Source: Acidobacteria subdivision 13 bacterium RH2 MAG17b (GTDB lineage Bacteria; Acidobacteriota; Terriglobia; UBA7540). Taken from it: a DNA stretch of 43,114 nucleotides. The first letter of the stretch is position 1. Each line of letters begins with the position of its first letter. The DNA is taken from contig NFUN01000059.1 in assembly GCA_002197525.1 (NCBI GenBank), positions 1-43,114 on the forward strand, written 5' to 3'. The position numbers and the translations under genes are program-made. Positions 1-43,114 of this stretch are shown in pieces. Under the pieces are notes generated by a model. That model saw nothing but the letters and a program-made list of their open reading frames with translations, was not told where the DNA came from and did not search any database.

Positions 1-2
1 GC

Positions 3-30
3 GCCCCGCTCCAGGTACCTGGAGCGGGGC
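3..30. repeat. Perfect 28-bp GC-rich palindrome
   Basis: Bases 3-16 are exactly the reverse complement of 17-30, so the site is a 14+14 bp palindrome with no loop. No T tract follows it, so it does not look like a simple rho-independent terminator. It probably belongs to whatever lies upstream of the window; its role is unknown. Confidence 0.7.
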
Positions 31-48
31 ATTCCTAAGCCTTTGATC

Positions 49-84
49 TGCATAGTGACACTCTACCAAGAGTGTCACTATGCA
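49..84. repeat. 16-bp perfect inverted repeat with 4-nt loop
   Basis: The arms 49-64 and 69-84 are exact reverse complements around the loop ACCA. The arm contains ATAGTGAC, which recurs in the outer arms of the composite element at 20464-20589. This may be an empty or reduced version of that family. It could fold as a stem-loop in RNA from either strand and may end transcription from an upstream gene, but there is no U tract. Confidence 0.7.
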
Positions 85-200
85 TTCTGGACGAGCACAT
101 CTCGCTGGCTTGAACCCTTCTAAACCGCCTCAAAACATCGACGGATTTCTTGCCGTCTGAGCGGAGCTTTAAGATTAGTAAAAATTAAGCGAAATAAGTC

Positions 201-230
201 TTGACATGCATCCACATGCGGGCATAGATT
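201..230 (+). promoter_or_regulatory. Probable sigma70-type promoter of the dcw cluster (mraZ promoter)
   Basis: TTGACA at 201-206 is followed after 18 bp by TAGATT at 225-230 (or after 17 bp by ATAGAT). The -35 box is perfect and the -10 box moderate. The predicted start is near 237, which puts the TGG repeats at 241-266 in the early transcribed region, where a bound MraZ could block transcription. Confidence 0.6.
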
Positions 231-240
231 GGGGGACGGA

Positions 241-266
241 AGTGGTAAAAATTGGAAAAAAGTGGC
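241..266 (+). promoter_or_regulatory. Probable MraZ operator: three phased TGG repeats
   Basis: TGG occurs at 243, 253 and 263, each preceded by an A/T-rich tract, giving exact 10-bp spacing. MraZ proteins are known to bind direct TGGG-type repeats spaced by one helical turn upstream of their own operon. The repeats here are TGGTA, TGGAA and TGGCA, so they match the architecture better than the exact consensus. Autorepression of the dcw cluster is inferred. Confidence 0.55.
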
Positions 267-312
267 ATTTATAGATTGTTAAAGGACCTGGAACGCCTTT
301 GAGGATGCAGAG

Positions 313-753
313 ATGTTACGGGGTAGGCATGCAGCTACGGTGGATGTGAAAGGGCGTCTCAAGATTCCCACGGCCTTTAAATCCATCTTGGATGAGCGAT
401 ACGGACCGGACTTTTACGTGACCAGCCTGACCGGCCAGTACGTCCGCGTCTATCCCTTCACTGCGTGGCGGAAGATCGAAGAAAAGCTGGCAGCGCTTCC
501 GTCAATGAACAGGTTCAAGCAGAAATTTTTGGACCGCACCAACTACTGGGGTCAGACGGTGCGGATGGACGCTCAAGGCCGGATTCTGATTCCATCCCAG
601 CTCCGCGAGTCCGCCGAGATGCGCGGCGAGGTGGCGGTGCTCGGGTATCTGGAGTATCTGGATGTTTGGAACCCGCAGCGCTTTGACGAGCATTTGGAGA
701 AGAACCCGATCACCGAAGAAGACGAAAAAGCGCTTAGCGATCTGAATATTTAG
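313..753 (+). CDS. mraZ: Transcriptional regulator MraZ
   Basis: MraZ is a DNA-binding protein of the SpoVT/AbrB fold and normally the first gene of the dcw cluster; it controls its own operon. The 146 residues fit the family length. Two AbrB-like half domains are visible, each with a signature D-x-x-x-R: VDVKGRLKIP near residue 10 and MDAQGRILIPSQLR near residue 80. The ATG at 313 is preceded by GAGG at 301-304. The rsmH start follows 19 bases after the stop, so the two are surely cotranscribed. A phased TGG repeat operator at 241-266 is the likely target of the protein. The call is secure; the regulatory detail is inferred. Confidence 0.96.
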   Translation: MLRGRHAATVDVKGRLKIPTAFKSILDERYGPDFYVTSLTGQYVRVYPFTAWRKIEEKLAALPSMNRFKQKFLDRTNYWGQTVRMDAQGRILIPSQLRESAEMRGEVAVLGYLEYLDVWNPQRFDEHLEKNPITEEDEKALSDLNI

Positions 754-772
754 CCGGCGAAGGGGCGGCAAA

Positions 773-1648
773 ATGCACGTTCCGGTTTTGCTGCACGAAG
801 CACTCGAGTATTTGAACGTGCGTCCGGACGGGATTTACATTGACGCAACCTTGGGCGGGGGCGGTCACGCGGAGGCGATCCTGCGAAAGCTTGGGCAGGG
901 AAAACTCCTCGGCATTGATCGTGACCCAGCCGCTCTCGCCCGAGCCCGCACGAGGCTCGATGAATTCGGTGAGAAGGTGATGCTACAACAGGGGAATTTT
1001 GCGGATATAGATGCGCTGCACACTGCGAGCGGCCTGCCGCCTGCCGATGGCGTGCTCGCCGATTTCGGCATGAGTTCCTGGCAATTGGATGACGCCGCCC
1101 GTGGCTTTAGTTTTGAGAAGCCAGGACCGCTCGATATGCGCATGGACCCATCCAGTCCGCTCACTGCCGCGGAGATCGTGAACCAGAGCCGCGAAAGGGA
1201 CCTTGCGGATTTAATTTTCCGGCTTGGAGAAGAGCGCCACTCGCGCCGTATAGCGCGAGCGATTATGAAGGCCCGCCCAATCGATACAACCACCAAACTG
1301 GCGCTGGTGGTGTCGCGAGCAATCCCATCCCGGGCGGGCCTTCACCACCTTCATCCGGCTACGCGAACGTTCATGGCGCTTCGCTTGGCGGTTAACGAGG
1401 AGCTTGAGAGCATCGAGCAGTTTCTTTCGAAGGCGCTTTCGGTGCTGGCTCCGGCAGGGCGGTTGGTGGTGTTGAGCTTTCATTCCCTGGAGGACCGGCT
1501 GGTGAAGCAGGCCATGGTGCGGTGGCGAGCAGAGGGCAGTGCGCGGATACTGACCCGGAAAGTTGTGCGGGCGTCCGAGGAAGAGATTCGTTCGAATCCG
1601 CGCTCGCGCAGCGCCAAGCTCCGGGCTGCGGAAAAGATAGCGGCTTGA
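773..1648 (+). CDS. rsmH: 16S rRNA (cytosine(1402)-N(4))-methyltransferase RsmH
   Basis: RsmH (formerly MraW) uses S-adenosylmethionine to methylate N4 of C1402 in the 16S rRNA decoding site. The protein is 291 residues, slightly shorter than the E. coli enzyme. The N-terminal VPVLLHEALEYL and the glycine-rich SAM loop DATLGGGGHAEAIL (about residues 25-38) are diagnostic, as are LADFGMSSWQLD in the middle, HPATRTFMALRLAVN, and VLSFHSLEDRLVK near the C terminus. The ATG is preceded by an AAGGGG Shine-Dalgarno sequence. It follows mraZ directly, the standard order. About 130 bases without a gene separate it from ftsL. Confidence 0.97.
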   Translation: MHVPVLLHEALEYLNVRPDGIYIDATLGGGGHAEAILRKLGQGKLLGIDRDPAALARARTRLDEFGEKVMLQQGNFADIDALHTASGLPPADGVLADFGMSSWQLDDAARGFSFEKPGPLDMRMDPSSPLTAAEIVNQSRERDLADLIFRLGEERHSRRIARAIMKARPIDTTTKLALVVSRAIPSRAGLHHLHPATRTFMALRLAVNEELESIEQFLSKALSVLAPAGRLVVLSFHSLEDRLVKQAMVRWRAEGSARILTRKVVRASEEEIRSNPRSRSAKLRAAEKIAA

Positions 1649-1782
1649 ATGGCTGGGCGGGAGCCGTATCGAGTGCTCGAGCCTAATAACCCGCGACCGT
1701 AATCTATCAACAGCTTGAGCGCTTCTGAAGCGCCTTACTAAGTCTGAACGGCTTGCAATTCTGAAGATTCAAGAGGCAGAGC

Positions 1783-2292
1783 ATGGCTACGGCGCCGTCA
1801 GCAATTCCCGAAACGACAAGGGCTCCTCGCAGGACCGCAGTGCGGCTGGCGGGCCGTTACTCCACGCCCGACGTCGTGTTCGTCAAGCAGATCGATAATT
1901 CCCGCCTCGTCCGGGAAGTGGACAGGACGCGCAGCCGCCAGTGCTATTCCATGCTAGGAGCCGCCGCGGCGGTCTTCTTTTTTATCTTTGTGTTCGCGGT
2001 GCAGCACTTTGAATGCGTGCGCTACGGCTACCAGATAGAGCACCTCAGAGCCGAGCGCCGGGCGCTGAAGGAATGGAATCAAAAGCTGCAACTGGAGCAG
2101 GCTTCCCTCGCAGATCCGCAGCGAATCGACACGCTGGCGCGCCAGGATTTGAGCTTGGCGCCATCCGAGCCCGGCCAAGTGATTTATCTGCGCGGGACCG
2201 ATGCCCAGCCGGCGTCCCAGGGCGCCCCTGTGTTCGCCAGTAACTTCGCGGCGCTCGCACCCGCTTCTCGAGGACTGCCGCGGGAGCCTTAG
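1783..2292 (+). CDS. ftsL: FtsL-like cell division protein
   Basis: This is a 169-residue bitopic membrane protein in the ftsL position between rsmH and the septal transpeptidase. A cytoplasmic segment of about 55 residues rich in Arg is followed by one strong hydrophobic helix (about residues 57-74, AAAAVFFFIFVFAVQH) and a short coiled-coil-like periplasmic stretch (YQIEHLRAERRALKEW), then an alanine/proline-rich tail. FtsL sequences are poorly conserved, so the call rests on topology, leucine-zipper-like region and position. In characterised systems FtsL pairs with FtsB and FtsQ to activate FtsWI. The stop TAG abuts the ATG of the next gene, implying translational coupling. The basic N-terminal region is longer than in E. 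coli. Confidence 0.75.
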   Translation: MATAPSAIPETTRAPRRTAVRLAGRYSTPDVVFVKQIDNSRLVREVDRTRSRQCYSMLGAAAAVFFFIFVFAVQHFECVRYGYQIEHLRAERRALKEWNQKLQLEQASLADPQRIDTLARQDLSLAPSEPGQVIYLRGTDAQPASQGAPVFASNFAALAPASRGLPREP

Positions 2293-4335
2293 ATGCCCCG
2301 GCGCAAGCTTCACGATTCTCCAAACCGGTCTGACGATTCGCCCCTGCTGAGGCGCGGCTTGTTTCTGGCGGTGGCGTTTGCATTTTGGATGCTGCTAATC
2401 GCCGGCCGCCTCTACGATCTCCAAGTCATCCGCTATGTCGAATGGTTCGCGCGCGCGCAACGCCAGCAGCAGCGCACGATCGAACTTGCCCCTCAGCGCG
2501 GGACGCTGTATGACCGTAATCTTCATCCGCTGGCGATGAGCCTGCCTGTGGATTCGATTTACGCCGTGCCTTCGCGTTTGGATGATCCTGCGCAGGCGGC
2601 GCGCTTACTGGCAGGCGCCCTTGGTCTAGAAACACGCGACCTGGAAGGACGCTTCGAGGCGTTCCACTCTTTTTGCTGGGTTAAGCGCAAGGTGACCGCC
2701 CAGGAGTCTGCTCTCGTCCGGTCCCTGAATCTGAAGGGAATCTACTTTCAAAAGGAGGTGAAGCGCTTCTATCCGATGGGAGACCTGGCGGCGGGCGTCG
2801 TGGGTTACGTAGGGATGGACGACCGCGGCCTTGCCGGGATTGAATACTCGCTGAATTCCGAGATTGAAGGACAGCCTGGGCGAGCGCTGATTATGGAGGA
2901 CGCGCGGCGGCGAACCTTCGAATCCAAGGCTGATCCTGGGCAGCCAGGCATGAATGTTGAGATGACCCTTGACGCCGGCATTCAGTACATCGCCGAGAAG
3001 GCGCTCAACGACGCCGTAGCAAAATGGCACGCCGCGGGCGGTGTGGCGCTCGTGCAGGATCCGAACACGGGAGCAATCCTGGCGATGGCCGGTTCTCCCT
3101 CCTTTGACCCGAATCACTACGAGCAAAGTCCCCCCCGGAACCGCATTGACCGTGGTGTCGGCTGGATCTATGAACCCGGCTCGACCTTCAAACTGGTTAC
3201 CGTCTCCGCGGCGCTTGAAGCCGGTCTAGCCCATCCGTCCGACGTGATCGACTGCCAAATGGGAGGCATCGTCCTCGCGGGGCACACGATTCATGACCAC
3301 GAGAGGTTCGGCGATCTTACTGTCGGCCAGATTCTTGCTTATTCGAGCGACGTTGGAGCCATCAAGCTGGCCTTACGGCTAGGCGAAACCCGTTTCTATG
3401 ACGCCATGCGCAAGTTTGGCGTCGGCGCGAAAACCGGCGTCGCGCTGCCGGGCGAAGAGAGAGGATTGCTGATGCCTCCGGATCGGTGGTCCGGAATATC
3501 GATAGGCGAGATGGCGATGGGGCAGGGCGTCTCGGTTACGCCGCTCCAACTGGTGGATGCCTACTCGGCTATCGCGAACGGCGGCGCGCTCATCCAGCCG
3601 CAGATTGTTCAGAAAGTTTTCCGCGGCAACGCTGAAGTTCCGGTCCCGCCTCCTCTACGGCGCACGATCGTCAGCCAGAAGACTGCGGCGACGATGCGTC
3701 AGATGCTCGAGGGAGTTGTGCTGACCGGCACAGGCAAGGCGGCGCAACTGGATGGCTACAGCACGGCGGGCAAGACCGGAACCGCGCAGAAAGTTGATGC
3801 GAACGGGCGCTATTCCAAACAGCATTACGTGGCCTCGTTCATCGGCTTTGCTCCGGTAAGCCATCCTGCGCTCACGATTCTGGTAGCGATCGACAGCCCC
3901 GTGGGCGGAATCTACGGCGCGGAAGTCTCAGCGCCGGCCTGGAAACAGATCGCCCAGCAAGCTCTGAGCTATCTGAATGTGCCGCGCGATCAGCCGCTCA
4001 CCGCGCCGCCCGTCCTGATGGCAAAGAAGCGGCCGGTGCGCATGGGTTCCGCGCCTGGCGCTGATGCGTTTGCTGCCGGGGGGGGCGGTGGCAAACTGAA
4101 ACCGGTCTCTTTTGCGTCTTCCTCCGGAGGCAAGGGAACAGTGGTGATCAACGCCGGCCCAGCAGTGAATGTTCCGGACTTTTCGGGCTTGGATGAACGA
4201 AAAGTGGCGGACGAGTGCCAGTCGTTAGGCCTCGATCTAACACTGAGCGGCTCCGGGTTGGCCGTCGAACAGAACCCTGCTCCGGGCGCGAAAGCGCCGG
4301 AAGGGTCGCGGGTGGAAGTTTTGTTTGCGCGTTAG
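2293..4335 (+). CDS. ftsI: Septal peptidoglycan D,D-transpeptidase (FtsI/PBP2B-like) with PASTA domain
   Basis: This class B penicillin-binding protein cross-links new septal peptidoglycan in the periplasm. Its 680 residues show one N-terminal membrane helix (about 20-40), the PBP dimerisation region and the transpeptidase domain. The catalytic motifs are S-T-F-K with Ser297 (EPGSTFKLV), S-S-D at 351-353 and K-T-G-T from Lys494. A single PASTA domain ends the protein (about 615-680, NVPDFSGLDERKVADEC and PGAKAPEGSRVEVLF), preceded by a glycine-rich linker. PASTA-bearing septal transpeptidases are typical of Gram-positive and several deep-branching phyla, unlike E. coli FtsI. The gene starts immediately after the ftsL stop and is followed by murE after 85 bases. 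Confidence 0.94.
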   Translation: MPRRKLHDSPNRSDDSPLLRRGLFLAVAFAFWMLLIAGRLYDLQVIRYVEWFARAQRQQQRTIELAPQRGTLYDRNLHPLAMSLPVDSIYAVPSRLDDPAQAARLLAGALGLETRDLEGRFEAFHSFCWVKRKVTAQESALVRSLNLKGIYFQKEVKRFYPMGDLAAGVVGYVGMDDRGLAGIEYSLNSEIEGQPGRALIMEDARRRTFESKADPGQPGMNVEMTLDAGIQYIAEKALNDAVAKWHAAGGVALVQDPNTGAILAMAGSPSFDPNHYEQSPPRNRIDRGVGWIYEPGSTFKLVTVSAALEAGLAHPSDVIDCQMGGIVLAGHTIHDHERFGDLTVGQILAYSSDVGAIKLALRLGETRFYDAMRKFGVGAKTGVALPGEERGLLMPPDRWSGISIGEMAMGQGVSVTPLQLVDAYSAIANGGALIQPQIVQKVFRGNAEVPVPPPLRRTIVSQKTAATMRQMLEGVVLTGTGKAAQLDGYSTAGKTGTAQKVDANGRYSKQHYVASFIGFAPVSHPALTILVAIDSPVGGIYGAEVSAPAWKQIAQQALSYLNVPRDQPLTAPPVLMAKKRPVRMGSAPGADAFAAGGGGGKLKPVSFASSSGGKGTVVINAGPAVNVPDFSGLDERKVADECQSLGLDLTLSGSGLAVEQNPAPGAKAPEGSRVEVLFAR

Positions 4336-4420
4336 GAATCAAAGGCAGATAGGCTCCCGGTGGTAAGGCCGCCTGCGGTGCGGGCCGGGCGAATGGGAAG
4401 TTGTATACTAGGGCTAGACG

Positions 4421-5902
4421 ATGATCCTTGGAGATTTGCTGCGGGGCGCAGAGGTCCTTGATCTGTACGGCGGCGCGGAGCGGGAGATTCGTTCGCTAGC
4501 CTACGATTCCCGCGAGGCCGGGGCGGACGGGCTTTTCTTTGCCATCCGGGGTGAGCGCACGGACGGTCACCGGTATATCGGTCAGGCTCTTGAAAAAGGC
4601 GCCGTGGGTGTAGTGAGCGAAATTGAGCCTCCTCCGGGTTTTCCGGTCGCCTGGGTTAGGGTTGCTGCGGTTCGCCGCGCCATGGCGGAGGTGAGCCGCG
4701 CCTTTTACGGTCAGCCGGACCTAGCCCTGATGCTCGTCGGCATTACCGGAACCAACGGCAAAACCACCACGGCTTACCTGATACACTCGATTTTCGAGGC
4801 GGCAGGCCTCAAAACCGGGCTATTCGGCACGATTGAGTACAGGGTTGGGGACCGGGTGCTGCCCGCCCCACATACGACGCCTGAATCACCGGATCTCGCA
4901 GCGTACCTGGCGGAGATCGTGCGGTCCGGCGGGCAGGCCGCAGTGATGGAAGTTTCTTCTCACGCCCTGGCGCAAGATCGCGTTTGGGGATTCCGGTTCG
5001 CTGCGGCGGTTTTCACCAATCTCACCGGAGACCATCTGGATTTTCACAAGGACATGGAGCATTACTTCGCTGCCAAGCGCCGGCTCTTTGAGGGCATGGG
5101 AACGCCGCCGCCCGAACTGGCGGTAATCAATGCTGATGATTCCTGGGGCGCGCTCCTGCGTGATGGTCCCAGTTCACGCCATGTCACCTACGGTGTGGAG
5201 TCGAACGCGGATGTGAAACCAAGGCATTTCAGCCAAGGCCCGGCAGGGATGAAGATGACACTCGCGGTCCTGGAGAAGCGATTTGATATTGAATCACCCC
5301 TCATAGGACGCGCTAATCTGGAGAACATTCTAGCGGCGGTCGCTGTAACGGACGGCTTGGGAATCGCCAGGGGAAAGATCCAGGAAGGAATTGCCGGATT
5401 AAAACAGGTTCCTGGCCGCTTCCAAAAGGTGGACGAAGGGCAGCCCTTCTTGGTGATTGTTGACTACGCTCACACCCACGACGCTTTGCGCAGCGCTTTG
5501 AAAACTGCCAGGGAATTCACGCGCGGACGGTTGATCGTGGTGTTTGGGTGCGGCGGAGATCGCGATCGCACGAAACGCCCGATGATGGGTGAAGTCGCGG
5601 GAAATCTGAGCGATAGCGTGGTGCTTACCTCGGACAATCCTCGCAGCGAAGACCCGATTCTAATCATGAACGACGTGATGGTAGGGTTGCAGAAGTCGGG
5701 CCGCGCCTACCTTGCGGAAGTGGACCGCGAAGTTGCGATCCGAAAGGCTCTTGAGCAGGCCCGCGAGGGCGATACGGTGTTGATCGCTGGCAAGGGGCAC
5801 GAGACCACTCAGGTTCTGAGGGATCGAACCCTTCCTTTCGATGACCGCCAGGCGGCCCGTAACGTACTTCGCGAAATGGGCTTCAACCGCGGCGCTCCCT
5901 GA
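4421..5902 (+). CDS. murE: UDP-N-acetylmuramoyl-L-alanyl-D-glutamate--2,6-diaminopimelate ligase MurE
   Basis: MurE adds the third amino acid to the UDP-MurNAc-dipeptide in the cytoplasm, using ATP. The 493-residue protein has the N-terminal substrate domain (SLAYDSREAGADGLFFAIRG), the P-loop GITGTNGKTTTAYL near residue 110, and the Mur ligase C-terminal domain. The motif D-N-P-R at 405-408 followed by S-E is the known signature for meso-diaminopimelate rather than lysine, so a DAP-type wall is predicted. A TATACT hexamer lies 11 bases before the ATG, which could be the -10 box of a nearly leaderless internal promoter; no good -35 box is visible. Confidence 0.96.
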   Translation: MILGDLLRGAEVLDLYGGAEREIRSLAYDSREAGADGLFFAIRGERTDGHRYIGQALEKGAVGVVSEIEPPPGFPVAWVRVAAVRRAMAEVSRAFYGQPDLALMLVGITGTNGKTTTAYLIHSIFEAAGLKTGLFGTIEYRVGDRVLPAPHTTPESPDLAAYLAEIVRSGGQAAVMEVSSHALAQDRVWGFRFAAAVFTNLTGDHLDFHKDMEHYFAAKRRLFEGMGTPPPELAVINADDSWGALLRDGPSSRHVTYGVESNADVKPRHFSQGPAGMKMTLAVLEKRFDIESPLIGRANLENILAAVAVTDGLGIARGKIQEGIAGLKQVPGRFQKVDEGQPFLVIVDYAHTHDALRSALKTAREFTRGRLIVVFGCGGDRDRTKRPMMGEVAGNLSDSVVLTSDNPRSEDPILIMNDVMVGLQKSGRAYLAEVDREVAIRKALEQAREGDTVLIAGKGHETTQVLRDRTLPFDDRQAARNVLREMGFNRGAP

Positions 5903-5914
5903 ATCTTGGTTGTC

Positions 5915-5965
5915 TGTAGCGTCCGCGCGGCGCGGGCGTTGGCGCCGCCTGGGAGGCGGCGCTAC
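5915..5965. repeat. GC-rich palindromic repeat between murE and murF
   Basis: Two adjacent GC hairpins lie between TGTAGCG (5915) and GCGCTAC (to 5965), so the block is bounded by inverted GTAGCG ends. It resembles the inner part of the composite elements at 12076-12163 and 23499-23594, but without the outer GGTAGTG arms. It sits 12 bases after the murE stop. Confidence 0.6.
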
Positions 5966-6078
5966 TCGATGCGGGCGGATGGCTGCGGACGGCCCCAGCG
6001 CCTGCCAGGCGCGAAAAAACGCAGGCGCATCCGGCGAAATCTTCACGGGTGGCTGCGACCCTGATAAGGCTGCTCAGC

Positions 6079-7488
6079 GTGCAACTTACGATGGGGGAGA
6101 TTGCGGCCATTTTAGGCGCGCACCTGGAGGGAACAGCGCGCGCGGTGCGGGGATACTCCATCGATTCACGCACGGTGGCGGCAGGCGAACTGTTCTTCGC
6201 GATTCGCGGGCCACACTTCGACGGGCACAACTTTATTGGGGCAGCGATCGAGAAAGGTGCGGCAGGCGCGGTGGTGGAGGAATCCTATCAGGCTGGGGAT
6301 TCAGGCGAGGTTGCGGCGCTGATCCGCGTTCCTGATACCACTCGAGCCTTGCAGCGCTTGGCCCATGCGGTCCGCCAGCGATGGGCGGGACGAGTGATCG
6401 GCATTACCGGCAGCGCCGGCAAGACTACCACCAAGGAAATGATCGCGGCAGCGCTGGCCACCCGCTATCGCACGCTCAAGTCGCCCGGCAACTTGAACAA
6501 TCATTACGGCGTACCGCTGACGCTTCTGAGGCTGAACCCCGAGCATGAAGTCGCGGTGATCGAGATGGCCATGTCAGGGCCCGGAGAAATTGCGATGCTG
6601 GCTGGTCTCGCCGAACCTCAGACCGGAGTGGTCACTAACGTAGCCCCGGCTCACCTGGAATTTTTTGACTCTGTCGAGGCTATTGCCGCCGCAAAACGCG
6701 AGCTGATCGACCATCTTTCACCTCCATCCGCCGCTGTCTTGAATCATGACGATCCGAGGGTGCGGGAATTCGCCCATGGCTTCAGGGGCCAGGTTGTTAC
6801 GTTCGGTTTAAGTGAGGGAGCCGATTACCGCGCCACGGGTGTTTGCGGCTCCCATGATACCCAGGGAGGAATTCCATCCACGGAATTTGAGGTGGAAGGA
6901 CCGGTGTATGCCGGCAGGTTTTCCATTCCGCTTCCTGGACGCCACAACGTGGAGAACGCGCTCGCCGCAATCGCTACTGCAAGCCTATTTGGCATTCCGG
7001 TGGATGCTCTTCGAACGGCTCTCGCCGCGGCAAGGCCCCCTGGCCAAAGAATGGAGATTCTGACCCTGGCGCACAACATTACCGTCATCAACGACGCCTA
7101 TAATTCAAACCCACGCGCCATGCAACGTATGATTGAAACGCTTGCAGGCTGGCCGGGAGCTGCCCGGCGGCTGGTGTTGGCCGGGGAGATGCTGGAACTG
7201 GGGCCGTCTTCGCCGGACTGGCACCGGCGAATCGGCCGCGATTTGGCTCAGGCTGGCGTCGACTGGCTTTTGGCAGTTCAAGGCGACGCCCGATTCTTTC
7301 TGGAAGGCGCTGCAGAGGCGGGCTTCCCTGCCAGCCGGGCCCGGTTTTTTTCAGACGCCGGAGAGTGTGGGCGATTCTGCCGGACTGTTGCTGAGCCTGG
7401 AGATGTGATTTTGGTCAAGGGTTCGCGCGAAGTTGGCCTGGAGCGGGCTATCGAGATCTTAAAAGGCCCGCTTGCGACGACGCAATGA
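6079..7488 (+). CDS. murF: UDP-N-acetylmuramoyl-tripeptide--D-alanyl-D-alanine ligase MurF
   Basis: MurF adds D-Ala-D-Ala to the UDP-MurNAc-tripeptide, completing the cytoplasmic pentapeptide precursor. Visible are the N-terminal domain (YSIDSRTVAAGELFFAIRG), the P-loop GITGSAGKTTTKEMI, the substrate segment NLNNHYGVPLTLLRL and the C-terminal NDAYNSNPRAMQ. I chose the GTG at 6079 because AAGG lies nine bases upstream and the protein then opens VQLTMGEIAAILG, like other MurF proteins, giving 469 residues. A GTG at 6049 in the same frame would add ten residues but lacks a ribosome-binding site. The 5903-6078 interval carries a palindromic repeat. Confidence 0.95.
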   Translation: MQLTMGEIAAILGAHLEGTARAVRGYSIDSRTVAAGELFFAIRGPHFDGHNFIGAAIEKGAAGAVVEESYQAGDSGEVAALIRVPDTTRALQRLAHAVRQRWAGRVIGITGSAGKTTTKEMIAAALATRYRTLKSPGNLNNHYGVPLTLLRLNPEHEVAVIEMAMSGPGEIAMLAGLAEPQTGVVTNVAPAHLEFFDSVEAIAAAKRELIDHLSPPSAAVLNHDDPRVREFAHGFRGQVVTFGLSEGADYRATGVCGSHDTQGGIPSTEFEVEGPVYAGRFSIPLPGRHNVENALAAIATASLFGIPVDALRTALAAARPPGQRMEILTLAHNITVINDAYNSNPRAMQRMIETLAGWPGAARRLVLAGEMLELGPSSPDWHRRIGRDLAQAGVDWLLAVQGDARFFLEGAAEAGFPASRARFFSDAGECGRFCRTVAEPGDVILVKGSREVGLERAIEILKGPLATTQ

Positions 7489-7586
7489 AGCTTGCTATCC
7501 CAGAGCTAAAGCGGCGTGACAATCCTTTGCCAACACGAATAATCGAAAGGATGAGGCTGAAATTGGCGGCTCACCTCTAACGGCTG

Positions 7587-8717
7587 ATGTTCTATTATCT
7601 GTACCTGAAATTTCATGCTCAGTTTCACCTGCTCAACCTCTTCCGCTATGTCACCTTTCGCACCGCGTATGCCAGCCTCACCGCCCTCGTGTTCTCACTG
7701 CTTCTTGGGCCGTGGCTGATCGGCTGGCTGAAGAAGTTTCAAATTGGGCAATATATCCGTGAAGAAGGCCCGCAGTCGCACTTGGCCAAGGCGGGGACAC
7801 CCACCATGGGCGGAGTGCTCATCAACCTGTGCATCGTGATCCCCACGCTTCTGTGGTCCGACCTTCGCAGCGAGTTTGTCTGGCTGGCGCTCGGGGTAAC
7901 CCTGGCTTTCGGGGCGATCGGTTTTTGGGACGATTACCTGAAGCTGCGCAGGAAGCACAACCTGGGCCTGACGGCCCGCGCCAAGTTTTCCTTGCAAATC
8001 CTTGTTAGCCTTCTATTGGCGGCAGCGCTGGCGGCGCTTTCCGGACGCGGTTCTTATTCGACCCAACTGACGTTTCCTTTTTTCAAAAAGATTCATCCGG
8101 ATTTCCTGATCGACTCGCTACTCCACCGCGGGTGGCTGGCGCCGCTTGCCTTCCTGCCCTTTGCGGGCCTGGTGATCCTGGTTGTGGTTGGGTCCTCAAA
8201 CGCCGTGAATTTGACGGACGGCCTCGATGGCCTCGCGATCGGCTGCGTCATCGTCGCCGCTTCGGCGTTGACGGTTCTCACCTATATCACCGGGAACGCG
8301 GTGTGGTCGAACTATCTCGACCTCGAACATTTACCGAATTCGGCAGAATTGACTATTTTTTGCGGTTCCATGGTGGGATCGAGTCTTGGCTTCCTCTGGT
8401 ACAACGCCTATCCGGCGGAGATTTTCATGGGAGACGTGGGTTCGCTCTCTTTGGGCGCGGCCATGGCGTCGGTGGCTGTGATCATCAAACAGGAACTCCT
8501 GCTGCCATTCCTCGGAGGCATCTTCGTGGTGGAGGCGATGTCGGTAATTCTCCAGGTGGGTTCTTATAAGCTGCGGCGGAAGCGCATTTTCCGCATGGCG
8601 CCCATCCACCACCACTTTGAGCTTCTGGGCTGGAAGGAATCCAAAATCATTGCGCGCTTCTGGATCGCGGCGTTGGTCTTTGCGTTGTTCGCCTTGACCA
8701 CGCTGAAACTCCGGTAA
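7587..8717 (+). CDS. mraY: Phospho-N-acetylmuramoyl-pentapeptide-transferase MraY
   Basis: MraY is the membrane enzyme that moves phospho-MurNAc-pentapeptide onto undecaprenyl phosphate, forming lipid I. The 376-residue protein contains about ten hydrophobic helices. The conserved polar loops are present: GTPTMGGVLI, FWDDYLKLRRKHNLGLTARAK (the DD motif), NLTDGLDGLA, FMGDVGSLSLG and the histidine loop PIHHHFELLGW. It begins at an ATG with 98 bases since murF and ends before a 229-base gap that holds a new promoter. Confidence 0.97.
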   Translation: MFYYLYLKFHAQFHLLNLFRYVTFRTAYASLTALVFSLLLGPWLIGWLKKFQIGQYIREEGPQSHLAKAGTPTMGGVLINLCIVIPTLLWSDLRSEFVWLALGVTLAFGAIGFWDDYLKLRRKHNLGLTARAKFSLQILVSLLLAAALAALSGRGSYSTQLTFPFFKKIHPDFLIDSLLHRGWLAPLAFLPFAGLVILVVVGSSNAVNLTDGLDGLAIGCVIVAASALTVLTYITGNAVWSNYLDLEHLPNSAELTIFCGSMVGSSLGFLWYNAYPAEIFMGDVGSLSLGAAMASVAVIIKQELLLPFLGGIFVVEAMSVILQVGSYKLRRKRIFRMAPIHHHFELLGWKESKIIARFWIAALVFALFALTTLKLR

Positions 8718-8838
8718 TCGGGAGCCGGGCCGCGCGCCGCTGGCAAGAGATTGGGTCGAGATAGCCAGCGGGCAATTCGGGAACTTGGAAACCGCAAAGG
8801 AAGAAAAGGAATTGTTCGCGGCAAGTCGGGATGTCCGG

Positions 8839-8867
8839 TTGACGAGCTGTATTTCTGCGCATAAAAT
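8839..8867 (+). promoter_or_regulatory. Internal dcw promoter upstream of the ribbon-helix-helix gene and murD
   Basis: TTGACG at 8839-8844 and TAAAAT at 8862-8867 are separated by exactly 17 bp, a near-consensus sigma70 arrangement inside the otherwise gene-free 8718-8946 interval. The predicted start near 8874 leaves a leader of about 70 bases before the ATG at 8947. It would give the second half of the dcw cluster its own transcription. Confidence 0.6.
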
Positions 8868-8946
8868 ACGCACTAACGAGCGCTTCAGCCCCTGTGGAAT
8901 CTGTTCCGAGGGTTGCAGGCTGACGCCGTTAGACGCGCAACGCTAA

Positions 8947-9129
8947 ATGGCCAGGCCAAAATCCTTTCGTAATCCGACCAGAGTCAGCTTGACGCTGAAC
9001 CGCGAGACGGTGGCGACCGCGAAGCGGCTGGCACGGCAGAACCGCCGGTCTCTTTCCGAAGTTATCTCCGAGATTCTGGACGGCTACTTCAATAAAAACG
9101 GGCACGGCCGCAAACGGAATTCCTCATGA
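8947..9129 (+). CDS. Small ribbon-helix-helix (CopG/Arc-type) protein
   Basis: This 60-residue basic protein has the pattern of a ribbon-helix-helix DNA-binding subunit: a short strand (TRVSLTLNRETV), then two helices (VATAKRLARQNRRS and LSEVISEILDGYF). Such proteins act as dimers or higher oligomers that insert the paired strand into the major groove, usually as repressors, often of their own promoter. Its stop overlaps the murD start (ATGA at 9126-9129), so translation of the two is coupled. A near-consensus promoter lies about 80 bases upstream. It has no partner resembling a toxin. Control of the downstream murD-ftsZ genes or of itself is inferred from position only. Confidence 0.8.
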   Translation: MARPKSFRNPTRVSLTLNRETVATAKRLARQNRRSLSEVISEILDGYFNKNGHGRKRNSS

Positions 9130-10934
9130 TCGAGTTGCGCAACCAGCGCGTTCTCGTGATCGGTTTGGCTCGCAGCGGCCGGGCGGTGGCCCACCGCATG
9201 GCACGGGAGGGCGCCAGAGTGACGGTGACTGACCTCCGCCCGCCATCTTCGTTTATGCCGGCGGTGTTAAAGGAACTGCTAGCCCAGAAAGCCGGCGTCG
9301 AGCTCGGGATCCACCGGGAGGAAACGTTCCTCAGTCAGGATCTGATTGTGGTTAGCCCTGGCGTTCCGTGGGATTTGCCGCAGCTTGACATGGCCCGGCG
9401 CCAGGGCGTCAAAGTGGTTCCGGAGGTAGAGGCTGCGAGCTGGTTTTTTCAGGGCACTCTCGTGGGGGTGACGGGCACGAACGGAAAAACCACCACCACC
9501 ACGCTGCTTGGCAAGATGCTTGAAGCGTCAGGCTATTCCTCTTTTGTGGCAGGCAACATCGGGGTTCCGCTGATCTCGGCGGTAGACCTCTTTGCTCCGG
9601 AATCCATCGTCGTGGCGGAGTTGAGCAGTTTCCAACTGGAAGCGATTCAGGATTTCCGGACTCACGTCGCGGTAATGCTGAACATCACTGAGAATCACCT
9701 TGACCGCCACCGGACTTTCAGCGCGTATGTAAGTGCGAAGGCGCAGATATTCCGCAACCAGAAGCCGGAGGATTATGCGATCCTGAACGCCGATGACCCT
9801 ACGGTCATGAGCCTTGTCCCAGCCCTCGTCAGCCGCAAGGTTTTCTTCAGTCTGGAACAGGACTTGCCGGAGGGGGTTTTGTTGTCCCGCGGGCGGATTC
9901 TTTACCGCGTGGCGCACCTTGAACGCGTTCTGGTTGAAGAGCGGGAAGTCCTGCTGCGCGGGCGTTTCAACGTGCAGAACGTGATGGCGGCTGCGGCTGC
10001 GGCCTGCGTGTTGGGCGCGGACTTCAAGGCGATCCGGAGCGTAGCGCACGAATTCACAGGCGTCGAGCACCGCTTGGAGCGCGTGCGGAGCGTGCGGGGA
10101 GTTGAATTTTACAACGATTCGAAGGCCACCAGCGTGGACGCCGCCGCTAAAGCACTTTCCACCTTCGAGCGCAGCGTGCACTTGATTCTCGGAGGCAAGG
10201 ACAAAGGCGCGCCATACACTCCGCTGCGCCCGCTCATCGAGAGCCGCGTAAAATCCGTCTACCTTATCGGTTCGGCAGCGGAGAAAATCGCCGCTGATCT
10301 CGAAGGCGCTGACCTTCACCGCGCGGGCGATTTGAAGACTGCGGTGCAGCAAGCCTTCGCGCGTGCTGTGTCTGGCGACATAGTTCTTCTTTCCCCCGCT
10401 TGTGCGAGCTACGACCAGTTTGACGATTTCGAGCAGCGCGGACGGGCGTTTAAGGAAATCGTTCAGCAACTACCCGATGCGCCGCTGCTGGCTGTTTCTC
10501 CGCCGAGCTTCGCGGCTCCCGCAGAAAGGCTGGCGCCTGCTCAGGCTTTGCCTGCTGCGCCGAAGCCTGCGCCAACAGCCGAGAAACCCAAGACCCGTTC
10601 TGAGGCGGTTCCCAGCGAACCGCGCTACGTTTATGAGGTCAGCGGGGAAGAGATAGCGGGGAGTCCTGAAGAGTATGTGACTGCCGAATCCGATGAGGCG
10701 GTGGAATCGACGGGCCTGGTTTCGCTTGGTCCAGTCGAACCTCCAATCGAACCCGTTTCACCTTATGAAGTGATCGAGAGTCCTCCCGCAAGCGAGCTGA
10801 ATTCCAAGGCAATGGCTCCAGAGCCCGGAGAGAATGCACCGCAACCGTCGGGATCGGCAGATGTTCGAAATCAAGGGCAACCCGATCTTTTCTCCTCGAT
10901 CGCCCCGGAAAAACGCTTGGGAAAAGGATTCTGA
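9126..10934 (+). CDS. murD: UDP-N-acetylmuramoylalanine--D-glutamate ligase MurD with long C-terminal extension
   Basis: MurD adds D-glutamate to UDP-MurNAc-L-Ala. Residues 1 to about 450 form the usual enzyme: N-terminal Rossmann domain (VLVIGLARSGRAVA), P-loop GVTGTNGKTTTTTLL near residue 115, NITENHLDRH, YNDSKATSVDAAAKAL and the C-terminal SPACASYDQFDDFEQRG. MurD is normally about 450 residues, but this protein is 602. The extra 150 residues are rich in Pro, Ala, Glu and Ser and look disordered. The frame stays open, without a stop, up to eight bases before ftsW. The tail could be a tether to the membrane or divisome; this is speculation. Confidence 0.95.
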   Translation: MIELRNQRVLVIGLARSGRAVAHRMAREGARVTVTDLRPPSSFMPAVLKELLAQKAGVELGIHREETFLSQDLIVVSPGVPWDLPQLDMARRQGVKVVPEVEAASWFFQGTLVGVTGTNGKTTTTTLLGKMLEASGYSSFVAGNIGVPLISAVDLFAPESIVVAELSSFQLEAIQDFRTHVAVMLNITENHLDRHRTFSAYVSAKAQIFRNQKPEDYAILNADDPTVMSLVPALVSRKVFFSLEQDLPEGVLLSRGRILYRVAHLERVLVEEREVLLRGRFNVQNVMAAAAAACVLGADFKAIRSVAHEFTGVEHRLERVRSVRGVEFYNDSKATSVDAAAKALSTFERSVHLILGGKDKGAPYTPLRPLIESRVKSVYLIGSAAEKIAADLEGADLHRAGDLKTAVQQAFARAVSGDIVLLSPACASYDQFDDFEQRGRAFKEIVQQLPDAPLLAVSPPSFAAPAERLAPAQALPAAPKPAPTAEKPKTRSEAVPSEPRYVYEVSGEEIAGSPEEYVTAESDEAVESTGLVSLGPVEPPIEPVSPYEVIESPPASELNSKAMAPEPGENAPQPSGSADVRNQGQPDLFSSIAPEKRLGKGF

Positions 10935-10941
10935 ACCGTTC

Positions 10942-12048
10942 ATGGCTCGCAAGTTGCAGTCTGATCTCGTCCTGTTCGGCGCCGTGGTGGTGCTGGTGGT
11001 GTTCGGTCTGGTCATGGTGTTCAGCGCTTCGGCGGTGGTGGCGCAGCAGCAATACCACTTTAGCTACTACTTTCTCCTTCGCCAGGGCATTTGGGCGGCG
11101 CTCGGAATGGCGGCGATGGTGTTGATGATGAACTTCGACTACCGGCGGCTCGCCAACCCGCGCTTCATCTTTCCGGCGCTGGGCTTCCAACTGCTGCTGC
11201 TTGTAGCGGTATTTTTAATGCCGCGCCGCCACGATACTCACCGCTGGTTTTACGCCGGACCGCTGAGTTTTCAACCTTCGGAGCTCGCAAAAATTCTGCT
11301 GGTAGTTTTCTTTGCCTATTTCCTGAACCGGCAAAGAGACGCGGTGAACGATTTCCACCACACGCTGTTGCCGCTGGGGCTTGTGACGGGCGTCACCGTG
11401 CTCCTTATTTTGAAGGAACCTGACCTGGGGACGTCGCTGGCTATCGTGTTGATAGCCGCCACCATGCTTTTCGCCTCCGGGCTTCGCCTGCGATACTTCG
11501 CAGTGTCCGTGGTCGCCGCTATTCCCATGCTTTACTTCGTCATTTTCCACGTGAGGTACCGCCTGAACCGCTTGCTCGGCTTTCTGCATCCACAAAGCGA
11601 CCCGCTCGGCAAGGGTTTCCAGATGCTTCAATCGCTCATCGCGGTGGGCTCTGGCGGTATCCTGGGCGCGGGCCTGATGGAAGGCCGGCAAAAGCTGTTC
11701 TTTTTGCCCGAGCCGCAGACAGATTTCATTTACGCTGTAATCAGCGAGGAGCTTGGCTTCATCGGAGCTGTGGTGGTGGTGGTTCTCTTTGCCATCGTTC
11801 TGTGGAGGGGTCTGCGGACAGCGGCATATTGCTCGGATGGATTCGGCAGATTGCTGGCGGTTGGTATCACGGTGCTGCTGGTCGGGCAGGCGCTGGTCAA
11901 TATGAGCGTCGTCATCGGGCTGCTGCCGACCAAAGGCATTCCTTTGCCTTTCGTCAGTTACGGCGGATCGTCACTGCTGATGAATCTGATCGCTGCCGGG
12001 GTGTTGCTGAACATCTCGCAACACGCCAGCGGTAATACGCTTTTGTAA
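10942..12048 (+). CDS. ftsW: Septal peptidoglycan polymerase FtsW (SEDS family)
   Basis: FtsW is a SEDS glycosyltransferase that polymerises lipid II at the septum together with the FtsI-type transpeptidase. The 368-residue protein (from ATG 10942) has about ten membrane helices. SEDS signatures include VMVFSASAV in the first helix, FQPSELAKILLVVFFA, LKEPDLGTSLAIVLIA, and PLPFVSYGGSSLLMN near the end. The frame is open upstream to 10834, inside murD, but the family start is the ATG given here, seven bases after the murD stop. Between ftsW and murG lies a composite palindromic element (12076-12163). Confidence 0.95.
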   Translation: MARKLQSDLVLFGAVVVLVVFGLVMVFSASAVVAQQQYHFSYYFLLRQGIWAALGMAAMVLMMNFDYRRLANPRFIFPALGFQLLLLVAVFLMPRRHDTHRWFYAGPLSFQPSELAKILLVVFFAYFLNRQRDAVNDFHHTLLPLGLVTGVTVLLILKEPDLGTSLAIVLIAATMLFASGLRLRYFAVSVVAAIPMLYFVIFHVRYRLNRLLGFLHPQSDPLGKGFQMLQSLIAVGSGGILGAGLMEGRQKLFFLPEPQTDFIYAVISEELGFIGAVVVVVLFAIVLWRGLRTAAYCSDGFGRLLAVGITVLLVGQALVNMSVVIGLLPTKGIPLPFVSYGGSSLLMNLIAAGVLLNISQHASGNTLL

Positions 12049-12075
12049 CGGCGGGCGGAAGGCTCATCGTTTTTT

Positions 12076-12163
12076 GGTAGTGTCTCAGTTTGAACGTAGA
12101 GGCGGCTTTACGCCGCCACATGGCGAGGTAAGCTCGCCTCTACAAAGGCCAAACTGAGACACT
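12076..12163. repeat. Composite palindromic (MITE-like) element between ftsW and murG
   Basis: Outer arms 12079-12092 and 12150-12163 are perfect 14-bp inverted repeats (AGTGTCTCAGTTTG and its complement). Nested inside are 9-bp inverted arms GTAGAGGCG (12096-12104) and CGCCTCTAC (12135-12143), with a further GGCGG hairpin between. The left boundary reads GGTAGTG, shared with the repeats at 23499 and 30920. No coding capacity is present. Confidence 0.75.
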
Positions 12164-12251
12164 GCCCGTTTTTTCGAGCGCGCTGCGGAGCGGCTTGCGC
12201 GGCTTTCAGTTTAACCGAAGGGAGGCAAGCATTTCTCCGGTTACAGAAACG

Positions 12252-13421
12252 ATGCAACCCATGAGCCGCACGGCGCCAGAGCCGGTCCGCACTTCTTCAA
12301 CGGCGCGCCGTCCCTGCGCTGGGCGTATTTTGATGGCGGCGGGCGGTACGGGCGGGCACATCTTTCCTGCCTTGGCGGTGGCCGAGGAACTGCGACGGCG
12401 CGGCGAGGCGGAACCAGAGGGTGTGGCGAACCGGAATCAATGGCGGATTGAGTTTGTGGGCGGCGGAAGGGAACTCGAATCGCGCGTGATTCCCTCCGCA
12501 GGATTTGTTTTGCACTCGGTCGCCGCGGCCGGGCTAAAGGGTATCGGCGGAGCGCGCAAGGCGCGTAACTTGGCGGTGCTTCCCCGCAGCTTCTGGGATG
12601 CCGCGGTGCTGCTTTCGCGCTTCCGCCCGCACGTGGTGGTAGGAATGGGAGGCTACGTCGCAGGTCCGGTCATGCTGGAGGCTTCATTAGCCCGCATTCC
12701 AACTCTGCTTATTGAACCGAACGCGACTCCGGGCTTTACGAATCGTGCGCTCGCTCCGTTCATCCGGTTGGCGGCTGTTGGCTTTGAGCAAGCGGCGGTA
12801 TTTTACCGCACAAAAGCGCGCGTCACCGGGCACCCGGTGCGGGCTGCGTTCCATAATATTCCCGCGAAGCGCCATGCCTCGCCCTTCACACTGCTGGTGC
12901 TCGGTGGCAGCCAGGGGGCAATGGCGATCAACACCGCTGTGGCGGGCGCATTGCCCATCCTGGCGCGCGAGACAGGCCGATTCACTTTGGTTCACCAGAC
13001 CGGTGAGCAGGATTTCGAGCGGGTCCGCCGCGCTTATGCGGAGGCAGGAGTTCAGGCAGACGTTCGCCCGTTTATCGACGATGTTCCCCAGGCTTTTGCG
13101 GCCGCAGACCTTGTGATCTGCCGCGCGGGCGCTTCGACCGTGGCCGAGCTCGCGGCGGCGGGACGGGCGTCCTTGTTGATTCCATTTCCAGCGGCGACCG
13201 ACAATCATCAGATCGAGAACGCTCGAGTGATGGAGCGCGCTGGGGGCGCGCGGGTAATGGAGCAGCGCCAACTTACCCCGGAAAGTCTGGTTGAGGCGAT
13301 TCGCTCGCTTGTGAGCCGTTCCGAAATCCTCATGGAAATGGAACGCGGCGCGCGGTCGCTGGCCCGTCCGGACGCGACTGCCCGGATTGCGGATTTGATT
13401 GAGGCCATGGTGATTAAATGA
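12252..13421 (+). CDS. murG: UDP-N-acetylglucosamine--N-acetylmuramyl-(pentapeptide) pyrophosphoryl-undecaprenol GlcNAc transferase MurG
   Basis: MurG converts lipid I to lipid II on the cytoplasmic face of the membrane. The GT28 fold shows the N-terminal glycine loop AAGGTGGHIFPALAVAEEL (about residues 28-46), GMGGYVAGPV, the UDP-GlcNAc region VLGGSQGAMAIN, VHQTGEQDF, and CRAGASTVAELAAAG. From ATG 12252 it is 389 residues, slightly longer than usual because of a 20-25 residue N-terminal lead. The frame extends to a TTG at 12195. An AGGGAGG tract at 12218-12224 lies too far from the ATG to settle the start, so the exact N terminus is uncertain. Confidence 0.94.
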   Translation: MQPMSRTAPEPVRTSSTARRPCAGRILMAAGGTGGHIFPALAVAEELRRRGEAEPEGVANRNQWRIEFVGGGRELESRVIPSAGFVLHSVAAAGLKGIGGARKARNLAVLPRSFWDAAVLLSRFRPHVVVGMGGYVAGPVMLEASLARIPTLLIEPNATPGFTNRALAPFIRLAAVGFEQAAVFYRTKARVTGHPVRAAFHNIPAKRHASPFTLLVLGGSQGAMAINTAVAGALPILARETGRFTLVHQTGEQDFERVRRAYAEAGVQADVRPFIDDVPQAFAAADLVICRAGASTVAELAAAGRASLLIPFPAATDNHQIENARVMERAGGARVMEQRQLTPESLVEAIRSLVSRSEILMEMERGARSLARPDATARIADLIEAMVIK

Positions 13422-13444
13422 GTAGAGGCCGCCTTGAGGCGGCA
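13422..13444. repeat. Short GTAGAGGCCG-type palindrome after murG
   Basis: GTAGAGGCCGCC followed by TTGAGGCGGC forms a short hairpin directly behind the murG stop at 13419-13421. It matches the inner left arm of the element at 12076-12163 but has no right half, so it is a solo or decayed copy. Confidence 0.5.
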
Positions 13445-13502
13445 AGCCGTTGAAGTCAGAGTGCTACCTTCAATTCGTGTGTTGTAGCGGCGCAGAGATA
13501 AG

Positions 13503-14921
13503 ATGCTAGGCAAAATTCGCAAAATTCACTTCGTTGGAATCGGCGGTATCGGCATGAGCGGCATTGCCGAATTGCTGCTGAATCTGGGATTCACGGTCTC
13601 AGGCTCCGATTTGAAAGAGACGACGGTCACCGATCGCTTGGCGCGCCTCGGGGCCAGGATTTCCGCCGGCCACGCCGGCACCCACGTTCACGGCGCACAG
13701 GTGGTGGTAATTTCTTCAGCAGTCCCCCTACGGAATCCCGAAGTTCTGGAGGCTCAGCGCCTCGGAATCCCTGTGATCCCGCGCGCGGAAATGCTGGCAG
13801 AACTGATGCGGCTGAAGTTCAGCGTGGCGGTGGCTGGAGCGCACGGAAAAACTACTGTCACCTCGATGATTGCGCTGATGCTGACCGAAGCTGGCCTGGA
13901 CCCCACGGCTGTAATCGGCGGCCGGTTGGACGTGTTCGGGTCGAGCGCCCGGCTCGGCAAGGGCGAGTTGATGGTGGCCGAAGCCGACGAAAGCGATAAA
14001 TCGTTCCTGTTGCTTCTGCCCTCGATCGCCGTAGTTACGAATATCGACCGCGAGCATCTGGATCACTACCACGATTTCGAGGAGATCAAGGACTCCTTCG
14101 TCTCTTTCATGAACAAAACGCCGTTTTACGGCGCGGTAATCGCCTGCGCGGACCCTCCGTGGCGGGACACGCTGGAAGCTATCCGGCCGCGTCTGCGGCG
14201 GCGGCTCATCACCTACGGTCTTGAGCCCGGCGCTGCGATTACCGCCGAAAACATTGAAATTGAAACTGAAGGCGGAGGTTCGGTGTTTGACGTTCGGGAA
14301 TCCGGACAGCGGCTTCTGAGTGCGCGGCTTGCGGTACCGGGGAGGCATAACGTGCAGAACGCTCTTGCGGCGGTGAGCGTCGGTTTGGAGCTGGGTCTTG
14401 ATGCAGAGCAGATTCGCCGGGGCATCGAGCAGTTTCGCGGCGCAGACCGCCGCTTTCAAGTGAAGGCCGAAGTGGAGGGAATCACAGTGGTGGACGATTA
14501 CGGGCACCACCCGGCGGAAATTCGCGCCACCCTTGATGCCGCTCGGGGGCGCGGCGCCCGGAACATTTGGGCGGTCTTCCAGCCTCACCGCTATACGCGC
14601 ACCAAATTCCTGATGGATGAATTCGCGCCCGCGTTCGCTGGATGCGAACGTGTTGACGTGCTGGAGATTTATCCTGCGGGTGAAAATCCCATCCCAGGCG
14701 TCACGGCGCAGGCGCTGGTTGAGAGGATGCGTGAACTCGGCTGTTTTGCGGCGCGCTATGCTCCGTCGGAAACTGATCTCATTCGCGAGTTGCTGCACGA
14801 AGCCAGCCCAGGAACACTTATTCTGACCATCGGGGCAGGCAGCGTATGGAAAATCGGGGACGCCTTGGCAGAAGCGCTCGCGTCCGGCACAACGGTTCAG
14901 GCGAAGCCGCCGGCGCTCTAG
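13503..14921 (+). CDS. murC: UDP-N-acetylmuramate--L-alanine ligase MurC
   Basis: MurC attaches L-alanine to UDP-MurNAc, the first peptide step. The 472-residue protein has the N-terminal Rossmann motif IHFVGIGGIGMSGIAELLL, the P-loop VAGAHGKTTVTSMIALML near residue 115, the segment EADESDKSFL, the substrate motif TNIDREHLDHY, and the C-terminal DDYGHHPAEIRATL and FQPHRYTRTK. The length is normal. murB and ddl, which often follow murC, are absent here and must be elsewhere in the genome. ftsQ starts ten bases downstream. Confidence 0.96.
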   Translation: MLGKIRKIHFVGIGGIGMSGIAELLLNLGFTVSGSDLKETTVTDRLARLGARISAGHAGTHVHGAQVVVISSAVPLRNPEVLEAQRLGIPVIPRAEMLAELMRLKFSVAVAGAHGKTTVTSMIALMLTEAGLDPTAVIGGRLDVFGSSARLGKGELMVAEADESDKSFLLLLPSIAVVTNIDREHLDHYHDFEEIKDSFVSFMNKTPFYGAVIACADPPWRDTLEAIRPRLRRRLITYGLEPGAAITAENIEIETEGGGSVFDVRESGQRLLSARLAVPGRHNVQNALAAVSVGLELGLDAEQIRRGIEQFRGADRRFQVKAEVEGITVVDDYGHHPAEIRATLDAARGRGARNIWAVFQPHRYTRTKFLMDEFAPAFAGCERVDVLEIYPAGENPIPGVTAQALVERMRELGCFAARYAPSETDLIRELLHEASPGTLILTIGAGSVWKIGDALAEALASGTTVQAKPPAL

Positions 14922-14931
14922 CGAGTTATGA

Positions 14932-15924
14932 ATGAGCGCCCAGCGGGGGCCTGGAGGCAGAGGCCTCAAGCTTGACAGCAACAGACGTTGCATGAAGGGA
15001 ACAGCGTTGAATTACGCAGAACAGATTCCGCTGCCGGATGAACTTCTTGTCGAGCCGCCGTCCCCGTACCGCCGAAGGCAGAAGGCGGTGGGCGTGCGGC
15101 GTGGCGCGGGTATAGGCGGGCGCCTATTGAAAGCGGGCCTTTTCGGAGTCCTGCTGCCGATTGCGCTGGTTGCAGGCGCGTATCGCGTTGTTATGCACTC
15201 CGCCGCCACCCATTTCCAGTTCAATCCGGAGCGCGATATGACGTTTGAGGGAAACCACTTCGTTTCCCATCAGGATTTGATCACCGCACTCGGATTCGGA
15301 AGCTTTGTCGCAGGAGAAGGGTGCAACATGTTCGGGTTGAATCTGGCGGCGGAGAGCCGCCGGGTGGAGCGTATCCCCTGGGTCGAGTCGGCCACAGTCA
15401 CGCGCGTCTTCCCGAATCGCTTGGTTGTGAGCGTTGTCGAACGCAAGCCGCTGGCGTTTGCCAACGTCTCGGGCCGTCTCATGCTGGTGGATAAAAGCGG
15501 GGTATTTTTGGAGAGGCCGGGAAAGGCCGTATTCGATTTTCCCGTCGTTCACGGCCTCGACGCGGCCCCGAACTCCGCCGGGCGCGAACGCCTGCTCGAA
15601 CCTTACGTAAAATTTATGAAGCAAGCGGACGACGCTGTGGCGCGCTCAGGATGGGCAATCTCGGAAGCCGGTCTCGGAGACCCGAACGACCTTCAGTTAC
15701 TTTTGGTGCAAGGCAGCGAAACAATCCTCGCTCACTTCGGCGATCAGGATTTCAACCAGCGGTTTAAGACCTTCGCCGCGCTTGCTCCCCGGGTGTTGGC
15801 CGACAATCCCAGGATTGATTCCATGGATCTTCGCTACCACAACGAAGTGGTGGTCGATCCTGCCGCCGCGCCAGACGGACAAGAGACCAAGGCGAACACG
15901 CCGCTGCAATCGCAGACGAAGTGA
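14932..15924 (+). CDS. ftsQ: Cell division protein FtsQ/DivIB
   Basis: FtsQ is a single-pass membrane protein that connects early and late divisome components through its periplasmic POTRA and beta domains. The 330-residue protein has a basic cytoplasmic segment, a hydrophobic helix (about residues 65-85, AGLFGVLLPIALVAGAY), a POTRA-like domain (MTFEGNHFVSHQDLITALG) and the conserved IPWVESATVTRVFPNRLVVSV followed by VERKPLAF. An ATG at 14992 in the same frame (opening MKGTALNYAEQ) is an alternative start; neither start has a clear ribosome-binding site. It sits in the expected place before ftsA. Confidence 0.93.
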   Translation: MSAQRGPGGRGLKLDSNRRCMKGTALNYAEQIPLPDELLVEPPSPYRRRQKAVGVRRGAGIGGRLLKAGLFGVLLPIALVAGAYRVVMHSAATHFQFNPERDMTFEGNHFVSHQDLITALGFGSFVAGEGCNMFGLNLAAESRRVERIPWVESATVTRVFPNRLVVSVVERKPLAFANVSGRLMLVDKSGVFLERPGKAVFDFPVVHGLDAAPNSAGRERLLEPYVKFMKQADDAVARSGWAISEAGLGDPNDLQLLLVQGSETILAHFGDQDFNQRFKTFAALAPRVLADNPRIDSMDLRYHNEVVVDPAAAPDGQETKANTPLQSQTK

Positions 15925-16018
15925 TCTGGGTTCAAAAGCGCAGCCGGGAAGCATGTAAAATAAGACAGCGATAAGGCGCCAATGGCGGAATGGAACCCGC
16001 ATTGGCATTTTGGGTTGA

Positions 16019-17239
16019 ATGCCGTCTAAAGGCTCATACATCGTCGGACTTGATCTCGGCAGCACGAAGACCTGCGTGCTGGTTTGCGAGCCGGTGCACA
16101 ACGGCAAGCTGCGTGTTGCCGGTTTCGGCATGGCGGAATCCAAGGGCTGGCGGCGCGGTGTGATCGTCAACCTTGATTCGGCGCTACTCTCTATCAAGAA
16201 GGCGGTCGAGGCGGCTGAGGATGCGGCTGGCGCGCCGGTGGACAACGCCTTTATTGGCGTGGGCGGGCCGCACATCAAGGGAGTGAACTCGCGCGGCGGG
16301 ATCACGCTCGGCCGGTCCACCCAGACGACGCGCGAGGTGACCGGCGAGGACGTGCGCAGGGTGTTCCAGGCGGCGCAAGCGGTAAGTTTGCCGGCCGATC
16401 GCAAAGTTGTGTATGCAGAGAGGCAGGAATATCTGCTCGATTCGCAGGATGGCATTCGCAACCCCGCCGGCATGGTAGGCTCGCGGCTGGAAGTGAACGT
16501 GCACCTTGTGACTGCGTCCACCACAGCGCACGAGAACGTCGTCGCGGCTGTGAACCGGGCTGGAATAGTGGTGAATGATACAGTATACGAAGCGCTGGCT
16601 GCGGCTGAGGCGTGCCTGACGCCCGATGAGCGCGAACTGGGCGTGGCCCTCGTCGATATCGGGGGAAGCAATTCACACCTCATCGTCTATCATGCGGGAA
16701 CAGTGTGTTACAGCGGCGTGATTCCCGTCGGCGGGGATCATTTCACAAACGATATCGCGGTGGGTCTCCGCACGCCAATTCCGGAGGCCGAGAAAATGAA
16801 AGTGGGATGGGGCCAGCGCGACCCTTCGCAGGGTGACGACTCCCAGTTGGAAGTGGCGAGCGTTGGCGAGCGGCCGGCGCGCATCGTCAGCTACTCCATG
16901 CTTGGTGAAATCATCGAACCACGAGCACAGGAGCTGCTGGAGCTTGTTTCCCAGGACCTCGATCGGTCCGGTTTCCGTACCTTGCTGGGCGGTGGCGTCG
17001 TGCTGACCGGCGGCGGCGGCAAGTTGGGCGGCCTCGTCAGCATGACCGAGCAGGCGCTGGGTCTGCCGGCGCGCCTGGGCCAGCCGTATGGGCTGGAAGC
17101 CATGGGAGACACGCTTCCTGATGCTGCCTATGCCACGGTTGTAGGTCTGGCATTACACGGCCATCACTTGCGGGTGGTGAACAACTCGCGTGCAGGAGGC
17201 TTTGGCGGCAAGTTGTGGGGGATATTCCGCGGAAACTGA
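16019..17239 (+). CDS. ftsA: Cell division protein FtsA
   Basis: FtsA is an actin-like ATPase that anchors FtsZ filaments to the membrane. The 406-residue protein shows the phosphate 1 loop YIVGLDLGSTKTCVLV at the start, the 1C (SHS2-like) region with FIGVGGPHIKGVNSRG, phosphate 2 VALVDIGGSNSHLIVYH, and GGGVVLTGGGGKLGGL. The C-terminal tail is short and basic (RAGGFGGKLWGIFRGN) and probably forms the amphipathic membrane-targeting helix. It lies 95 bases after ftsQ and 89 before ftsZ. Confidence 0.95.
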   Translation: MPSKGSYIVGLDLGSTKTCVLVCEPVHNGKLRVAGFGMAESKGWRRGVIVNLDSALLSIKKAVEAAEDAAGAPVDNAFIGVGGPHIKGVNSRGGITLGRSTQTTREVTGEDVRRVFQAAQAVSLPADRKVVYAERQEYLLDSQDGIRNPAGMVGSRLEVNVHLVTASTTAHENVVAAVNRAGIVVNDTVYEALAAAEACLTPDERELGVALVDIGGSNSHLIVYHAGTVCYSGVIPVGGDHFTNDIAVGLRTPIPEAEKMKVGWGQRDPSQGDDSQLEVASVGERPARIVSYSMLGEIIEPRAQELLELVSQDLDRSGFRTLLGGGVVLTGGGGKLGGLVSMTEQALGLPARLGQPYGLEAMGDTLPDAAYATVVGLALHGHHLRVVNNSRAGGFGGKLWGIFRGN

Positions 17240-17328
17240 GTTCCCGCGATAAGCAAGGACCCCGCAAGACCTGGTCTCACATCATCTGAGGCCGGGGACT
17301 TGGCGATGGGATTCAGGGAGGACCGGGC

Positions 17329-18507
17329 ATGACAACTGATAACGGCGATGCCGATCTGCGCGTGGATTTTTCGGATGAGTTGCGCCGTGGCGCAAAGATC
17401 AAGGTCATCGGCGTGGGAGGCGGCGGCGGCAATGCGGTGAACCGCATGATTGACGCCCGCGTGGAAGGCGTGGAGTTCTGCGTCGCCAACACGGACCTCC
17501 AGGCGCTGAGCACCTCCAAGGCTCCCGTCAAAATCCAGTTGGGCGCCAAGCTTACCAAGGGACTCGGGGCGGGCGCCAACCCCGATGTCGGCCGCCAGGC
17601 TGCGCTCGAAGACACGGACAAGATTCTGGACGTGCTCGATGGCGCAGACATGGTTTTCATTACGACGGGACTAGGCGGAGGAACGGGTACCGGAGGCTCC
17701 CCCATCGTGGCCGGTCTGGCCAGGGAGCTGAACGCGCTCACCGTGGCCGTTGTCACCAAACCTTTTGCCTTCGAGGGTAAAAGACGCATGGCGCAGGCTG
17801 AGCAGGGTCTGGCTGAGTTGAGCGAAGCCGTGGATACGGTGATTTGTATTCCCAACGAACGGCTGATGCAGTTCGTGGAGAGGGACACCAGTTTCTTCGA
17901 GGCGTTCCGCATTGCGGACGACATTTTGCGCCAGGGCGTGCAGGGCATCTCGGACATCATCACGATCACCGGCATCATTAACCGTGACTTTGCAGACATC
18001 AAAACCATCATGCAGGGAATGGGTTACGCAGTGATGGGCACGGCAGCCGCCAGCGGAGAACATCGGGCGGTCGAAGCGACGAACCGCGCCATTTCCAGCC
18101 CCTTACTGGAGGACGCTTCGATTAACGGCGCTCGCGGCATCTTGATGAACATTACGGGATCGAGCAAGCTGACCCTTCATGAAGTGCACGCCGCCTCGAC
18201 AATCGTCCAGCAAGCCGCGGCGGACAACGCCAATATCATTTTCGGAGCCGTGCACGACGAGTCCATGGGGGATGAGGTGAAAGTCACCGTCATTGCTACC
18301 GGCATCAAGAATGAGAAACTGGCCGCTGCGGCGCGGCCCGAAGGTCTGAGCGCGGCGCGCGCCATGCAGGAGACGTTGAAAACCGCGGTCCAGCGCAAGG
18401 ACAAGCTCCCCATCGAGGCAGGCATTGGAGAAATGGCCGCGGAACTCCCGCCCGATGACTATGAGGTTCCGGCCTTTATGCGCCGCAAGAAGGTGGAGTT
18501 TAAGTAA
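17329..18507 (+). CDS. ftsZ: Cell division protein FtsZ
   Basis: FtsZ is the tubulin-like GTPase that forms the Z ring. The 392-residue protein contains the nucleotide loop [13 protein letters not shown], the tubulin signature [18 protein letters not shown] near residue 110, and the T7 catalytic loop [12 protein letters not shown] short linker leads to the conserved C-terminal peptide [12 protein letters not shown], which normally binds FtsA and other partners. The start ATG has a strong GGGAGG site. It ends the dcw run; a JAMM protease gene starts five bases after its stop. Confidence 0.98.
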
Positions 18508-18511
18508 TCCT

Positions 18512-18922
18512 GTGGCCCGGCGGGTGAAGGTGTTCGCGAGCGTGCTCGACGGAATGCTGGAGCACGCTCGCCAGGAATCTCCGGCGGAATGCTGTGGCCT
18601 CCTCGCGGGCTCTCAGGAAACCATCACGCAGATGTTCCGCGCCAGGAACGCCCTCGCTTCCCGCCGTGAATATTTCATCGCGCCGCAGGAATTAATTGCT
18701 ATGCTGCGCTCGATGCGCGAGCGCGGGCTGGAGCACCTCGGCATCTACCACTCCCATGTGCACAGTGAAAACTTTCCGTCGAGCCGCGATATCGAACTCG
18801 CTTACTATCCTTCCTGCGCCTATTTCATCGTCTCGCCGCACAGCCCCGCCGCCCGTGCACTCCGCGCCTTCGAGATCCGGGCGGGCAATGCAACCGAGCT
18901 GGAATTGGAGAGGGGGCTGTAA
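18512..18922 (+). CDS. JAMM/MPN+ domain metalloprotease (M67 family)
   Basis: The 136-residue protein (GTG start) is a stand-alone JAMM domain. The zinc signature H-S-H-x7-S-x2-D is exact in HSHVHSENFPSSRD, and the catalytic glutamate lies in ESPAECCGLLAG near the N terminus. Bacterial JAMM proteins cleave C-terminal extensions of ubiquitin-like sulfur carriers such as ThiS/MoaD, or isopeptide bonds. The frame is open upstream into ftsZ, but homology begins near VKVFASVLDGMLEHA, so GTG 18512 or 18524 is preferred. The substrate is unknown; the next genes concern molybdenum cofactor, which would fit MoaD processing (inference). Confidence 0.85.
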   Translation: MARRVKVFASVLDGMLEHARQESPAECCGLLAGSQETITQMFRARNALASRREYFIAPQELIAMLRSMRERGLEHLGIYHSHVHSENFPSSRDIELAYYPSCAYFIVSPHSPAARALRAFEIRAGNATELELERGL

Positions 18923-19029
18923 GCGCAACATTAGACTTTTCGACGGGAAACGCGGGCTTCTATTGTGATCCGCCGTCTCTCCTGGGTTTGACAGGGGAAC
19001 CGGACGCCGATTACCCTAAATTCGACGCC

Positions 19030-19854
19030 ATGGCCGACATTTACGCCGAAATCGCCAAGCTGCGGAAGGAAGGCCGCAGGGCTGCGCTCGCGACCATCAT
19101 TCAGGTGCAAGGCTCGATTCCGAGCTATGAATCATCCAAGATTCTGGTTCGAGACGACGGCTCGATCGTGGGCACTGTAGGTGGAGGCTGCGTGGAAGCG
19201 GAAGTGTGGGCAGTGGCGCAGGATGTGATGCGCGAAGAGAAGCCGCGCCGCCTGCACTTCAACCTGAACGATAAACCCGACGATAACGACGGCCTGGTGT
19301 GCGGCGGCTCGCTCGATATCTTCGTTGAGCCCATCCTGGCTACGCCGGCGCTTTATCTGTTCGGTGGAGGGCATGTCTCGCTCGCAATTTCGCGCATTGC
19401 GGAGATTGCCGGGTTTGAGACAATCATCGCGGATGACCGCGAAGCTTTTGCAAATCCCACGCGCTTTCCCGGCGCGGCGCGGCTTTGCTCCGGGCCGTGG
19501 GAGGAAATTTTCCCGCAGCTTCAACCTAACGGATTTTCTTACTTGGTCATCGCGACGCGCGGCCACAAAGGTGATCTTGCCTGCCTGCGCTGGGCGGTGA
19601 CCAGCGGGGCGCGTTACGTGGCCATGATCGGCAGCCGCCGCAAGCTGATTGAGTTTTTCAAAGTTCTGGAGCATGAAGGCGTAGCGCGGGAACAGCTTGA
19701 AAGCGTGCACTCTCCGGCTGGCCTTCAGATCGGCGCGCTGACGCCGGAAGAGATCGCCGTTTCGGTGGTGGCGGAAATGGTCGCAGTGCGGCGGAACGCC
19801 GCGCCTTCGATTTCCTCCCTGGCTTTTCATCCCAAGGCGCATCAAGCTCCATGA
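19030..19854 (+). CDS. XdhC/CoxI family molybdenum cofactor maturation protein
   Basis: XdhC-type proteins bind molybdenum cofactor and promote its sulfuration and insertion into xanthine dehydrogenase or related hydroxylases. The 274-residue protein has the N-terminal XdhC/CoxI domain (ALATIIQVQGSIPSYES, GTVGGGCVEAEV, CGGSLDIFVEP) and a C-terminal Rossmann domain (LYLFGGGHVSLAISRIAEIAG, IATRGHKGDLACLRWAV, YVAMIGSRRK). I use ATG 19030; a TTG at 18988 would add 14 residues. Its stop overlaps the next start as ATGA, marking a two-gene unit with the nucleotidyltransferase. No molybdo-hydroxylase subunit is in the window. Confidence 0.9.
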   Translation: MADIYAEIAKLRKEGRRAALATIIQVQGSIPSYESSKILVRDDGSIVGTVGGGCVEAEVWAVAQDVMREEKPRRLHFNLNDKPDDNDGLVCGGSLDIFVEPILATPALYLFGGGHVSLAISRIAEIAGFETIIADDREAFANPTRFPGAARLCSGPWEEIFPQLQPNGFSYLVIATRGHKGDLACLRWAVTSGARYVAMIGSRRKLIEFFKVLEHEGVAREQLESVHSPAGLQIGALTPEEIAVSVVAEMVAVRRNAAPSISSLAFHPKAHQAP

Positions 19855-20444
19855 GCGGGATTGCCGGTCTCGTGCTTGCCGCTGGGGAATCCTCGCGCAT
19901 GGGCCGGGACAAAGCGCTCGTGGAATACCGTGGCAAGACCTTCCTGGATACGATCCTCGCTAACCTGCGGCAATCCGGCATATTTCGGATTGTTGTGGTT
20001 CTGGGTTATCACGCTGCCGAAATCCAGCGGCAGGCTGACCTTTCCGGCGTCGAAGTGATTGTGAACGCGGCGTACCGCCAGGGGCAAACTTCCTCGCTTC
20101 AAGCGGGACTTCAGGCGCTCGCTGCGGCGGATATTGACGGCGCGCTCCTCAGTCTCGTAGACCATCCCGCTGCCGGGCCGGAGGTGATGCGTGAACTGAC
20201 CGCGAGATTCCTTGAAACCCGTGCCCCGGTTGTGATTCCCGTATACCAGGGGCGGCGAGGGCATCCGGTGGTGATTGGACGCGCGCTCTTTCCGGAACTG
20301 ATGAACTTGGGCCCGGGCCAGGGAGCGAGCACCGTGATCCGCCGGCATCATGCAGCGGCTCAGTGGCTGGAAGTCGAAGATCCCGGTGTAATACTCGATA
20401 TTGACGATCCGGAAGACTACCGCCGCCTGACGGAACAGCCTTGA
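19851..20444 (+). CDS. MobA/MocA-like nucleotidyltransferase (probable molybdenum cofactor cytidylyltransferase)
   Basis: This 197-residue protein is a compact NTP transferase with the nucleotide loop LVLAAGESSRMGRDKALVEY at its start, the TSSLQAGLQAL segment, the metal-binding LVDHPAAGPEV, and RRGHPVVIGRALFPEL. MocA-type enzymes attach CMP to molybdopterin for hydroxylases of the xanthine dehydrogenase family, and MobA attaches GMP. Translational overlap with the XdhC gene favours the MocA role. It ends before a large palindromic element and converges on the exported protein gene on the minus strand. Confidence 0.88.
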   Translation: MSGIAGLVLAAGESSRMGRDKALVEYRGKTFLDTILANLRQSGIFRIVVVLGYHAAEIQRQADLSGVEVIVNAAYRQGQTSSLQAGLQALAAADIDGALLSLVDHPAAGPEVMRELTARFLETRAPVVIPVYQGRRGHPVVIGRALFPELMNLGPGQGASTVIRRHHAAAQWLEVEDPGVILDIDDPEDYRRLTEQP

Positions 20445-20463
20445 TGGCTGCATAGCAGCCATT

Positions 20464-20589
20464 CTATTGAGAATTACAAATTATAGTGACGGCTTTTTTG
20501 TAGCGCCGGTGTCCTCACCGGCGTCTTTCGGCGCTGAGGACAGCGCCGCACCAGCGGATGTTGTCACTATAATTTGTAAACCTCAATAG
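20464..20589. repeat. Composite palindromic (MITE-like) element between convergent genes
   Basis: Outer arms 20464-20490 and 20563-20589 are 27-bp inverted repeats with 25 matches. Between them lie GC-rich hairpins beginning TGTAGCGCCGG and a GCGCTGAGGACAGCGC stem. The arms are AT-rich, unlike the flanking genes. Lying between the convergent ends of the MocA-like gene and the exported protein gene, it could serve as a bidirectional transcription barrier (inference). Confidence 0.75.
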
Positions 20590-20618
20590 AGGGCGGAGCC
20601 CTATCGCAAGTCTGGGGG

Positions 20619-21608
20619 TCAGCGCCCAGTAACCCCGCTGAGGAATTGGTTGAGGACGCCCGGAGGGCCGGAACCGGCCAGTTCAACCCGTCTGCCGTCC
20701 GTGTCAATTTGGAGGTCTTGAATGAAGTTTGTCATCTCAGGCGAGCGTGAACGTGCTGAAGAGGCCGAGTCGCGCCAGAGCGTGAGAAGTTGCGCCAAAG
20801 TCTGGGCGCTTTGTGGGGTTTGGCAGATGACATCAATCTGGGCGGAAAAGTTATCGCTCCAGTCCGCCTGGTAAAGCACTGCCTGAATTGGCGCAAACAG
20901 ACTGTTGAGATCGGCCTTGGCGTCCTTAGAGCCGCTCGCCAGCCACGGCGCCGCCAGATTTGCTGCGGCCTTTCCCGTCGTAATCCCCCACTGTGGCCCG
21001 GAGCCTTCGAGCTCCGCTTCCCAATTGACAAACTGCGAGTTGGAGTTGAGCGTGACCCGGTTGCCGAGATAGCCGTCCACCAACGCTTCGAGGTCGCTTA
21101 GACGTCCGAACGCGGCAAGATCAGAGCTAAGAAATGTAAAGAATAGATCATTGGAATTAAGTCCGGAGCCAAAGGTAGTTAGCAGGTAACCCTCGTATTG
21201 CTGCGAAGGCAAATGCTCGCGGGTCATGAAGTCCTGCACGTGAGTAGGATGAAAGCGGCCCTCCGCCAGGCCGAAGAAGATCGAGTTGCTCGCCATCGGT
21301 CCGCGCCAACCTAGCGCAACTTCATCCACGTCTTTCTCCGGATCAGTGCCGAGGGGCTGAAGCATCTCCTCAAATTGCTGCACAGGGCGGCTGAATAAGA
21401 CGCGGCGCAATTGGTTGTAATTGGGCAGGTCGCGGAGTTGGCCGAGGTCGGCGTAGGTGATCTGTACCGTGTCGGCTGGGAAGCAGGAAAGCGCCTCGCG
21501 CGCCAACCCTTGTGCCCGCACCACGCAGGGGAGCGCAAAGCTGAAGATCACCACCAGAACTCTCATAGAACGAATTAAGCTGAGGTGCAGCTTTGAGGTA
21601 ATCATCAT
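20619..21608 (-). CDS. Exported protein of unknown function
   Basis: The 329-residue protein begins with a basic segment and hydrophobic core typical of a signal peptide (MRVLVVIFSFALPCVV then RAQ, cleavage predicted near residue 33). The mature part is soluble, mixed alpha/beta, with no motif I recognise; it opens with ALSCFPADTVQITYADLGQL, suggesting a periplasmic or surface protein. No lipobox cysteine is seen after the signal. An ATG 14 residues downstream is an alternative start. It stands alone, between a palindromic element and a gap of nearly 500 bases. Confidence 0.75.
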   Translation of the reverse strand: MMITSKLHLSLIRSMRVLVVIFSFALPCVVRAQGLAREALSCFPADTVQITYADLGQLRDLPNYNQLRRVLFSRPVQQFEEMLQPLGTDPEKDVDEVALGWRGPMASNSIFFGLAEGRFHPTHVQDFMTREHLPSQQYEGYLLTTFGSGLNSNDLFFTFLSSDLAAFGRLSDLEALVDGYLGNRVTLNSNSQFVNWEAELEGSGPQWGITTGKAAANLAAPWLASGSKDAKADLNSLFAPIQAVLYQADWSDNFSAQIDVICQTPQSAQTLAQLLTLWRDSASSARSRSPEMTNFIQDLQIDTDGRRVELAGSGPPGVLNQFLSGVTGR

Positions 21609-22100
21609 TCAGCCTGCCCGGCCGCCAACAAGGACAACTCTACTCTCTAACATTATCACGGCGTGGCGGTATTCAATAAGCTGCACCGGTTCTGGGGATT
21701 TGCTAGCTCTGGGTGGGCCTAAACTCCCGGGCAGATCGCCAAGCCGTCCAGTATTTGAACGGCTTGGCGTATCTGCACCAAGAGGTTTAGTTTTCCGCGG
21801 GGAGGGGGGAACCGCGGGCGTTAGCATTCTCTGGATTAGCGCACCCGAAGCACCACAGCCAGAAATAGCCACGCAATATTTGTGTAGGCAACTCGCAGGC
21901 CAAACTCTAATGTCTGCAACCTATTGATAATAAGTATTATAGTTTTCAGGCACCAGTTGCTATCTGAATAAAAAATACATAGTGTGTGTATTTTTTATAC
22001 TCTAGTAGCATCCAGTCGGCCTATCTGTTCCACCAAAATGAAAGGCCGACACCACGCGCAAGTTATGAAACGGCCGCGATTTGCGTGGTTGAAACGACGC
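21609..22100. other. Gene-free stretch with a long imperfect hairpin
   Basis: I see no convincing gene here. An imperfect inverted repeat spans about 21719-21788: the perfect central arms CGCCAAGCCGT (21737-21747) and its complement (21759-21769) are extended by GCAGAT/ATCTGC and CTAAAC/GTTTAG pairs. Further on, an AT-rich stem (AAAAAATACA at 21970-21979, complement at 21987-21996) lies just beyond the convergent TPR gene. The stretch from about 21900 is clearly AT-richer than the genes. Confidence 0.6.
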
Positions 22101-23405
22101 TTAGAAGCCCGAGCTGCTGCCTTGGCTGGAGATGGGAGCCAGACTTACGTCGTCCACCCATGCTTTCCCGGATATTTGGTTGTCGAGTTTTTGGCTCGCC
22201 TGCCGGGCGATGAGGACAAGGACGAGATTCGTTTGCGGCGGGGTCTTGAATTCAACGCTCAAGGGCAACCAACTCGGCGAGGTGCCGGTGATCTGTTCGG
22301 TATACTTGTCGAGCATAGCGGGATTGTAAGCATCCCGGACCTCAAGCCGGACGCCGCTGTCTGTGGTGATTTTCTCCGTCTTCACAAAACCCAGCAACTG
22401 ATACGTGTGGTTCGGGAGAACGGGAACGAATTCATAGATGTTGTGATAGTCAAAGTTCTGAGCGCCCGGAAACTGGATCAGCAGGGAGTGGGCGGGCGAA
22501 TGAAAGTTTGATTCGTCCAACCCCACGTACACGCCGTTCACCGGAGCTACGCGCCAATCGAATCCTATTCCCAGCAGGTGGTTTTCAAAATCGCCGTTTT
22601 CCACCAGATTATGAGGCGTTGCTTCATCCGTCACCGGGATAAGCCCTTTGTCGCGGAGGACGCTCCATACCGCATAGGCGTTAGCCGCTTGGTGAGCCCC
22701 AATAAGGGCGTCCATGTAAGGCGCAGCTTGACCAGGATCGAATTTTCCAGAGCTTTTGGCGATGCGGTTCCAAACCGGAGCCGCGTCATCCAAATGGTGG
22801 ACGCCGAGCAGATAGTTCATATAGTTCAGCTCGCTCCCTGCGTCTTCCGGGATTAGTTCCGAAAGAATCTGACTGGCGCTGCCGGACGCCTTCCATGCCG
22901 TCGAATAAATGGCCTGCGCGTACCCAGGATTCCCCGCAAGCACCATCTTGAAGTGCTGGAACGCTTCATCTATGTTGTTGTGCAGAAGATAAAAGTTCCC
23001 GATCGCCCACTGATATTTGGGAATGCGGGGCGCAAGCTGATCCACACGCCGAAGGCAGGTCTCCGCCCTGGCGGTATCTCCCTGAAGTTCCAGATCGGTT
23101 CCCAGATCCAGCCACGCCTGGGCGTTGTATGGATTCAACTCGACGGCCCGGAGCAGTTCCTTCATGGCGAGATTCGGGCGCGCGTTCATCACGCTGTATT
23201 CGTAAAGCCGTCCCAAGCCCAAGGCGTAATCAGCGTTGCCAGGATCAAGGCGCGCGGCGGAGTTGAGGTTCGCCGCCGTCGGGCGCTCCGCGACCAGGGT
23301 TCCGAAGTAAGTCTTTGCGATCCACACCAGAGCGAAGGCGAAAACCGCTACTTCAAGCGCCACGGCAGCGGTTCTTAGATAGCTGTTGCGGATTTCAATC
23401 TGCAT
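22101..23405 (-). CDS. Membrane-anchored TPR protein with C-terminal carbohydrate-binding-like domain
   Basis: The 434-residue protein starts at ATG 23405, preceded by AGGAAGG; the frame stays open 14 codons further. One hydrophobic helix (about residues 10-30, AAVALEVAVFAFALVWIA) anchors it. Tetratricopeptide-like units follow (ARLDPGNADYALGLGRLYEY, AVELNPYNAQAWLDLGTDLE, AGNPGYAQAIYSTAW). The last 170 residues read as a beta-sandwich of the CBM4/9 type, beginning LVENGDFENHLLGIGFDW and containing DDVSLAPI at the end. Such a layout suggests a periplasmic scaffold or polysaccharide-related protein. The function is not known. Confidence 0.75.
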   Translation of the reverse strand: MQIEIRNSYLRTAAVALEVAVFAFALVWIAKTYFGTLVAERPTAANLNSAARLDPGNADYALGLGRLYEYSVMNARPNLAMKELLRAVELNPYNAQAWLDLGTDLELQGDTARAETCLRRVDQLAPRIPKYQWAIGNFYLLHNNIDEAFQHFKMVLAGNPGYAQAIYSTAWKASGSASQILSELIPEDAGSELNYMNYLLGVHHLDDAAPVWNRIAKSSGKFDPGQAAPYMDALIGAHQAANAYAVWSVLRDKGLIPVTDEATPHNLVENGDFENHLLGIGFDWRVAPVNGVYVGLDESNFHSPAHSLLIQFPGAQNFDYHNIYEFVPVLPNHTYQLLGFVKTEKITTDSGVRLEVRDAYNPAMLDKYTEQITGTSPSWLPLSVEFKTPPQTNLVLVLIARQASQKLDNQISGKAWVDDVSLAPISSQGSSSGF

Positions 23406-23498
23406 GAACGACCTTCCTCTCACGGGAGCGGCTCGCGACCGGATCAAGCCTTGAATAGTAACACAACGGTTACTTTGCGCTGAAGGTGATGGTTCGCG

Positions 23499-23594
23499 CG
23501 GTAATGACTCATTTTGGTTTTGTAGCGCCGGGCTTCAGCCCGGCACAGCCTTCAAAATGCCGACCTGAAGGTCGGCGCTACTGAGTCACTACCG
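23499..23594. repeat. Composite palindromic (MITE-like) element
   Basis: Outer arms CGGTAATGACTCA (from 23500) and TGAGTCACTACCG (23582-23594) pair at 12 of 13 positions. Inside, two GC hairpins start with TGTAGCGCCGGGC and end with GTCGGCGCTA. The layout and the GGTA(G/A)TG-x-CTCA arm match the element at 12076-12163. It lies upstream of the TPR gene, between it and the end of the agmatine deiminase gene. Confidence 0.75.
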
Positions 23595-23667
23595 TTCGCG
23601 CCTTGCGGCGGCAAACCACACGCTTTTCTATCCCACCGCGGGCCATGGCTTGCAGCAGGCAGGTGAA

Positions 23668-24807
23668 TCAGCGGTGATCTTCACCCGTGGCATTGCGCGC
23701 TCGCGGCTGCTGTTGTGTAAGGCAATGCAAGGTTCCCAGTCCCCAGATCAAGTCAACCGCGTGGATGCCCACTACTGCGCGGTCCTGGAATAGTTCGCCC
23801 AGGATTCCGAGGGCGACCCGGTCCTTCGGGTCATTGAACGCCGGTACCAGAACGGCGGCGTTCGAAATGTAAAAATTAGCATAGCTCGCCGGAAGGCGCT
23901 GGCCCTTGAAATAGAGCGGCGACGGCATGGGCAAATGGATCACGTCAAGCTTTGAGCCATCCGCCAGCCGCGTACCCTCAAGCCTTTCCCGATTCTCTTC
24001 GAGCGGGCGGTAGTTCGCATCGCCCGGATCGTCTTCCCGGCAAAGAACCACGGTGCGAGGCCCTGTGAAGCGGCACAGATCGTCCACGTGACCATGCGTA
24101 TCGTCGCCTGCGATGCCCCGGCCCAGCCAAATTACCTGCGTCGCTCCCAAATAAGTGTGCAGCGCTGCTTCTAGCTCGCGGCGGGTAAGCTGCGGATTGC
24201 GCGGCTGCACGGCAGGGTCCAGCAGGCATTCCTCCGTGGTTATCAGGGCTCTTTCGCCGTTGACGTCGATGCTGCCGCCTTCCAGCACCAGCCCCTCGCC
24301 GTTTACGCTGGCGGTTACCATCGGGCAACCCAGGGCCGCGGCCGCGCGCTCTGGGACTTGGTTGTCCAATTGCCAGTCGGAATACTTGGCCCAAGCGTTG
24401 AACTGAAAGCGCACGATTGCGACCCCAGCCCCCACGGTGGATTCGGAAGTTCGCGCGAAGAGAGGGCCAAAGTCGCGAGTCCAGCCGCGGTTGGTGGGGA
24501 AATGGAAAAACTCGACGAGGGAGAGGTCCACGCCGGCGCTCTTCAGAACCGACCGCGCACGCGCTTCATGCGCTGCGGAATTAACCAGCACGCGCAAAAG
24601 CTCGCCGGAAACGATCTTGCGGGCAATCTCCGCGTAGACCCAGGGGATGGGGGCGAATTTGCCGGGCCAATCAGAAGCGTTGTGCGGCCAGCCAATCCAG
24701 GTGGCCTCGTGCGGCTTCCATTCGGCGGGCATGAGCAGGGATGGCTTCACGGCAAGGCGGTCTTCCGCAGCGGATGGGGCTGCGTCTGTGAAGCTTCTAC
24801 CGGGCAT
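23668..24807 (-). CDS. aguA: Agmatine deiminase family protein
   Basis: Agmatine deiminase hydrolyses agmatine to N-carbamoylputrescine and ammonia, a step of arginine-to-putrescine conversion; relatives act on peptidyl-arginine. The family N terminus MPAEWKPHEATWIGWPHN, the segment NRGWTRDFGPLF, LEGGSIDVNGE, DDTHGHVDDLCRF and the catalytic cysteine in GTLHCLTQQQP are all present. From ATG 24807 it has 379 residues, the normal size plus a short lead. A farther in-frame start at 24909 would overlap the upstream isomerase gene and is less likely. It is co-oriented with that gene, 61 bases apart. Confidence 0.9.
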   Translation of the reverse strand: MPGRSFTDAAPSAAEDRLAVKPSLLMPAEWKPHEATWIGWPHNASDWPGKFAPIPWVYAEIARKIVSGELLRVLVNSAAHEARARSVLKSAGVDLSLVEFFHFPTNRGWTRDFGPLFARTSESTVGAGVAIVRFQFNAWAKYSDWQLDNQVPERAAAALGCPMVTASVNGEGLVLEGGSIDVNGERALITTEECLLDPAVQPRNPQLTRRELEAALHTYLGATQVIWLGRGIAGDDTHGHVDDLCRFTGPRTVVLCREDDPGDANYRPLEENRERLEGTRLADGSKLDVIHLPMPSPLYFKGQRLPASYANFYISNAAVLVPAFNDPKDRVALGILGELFQDRAVVGIHAVDLIWGLGTLHCLTQQQPRARNATGEDHR

Positions 24808-24868
24808 GGTCACGCACTTCTGGTCATTTCCGGCCGTGAGGGAGACCGGCCTGAGCGGAATAGCCTTA

Positions 24869-25483
24869 TCACAAGCCTGGACTTCGGGAAGCTTGAGCGT
24901 GCGATTCAATGCGCTGCTTTAGGTCGAGGAAAATCATATGCGACAGGACTAGATGCGCGTCTTCGACCTTCTGCATGTTATGGGAGGGCACGACGATGGC
25001 GCAATCGAGCAGAGCCTTCATCTTGCCGCCCCCGAATCCTACCAGGCCGACGGTGGTTGCGCCTTTGCGCCGCGCCAGTTCCAGCGCGCGGAGCACGTTA
25101 GGCGAATTGCCGCTGCCGCTGATGCCGAAGGCCACATCCTCAGTCTGGATGAAATTCTCAATCTGTCCGGCAAAAACCTGTTCGTATTCGGAGTCATTGG
25201 CCCACGCCGTGACCATCGGCATGTTGTCCGCAACAGAGAGCGCCTTCAGCCGCTTGGCGGACGCAAGCCAGGCGGGGCCGGGGAAGTGTGTGGCCTTGCC
25301 GAGATCAGCCGCCATATGGGATGCCAAGGCCGCGCTTCCGCCGTTACCGAACAAGAATACGGTGTGGTTGGTTTCGTAAGCGCTAAAGAGGAGTTCGGCC
25401 GCCCGCTGCGCCTCCCCGATGGGTAGTTGGTCCAAGACCTCTTTCAGGTCCGACAGATAGGTTTGGTAGTGCTCCTGGCTCAG
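24869..25483 (-). CDS. gmhA: SIS-domain protein, D-sedoheptulose-7-phosphate isomerase type (GmhA-like)
   Basis: GmhA-type isomerases turn sedoheptulose 7-phosphate into the heptose phosphate used for lipopolysaccharide core. The SIS fold shows LFGNGGSAALASHMAADLGK and ISGSGNSPNVLRALELAR, plus VEDAHLVLSHMIFLDL near the C terminus. No ATG is available at the family start. The first TTG (25435) has no ribosome-binding site and would remove the first helix. A CTG at 25483 lies five to six bases after a perfect GGAGGA, directly after an in-frame TAA, and yields the typical opening SQEHYQTYLSDLKEVLDQLP (204 residues). I therefore propose a CTG start. Confidence 0.85.
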   Translation of the reverse strand: MSQEHYQTYLSDLKEVLDQLPIGEAQRAAELLFSAYETNHTVFLFGNGGSAALASHMAADLGKATHFPGPAWLASAKRLKALSVADNMPMVTAWANDSEYEQVFAGQIENFIQTEDVAFGISGSGNSPNVLRALELARRKGATTVGLVGFGGGKMKALLDCAIVVPSHNMQKVEDAHLVLSHMIFLDLKQRIESHAQASRSPGL

Positions 25484-25589
25484 TTATTCCTCCGCCGGAC
25501 TGCGATTGGCTCACTCACGCCAGTCCATCTTCCCTTCATACATTACACCGTCCCGATGTAGGCTGTCAGCAACAGGAAAAACGGGTTCT

Positions 25590-26717
25590 TTAGCGCATCA
25601 GCTCGGCGGCCTTAGACTGCAAATAGCTCAGCGGCACATCGTAAAGCATCGCCTTTGCGGAATGGCGCAGGCTGTCATGGATGAAGCAGACGTGCGTGCA
25701 CCAGCACTGATCGCGGCGGATCGCGCCGGCCTCATCCTGGCGCCTCTGGTCTTGCCAAAACTTTTCAAAGTCGCAGCCGAAGTCCCGCAAGTTTCCCAAT
25801 TTGCCGCGCAGCTCGCAGGCGCGGACGTCCCCGTTGTAATCAATTACCACGGAGGTTTCGCTGGCCGTACAGGGCATGGGCCAGGGATGCGGCGCTTCGA
25901 TGTTTTGAAGCTGGATCTTGTTGTGCAAAGCGAGCGTCCCCTGGTAAACCATTTTGCCGAGCAGCCGCCCGGCTCCGCTCAACCGGCGCTCGATGGTGGG
26001 CGCGTAGTGAGCGTAATACATTTGCAATTGCTTATAGAGCGCAGGGAGCCGGGCAACAGGTATTTGCTTCAGGCCCGCGTCCTTGGCGTTGCCGCGAATG
26101 ATGTTGAAATAGTGCCCGTCCACCTGGCAATGGTCCTTCACGAAGTCCGCGATCTCCACAACGTGATCGAAATTTTCCGCGCAGATCACGGTGTTCACAT
26201 TCACGCGCAAGTTCCGGAAACGGCGCCGGGAGGGCTGAATGGCTTCCAGGGTTTCGAGCGTCTTCTGGAAATTGCCGGGGACGGCGCGGATCGAATCCTG
26301 CATCGCGCCGAGGCCGTCCAGGGCCACGTTCAAGTCCAGGCGAAGCTCGGGATTTTCAGTCAGGATGCGCGTCACGCATTCGGCAGTGCGCGCTGGCATC
26401 AGGCCGTTCGTCGGCAGATTCATCCAGCGTACGCCGTTCGCACGGTAGAAGAGGTTCACGATTTTCGCGAGCTCGCGGCGCAACATCGGCTCACCGCCCG
26501 AGAGCCACAGGTCCGTGAAGGACGGCATGGTAGCGGAAAGTTTTTGGATTTCATCCCAGCTCAGGTCGCCGCGCTGGTTCAGCTCCTCCCAATAAAAGCA
26601 AGTGCGGCACTTGGCGTTGCAGACGGAAGTCACGAAGAAGATCACGAGCTTCAACCGCTTCGGAGAACCGAAGGCCGGGTGAATCTTCTGCTGAGGCGGC
26701 TTGTGTTGGGATGTCAT
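25590..26717 (-). CDS. Radical SAM enzyme with SPASM-like C-terminal cysteines
   Basis: The 375-residue protein has the radical SAM cluster motif C-x3-C-x2-C in CNAKCRTC (about residue 35), followed by SGGEPMLRRELAKIV, the SAM-binding GGEP motif, and NLPTNGLMP. After the barrel, cysteines in CTASETSVVIDYNGDVRACE and CWCTHVC suggest an auxiliary iron-sulfur cluster of the SPASM/twitch type. Such enzymes modify peptides, sugars or other metabolites; the substrate here cannot be read. ATG 26717 was chosen because the frame upstream runs into a palindromic repeat. It precedes the GmhA-like gene on the same strand, so a role in surface sugar metabolism is possible (inference). Confidence 0.85.
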   Translation of the reverse strand: MTSQHKPPQQKIHPAFGSPKRLKLVIFFVTSVCNAKCRTCFYWEELNQRGDLSWDEIQKLSATMPSFTDLWLSGGEPMLRRELAKIVNLFYRANGVRWMNLPTNGLMPARTAECVTRILTENPELRLDLNVALDGLGAMQDSIRAVPGNFQKTLETLEAIQPSRRRFRNLRVNVNTVICAENFDHVVEIADFVKDHCQVDGHYFNIIRGNAKDAGLKQIPVARLPALYKQLQMYYAHYAPTIERRLSGAGRLLGKMVYQGTLALHNKIQLQNIEAPHPWPMPCTASETSVVIDYNGDVRACELRGKLGNLRDFGCDFEKFWQDQRRQDEAGAIRRDQCWCTHVCFIHDSLRHSAKAMLYDVPLSYLQSKAAELMR

Positions 26718-27358
26718 CGTCGCAGGCCGTTTTGCACAGATCGATTCTATCAAAGCCCGGGGTTTGAAACCTATGCCCGGGATTTGATGGCGTTCGGCCG
26801 GTCTGAATGTAGAGGCGGCTTCATGCCGCCACATGGCTAGATAAACTCACCGCGAATCTTAAATATCTATCGTATAATCAATTAGTTACAAGAATCTGGC
26901 TATTTGTCCGAGGGGATGGGTTTGATATGGCTTAATATGGGTTTGTTTCTAAGGTAACTCTTTTTTTTCAACGCTGAATGGGTTTGCTCAGTCAAAACGG
27001 GCATTTTGCCCAGAGTGCGCTTCCCCGAGCAGTTTTTTCGGGACACAGAACCCGGTTTGGCAAGGCTCCCGCCACTATTTCGCTGCCCGGATGGGTGGTG
27101 TTCCGCGTTTGAATTAAGCGCCTCATGGCTTGCCTGCCTTTGATAGCGTAGTGTACTACGCTAGATAATGTCCTGTCAAGGGAGGTTGGGCCGCCCCGCC
27201 CTAATATTCAGTCATAGCCCTCTCCCTCTCAGGGGGGAGAGGGTGTCTGAAGGACGGGTGAGGGGACTCGTTCCGGCGGGACTGAGGTTTCGCCCTTCCC
27301 GGGCGCGCCCGCATACACGGCAAACTGCGCCGCGTATGCGCCACCCAGCCAAAATGTA
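26718..27358. other. Gene-free stretch with several palindromic repeats
   Basis: No supported gene is seen. At 26808-26833 is a GTAGAGGCGG-type half repeat. At about 26855-26970 the sequence becomes AT-rich. At 27144-27163 there is a 9-bp perfect hairpin (TAGCGTAGT, loop GT, then its complement). At about 27218-27264 lies a repeat with CCCTCTCCC and GGGAGAGGG arms followed by GACGGGTGAGGGG, a second family that also occurs, in the opposite orientation, at 30621 and 41258. Confidence 0.6.
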
Positions 27359-27787
27359 TTATGAATGGCGTTCATGAGAAACGCTCAGAGGATAAGAATA
27401 TACTTCGCCCACTTTGTGAGAATCCTCTTCGAGCCACATATTTAGGGTGAGCTTACCAGCCTGCCCTACCGGGAATCCTATGATATTCGCACTGTTTTGA
27501 TGCGTCCTGCCCTCTTGCACACGAAACGGAAGTTTCGACCTGCTGAACTCGTTGCCATCAGGCCAAAGTAGTTGAATAACCTGATCGAACATTTTGCCAC
27601 GATCCTCTGGTATTGGTTCCCACAGCGTAAAAACGGCCCATTCTTTGGGAGTAATTGCATTCTTTTGGATGGTTTCCTCTTTGCCCAGTTGCACACCCAC
27701 GCCTTGCAGTAGTATGACGAGGCTCGCATTCCCGCGGTCGTCCAGGATTATCTTTTCACACGGTACAAATACTAGAAGTCGTGGCAT
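27359..27787 (-). CDS. Small protein of unknown function (DUF6941-like)
   Basis: The 142-residue protein opens MPRLLVFVPCEKIILDD and is predicted to be mostly beta strand, with WAVFTLWEPIPEDRGKMFDQVIQLLWPDG in the middle and a strand-rich end (KLTLNMWLEEDSHKVGEVYSYPLSV). The layout resembles the small beta proteins grouped as DUF6941, but that is recollection only. The ATG at 27787 has GGAGACC upstream. Its start lies inside the end of the zinc-ribbon gene (32-base overlap), so the two are one transcription unit. Lower GC than the surrounding genes suggests recent acquisition. Confidence 0.65.
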   Translation of the reverse strand: MPRLLVFVPCEKIILDDRGNASLVILLQGVGVQLGKEETIQKNAITPKEWAVFTLWEPIPEDRGKMFDQVIQLLWPDGNEFSRSKLPFRVQEGRTHQNSANIIGFPVGQAGKLTLNMWLEEDSHKVGEVYSYPLSVSHERHS

Positions 27788-28130
27788 GGTCTCCAGCGCG
27801 CGCGTCAAGCGCAATGTATGGTTCTTGTAAGTAAACAATGCGGGCGGATACAGACCCTTCGAGGAGCAGCGAAGGCCTAAATTTAGTCTGGATCGGCGGC
27901 AGGGCTTCTGGGTGCCCCCCTTCGATCAGTTGCAACCATGGGTTCCAGTGTTCGGGAGGCCTGCCGAAAAACCATTGCCCCCCTCCAGCGACCCACATTT
28001 CGCGTAGCTGCTCATGGGTAAACTCGGAGTCGTCATTACCGAACTCGGTCCCACAGCAGGGGCAAATGTGGTAATCCCGGGGCGGATAAGGCAGCCCCGG
28101 AAACATGCACACTGGACAACGATATTTCAT
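27756..28130 (-). CDS. Small cysteine-rich (zinc-ribbon-like) protein
   Basis: The 124-residue protein begins KYRCPVCMFPGLPYPP and RDYHICPCCGTEFGNDD, i.e. two CxxC knuckles about 20 residues apart that should bind one zinc ion, followed by a helical stretch HEQLREMWVAGGGQWFF and WNPWLQLIEGG. The C-terminal 40 residues look unstructured. Proteins with this CPCC-type knuckle are common as small uncharacterised genes. An ATG six codons upstream (28148) is an alternative start. It is transcribed with the following small gene, which overlaps its end. Confidence 0.7.
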   Translation of the reverse strand: MKYRCPVCMFPGLPYPPRDYHICPCCGTEFGNDDSEFTHEQLREMWVAGGGQWFFGRPPEHWNPWLQLIEGGHPEALPPIQTKFRPSLLLEGSVSARIVYLQEPYIALDARAGDHATTSSICTV

Positions 28131-28148
28131 AGATTTACTCTGCTGCAT

Positions 28149-28398
28149 TCGTAGGCGAAATATCCTGCTTCGCCCCCATGTCTAGCAATTATAGCGTTCC
28201 TGACCGGCGGAGGAGGATTTGTGTTTTCTCTTGACATCCCCTTTTATAGAACCCAGCGAAAAAAACTGTCTCATCCGTCTCATTTGTCTCCATGAAGGTA
28301 GCCTAGCTAGGCTATGATCTAGGGCGATGCTTGAGCCAGCTCTTCTCACAGCCGCCGAACATTTGCCTACCCAAGAGCCTGTGGTATACTCCGGCGGC
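28149..28398 (+). promoter_or_regulatory. Divergent intergenic region: triple direct repeat, palindrome and probable leaderless promoter
   Basis: Three 9-bp units GTCTCATCC, GTCTCATTT, GTCTCCATG start at 28268, 28277 and 28286. A perfect 16-bp palindrome (TAGCCTAGCTAGGCTA) follows at 28299-28314. TTGCCT at 28363-28368, a 16-bp spacer and TATACT at 28385-28390 stand only eight bases before the ATG at 28399, so an mRNA from this promoter would start almost at the start codon. The repeats look like regulator-binding sites; the regulator is unknown. Confidence 0.45.
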
Positions 28399-29370
28399 AT
28401 GAGCAGGAAGCGAAGAAAGCAAGCGGACGACATTTCTAGGTCCTTAGACCCGGTACCGATTAGGACCGCGAGCCGTGTAATAGGCGTGGCCTCTGTTACG
28501 GATTGGATCAAGAGGAACTCGGCAGTTTCAGTGCTTGTCATTTCGCTTCTCACGATGAGCATTACATGGTTTATGTTGTTGGAGCCCCAATTCGAGGGAA
28601 ACCTTCTCTATCGACTCGACAAGCACATAGACCAGAAGCTCGATGCTCCCCTGCAGCAAATCTCGGACAATTCAAAGGATATCTCGCAGATGAAGGGGCA
28701 ACTCAAAGTCCTCGATCCGCTAATCATAGAGAGGCTCGAGCGTCGGATTGGAAGCAGCGCAACTCTGAATCCAAAAGAGCTTGAAGCGGCATTGCCGGAC
28801 CTAAAGGCCGCGGTGATAGCTGCGAGCAGAGCAAAGGTTGCAATTGACCCTGGAATTGTCGCAAAAGGAGGGCAGCGCATTATCGATCTGGCCGCGACAC
28901 AGCCGTCACAAGCTTCCATCTGGGAGATCGCGACTGATTTTCTCAACTATCGCTCTTTCCTCAACAGCAGTGCAACCCCAAGCACCCCTGGTCCTGAATT
29001 TATAGTGCACCCTGGCGTCACCTACTACGGGGTTTGGAGCCCCAGTGGAAAGGCACCCACACTGATTGCGTATGGTAATGTACCTCCTGAACAGTCAGCG
29101 GTACTCGAACACATCGGATCGGGTCTGAACAAGGGCAATCCGGTCCACAACGCATTTGTAGTCGTGGAAGATGGCGTATTCGCCATCGATGGCATGGACA
29201 TGAGAAACATCATAGTTCGTAATTGTACAGTCATATACCGCGGCGGGCCTGTGCATATGCAGAACGTCTATTTCGTGAACTGCAAGTTCGACATTATCCG
29301 AGGCCAGAACGGTCAGGAGCTCGCCCGTGCCGTGCTGGAGTCTCCTTCCGTGGGATTTTCTGCCTCATAA
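28399..29370 (+). CDS. Single-pass membrane protein of unknown function
   Basis: The 323-residue protein has a basic N terminus (MSRKRRKQADD), one membrane helix (SAVSVLVISLLTMSITWFML, about residues 40-60), a coiled-coil-like stretch (LLYRLDKHIDQKLDAPLQQI to MKGQLKVLDPLIIERLERRI) and a soluble C-terminal domain. The last 60 residues (AFVVVEDGVFAIDGMDMRNI, CTVIYRGGPVHMQNVYFVNC) show a repeating hydrophobic pattern like a short right-handed beta-helix. No catalytic motif is recognised. ATG 28399 is favoured by a promoter directly upstream; an ATG at 28327 is possible. Codon use is less GC-rich than in neighbours. Confidence 0.7.
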   Translation: MSRKRRKQADDISRSLDPVPIRTASRVIGVASVTDWIKRNSAVSVLVISLLTMSITWFMLLEPQFEGNLLYRLDKHIDQKLDAPLQQISDNSKDISQMKGQLKVLDPLIIERLERRIGSSATLNPKELEAALPDLKAAVIAASRAKVAIDPGIVAKGGQRIIDLAATQPSQASIWEIATDFLNYRSFLNSSATPSTPGPEFIVHPGVTYYGVWSPSGKAPTLIAYGNVPPEQSAVLEHIGSGLNKGNPVHNAFVVVEDGVFAIDGMDMRNIIVRNCTVIYRGGPVHMQNVYFVNCKFDIIRGQNGQELARAVLESPSVGFSAS

Positions 29371-29448
29371 CGTATCGACCGAATGATCTTTCACCCGGTT
29401 TGACAACCCACTCCTTGCGGCGGAGAATTAAGTGAAGAGGATGCCTGC

Positions 29449-30534
29449 ATGGGCGCGTCCGTAACGCTTCCGGTACAGAATCTGCACGAGGGCCGTTGGT
29501 GGGAAACCCTGCCAAACGGCAAGCTGCATTGCTTTCTTTGCCCGAGGCATTGCCACATCGGCGACGGGCAGACCGGCTTCTGCTTTATCCGCAAGAACAT
29601 CGACGGCAAGCTCTATAACTTGGGCTATGGGCAGCCGGCGGCCATCCAGATTGATCCGATTGAAAAGAAGCCGCTGAACCACTTTTTGCCCGGCACCAGC
29701 GTGTTTTCCATGGGCACGGCGGGGTGCAATATGGGCTGCTTCTTCTGCCAGAACTGGGACATTTCCAAGTCCAAGTCAGATCAGGTTCATTCGACTCATC
29801 TTGACCCGGAAGAAGTGGTTGCCGCCGCCATCCAGTACGGCTGCCCGTCCATCGCGTTCACGTATAACGAGCCGACCATCTGGGCGGAATACGCGATTGA
29901 CATTGCCAAAGCTGCGCACCGGGCGGGCTTGAAGACGGTGATGGTGACGAACGGATACGTTACGCGCGAAGCCTTCGCGGAGGTCTACGAGCACATTGAC
30001 GCCGCGAACGTCGATTTGAAGGCGTTCACGGAGAATTTCTATTCCAAGACCACGCTTACGCATTTGCAGCCGGTGCTAGACACGCTCAAGGCGCTCCGGC
30101 GCGAAACGAACGTCTGGTTCGAGATCACGAACCTGATGATTCCCACGCTGAACGATCCGGCTGATGAGACCAAAGAGCTTTGCGGATGGATTTTAGAAAA
30201 CCTTGGCGATGACGTTCCGCTGCACTTTACCGCCTTTCATCCCGACTTCAAACTGCGTGACAAGCCGAACACCCCGCCGGAGACGCTGCACCGTGCGCGG
30301 AAAATCGCCCTGGAGATGGGCCTGAAGTTCGTTTACGAGGGCAACATCTATTCCGAGGGCGGAAATACCCTATGCCCAGGATGCAAACGCACGATCGTGA
30401 AGCGCTGGTGGCATCAGGTGAGCGACGTGCGGATCAGCGAAGATGGTCATTGCACGTTCTGCGGCGTGAAAATCCCGGGTGTGTTCAGGCATCCTTCCAA
30501 TTCTCCGGTATACTCTGCCGGGGCGCTCCGTTAG
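29449..30534 (+). CDS. amrS: AmmeMemoRadiSam system radical SAM enzyme
   Basis: The 361-residue protein belongs to the AmrS group, often annotated as a pyruvate formate-lyase activating enzyme homologue. The cluster motif C-x3-C-x2-C is in AGCNMGCFFCQNWDIS (about residue 90), preceded by a cysteine-rich N terminus (CFLCPRHCHIGDGQTGFC) and followed by FTYNEPTIWAEYAIDIAKAA and VMVTNGYVTREAF. Two further CxxC pairs (CPGC, CTFC) close the protein. In other genomes it occurs with the AmmeMemoRadiSam proteins A and B; neither is in this window. Its exact reaction is unsettled. A tRNA gene and island follow. Confidence 0.92.
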   Translation: MGASVTLPVQNLHEGRWWETLPNGKLHCFLCPRHCHIGDGQTGFCFIRKNIDGKLYNLGYGQPAAIQIDPIEKKPLNHFLPGTSVFSMGTAGCNMGCFFCQNWDISKSKSDQVHSTHLDPEEVVAAAIQYGCPSIAFTYNEPTIWAEYAIDIAKAAHRAGLKTVMVTNGYVTREAFAEVYEHIDAANVDLKAFTENFYSKTTLTHLQPVLDTLKALRRETNVWFEITNLMIPTLNDPADETKELCGWILENLGDDVPLHFTAFHPDFKLRDKPNTPPETLHRARKIALEMGLKFVYEGNIYSEGGNTLCPGCKRTIVKRWWHQVSDVRISEDGHCTFCGVKIPGVFRHPSNSPVYSAGALR

Positions 30535-30962
30535 AATCCTAAGTTCACAACGCAGAAAGCCTCGCGCCAAGGCGCGCAGGGAATCGCAGGTATGTTTTGG
30601 AGTTTGTGAAAGCCGCCAAAGCCCTCACCCACCGCTTTGCGGTCCCCCCTCTCCCGCTGAGGCGGGCGAGGGTTAGGGCCGAGGGTGGAGCGATGCTTTT
30701 GGCGGGGTTAAAGAGTCTGTGTGAAAACTGCCTGTTTGAGTTGGTGCGGCGCTCGGAGTCTGCCCCGACGCTGTCGGGGAGCGCCGAAGCACTTGAAGAA
30801 TGAAGAATAAAGACCGGCGGTCACAGACCAAGCTTGTCCAAATTACGGTCTGCCTTTCGCGAAGTGTTCTGCGGCTCTGCCGCTTCCCACACCGGAATGT
30901 GCGGTGCCCTGGCCACAGACGCCGCTACGGCAAACTGACCCACTACCGGCATGTTCCATCAT
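30535..30962. other. Gene-free stretch with two repeat remnants
   Basis: No convincing gene is present. A CCCTCACCC/CCCTCTCCC family repeat covers about 30621-30689. At 30920-30947, read on the minus strand, is GGTAGTGGGTCAGTTTG followed by CCGTAGCGGCG, i.e. one arm of the composite palindromic family seen at 12076 and 23499. The AT-richer sequence after 30950 belongs to the tRNA promoter. Confidence 0.6.
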
Positions 30963-30992
30963 TTGTCATAACGCTCTTAATGACGGTATACT
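30963..30992 (+). promoter_or_regulatory. Promoter of the tRNA-Gly gene
   Basis: TTGTCA at 30963-30968 and TATACT at 30987-30992 are separated by 18 bp. The mature tRNA starts 19 bases after the -10 box, a normal distance for a tRNA transcript. Confidence 0.6.
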
Positions 30993-31011
30993 TTCAACTC
31001 CGATGGGCCAC

Positions 31012-31087
<76 letters not shown>

Positions 31088-31122
31088 CTTTTCAACAACT
31101 TAGAGAAACTGATCAAAGGGCG

Positions 31123-31142
31123 TACTCCAATATACTCCATTA
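31123..31142 (+). other. Candidate integrase arm-binding sites, left end
   Basis: TACTCCA occurs at 31123-31129 and 31133-31139, one helical turn apart, the second extended to TACTCCATTA. The same pair in the same orientation occurs at 40934-40954 inside the other end and nowhere else that I noticed. Directly repeated short sites inside both ends are typical of arm-type binding by tyrosine integrases. The integrase stop codon lies in the second unit. Confidence 0.5.
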
Positions 31143-32231
31143 CATGACGCGCAAGGCCGATTCGAAGGTGTTCAAGGCTTCCTTGCGAAGGCCAAGCGCG
31201 GTCTTGGTGTAAACGTTCAAGTCTACGTCAACTGAATGCCCGAGCTGGTCGGCCACTATCTTTGGATCGACCTTCAGTTCTCGCATAAGGGATGCGTGGG
31301 TGCGCCGCATCACCTGGAAATTCACCCATTCGAGGCCAACTGACTTCAGCCTGGGTGCAATCCACCGTCTCCAGCAATTGTCTTTCGACAGCGGAGTTTT
31401 CAGGGTCTCCGAAGGGAACACCCACGCCTCCGGGCCGGGATCGCCGGATCGCGATCTCCACCGGGCGATCTCGGACTGTAGACCCTGGGAAAGCGCGACA
31501 CTCCGTTTGGACTGATTCGTCTTGGGAGAGTCTATCTTTCCTCTGTACAAACGCTGTTCGATCTCGATGTGGTCGGCATTGACGTGCCGCCACTTAAGGC
31601 CGAAGATCTCGCCGGGCCGCATACCTGCTATGGTGGCAAGCATGCAGACCGCGAGTTCTCTTGCCTCAAGGACCGAAAAAAGTAACCTGACCTCCTGCCA
31701 CGTCATGACACGCTGAACGGGGCGCAGGGTCTTGTTGGGCGTAAACAGAAGAGCGGCGGGATTCTTCTGCAAGTAGCCTTCGACGACCGCCATGCCGAAG
31801 ATTTGCTTCATGTCCCATCGCAGATGATCCACCGTACTGAACGACAATCCGGCGATGGCCTTCCGGTCTAAGAAATCCTGCAATTCGCTCGCCTTGAATG
31901 ATTTCAATGCGAAGTCGGCGAATTCGCAGGTGAGGTGATGTTCCAGGCGGTCTAGGTTGCACGCCGTGGTGGAACTCTTCCACTTGCGGCGATACCAGGG
32001 GAGATAGACTTGGTTCACGAAATCACCGAACTTCCAATCTTCCGATGGGCCATCCTGTTTCGTGTTAATGGCGGCCAAAATCTCCGCCAGCTTGTCCTTT
32101 GCTTGGGACTTCGTAACCTTGCTGACCTTCCCAAGCAGTTTGTTTCGGCGGTGTCCTTCTTCCCACCATTGGGCAATCCAACGTCCACGAGCAATCTTCA
32201 AACTTCCTTCCTGATGCCGTTTACGACTCAT
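31140..32231 (-). CDS. int: Tyrosine recombinase/integrase
   Basis: The 363-residue integrase has an N-terminal arm-binding region (KIARGRWIAQWWEEGHRRN), a SAM-like core-binding domain (about 65-165) and the catalytic domain. Catalytic residues are Arg205 in GMRPGEIFGLKW, a lysine in SPKTNQSKR (237/242), Arg309 in FQVMRRTHASL, His332 in QLGHS and the nucleophile Tyr341 in NVYTK. The first histidine of the usual H-x-x-R box is replaced by Gln306. It should join the tRNA-Gly site with the island. It is the last gene of a unit with the excisionase-like gene, whose end overlaps its start by 11 bases. Confidence 0.95.
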   Translation of the reverse strand: MSRKRHQEGSLKIARGRWIAQWWEEGHRRNKLLGKVSKVTKSQAKDKLAEILAAINTKQDGPSEDWKFGDFVNQVYLPWYRRKWKSSTTACNLDRLEHHLTCEFADFALKSFKASELQDFLDRKAIAGLSFSTVDHLRWDMKQIFGMAVVEGYLQKNPAALLFTPNKTLRPVQRVMTWQEVRLLFSVLEARELAVCMLATIAGMRPGEIFGLKWRHVNADHIEIEQRLYRGKIDSPKTNQSKRSVALSQGLQSEIARWRSRSGDPGPEAWVFPSETLKTPLSKDNCWRRWIAPRLKSVGLEWVNFQVMRRTHASLMRELKVDPKIVADQLGHSVDVDLNVYTKTALGLRKEALNTFESALRVM

Positions 32232-32490
32232 GAGACTCTCCTCTCATGGGTCTAGCGGCGCCGACTTCCGGCGACACGGGCATCATAGCATCAAACGCGC
32301 CTCTTTCATTTGCTCTTTTCCATCGCTCCAGTGCGGAGCGGCGGACAAGCTTCCTCCTGCCCATATGAATCGCTGGAAGCGCCGAGACGCCCGCCACTTT
32401 GCCATTGATCGCATTGTGTACGTGGGCCTTGGAGCATCGCAGCTCTGCCGCGACTTCGGCCACGGTGAGAACCTCATCATGGGCTGTCAT
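32221..32490 (-). CDS. Excisionase-like helix-turn-helix protein
   Basis: The 89-residue protein is a winged-helix DNA-binding domain of the excisionase/MerR-like kind: VLTVAEVAAELRCSKAHVHNAINGK, then PAIHMGRRKLVRRSALERW. This family bends DNA at attachment sites to favour excision or acts as a small activator. AAGGTG lies just before the ATG. Its position between initiator and integrase genes and its overlap with the integrase start suggest it controls the direction of recombination. The C-terminal 30 residues are not conserved in the fold. Confidence 0.82.
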   Translation of the reverse strand: MTAHDEVLTVAEVAAELRCSKAHVHNAINGKVAGVSALPAIHMGRRKLVRRSALERWKRANERGAFDAMMPVSPEVGAARPMRGESHES

Positions 32491-32531
32491 AATTCACCTT
32501 TATGTTCCGGCGGACACTTCCTTCGCCTCGC

Positions 32532-33362
32532 TTAACAAAGATCATCGAACGGCACGCTGTAGTCCAAATCGAATCCGGAATACGGGAGGGCTAGCGCATT
32601 TATTGCGTTCTCGATCGCAGCGCCGAACTGCTCACGCATGTACGCCCATTCCTTATTCGGCACGCGCACAAAGAGAGTGTCTTCGCGAACGTAGGCCAGC
32701 CCCGTGGCTGCGACCCACGTTGAGTAGGACTGCGGATTCATCGTCCGCTTGAGTTCCCGCTTGACGATTTCCCAAGGGTCGGAATCGGGCAGTGTAGCTC
32801 CGTCTGGGATTCGCGGTCGTCGCGGCGGGAGTGGCTCAACTGAAGCTGATGCCGGGTTGCTGGTCAGTTGGATAGGGTCTTCGCTGGGAGTTGTGTTTTT
32901 CTGTTTTTGACTACTGTCTTTAGATGGGTCGAACCACCCTACCAACTGGACCCGATTTTTCCTTCCGGCATTGGTCGAATTAGTCAACTGGTATGATTTA
33001 TCCGCTAGTCGATTTAGTCCACTGAGGACGCTTTCGATGGATGCAAGCCGGAATACGGTCGCGCTGCGCCCATCCAGTTTTGTAGTTTTCTCGATGAGGC
33101 CGGTCCGCTCCCAGAATTGCAAGGCATGAAGCCCAGTATCACGGCCCACTCCTGCCTTTACGGCGAGCTCGCGCAGTGACATCGGAAATTCACTTCGGCG
33201 AAAACCAAACGACATTCTCCAGATGCAAACAAAGGTCTTGAACTGAGCGCCTGAAACGTGGTGCATCAAGGCGTCAACAACTTGATTCGGAAACTTGAAG
33301 TAGTCACGGGCAATACCGTCCTTTGGGCTCGCGCATGGTTTCAGCGAGTGCTGAGTGGTCAC
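32532..33362 (-). CDS. Replication initiator-like protein: RepO-type winged helix joined to a DnaA domain-I module
   Basis: Residues 18-110 resemble the N-terminal DNA-binding domain of phage O/RepO-type proteins (YFKFPNQVVDALMHHVSGAQ, SLRELAVKAGVGRDTGLHAL, FWERTGLIEK). After a linker of about 80 residues, 195-262 resemble DnaA domain I (DPWEIVKRELKRTMNPQSYS, LFVRVPNKEWAYMREQFGAA). In DnaA this domain binds the DnaB helicase and other DnaA molecules. There is no AAA+ domain. An initiator that finds the island origin with one end and recruits host helicase with the other is a sensible inference. The GTG start overlaps the repressor stop (GTGA), so the two are coupled. Confidence 0.75.
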   Translation of the reverse strand: MTTQHSLKPCASPKDGIARDYFKFPNQVVDALMHHVSGAQFKTFVCIWRMSFGFRRSEFPMSLRELAVKAGVGRDTGLHALQFWERTGLIEKTTKLDGRSATVFRLASIESVLSGLNRLADKSYQLTNSTNAGRKNRVQLVGWFDPSKDSSQKQKNTTPSEDPIQLTSNPASASVEPLPPRRPRIPDGATLPDSDPWEIVKRELKRTMNPQSYSTWVAATGLAYVREDTLFVRVPNKEWAYMREQFGAAIENAINALALPYSGFDLDYSVPFDDLC

Positions 33363-33622
33363 TGCGTACGCCCCCGTCGGTCGTTAGAAACCGTGTCGTG
33401 TGTTCTGTCTTGCACTGCGCGGGGGGGCGTCATAGCTCGAAATAGCCACGCGGCGTGGTATGCCGGCACGCTGGCGATTCGTTCCCGTTCCCCAGACGAT
33501 AGGGCGATCCTGCCGTTAATTGCCCGGCTCATGCGGGATTCCGAAATGCCAACCTTGGCCGCTACTTGATACTGAGCCATCCGGCTCTCTCGGATTGCCC
33601 ACAACAAATTTGGAAATCTCAT
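33359..33622 (-). CDS. Small Cro/C1-type helix-turn-helix regulator
   Basis: The 87-residue protein has one HTH domain: LLWAIRESRMAQYQVAAKVGISESRMSRAINGRIALS, in which QYQVAAKVGISESRMSRAI is the helix-turn-helix. ATG 33622 is preceded by GAGGAA at proper spacing. It heads the unit repressor-initiator-excisionase-integrase and faces the divergent gene at 33747 across about 120 bases that contain a 13-bp perfect inverted repeat, a plausible operator. A role as the switch between quiescent and replicating states is inferred from position. Confidence 0.82.
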   Translation of the reverse strand: MRFPNLLWAIRESRMAQYQVAAKVGISESRMSRAINGRIALSSGERERIASVPAYHAAWLFRAMTPPRAVQDRTHDTVSNDRRGRTQ

Positions 33623-33695
33623 CGCATTCCTCAATGGGTGCAACTTGATTGCTTCATCCCGGAGGATGCCTTAACCTTTAGTTGATGTACACCTT

Positions 33696-33726
33696 CAATC
33701 CGCGAACCTTTTTGGTTCGCGGATTG
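33696..33726. promoter_or_regulatory. 13-bp perfect inverted repeat between divergent genes
   Basis: CAATCCGCGAACC (33696-33708) and its exact complement (33714-33726) surround five T residues. It lies between the repressor gene and the divergent gene at 33747, so it may be the repressor operator or part of the replication origin. The start region of the + strand gene carries an 11-bp tandem duplication (GTGGAACTGAA at 33736 and 33747). Confidence 0.55.
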
Positions 33727-33746
33727 CAGCCAACGGTGGAACTGAA

Positions 33747-34502
33747 GTGGAACTGAACGTGCCTGAAGTCCTGGGGCGGTTTCTTTCCTATCTGCTTGAT
33801 GCAAGATGGTTCCCGGTCCGCGACGGCGAGGAAATGAGGGCGCTCAAGGCCCAGGTGAGGGAAGTCCTGCGGATTGTCCGCCGGATGGAAGCTTTTAGCA
33901 GAAAGTACCCTGACGGGCGGCTCGAAAAGGGCCTAGCGGAGTGGGAAAACTATTTGCAGACAACGGCGCAAATTGCCCGTCAGAGTGTTAGCCGCTCTCC
34001 GCACATGAAAACCAGTCGCGCGGGCAACGCTGAAACCGAAATCGCCGAGCGGCTCTTGTGCGCCTCGCTAATCATCCCTATGCTGTGGCCTGATGGGGGG
34101 ATTTATACCAAGTTGCAAGAGTTACTGGCTCAACCTGAGAAATTGCCGTATATCATCACGGTGACACCCGAAAGGGCGAAAGAACTGCGGGCACGGAAGC
34201 CTGGCACGCCCGTAACCGCCTCCGAGTGGCACTATCTTCAGAACGGCTGCGATATTCCCCTGCGCCGGTATTCGAAGAGCGAGAAAACCCTGCAAAGCGC
34301 TGTGAAGCGCTTGCAGGATAAAATTCGGAAGAGGCTACACTTCGACCATTACAAAACATTGGAATGGCTTTATGGCCTGTACCTCTGGAGCCAAAAGGGT
34401 CAGTCGGGATTCTCGGATGCGGAAGCTCAAATGCTCCGTTCGTTGGTTCCAACGGACCGTACCGGAAATGGGTCTCCCCCTGCGGTGCCGCGTAGACCTT
34501 GA
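33747..34502 (+). CDS. Island protein of unknown function
   Basis: The 251-residue protein is mostly alpha-helical, with no membrane helix and no motif I recognise. The N-terminal half is charged (EEMRALKAQVREVLRIVRRM), the middle holds ERLLCASLIIPMLWPDGGIY and TVTPERAKELRARKPGTPVT, and the end is SEKTLQSAVKRLQDKIRKRL followed by a short tail. It is the only + strand gene of the island and starts opposite the repressor operon, the usual place of a gene under repressor control. The start is a GTG; a GTG at 33759 is also possible. The gene is followed by 199 empty bases. Confidence 0.65.
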   Translation: MELNVPEVLGRFLSYLLDARWFPVRDGEEMRALKAQVREVLRIVRRMEAFSRKYPDGRLEKGLAEWENYLQTTAQIARQSVSRSPHMKTSRAGNAETEIAERLLCASLIIPMLWPDGGIYTKLQELLAQPEKLPYIITVTPERAKELRARKPGTPVTASEWHYLQNGCDIPLRRYSKSEKTLQSAVKRLQDKIRKRLHFDHYKTLEWLYGLYLWSQKGQSGFSDAEAQMLRSLVPTDRTGNGSPPAVPRRP

Positions 34503-34701
34503 GTGCTTCATCGCCGAAATGGTTTACGGCTTTCACGGCGGTCTTGCCCTTTTGGGGCAGTCGAAGGAGCGGCGGTCATCCCGATGCGGCGATGTTCGAG
34601 TCTGGCGAAGATATCTGCCGACGGGCCTTCGTTTTTCCTTGGGCTTGGAATCTGGGGATGTGAGACGCGCTGCCCGGTCATAACAATGAGAGTGCTGTCC
34701 G

Positions 34702-37700
34702 CTACTCAATCGGCCATTTGGGGATGGCGGCGTCGATTTCGGCCATGAGGCGGATCGTCTCACTCAGTGCCGTGACGACTTTACAGTAGTGCTCCAGATC
34801 ATCGTAAGTGAGGGTCCGGCCACGCCTGTCTTTCAGCCACTTCTCGCAAACCTGATAGCCGCCAATGTGAAAATTCCAGAGTTCGAGCGGCACGCCTTCG
34901 AAGTATTGCCCCTTCGTTCCGCTTTGCGGATCGTCCTTGCTGATATACACGCGGCCCGCTTCGAGTGGCTTCCCCGTGCCCGGCTCCGGCTCGCCGGGGG
35001 TGCGATACTTCGGGAATCCCTTCTCAATAACGTTCGAGCCTTTGACGGGATACCGGGCAATTGGATTTTGGAGCACAGGCGATTCGAGCAGATGCAAGGC
35101 CACAAGCTCCGCGCCCAAGCCGCAGAGCGAGCGGAATAGATTCACATTTGAAGTGAGCGGCACGCGCGGGAAATCGCTCTTCAGAAATTCCGCGTAGCGG
35201 GACCGGTATGTGGGTGAATGGAAAACGGCGTAAATGTAATTGAAAACGTCTTCCGGCCCAAAGGTCCCTGTAGCGGCTGGCGCCGATCCCAGGTCGCCTT
35301 TGCCCTCCGGCACAAACCTCAGCCCCAGCCGCTTTTCGAGGTCGGCAACGAATTCAGGGTCGAAATTTGCCTGCCGCCCATTCTTGCCAGATTGCCAATG
35401 CGATGCTTGGACCGTAAGCTGCCCCTGCCCAGCATTCTTTGTCGCGGCTTGGGGGTATAGGTAGAGAGGAAATAGGTTCGAACCGTCCTTCAACTCGACA
35501 TACACTGCCGGAGCCGGTGAATCAGAAACGACCGCGTGTTTCCAGAAGGGCATTTTTGTCTGGCGTACTGTATTTAGACAGAGATTTTCCTTGCCCTCCA
35601 CGTGGTCTATCAGCTCACGGCGTGGGTAGTCCATCGCAACCGTGCTGAAGTAGCAGGTACGTTTGTCGAAAGGCCGGTAAAGACATCGAATGAAGTGGCT
35701 CTCCCAGTCTCTGTCCTTGCGCACTTGTTTTCGAGCAGTTGTGAGTCGCCAGTCCCGGTTGTCGCGCAATTCATAGAGGCTGCGTAATTCTTCATCAGTC
35801 TTGGTATCTCGTCGCAAGTCTCCTATGCGACCTCTTAAGGTGGCCTCCTCAAAATCGATTGCGAAATGGTCTCGGTGAGACTGAAACCCGAGAACGTTTA
35901 AGGGCATGGCATCCGTCAGCTTCCACGCTTTTTCGTACTCGGCCCTCATGCTCACCTCTTGGGCTATGAAAAGGTAGAAGGGCGACTGCGGGGAAAGACT
36001 CGTCCATTGAGTTGATTTCAACTCTCTTTCGAAAAGGAACATGTATTTACTTTCCCTAAGCCCCCAGAGCTCTGAGTGGAACACTTTGGCTGGTCCTGCT
36101 CTGTGTGGCTCTTTGAAGAAAACTCCGAGGGTCACGCCCTGCTGAATGTCGAAGACGTTTTCATCCTTTGAGCCGCCCGGAGCTCGTTCTTTCTTCTTCG
36201 AGTTGCCGTGCAAATCGAGAACGTAGATTTCCGAAAAGGCGTTCATCAACTGCTGGCGCATGCCCCGGAATGTGGGATTATCCAAATAGCCGTGATTGGT
36301 GATAAAAGCCAGAACCCCCGCGCCGGTCCGCTCAATGCGCCACTGCCCCCAGCGGATGAATTTCACATAATCATCCTGGAGCCACTTGGGGTTTCTCTCT
36401 CCAAGAGGCTGGCCGTCCACTTTGTAATAATCCTGAATCAGTCGCCCGATGAAGGTCAGTTCCTTCTTGCCGTTTTTTACTTCCCAACTCCGGTTGGCGG
36501 AGTGGCCCGAATACGGCGGGTTGCCGATCACGGCGAGAATTGGTAACTCGCTCTTGATCTTTGCGGCCGCATTTCCTTCCTGAGTAATCACGCGCAACGG
36601 CCCGAAGAGGGTTTCGGCTCGCCGCTCTGCCTCTTCAAGCGTGTTCGTGAGAAACACTGCCAAGCGTTCGTCCCCAGCGAAATCGTAAGCCCACTTCTCC
36701 CGCAGTGCCGGAGTAAGATCGTTTCCGGCAAGCTGCATTCCCAGCTTGAAATGCGCTACGGCGTAGGGGGCCATCAGCAATTCAAACCCGAAGATGCGGG
36801 GCAACAGGTGATTGCGCACATAGCCGGACCACATCCCGGCGTTGCCTTGCCGCATGAATTCGGAGCGAATCAGGTCAACAACCGCGTAAAGAAATGTGCC
36901 GGTCCCGCACGCGGGGTCAAGAATCAGGACACGGGGGGAAGTGGCTTTCAGTAGCGGCGGCGTCCCCGCCGCCGTTGTAGCGCCGCTCTGCGAGCGGCGA
37001 TCTTGTTGTGGGCGGTCATAGACCGCCGCTACAGGTTCGCGCTCGTATTCGATTGTCGCTGTGTCTGCGAGTCCATCCGCGCATCCGAAACGGGTCTTCA
37101 ACAAATAATCCACGGACCGGACAAGGTATGAAACAACCGGCTCCGGCGTGTAATAGACTCCGCGCGATTCGCGCAGCTTGGGGTCATAGGCTGCGAGGAA
37201 GGTTTCGTAAAAGTGTACAACCGGGTCTTGGCGGGCGGTCCGCTTGCCGAAGTCTGCGAGCACGGCTTCCATGTCGGTATCGGCCAAGAGCTGGGCCAGG
37301 TCATCCACGAATCCGGCAAAAGGCTCTTCATCCAGAGCCGTGCCGGTGATGGTTTCAAAGAGTTGGCGAAGGAAGGGATTGGTTTTCGGAATTTCGGCTG
37401 CGGCGCCCAATCGCTTGAACGAGCCTGTTGGCCCGTGATGATTGCAGCGGGCCGCAAACAAGCCATAGGCCAAGGTTTGTGCGAACATATCGGCAAATTG
37501 CGGGATGGGCAGATCAGGGATAAGCGCCGTCTCGAAAGCCCGGTGCAAGTCGCGGAGAGTGGCAGAGGCCGCTTTCGCTTCAAAAGCCTTAACGATCATG
37601 TCGCGAATGAAATGCGTAAGCTGGGCCATGCGAAGGGCCAGAGCCTTCGGTTCGTTGATAGTCTGGGCCTCTTGGGCCAGAAACGCGGTGAGCAGGCTTG

Positions 37701-38133
37701 TGAGGGCTTCGGCTCCGTCCTTCTCCGGGACGAGCTTTCCCCCTTTGTCGGCGCGGGCGAGCCGGGCCGGGTCCGCCCGCCTGTGGCCGTCCACATACCA
37801 GCGGAATTCCAGATAGTCGGTAAGAATCAGGTTGGGCAGAGCGCGAAGATACCGCTTCATTTGCTCCGACTTCTCAGCTTCATCCAGGCTCTTGCCTACA
37901 TCCTTGGCTTCAAGGTGGCCAATTGTGACGTGGCCGTGAGCGCGCTTCTCCGTGAGCGCGAAGTCCGGTGCTCCGCATTCAACACGCTTAGGCTCGTTCG
38001 TGGCGGTGATCTTCGCGGCGAGAGATTGAAGGAGGGTCTTGAGAGCCGGGCGGTGAGTGTGCTCGGTGGCGTTGCCCGCTTGCAATTCGCGCTCGATCTC
38101 GCGGCGGTATGTGTCTACGGGAGTGAAAGGCAT
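34702..38133 (-). CDS. Single-chain restriction-modification enzyme (type IIG / ISP-like, without helicase)
   Basis: The 1143-residue protein joins nuclease, methyltransferase and specificity parts. A PD-(D/E)xK centre lies at the N terminus: Asp57 in GAPDFAL, Glu75 and Lys77 in HLEAKDVGK, with Gln91. The N6-adenine methyltransferase has motif I DPACGTGTF at 406 and motif IV N-P-P-Y at 538-541. The C-terminal 300 residues (IYAVFHSPTYRSRYAEFLK, LWNFHIGGYQVCEKWLKDR) match the ISP-type specificity region. Type ISP enzymes have a helicase between nuclease and methylase, but none is seen here. Residues about 368-394 are encoded by an inserted palindromic repeat. AGGA precedes the ATG. It should methylate self DNA and cut invading DNA. 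Confidence 0.88.
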   Translation of the reverse strand: MPFTPVDTYRREIERELQAGNATEHTHRPALKTLLQSLAAKITATNEPKRVECGAPDFALTEKRAHGHVTIGHLEAKDVGKSLDEAEKSEQMKRYLRALPNLILTDYLEFRWYVDGHRRADPARLARADKGGKLVPEKDGAEALTSLLTAFLAQEAQTINEPKALALRMAQLTHFIRDMIVKAFEAKAASATLRDLHRAFETALIPDLPIPQFADMFAQTLAYGLFAARCNHHGPTGSFKRLGAAAEIPKTNPFLRQLFETITGTALDEEPFAGFVDDLAQLLADTDMEAVLADFGKRTARQDPVVHFYETFLAAYDPKLRESRGVYYTPEPVVSYLVRSVDYLLKTRFGCADGLADTATIEYEREPVAAVYDRPQQDRRSQSGATTAAGTPPLLKATSPRVLILDPACGTGTFLYAVVDLIRSEFMRQGNAGMWSGYVRNHLLPRIFGFELLMAPYAVAHFKLGMQLAGNDLTPALREKWAYDFAGDERLAVFLTNTLEEAERRAETLFGPLRVITQEGNAAAKIKSELPILAVIGNPPYSGHSANRSWEVKNGKKELTFIGRLIQDYYKVDGQPLGERNPKWLQDDYVKFIRWGQWRIERTGAGVLAFITNHGYLDNPTFRGMRQQLMNAFSEIYVLDLHGNSKKKERAPGGSKDENVFDIQQGVTLGVFFKEPHRAGPAKVFHSELWGLRESKYMFLFERELKSTQWTSLSPQSPFYLFIAQEVSMRAEYEKAWKLTDAMPLNVLGFQSHRDHFAIDFEEATLRGRIGDLRRDTKTDEELRSLYELRDNRDWRLTTARKQVRKDRDWESHFIRCLYRPFDKRTCYFSTVAMDYPRRELIDHVEGKENLCLNTVRQTKMPFWKHAVVSDSPAPAVYVELKDGSNLFPLYLYPQAATKNAGQGQLTVQASHWQSGKNGRQANFDPEFVADLEKRLGLRFVPEGKGDLGSAPAATGTFGPEDVFNYIYAVFHSPTYRSRYAEFLKSDFPRVPLTSNVNLFRSLCGLGAELVALHLLESPVLQNPIARYPVKGSNVIEKGFPKYRTPGEPEPGTGKPLEAGRVYISKDDPQSGTKGQYFEGVPLELWNFHIGGYQVCEKWLKDRRGRTLTYDDLEHYCKVVTALSETIRLMAEIDAAIPKWPIE
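36951..37032. repeat. Palindromic repeat inserted in frame inside the restriction-modification gene
   Basis: The block is bounded by GTAGCGGCGG (36951-36960) and its exact complement (37023-37032) and contains three successive GC hairpins, the middle one starting TGTAGCGCCGC. It matches the inner modules of the intergenic repeats elsewhere in the window. It is read through without a stop and encodes a Gln/Arg/Ser/Thr-rich insert (including VYDRPQQDRRSQSGATT) between the helical region and methyltransferase motif I. Confidence 0.8.
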
Positions 38134-38230
38134 TTATTCCTGGCGAGAGGCTTCAAACAACAATTATTCAGAATAGCAAGGCGGGAATCAAGGGTTTTCG
38201 GCGGAGGGCATCGCTCCAAAGGGGGAGTTG

Positions 38231-39568
38231 CTATTCCAGTTCAGCGTCAATGATCTCGCGGACCAGTTCGCGGACTTCCTTGGTGGTCTCATTGCCAGAC
38301 AATCTGGCTTGCAAGCCTCGCTGGACGGCTTCTTTCAAGTCAGCATTGAATTCGCTGTTCCAAGAGTCTTCGTCTGAGATTTCGCCCACGCGCTTTAGCT
38401 CTAGCAGATAGTTTGAAACTTCAGCAACTCCTTGCTGAATCAGGCTGGTCTTGCGGGCTTGGCGCTCCTTCTCTGCCTGCCGCTTTTCGATCTCCGCGCA
38501 CGCTTCTCGGATAGTCGGCTCCAGGGCTTCCTTAGCTTCGGCTTCCGAAACATCCTGGGGCAGTTCTGCCAATATCTCGACGCACTCGCGGCCAAGCCGT
38601 GCTCTGTCCAGGTCGGTCCGGCTCCAGGGGAGTCTGAGGGATGCCCACCGAAGGAGCTCGGCATCAAGCAGGCGTCTTTTGACCGCTTGGCGCACGGGCT
38701 GGACGGTTTCCTGTATGGCAACGCGCATTTCGCATACGTCGGCAGAGCTGTCCAAGCGCCCAAGGGCGTCCCGGATCGCGGCCGTCGCCTTCACCCTCTC
38801 GGCCTCGGTCGCGGAATACGGCAAGCTCCACAGAGCCTCGTTCGTGAGCCTCTGGCGGCGTTCCTGTGCGTCCCGTTCGGCTCGGAAGGGTTCGATTAGG
38901 GCCTCCAGGCTGCGAGCGATAATTGCAGCCATTCTCGGCTGGTCGGCGGCCTGCCGCTTCTCGATCTCGGCCTCCAAGCCCTCAAGCACTTCCATGCGCT
39001 GAGGGGCTGAAAGCCATGGATACTGGTAGGCGGACACGGCTTCGCTCGCCTTCGCCTGCCATCGGCAACGGAATGCTGCCAGTTCCTGCTCTGCTTCATG
39101 CTTCTCCCACTCCTCGGCTTGTTCCCGCTCCTGATGTGCCTTCTCAAGCTCCAGCCGCTCGCGCTCCAGTTTAAGCTCGGCCTCGCGCTGGGCCGCTTCC
39201 TCCTCGCGGGCCTGGGCCTCGGCCTCCCGTCGCTCGGCTTCCTCTTGTTCCTCCCGCCGAAGCTTCGCCAGCTCTCGCCGTGCCCGGTGTTCTTGGGCTT
39301 CAAGAGTCAACTCCTCCAGCCGCTCTCGCCGATTCTGCAGGACGGGTGAGGCTTCGCGGACGGGGCGGGGTCGGGCCTGCCGCTGTTCCCGCACAGCCTT
39401 AATGCTCTCCGCCGTAATCCGAACGTGTCCGCCTGGGGTCCTGAAGCCTTCCAGTTGGCTGTCTGCCACCATGCGCTTGACGGTGGGGATCGAAACGCCC
39501 AACAGTCTCGCGGCCTCGCTGGCGCTGCAAGAATCAGCTTCGGAACGATTTTTGCCGATATTTTTCAC
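38231..39568 (-). CDS. Helix-turn-helix (MerR/excisionase-type) protein with long coiled coil
   Basis: The 445-residue protein starts (GTG) with a DNA-binding domain SCSASEAARLLGVSIPTVKRM and LEGFRTPGGHVRITAESI, typical of the BldC/MerR-like excisionase HTH. A highly charged coiled coil of about 120 residues (RRERLEELTLEAQEHRARRE onward) follows, then a helical C-terminal domain with YQYPWLSAPQRMEVLEGLEA and acidic end EVRELVREIIDAELE. The layout recalls DNA-binding scaffold or partition proteins, but no partner ATPase is in the island. It lies 97 bases upstream of the restriction-modification gene on the same strand. Function unknown. Confidence 0.7.
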   Translation of the reverse strand: MKNIGKNRSEADSCSASEAARLLGVSIPTVKRMVADSQLEGFRTPGGHVRITAESIKAVREQRQARPRPVREASPVLQNRRERLEELTLEAQEHRARRELAKLRREEQEEAERREAEAQAREEEAAQREAELKLERERLELEKAHQEREQAEEWEKHEAEQELAAFRCRWQAKASEAVSAYQYPWLSAPQRMEVLEGLEAEIEKRQAADQPRMAAIIARSLEALIEPFRAERDAQERRQRLTNEALWSLPYSATEAERVKATAAIRDALGRLDSSADVCEMRVAIQETVQPVRQAVKRRLLDAELLRWASLRLPWSRTDLDRARLGRECVEILAELPQDVSEAEAKEALEPTIREACAEIEKRQAEKERQARKTSLIQQGVAEVSNYLLELKRVGEISDEDSWNSEFNADLKEAVQRGLQARLSGNETTKEVRELVREIIDAELE

Positions 39569-39694
39569 GGTTTTTCCAAGCAGTTTTTGACGGTTCTTGG
39601 CGGGCCTGACGGTCGGTGGGAGTGCATGGGTTAACGGTTCTTTGCGGTTCTTATTGATTTTTTCAGGTTCACGGTTCAGCGTGCAGGCGGACCG

Positions 39695-40132
39695 TCAGGG
39701 TCGGCGGTCGGTGCCGCGTGCCCGGCGGCGTCGCCAGATTTCAGCGGCGAACTCCTCCCGTTTTTCCTTGGGTGTCTCGTGGATGATCTTACCGCCGGCG
39801 TCGTGCTGGCCTCGGGTGTGCTGAAGCGCGGCCTCGGTATACTGCGCGAGCGTCCAGGCTCCGGGGTTGTACTGGCGCGTACGCACACCCTGGCCAGAGC
39901 GCGCCATCGCCCGTCCGAGCCGTGTATTGCAACTCTTGCAGAGATAGCGAAGGTTCTCGGGTGAGCCATTCGACTCGTCTCCGTCCATGTGGTCAATCAC
40001 AAGAAAGCGAGATGATCCACAGAGGGCACACTTGGCGGGTCCGGGCGGGCGACACTCGGGCGCTGTAGCCCGGTACCGCTTCGCCCGGTCGGTGATCTGG
40101 TGGGCTGGCTTTCTCCAGGACGCGCCGCACAC
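39695..40132 (-). CDS. HNH endonuclease
   Basis: The 145-residue protein contains an HNH zinc-nuclease fold: C-x2-C in CALCGSS, the catalytic strand FLVIDHMDGDESNGSPENLR and C-x2-C in YLCKSCNTRLG. The N-terminal 30 residues are basic and the C-terminal 50 are helical (KREEFAAEIWRRRRARG). HNH proteins of mobile elements nick or cut DNA for homing, packaging or restriction; none of these can be chosen here. The GTG start lies eight bases after the stop of the 107-residue gene, so the two are cotranscribed. Confidence 0.85.
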   Translation of the reverse strand: MCGASWRKPAHQITDRAKRYRATAPECRPPGPAKCALCGSSRFLVIDHMDGDESNGSPENLRYLCKSCNTRLGRAMARSGQGVRTRQYNPGAWTLAQYTEAALQHTRGQHDAGGKIIHETPKEKREEFAAEIWRRRRARGTDRRP

Positions 40133-40140
40133 CTGGCGCG

Positions 40141-40464
40141 CTACTCTTCCCCCTGGTCGTCGTCCTCGCCTTCCTTTTCTTCGGACGGGGCTACGATATC
40201 GGCAATTTCATCGACTTGGCTTTGGAGTTCTTCGTTCTGCTGCTCCAATTCCTTGATTTGTTCCATCAGTTCGCGTCGGGTTGGGATTGGCATTTTCTTT
40301 GCTCCTTTCGGATTCACAAGCTTGATGTGCCGTCGCTCGGCGTATTCATCAAGCGATTCGTCATCGATTTCGTCGGCAAGGTCGTCGTCCTCGCGAACAT
40401 CGCGGGTGAAGCGAACGGCCTGGGCCTTTCGAGATTGAAGCTGTTTGCGTGTTAGGGTCTTCAT
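40141..40464 (-). CDS. Small acidic coiled-coil protein
   Basis: The 107-residue protein has a basic start (MKTLTRKQLQSRKAQAVRF), a central acidic stretch (REDDDLADEIDDESLDEYAE), a predicted coiled coil (RRELMEQIKELEQQNEELQSQVDEIADIV) and an acidic tail. No family is recognised. It lies directly upstream of the HNH nuclease gene and could bind or restrain it, but this is inference from position. Confidence 0.6.
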   Translation of the reverse strand: MKTLTRKQLQSRKAQAVRFTRDVREDDDLADEIDDESLDEYAERRHIKLVNPKGAKKMPIPTRRELMEQIKELEQQNEELQSQVDEIADIVAPSEEKEGEDDDQGEE

Positions 40465-40545
40465 GCCCGCATGATAGGTGTCGCGGGGGTTCGCGGTCTA
40501 GCCCCGCAAATTAGCGGGATTTCTGTAAGCAGAAAATCGACTGGA

Positions 40546-40941
40546 TTACTTTGGCGAGTCACCCAGTCGTGGCGCGCCCCGCCTCCGCGCGATGGCGGCG
40601 CGTAGTCCCTTTTCGGCCAAGTAACGTCCGTAGGTGTCCAAACTGTTGAACCCTGGGATTTGCGACCGGAGTACGTCTTTGACGGTCTTTCCTTGGTGGA
40701 CCATTCGGACGGCGGCATCTATTCTGGGATTGTTAGGGCGCCCTCGCCTCGGCGGTAGCTGCTGCCGGATTAGCCGGATGATTTGTTTCTTGAATCCCTG
40801 TGGATCGCGGGCAATCTGGTCTTGGAAACGGCCTCTGAGTCCAGAGACGAACTGGCTTATGGTTTGCTCAATATTTTGGGAGGAAACCGCTCTTCGGCTA
40901 TTAACCGAGGTCTCCCGAAAGCGCGGGGTTTTGTACTCCAT
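40546..40941 (-). CDS. Small basic protein with possible helix-turn-helix
   Basis: The 131-residue basic protein shows helical segments FVSGLRGRFQDQIARDPQGF and a C-terminal region PRIDAAVRMVHQGKTVKDVL followed by YGRYLAEKGLRAAIARRR that could form a helix-turn-helix. No family is recognised. It is the first minus-strand gene at the right end of the island. Its start codon lies in an 11-bp tandem duplication (ATGGAGTACAA twice), which is also the candidate integrase arm site. Confidence 0.6.
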   Translation of the reverse strand: MEYKTPRFRETSVNSRRAVSSQNIEQTISQFVSGLRGRFQDQIARDPQGFKKQIIRLIRQQLPPRRGRPNNPRIDAAVRMVHQGKTVKDVLRSQIPGFNSLDTYGRYLAEKGLRAAIARRRGAPRLGDSPK

Positions 40942-40954
40942 TTGTACTCCATTA
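40934..40954 (+). other. Candidate integrase arm-binding sites, right end
   Basis: TACTCCA occurs at 40934-40940 and 40945-40951, the second extended to TACTCCATTA, 11 bp apart and oriented as at the left end (31123-31142). An 8-bp inverted pair (CAAAGGGC at 31114-31121, complement at 40972-40979) also links the two ends. Confidence 0.5.
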
Positions 40955-41053
40955 ACGGGAGTACCGGAGCAGCCCTTTGAAAATAGGAGAGTTATAGTCG
41001 CCGAAAATCAACGCGGTAGACCCTATGTTCTTTATTTTCAATCAAGGGTCAAT

Positions 41054-41099
41054 TTCCCAAGCTGGACGTCGCGGGTTCGATCCCCGTCCCCCGCTCCAT
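41054..41099 (+). repeat. Attachment site, distal copy (46-bp direct repeat)
   Basis: This is an exact copy of 31042-31087 and contains the anticodon loop and 3' half of tRNA-Gly. The 5' half is missing, so it is not a tRNA gene. It marks the right boundary of the island. Confidence 0.95.
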
Positions 41100-41428
41100 A
41101 ATACTTCACGAGGAATGGCGCGCACCCAACGCCTTGCACGATAGCGCGCCTGCAGGGTTTTCCCTCGCGACGGATTTATGCTGGTTTTTCGACGCCGGGC
41201 TTTTCCCGCTTAGTGCTGCTGTTCGGAATTACGGCGCCGTATTCTTTGTGCCAGTAACCCCTCACCCGTCCCGCGACGCGGTCCACCCTCTCCCCCTGGG
41301 AGAGGGCCGGTAGTCTTCCTCCTTCGAAACCCACCCGGGGGCGAGGGCGGCATCTTCGAATACGTCGCCGCGCTTATGAAAGGCGACACCTAGTGACGAA
41401 TCGCCGAACGAGGCAACCCTGGCTCAAA
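41100..41428. other. Gene-free stretch with a CCCTCACCC/CCCTCTCCC repeat
   Basis: No gene is supported between the island and the EgtB-type gene. A repeat of the second palindromic family lies at about 41258-41306: CCCCTCACCCGTCC, then CCCTCTCCC and GGGAGAGGG arms. Related copies are at 27218 (opposite orientation) and 30621. Confidence 0.6.
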
Positions 41429-42769
41429 TCAATTACTCACACAGCGAAACCCTGCATAGAGGTACTGATAGTGCGGTTGGAACCAGTTGCGGTAGGACCG
41501 TCGCGCCATGCAGGCCGCCGTTCGCGGCGACGCGCCCTTGAGGACGTAATGCTTGCCGTCGAAGAAGTCCGCTGAATAGCCGTGGTAGAACGGAAATGGC
41601 TGAAATCCGGGAAACGGCCCGAAAGTGGTGCGGGTCCACTCCCATCCGTTCCCCACAAGCCCGGATACGCCGAAGGCGCTCCGCCCCTCGGGAAATCCAC
41701 CTACGGGCGTGGGATCCCAACTCTGGAAATCAAAGTTACCGCGCCTTGGGCTTGGCGGCTCGGCGCCCCACGGGTACAGCCTCTCAGAGCCTTGCGGAGC
41801 GCCGAAGGCTGCCCGGTGCCACTGCGCTTCAGAAGGTAACGCCTTGCCCGCCCAGCGCGCGTACGCACTCGCCTCAGCAAAGCTCACGTATACGGGCCAG
41901 TCATGCGGCAGAGGTAATTCAGCAAACATGCTGCGGTAATGCCACTCGTCGCCTACCCGCTTCCAGAATACGGGATGATCGATGGCGTGTTCCGTCTTCC
42001 ACTTCCAACCGTCTTCCTGCCAAAGAGCCTGGTCTTCATATCCCCCGGCGGCCATGAATTCAAGGTACTGCCCGTTCGTTACCTTGTAACGGTCAATGGC
42101 GAAACGGGGAACCGGGACTGTGTGCGCTTCATATTCGTTGTCCCAACCGAAGGCGCCGCCTTCATCGCTCGGAAGCCCGAGCGTCGCGGAGCCTTCGGGA
42201 ATCTCAATCATTCCTGGATTTATGGAAACGCCCGTCGCAAGAGGCCGGCTCAAGCCGCGGACCTTGCGTTCAAGAGGCAACTGGTGGAGTATGTATGCCA
42301 ACGTTTCCGCATGCATCAGCCGGTGTTCGATGGAAACATTCAGCAGTACGCTTGCAACAAGTTCCTGGTCATCGCCGGGCGCGGGGCCGGAAAGCAGAGC
42401 CCGCTGCAATCCGTCGTCAAGAATCTCACGAACCCGTTGCTTGTAATAACAGACCTCCGCTAAAGAAGGCCAGTCGGTGGGGTGATCAGAGGGCAGACGG
42501 TCGTTTACCGGGTCGATGCCAAAGGCGAATAAATGGTCAAATGTCGGGTTGAAGGACCGGTAATCGAGAATCCTCTTGTGCAGAAGATTCCAATCAAATG
42601 CCTCAAGGTGGCCAAGATAAAAAACGATCCGGTGCCTCTCCGGAATGGGCCGCTCATAAAAAGAATCCGGCCTTACCAGTTCGAAGAGCTTATCGGTTTC
42701 GGTCCGGGCTTGTGCGAGGCGAGCAAGAAGTTCGCGCTGAAGGGTAGCCTTCATTTGCGTGGCAAGCAT
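41429..42769 (-). CDS. egtB: EgtB-type sulfoxide synthase (SUMF1/DinB fusion; ergothioneine biosynthesis)
   Basis: EgtB uses non-heme iron and oxygen to couple hercynine with a thiol, forming the sulfoxide precursor of ergothioneine. The 446-residue protein has an N-terminal DinB-like bundle with iron ligands H-x3-H-x-E in IEHRLMHAETLAY and a further histidine in YLGHLEAFDW, and a C-terminal formylglycine-generating-enzyme-like domain (VPRFAIDRYKVTNGQYLEFM, LPSEAQWHRAAFG, GLVGNGWEWTRTTFGPF, YLYAGFRCV). ATG 42769 follows AGGAGG at five bases; earlier starts lack such a site. The methyltransferase EgtD is not in the window. A related role (OvoA/SenA-like) cannot be excluded. Confidence 0.86.
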   Translation of the reverse strand: MLATQMKATLQRELLARLAQARTETDKLFELVRPDSFYERPIPERHRIVFYLGHLEAFDWNLLHKRILDYRSFNPTFDHLFAFGIDPVNDRLPSDHPTDWPSLAEVCYYKQRVREILDDGLQRALLSGPAPGDDQELVASVLLNVSIEHRLMHAETLAYILHQLPLERKVRGLSRPLATGVSINPGMIEIPEGSATLGLPSDEGGAFGWDNEYEAHTVPVPRFAIDRYKVTNGQYLEFMAAGGYEDQALWQEDGWKWKTEHAIDHPVFWKRVGDEWHYRSMFAELPLPHDWPVYVSFAEASAYARWAGKALPSEAQWHRAAFGAPQGSERLYPWGAEPPSPRRGNFDFQSWDPTPVGGFPEGRSAFGVSGLVGNGWEWTRTTFGPFPGFQPFPFYHGYSADFFDGKHYVLKGASPRTAACMARRSYRNWFQPHYQYLYAGFRCVSN

Positions 42770-43114
42770 AGGCGCCTCCTCTCGGAGCATGAATAACAAT
42801 TCTGCTCATTAATTAGGATGCCGCCAAATCCCGCGGGGTTCCCGATTATTTTCCGGGGTTAATTCACTCACATCTTCCATGCTAGAAGACGAGCGTTAGG
42901 CCAGCGTTACGTGAATGTAAATTGATGTCAGCTCAGCGCTTACCTGCCAAACGAGGGTCGAACTGGAAGGGAGATGGTTTGCCGATGCGGAGTTTGGAAA
43001 ACTCAGCGTGCCTGGGATTAAGAAGGAAGCTATGCTCGGCAGGAACGGTTGCGCTCGGAACTTGGAGCGCTGCTGACCGGCCTTGGGCGGCCCACGCATC
43101 GCCGATCTCGCGCA
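42770..43114. other. Window end without supported gene
   Basis: I see no gene or clear RNA here. The stretch just before the EgtB-type gene should hold its promoter on the minus strand, but I do not find a convincing box pair. The reading frames present are short and without recognisable features. Confidence 0.5.

Follow-up and report, generated by a model that had tools for sequence, protein, structure and literature searches.

Three GTAG-type REP hairpins read in frame in a Type IIG restriction enzyme

REPs of the GTAG superfamily carry GTAG at one end of a short palindrome with a stem of 5-13 bp and a loop of 2-20 nt. Known representatives with a GTAG tag, a perfect stem and a 3-4-nt loop are associated with RAYT/TnpA-REP. 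They form inverted pairs, are present in high copy and mostly intergenic, have RAYT genes beside the hairpins and are sometimes located in frame in genes (Di Nocera et al., 2013, PMC3733652; Corneloup et al., 2021, PMC8266576). Such intragenic GTAG REPs were proposed to be tolerated in flexible linkers or loops, and recB of X. campestris and X. oryzae contains different REPs at about one coding site (PMC3733652). The mechanism of REP movement is unproven even in E. coli (PMC8266576). For RAYT (class 2 TnpA-REP) genes, no evidence of movement is stated (PMC8266576, introduction; PMC6006769, Vertical versus horizontal inheritance), and a few unexpectedly long RAYT-family proteins were discarded as gene fusions or annotation errors (PMC6006769). 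Rickettsia palindromic elements (RPEs) also add residues to proteins in frame. Two of them, RPE-4 and RPE-6, are CGTC REPs with no known transposase (PMC3733652). In the searchable literature we found neither restriction enzymes laden with REPs nor a RAYT lying in frame within another gene; the words 'restriction' and 'methylase' are absent from the main text of PMC3733652.

All properties listed above for GTAG REPs are shared by the locus described here. Unlike in the published systems, one enzyme family is hit repeatedly at several linkers and contains entire RAYT genes in frame. As in recB, one coding site holds different REPs, but there two congeneric species and one site are concerned, here several sites and several phyla. 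The window, i.e. the whole stretch of DNA analysed, comprises 43,114 nucleotides and contains the following elements:

36951..37032, no strand assigned: 82-bp element of three GTAG REPs, one single and one inverted pair (REPIN/BIME-like), from hairpins, fold and family in its own genome
36951..36974, plus strand: REP 1, GTAGCGGCGGCGTCCCCGCCGCCG, 8-bp stem and 4-nt loop, from hairpin analysis
36977..36999, plus strand: REP 2, GTAGCGCCGCTCTGCGAGCGGCG, matched exactly by the genome-wide REP pattern
37010..37032, minus strand: REP 3, GTAGCGGCGGTCTATGACCGCCC, inverted, from hairpin analysis
36949..37032, minus strand: translated insert, residues 368-395, from alignment with homologues and low AlphaFold confidence

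The 82-bp block is a cluster of three GTAG-type REP hairpins read in frame in a restriction enzyme. Its ends form a perfect 10-bp inverted pair, GTAGCGGCGG (36951-36960) and CCGCCGCTAC (37023-37032), and enclose three inner hairpins (36955-36974, 36981-36999 and 37011-37027); the block lies exactly where the initial annotation had placed it. The DNA folds with -31.7 kcal/mol compared to a shuffled mean of -18.0 (z = -5.8), and none of 200 shuffles was equally good. Two of the three REP hairpins supply the outer 10-bp ends with their GTAG tags. All three hairpins have such a tag at one end, with stems of 7-8 bp and loops of 3-4 nt, and REP 2 and REP 3 constitute a 56-bp inverted pair. The entire block occurs once in the host genome, and parts of it are found repeatedly (12 matches at E<=1e-3, self included). 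A MITE with terminal inverted repeats (TIRs) was considered and rejected: outer TIRs such as AGAGTCTGTGTGAAAACT are present in intergenic relatives of the block, which itself has no long outer TIRs and ends in the 10-bp REP ends only.

In the 2.8-Mb host genome (169 contigs), a pattern count complemented by a sample yielded 280 strict GTAG hairpins, while the reversed-pattern control gave 0. They are dispersed and mostly intergenic, and many are arranged in +/- pairs about 20 nt apart. The window itself contains GTAG relatives at 20500 and 5965, which bears out the suspected kinship with its intergenic repeats. Congeners have 55-117 strict hairpins, and the REP type of the block is present throughout the whole host family, so that the insertion may have preceded or followed the arrival of the island; in most genomes outside this family, counts are near the control level. 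Twelve matches to NF047646 (RAYT) were found in the host genome, and GTAG hairpins adjoin RAYTs on contigs C12, C75, C102 and C122. The RAYT on C122 adjoins GTAGCGGCGATGTCCTCATCGCCG, a hairpin type that the linkers of L129/C41 and L024 contain as well (see below). Tag, dispersal, inverted pairs and RAYT association place the block in the GTAG REP superfamily. The proposed likeness to the Rickettsia elements thus stands only for the outcome, additional residues in frame: the tags are GTAG and not CGTC, the family is accompanied by RAYTs, and the lineage is not Rickettsia, as genes in several host-family genomes match named Acidobacteriota assemblies in linkers and frame lengths. Membership among the RPEs was, therefore, rejected.

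G056 is the main exception to the background counts: this genome does not belong to the host family and contains 638 strict GTAG hairpins of the same type, which suggests either transfer of the REP family or its parallel expansion. Many intergenic REP copies sit within longer inverted-repeat elements with at least three TIR types (window 20463-20590 and 12076-12166; L013-L021). In L013-L021 and at 20463, such elements surround GTAG hairpins, which looks like hitchhiking of REPs in MITEs. One of those in the window is:

20463..20590, no strand assigned: intergenic element of 128 bp with 28-bp terminal inverted repeats, enclosing the GTAG hairpin at 20500

The gene that contains the block encodes a Type IIG enzyme with the following features:

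34702..38133, minus strand: Type IIG (type ISP-C) restriction-methylation enzyme, 1143 aa (Pfam Type_ISP_C 2e-81; PADLOC REase_MTase_IIG 3.4e-273, residues 11-1134)
37903..37965, minus strand: putative PD-(D/E)xK nuclease residues D57, E75 and K77, nearly invariant in homologues
36892..36918, minus strand: SAM motif I DPACGTGTF, residues 406-414, intact in the homologue alignment
36511..36522, minus strand: motif IV NPPY, residues 538-541, intact and invariant in 53 homologues

One chain comprises the putative nuclease, methyltransferase motifs I and IV and the specificity domain, as in Type IIG enzymes; D57, E75 and K77 we take to be the PD-(D/E)xK nuclease from the motif alone. The closest solved structures, DrdV (7lo5) and LlaBIII (4xqk), are relatives in sequence and fold. 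Unlike the window enzyme, DrdV has no insert; its matching helix and motif I are separated by about 7 residues only.

As the initial annotation had claimed, the block is translated without a stop. It encodes residues 368-395 (VAAVYDRPQQDRRSQSGATTAAGTPPLL), which end about 10 residues ahead of DPACGTGTF. REP-free homologues (L022, L023, L025) keep both flanking motifs and have a short homologous linker without a palindrome that ends with KATSPRVL or KVTSPRVL (EEAIAGEAKKVKATSPRVL in L025). In the window enzyme, EYEREP is followed by 28 residues and KATSPRVL. The insert is missing in these three homologues, an outcome on which the annotation had beforehand made its proposal depend. Some homologues are devoid of any linker (GLADENTLILDPACGTGTF). 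Judged from this alignment, the 28 residues are a true insertion in this linker. The earlier figure of about 27 added residues agrees with the encoded segment but not with the net gain: the linker comprises 27 residues in REP-free relatives vs. 46 in the window, i.e. about 19 more, because the insert replaced part of the old linker. In the AlphaFold model, the insert has block means of 52 and 46 and is located between strands 360-365 and 395-400, with confident prediction on both sides. Tolerated insertion in disordered loops would be the best reading, and lengthening of the loop is most likely the sole effect of the added 28 residues.

Other genes of the host genome also carry in-frame REPs, as had been supposed. 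Of 83 distinct strict REP hairpins sampled, 13 have a long spanning frame, some sharing one. After Pfam analysis, C41 (type ISP) and C122 (Eco57I-type) were the clear intragenic cases besides the window, and a looser scan added C85 (type ISP) and PrmC; within one genome such cases are few, and no rate can be derived from a sample of this size. The frames of L134, L137, L148, L156, L158, L206, L221 and L227 were rejected or left out of the clear cases. They are likely upstream extensions, since the Pfam domain, where found, starts after the REP. The Eco57I-type enzyme (L232 394-3606, G000:C122) has a four-hairpin REP insert directly before NPPY, and a RAYT gene is located nearby on the same contig (21699-22091). 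In the housekeeping gene prmC (L235 1375-2394, G000:C35), GTAG REPs are read in frame directly before SAM motif I. Restriction enzymes are prominent but not exclusive REP targets, because PrmC is hit, too. A special REP enrichment in these enzymes was discarded: IIG genes and the genome as a whole have roughly the same strict REP density, and the genes stand out only against other coding sequence.

Five members of the window's clade (window, L129, L024, L028, L104) have GTAG inserts in the same linker. The last four, among them L129, the own-genome paralogue C41, differ in sequence, hairpin number and edges. The L028 insert begins after TTTV and ends at PRVL, and L104 has a different REP type that is dispersed in its own genome. 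In a linker-free tree, insert carriers interleave with empty relatives with at least four state changes; the tree was calculated by a quick method (LG+G4), and such counts cannot separate gain from loss. An alignment of 72 homologues revealed palindromic repeat inserts at further linkers (query 80, 187, 235, 677-681, 943-951 and 1066), and C41 has inserts at three linkers. Segments at query 470 and 550 proved to be ordinary protein insertions without palindromes. In a Thiotrichaceae MAG (L060/L065), the same linker holds an unrelated palindrome, CCCTCACCC...GGGGAGAGGG; the L060 repeat is matched at least 84 times within its genome. The two paralogous enzymes of this MAG (L060 4676-6047; L065) each carry the CCCTCACCC-type repeat at several linkers. 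Palindromes similar to that in the L060/L065 linker are found in L074 and L101. Overall, about six further linkers of the enzyme family hold similar inserts, which in other phyla stem from unrelated repeat families.

Instead of repeated independent insertions, a single REP might have entered the linker in an ancestor and later diversified or been lost. All GTAG-bearing homologues at this linker belong to one 8-member clade and one hairpin is common to L129 and L024, as would be expected then. However, hairpin number, sequence and edges differ (edges in L028, REP type in L104), the interleaved empty relatives have one homologous linker in common, and the same linker is occupied by unrelated repeats in other phyla. 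We regard a single ancestral event as unlikely.

In two relatives, a complete RAYT/TnpA-REP gene and the REPs on its borders lie in frame within the enzyme, at linkers that are empty in homologues. In G008, a member of the same family (L238 618-4901, G008:C244), LLVR and FRHLWG are separated by the whole RAYT within an uninterrupted frame of 1428 aa, and two REPINs with 92% identity border the RAYT. C85, its homologue in the host genome, has 11 residues at this site; conversely, C85 carries a repeat-like insert at a site where G008 has none. G016 encodes the nearest homologue of the window enzyme. The C-terminal half of this protein (L240 1-1551, G016:C362) has the RAYT at query 948, bordered by one REPIN and one REP, and a further REPIN at 1066. 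Position 948 is empty in the window enzyme. The N-terminal half of the G016 enzyme, with a REPIN at 370 that ends in the same GCCAGCGAGACGCTGGCGCTAC hairpin as follows the RAYT, lies on a different contig, which apparently abuts. Both frames match NF047646 (REP-associated tyrosine transposase) above its cut-off of 80 bits (82.8 and 83.4). MPNHVH (HUH) and the tyrosine aligned to Y115 of E. coli TnpA-REP are retained in both RAYTs. The chimeric frames are predicted fusions. In five other larger RAYT frames (C74 of G006 and four more) no fused enzyme was seen, and the remaining RAYTs listed in 39 host-family genomes have frames of less than 500 aa.

These two embedded RAYTs are the most consequential part of the analysis, because published statements deny evidence of RAYT mobility. 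REP-bordered RAYTs at sites empty in homologues are a previously missing kind of evidence on their movement, and the sites provide defined loci for testing REP and RAYT movement. Tentatively, RAYTs with bordering REPs might be mobile units with mobile R-M genes as one vehicle, and in-frame landing in linkers might allow them to ride defence islands without killing the host gene.

We consider it likely that three GTAG REPs of the host family, delivered by a RAYT, reside in a permissive surface loop of the Type IIG enzyme and are tolerated there. A REP-associated HUH tyrosine transposase would have delivered the hairpins as single-stranded DNA; alternatively, REPs already present may have recombined. 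Most REPs landing in genes would be lost and those that keep the frame in disordered linkers would survive. Large, modular and dispensable restriction enzymes offer several linkers and would, therefore, keep collecting REPs. In two relatives, such linkers would also have taken up a complete RAYT gene with its REPs. The inserts show neither a target duplication nor a dated insertion, and this we count against the explanation. In-frame REPs illustrate how short mobile DNA feeds new protein segments at tolerated joints, here for defence enzymes from several phyla. Their positions mark where restriction enzymes can be lengthened.

It seems improbable that the inserts are under selection, whether as modifiers of linker length, specificity or activity or as a means to inactivate the enzyme. 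Defence enzymes are indeed hit repeatedly, and a similar speculation was made for repair genes by Di Nocera et al. (PMC3733652). However, the loop at the modelled site is of low confidence, the catalytic motifs are intact, and across the linkers unrelated sequences of very different lengths are found, the longest being an entire RAYT of about 250 residues. Still less probable is a decaying pseudogene that gathers repeats. Some related genes look broken (G000:C148, L189, split over frames; G002:C32, L104 and L239, with a TAA stop), but the frames in the window, C41, C85, C122, G008 and L024 are intact and the window enzyme keeps its conserved motifs. Pairwise omega in the enzyme family, RAYT/REP carriers included, amounts to 0.08-0.18, a range that fits working enzymes and averages over long branches, so it is no proof of function after insertion. 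The window enzyme is expected to stay active despite the insert. An assembly or binning artefact with misjoined repeats is hardly credible: assemblers fail at short repeats, several records are short contigs and most compared genomes are metagenome assemblies, but the frame is kept in the block and in the paralogous inserts, such inserts recur in many independent assemblies, and G008 would need two false joins because the enzyme flanks the RAYT on both sides and the flanking REPs are only 92% identical.

The assignment of the gene to a mobile island agrees with its neighbourhood:

31143..32243, minus strand: phage integrase, adjoining tRNA-Gly
31012-31086: tRNA-Gly, beside the phage integrase

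The enzyme gene lies about 2.5 kb beyond this integrase, and the island reading is reasonable because of integrase and tRNA-Gly at such a distance. Just upstream of the enzyme gene, at 38231-39568 (minus strand), an HTH_17 protein with a weak match to mads_1 is encoded, which may regulate the restriction gene.
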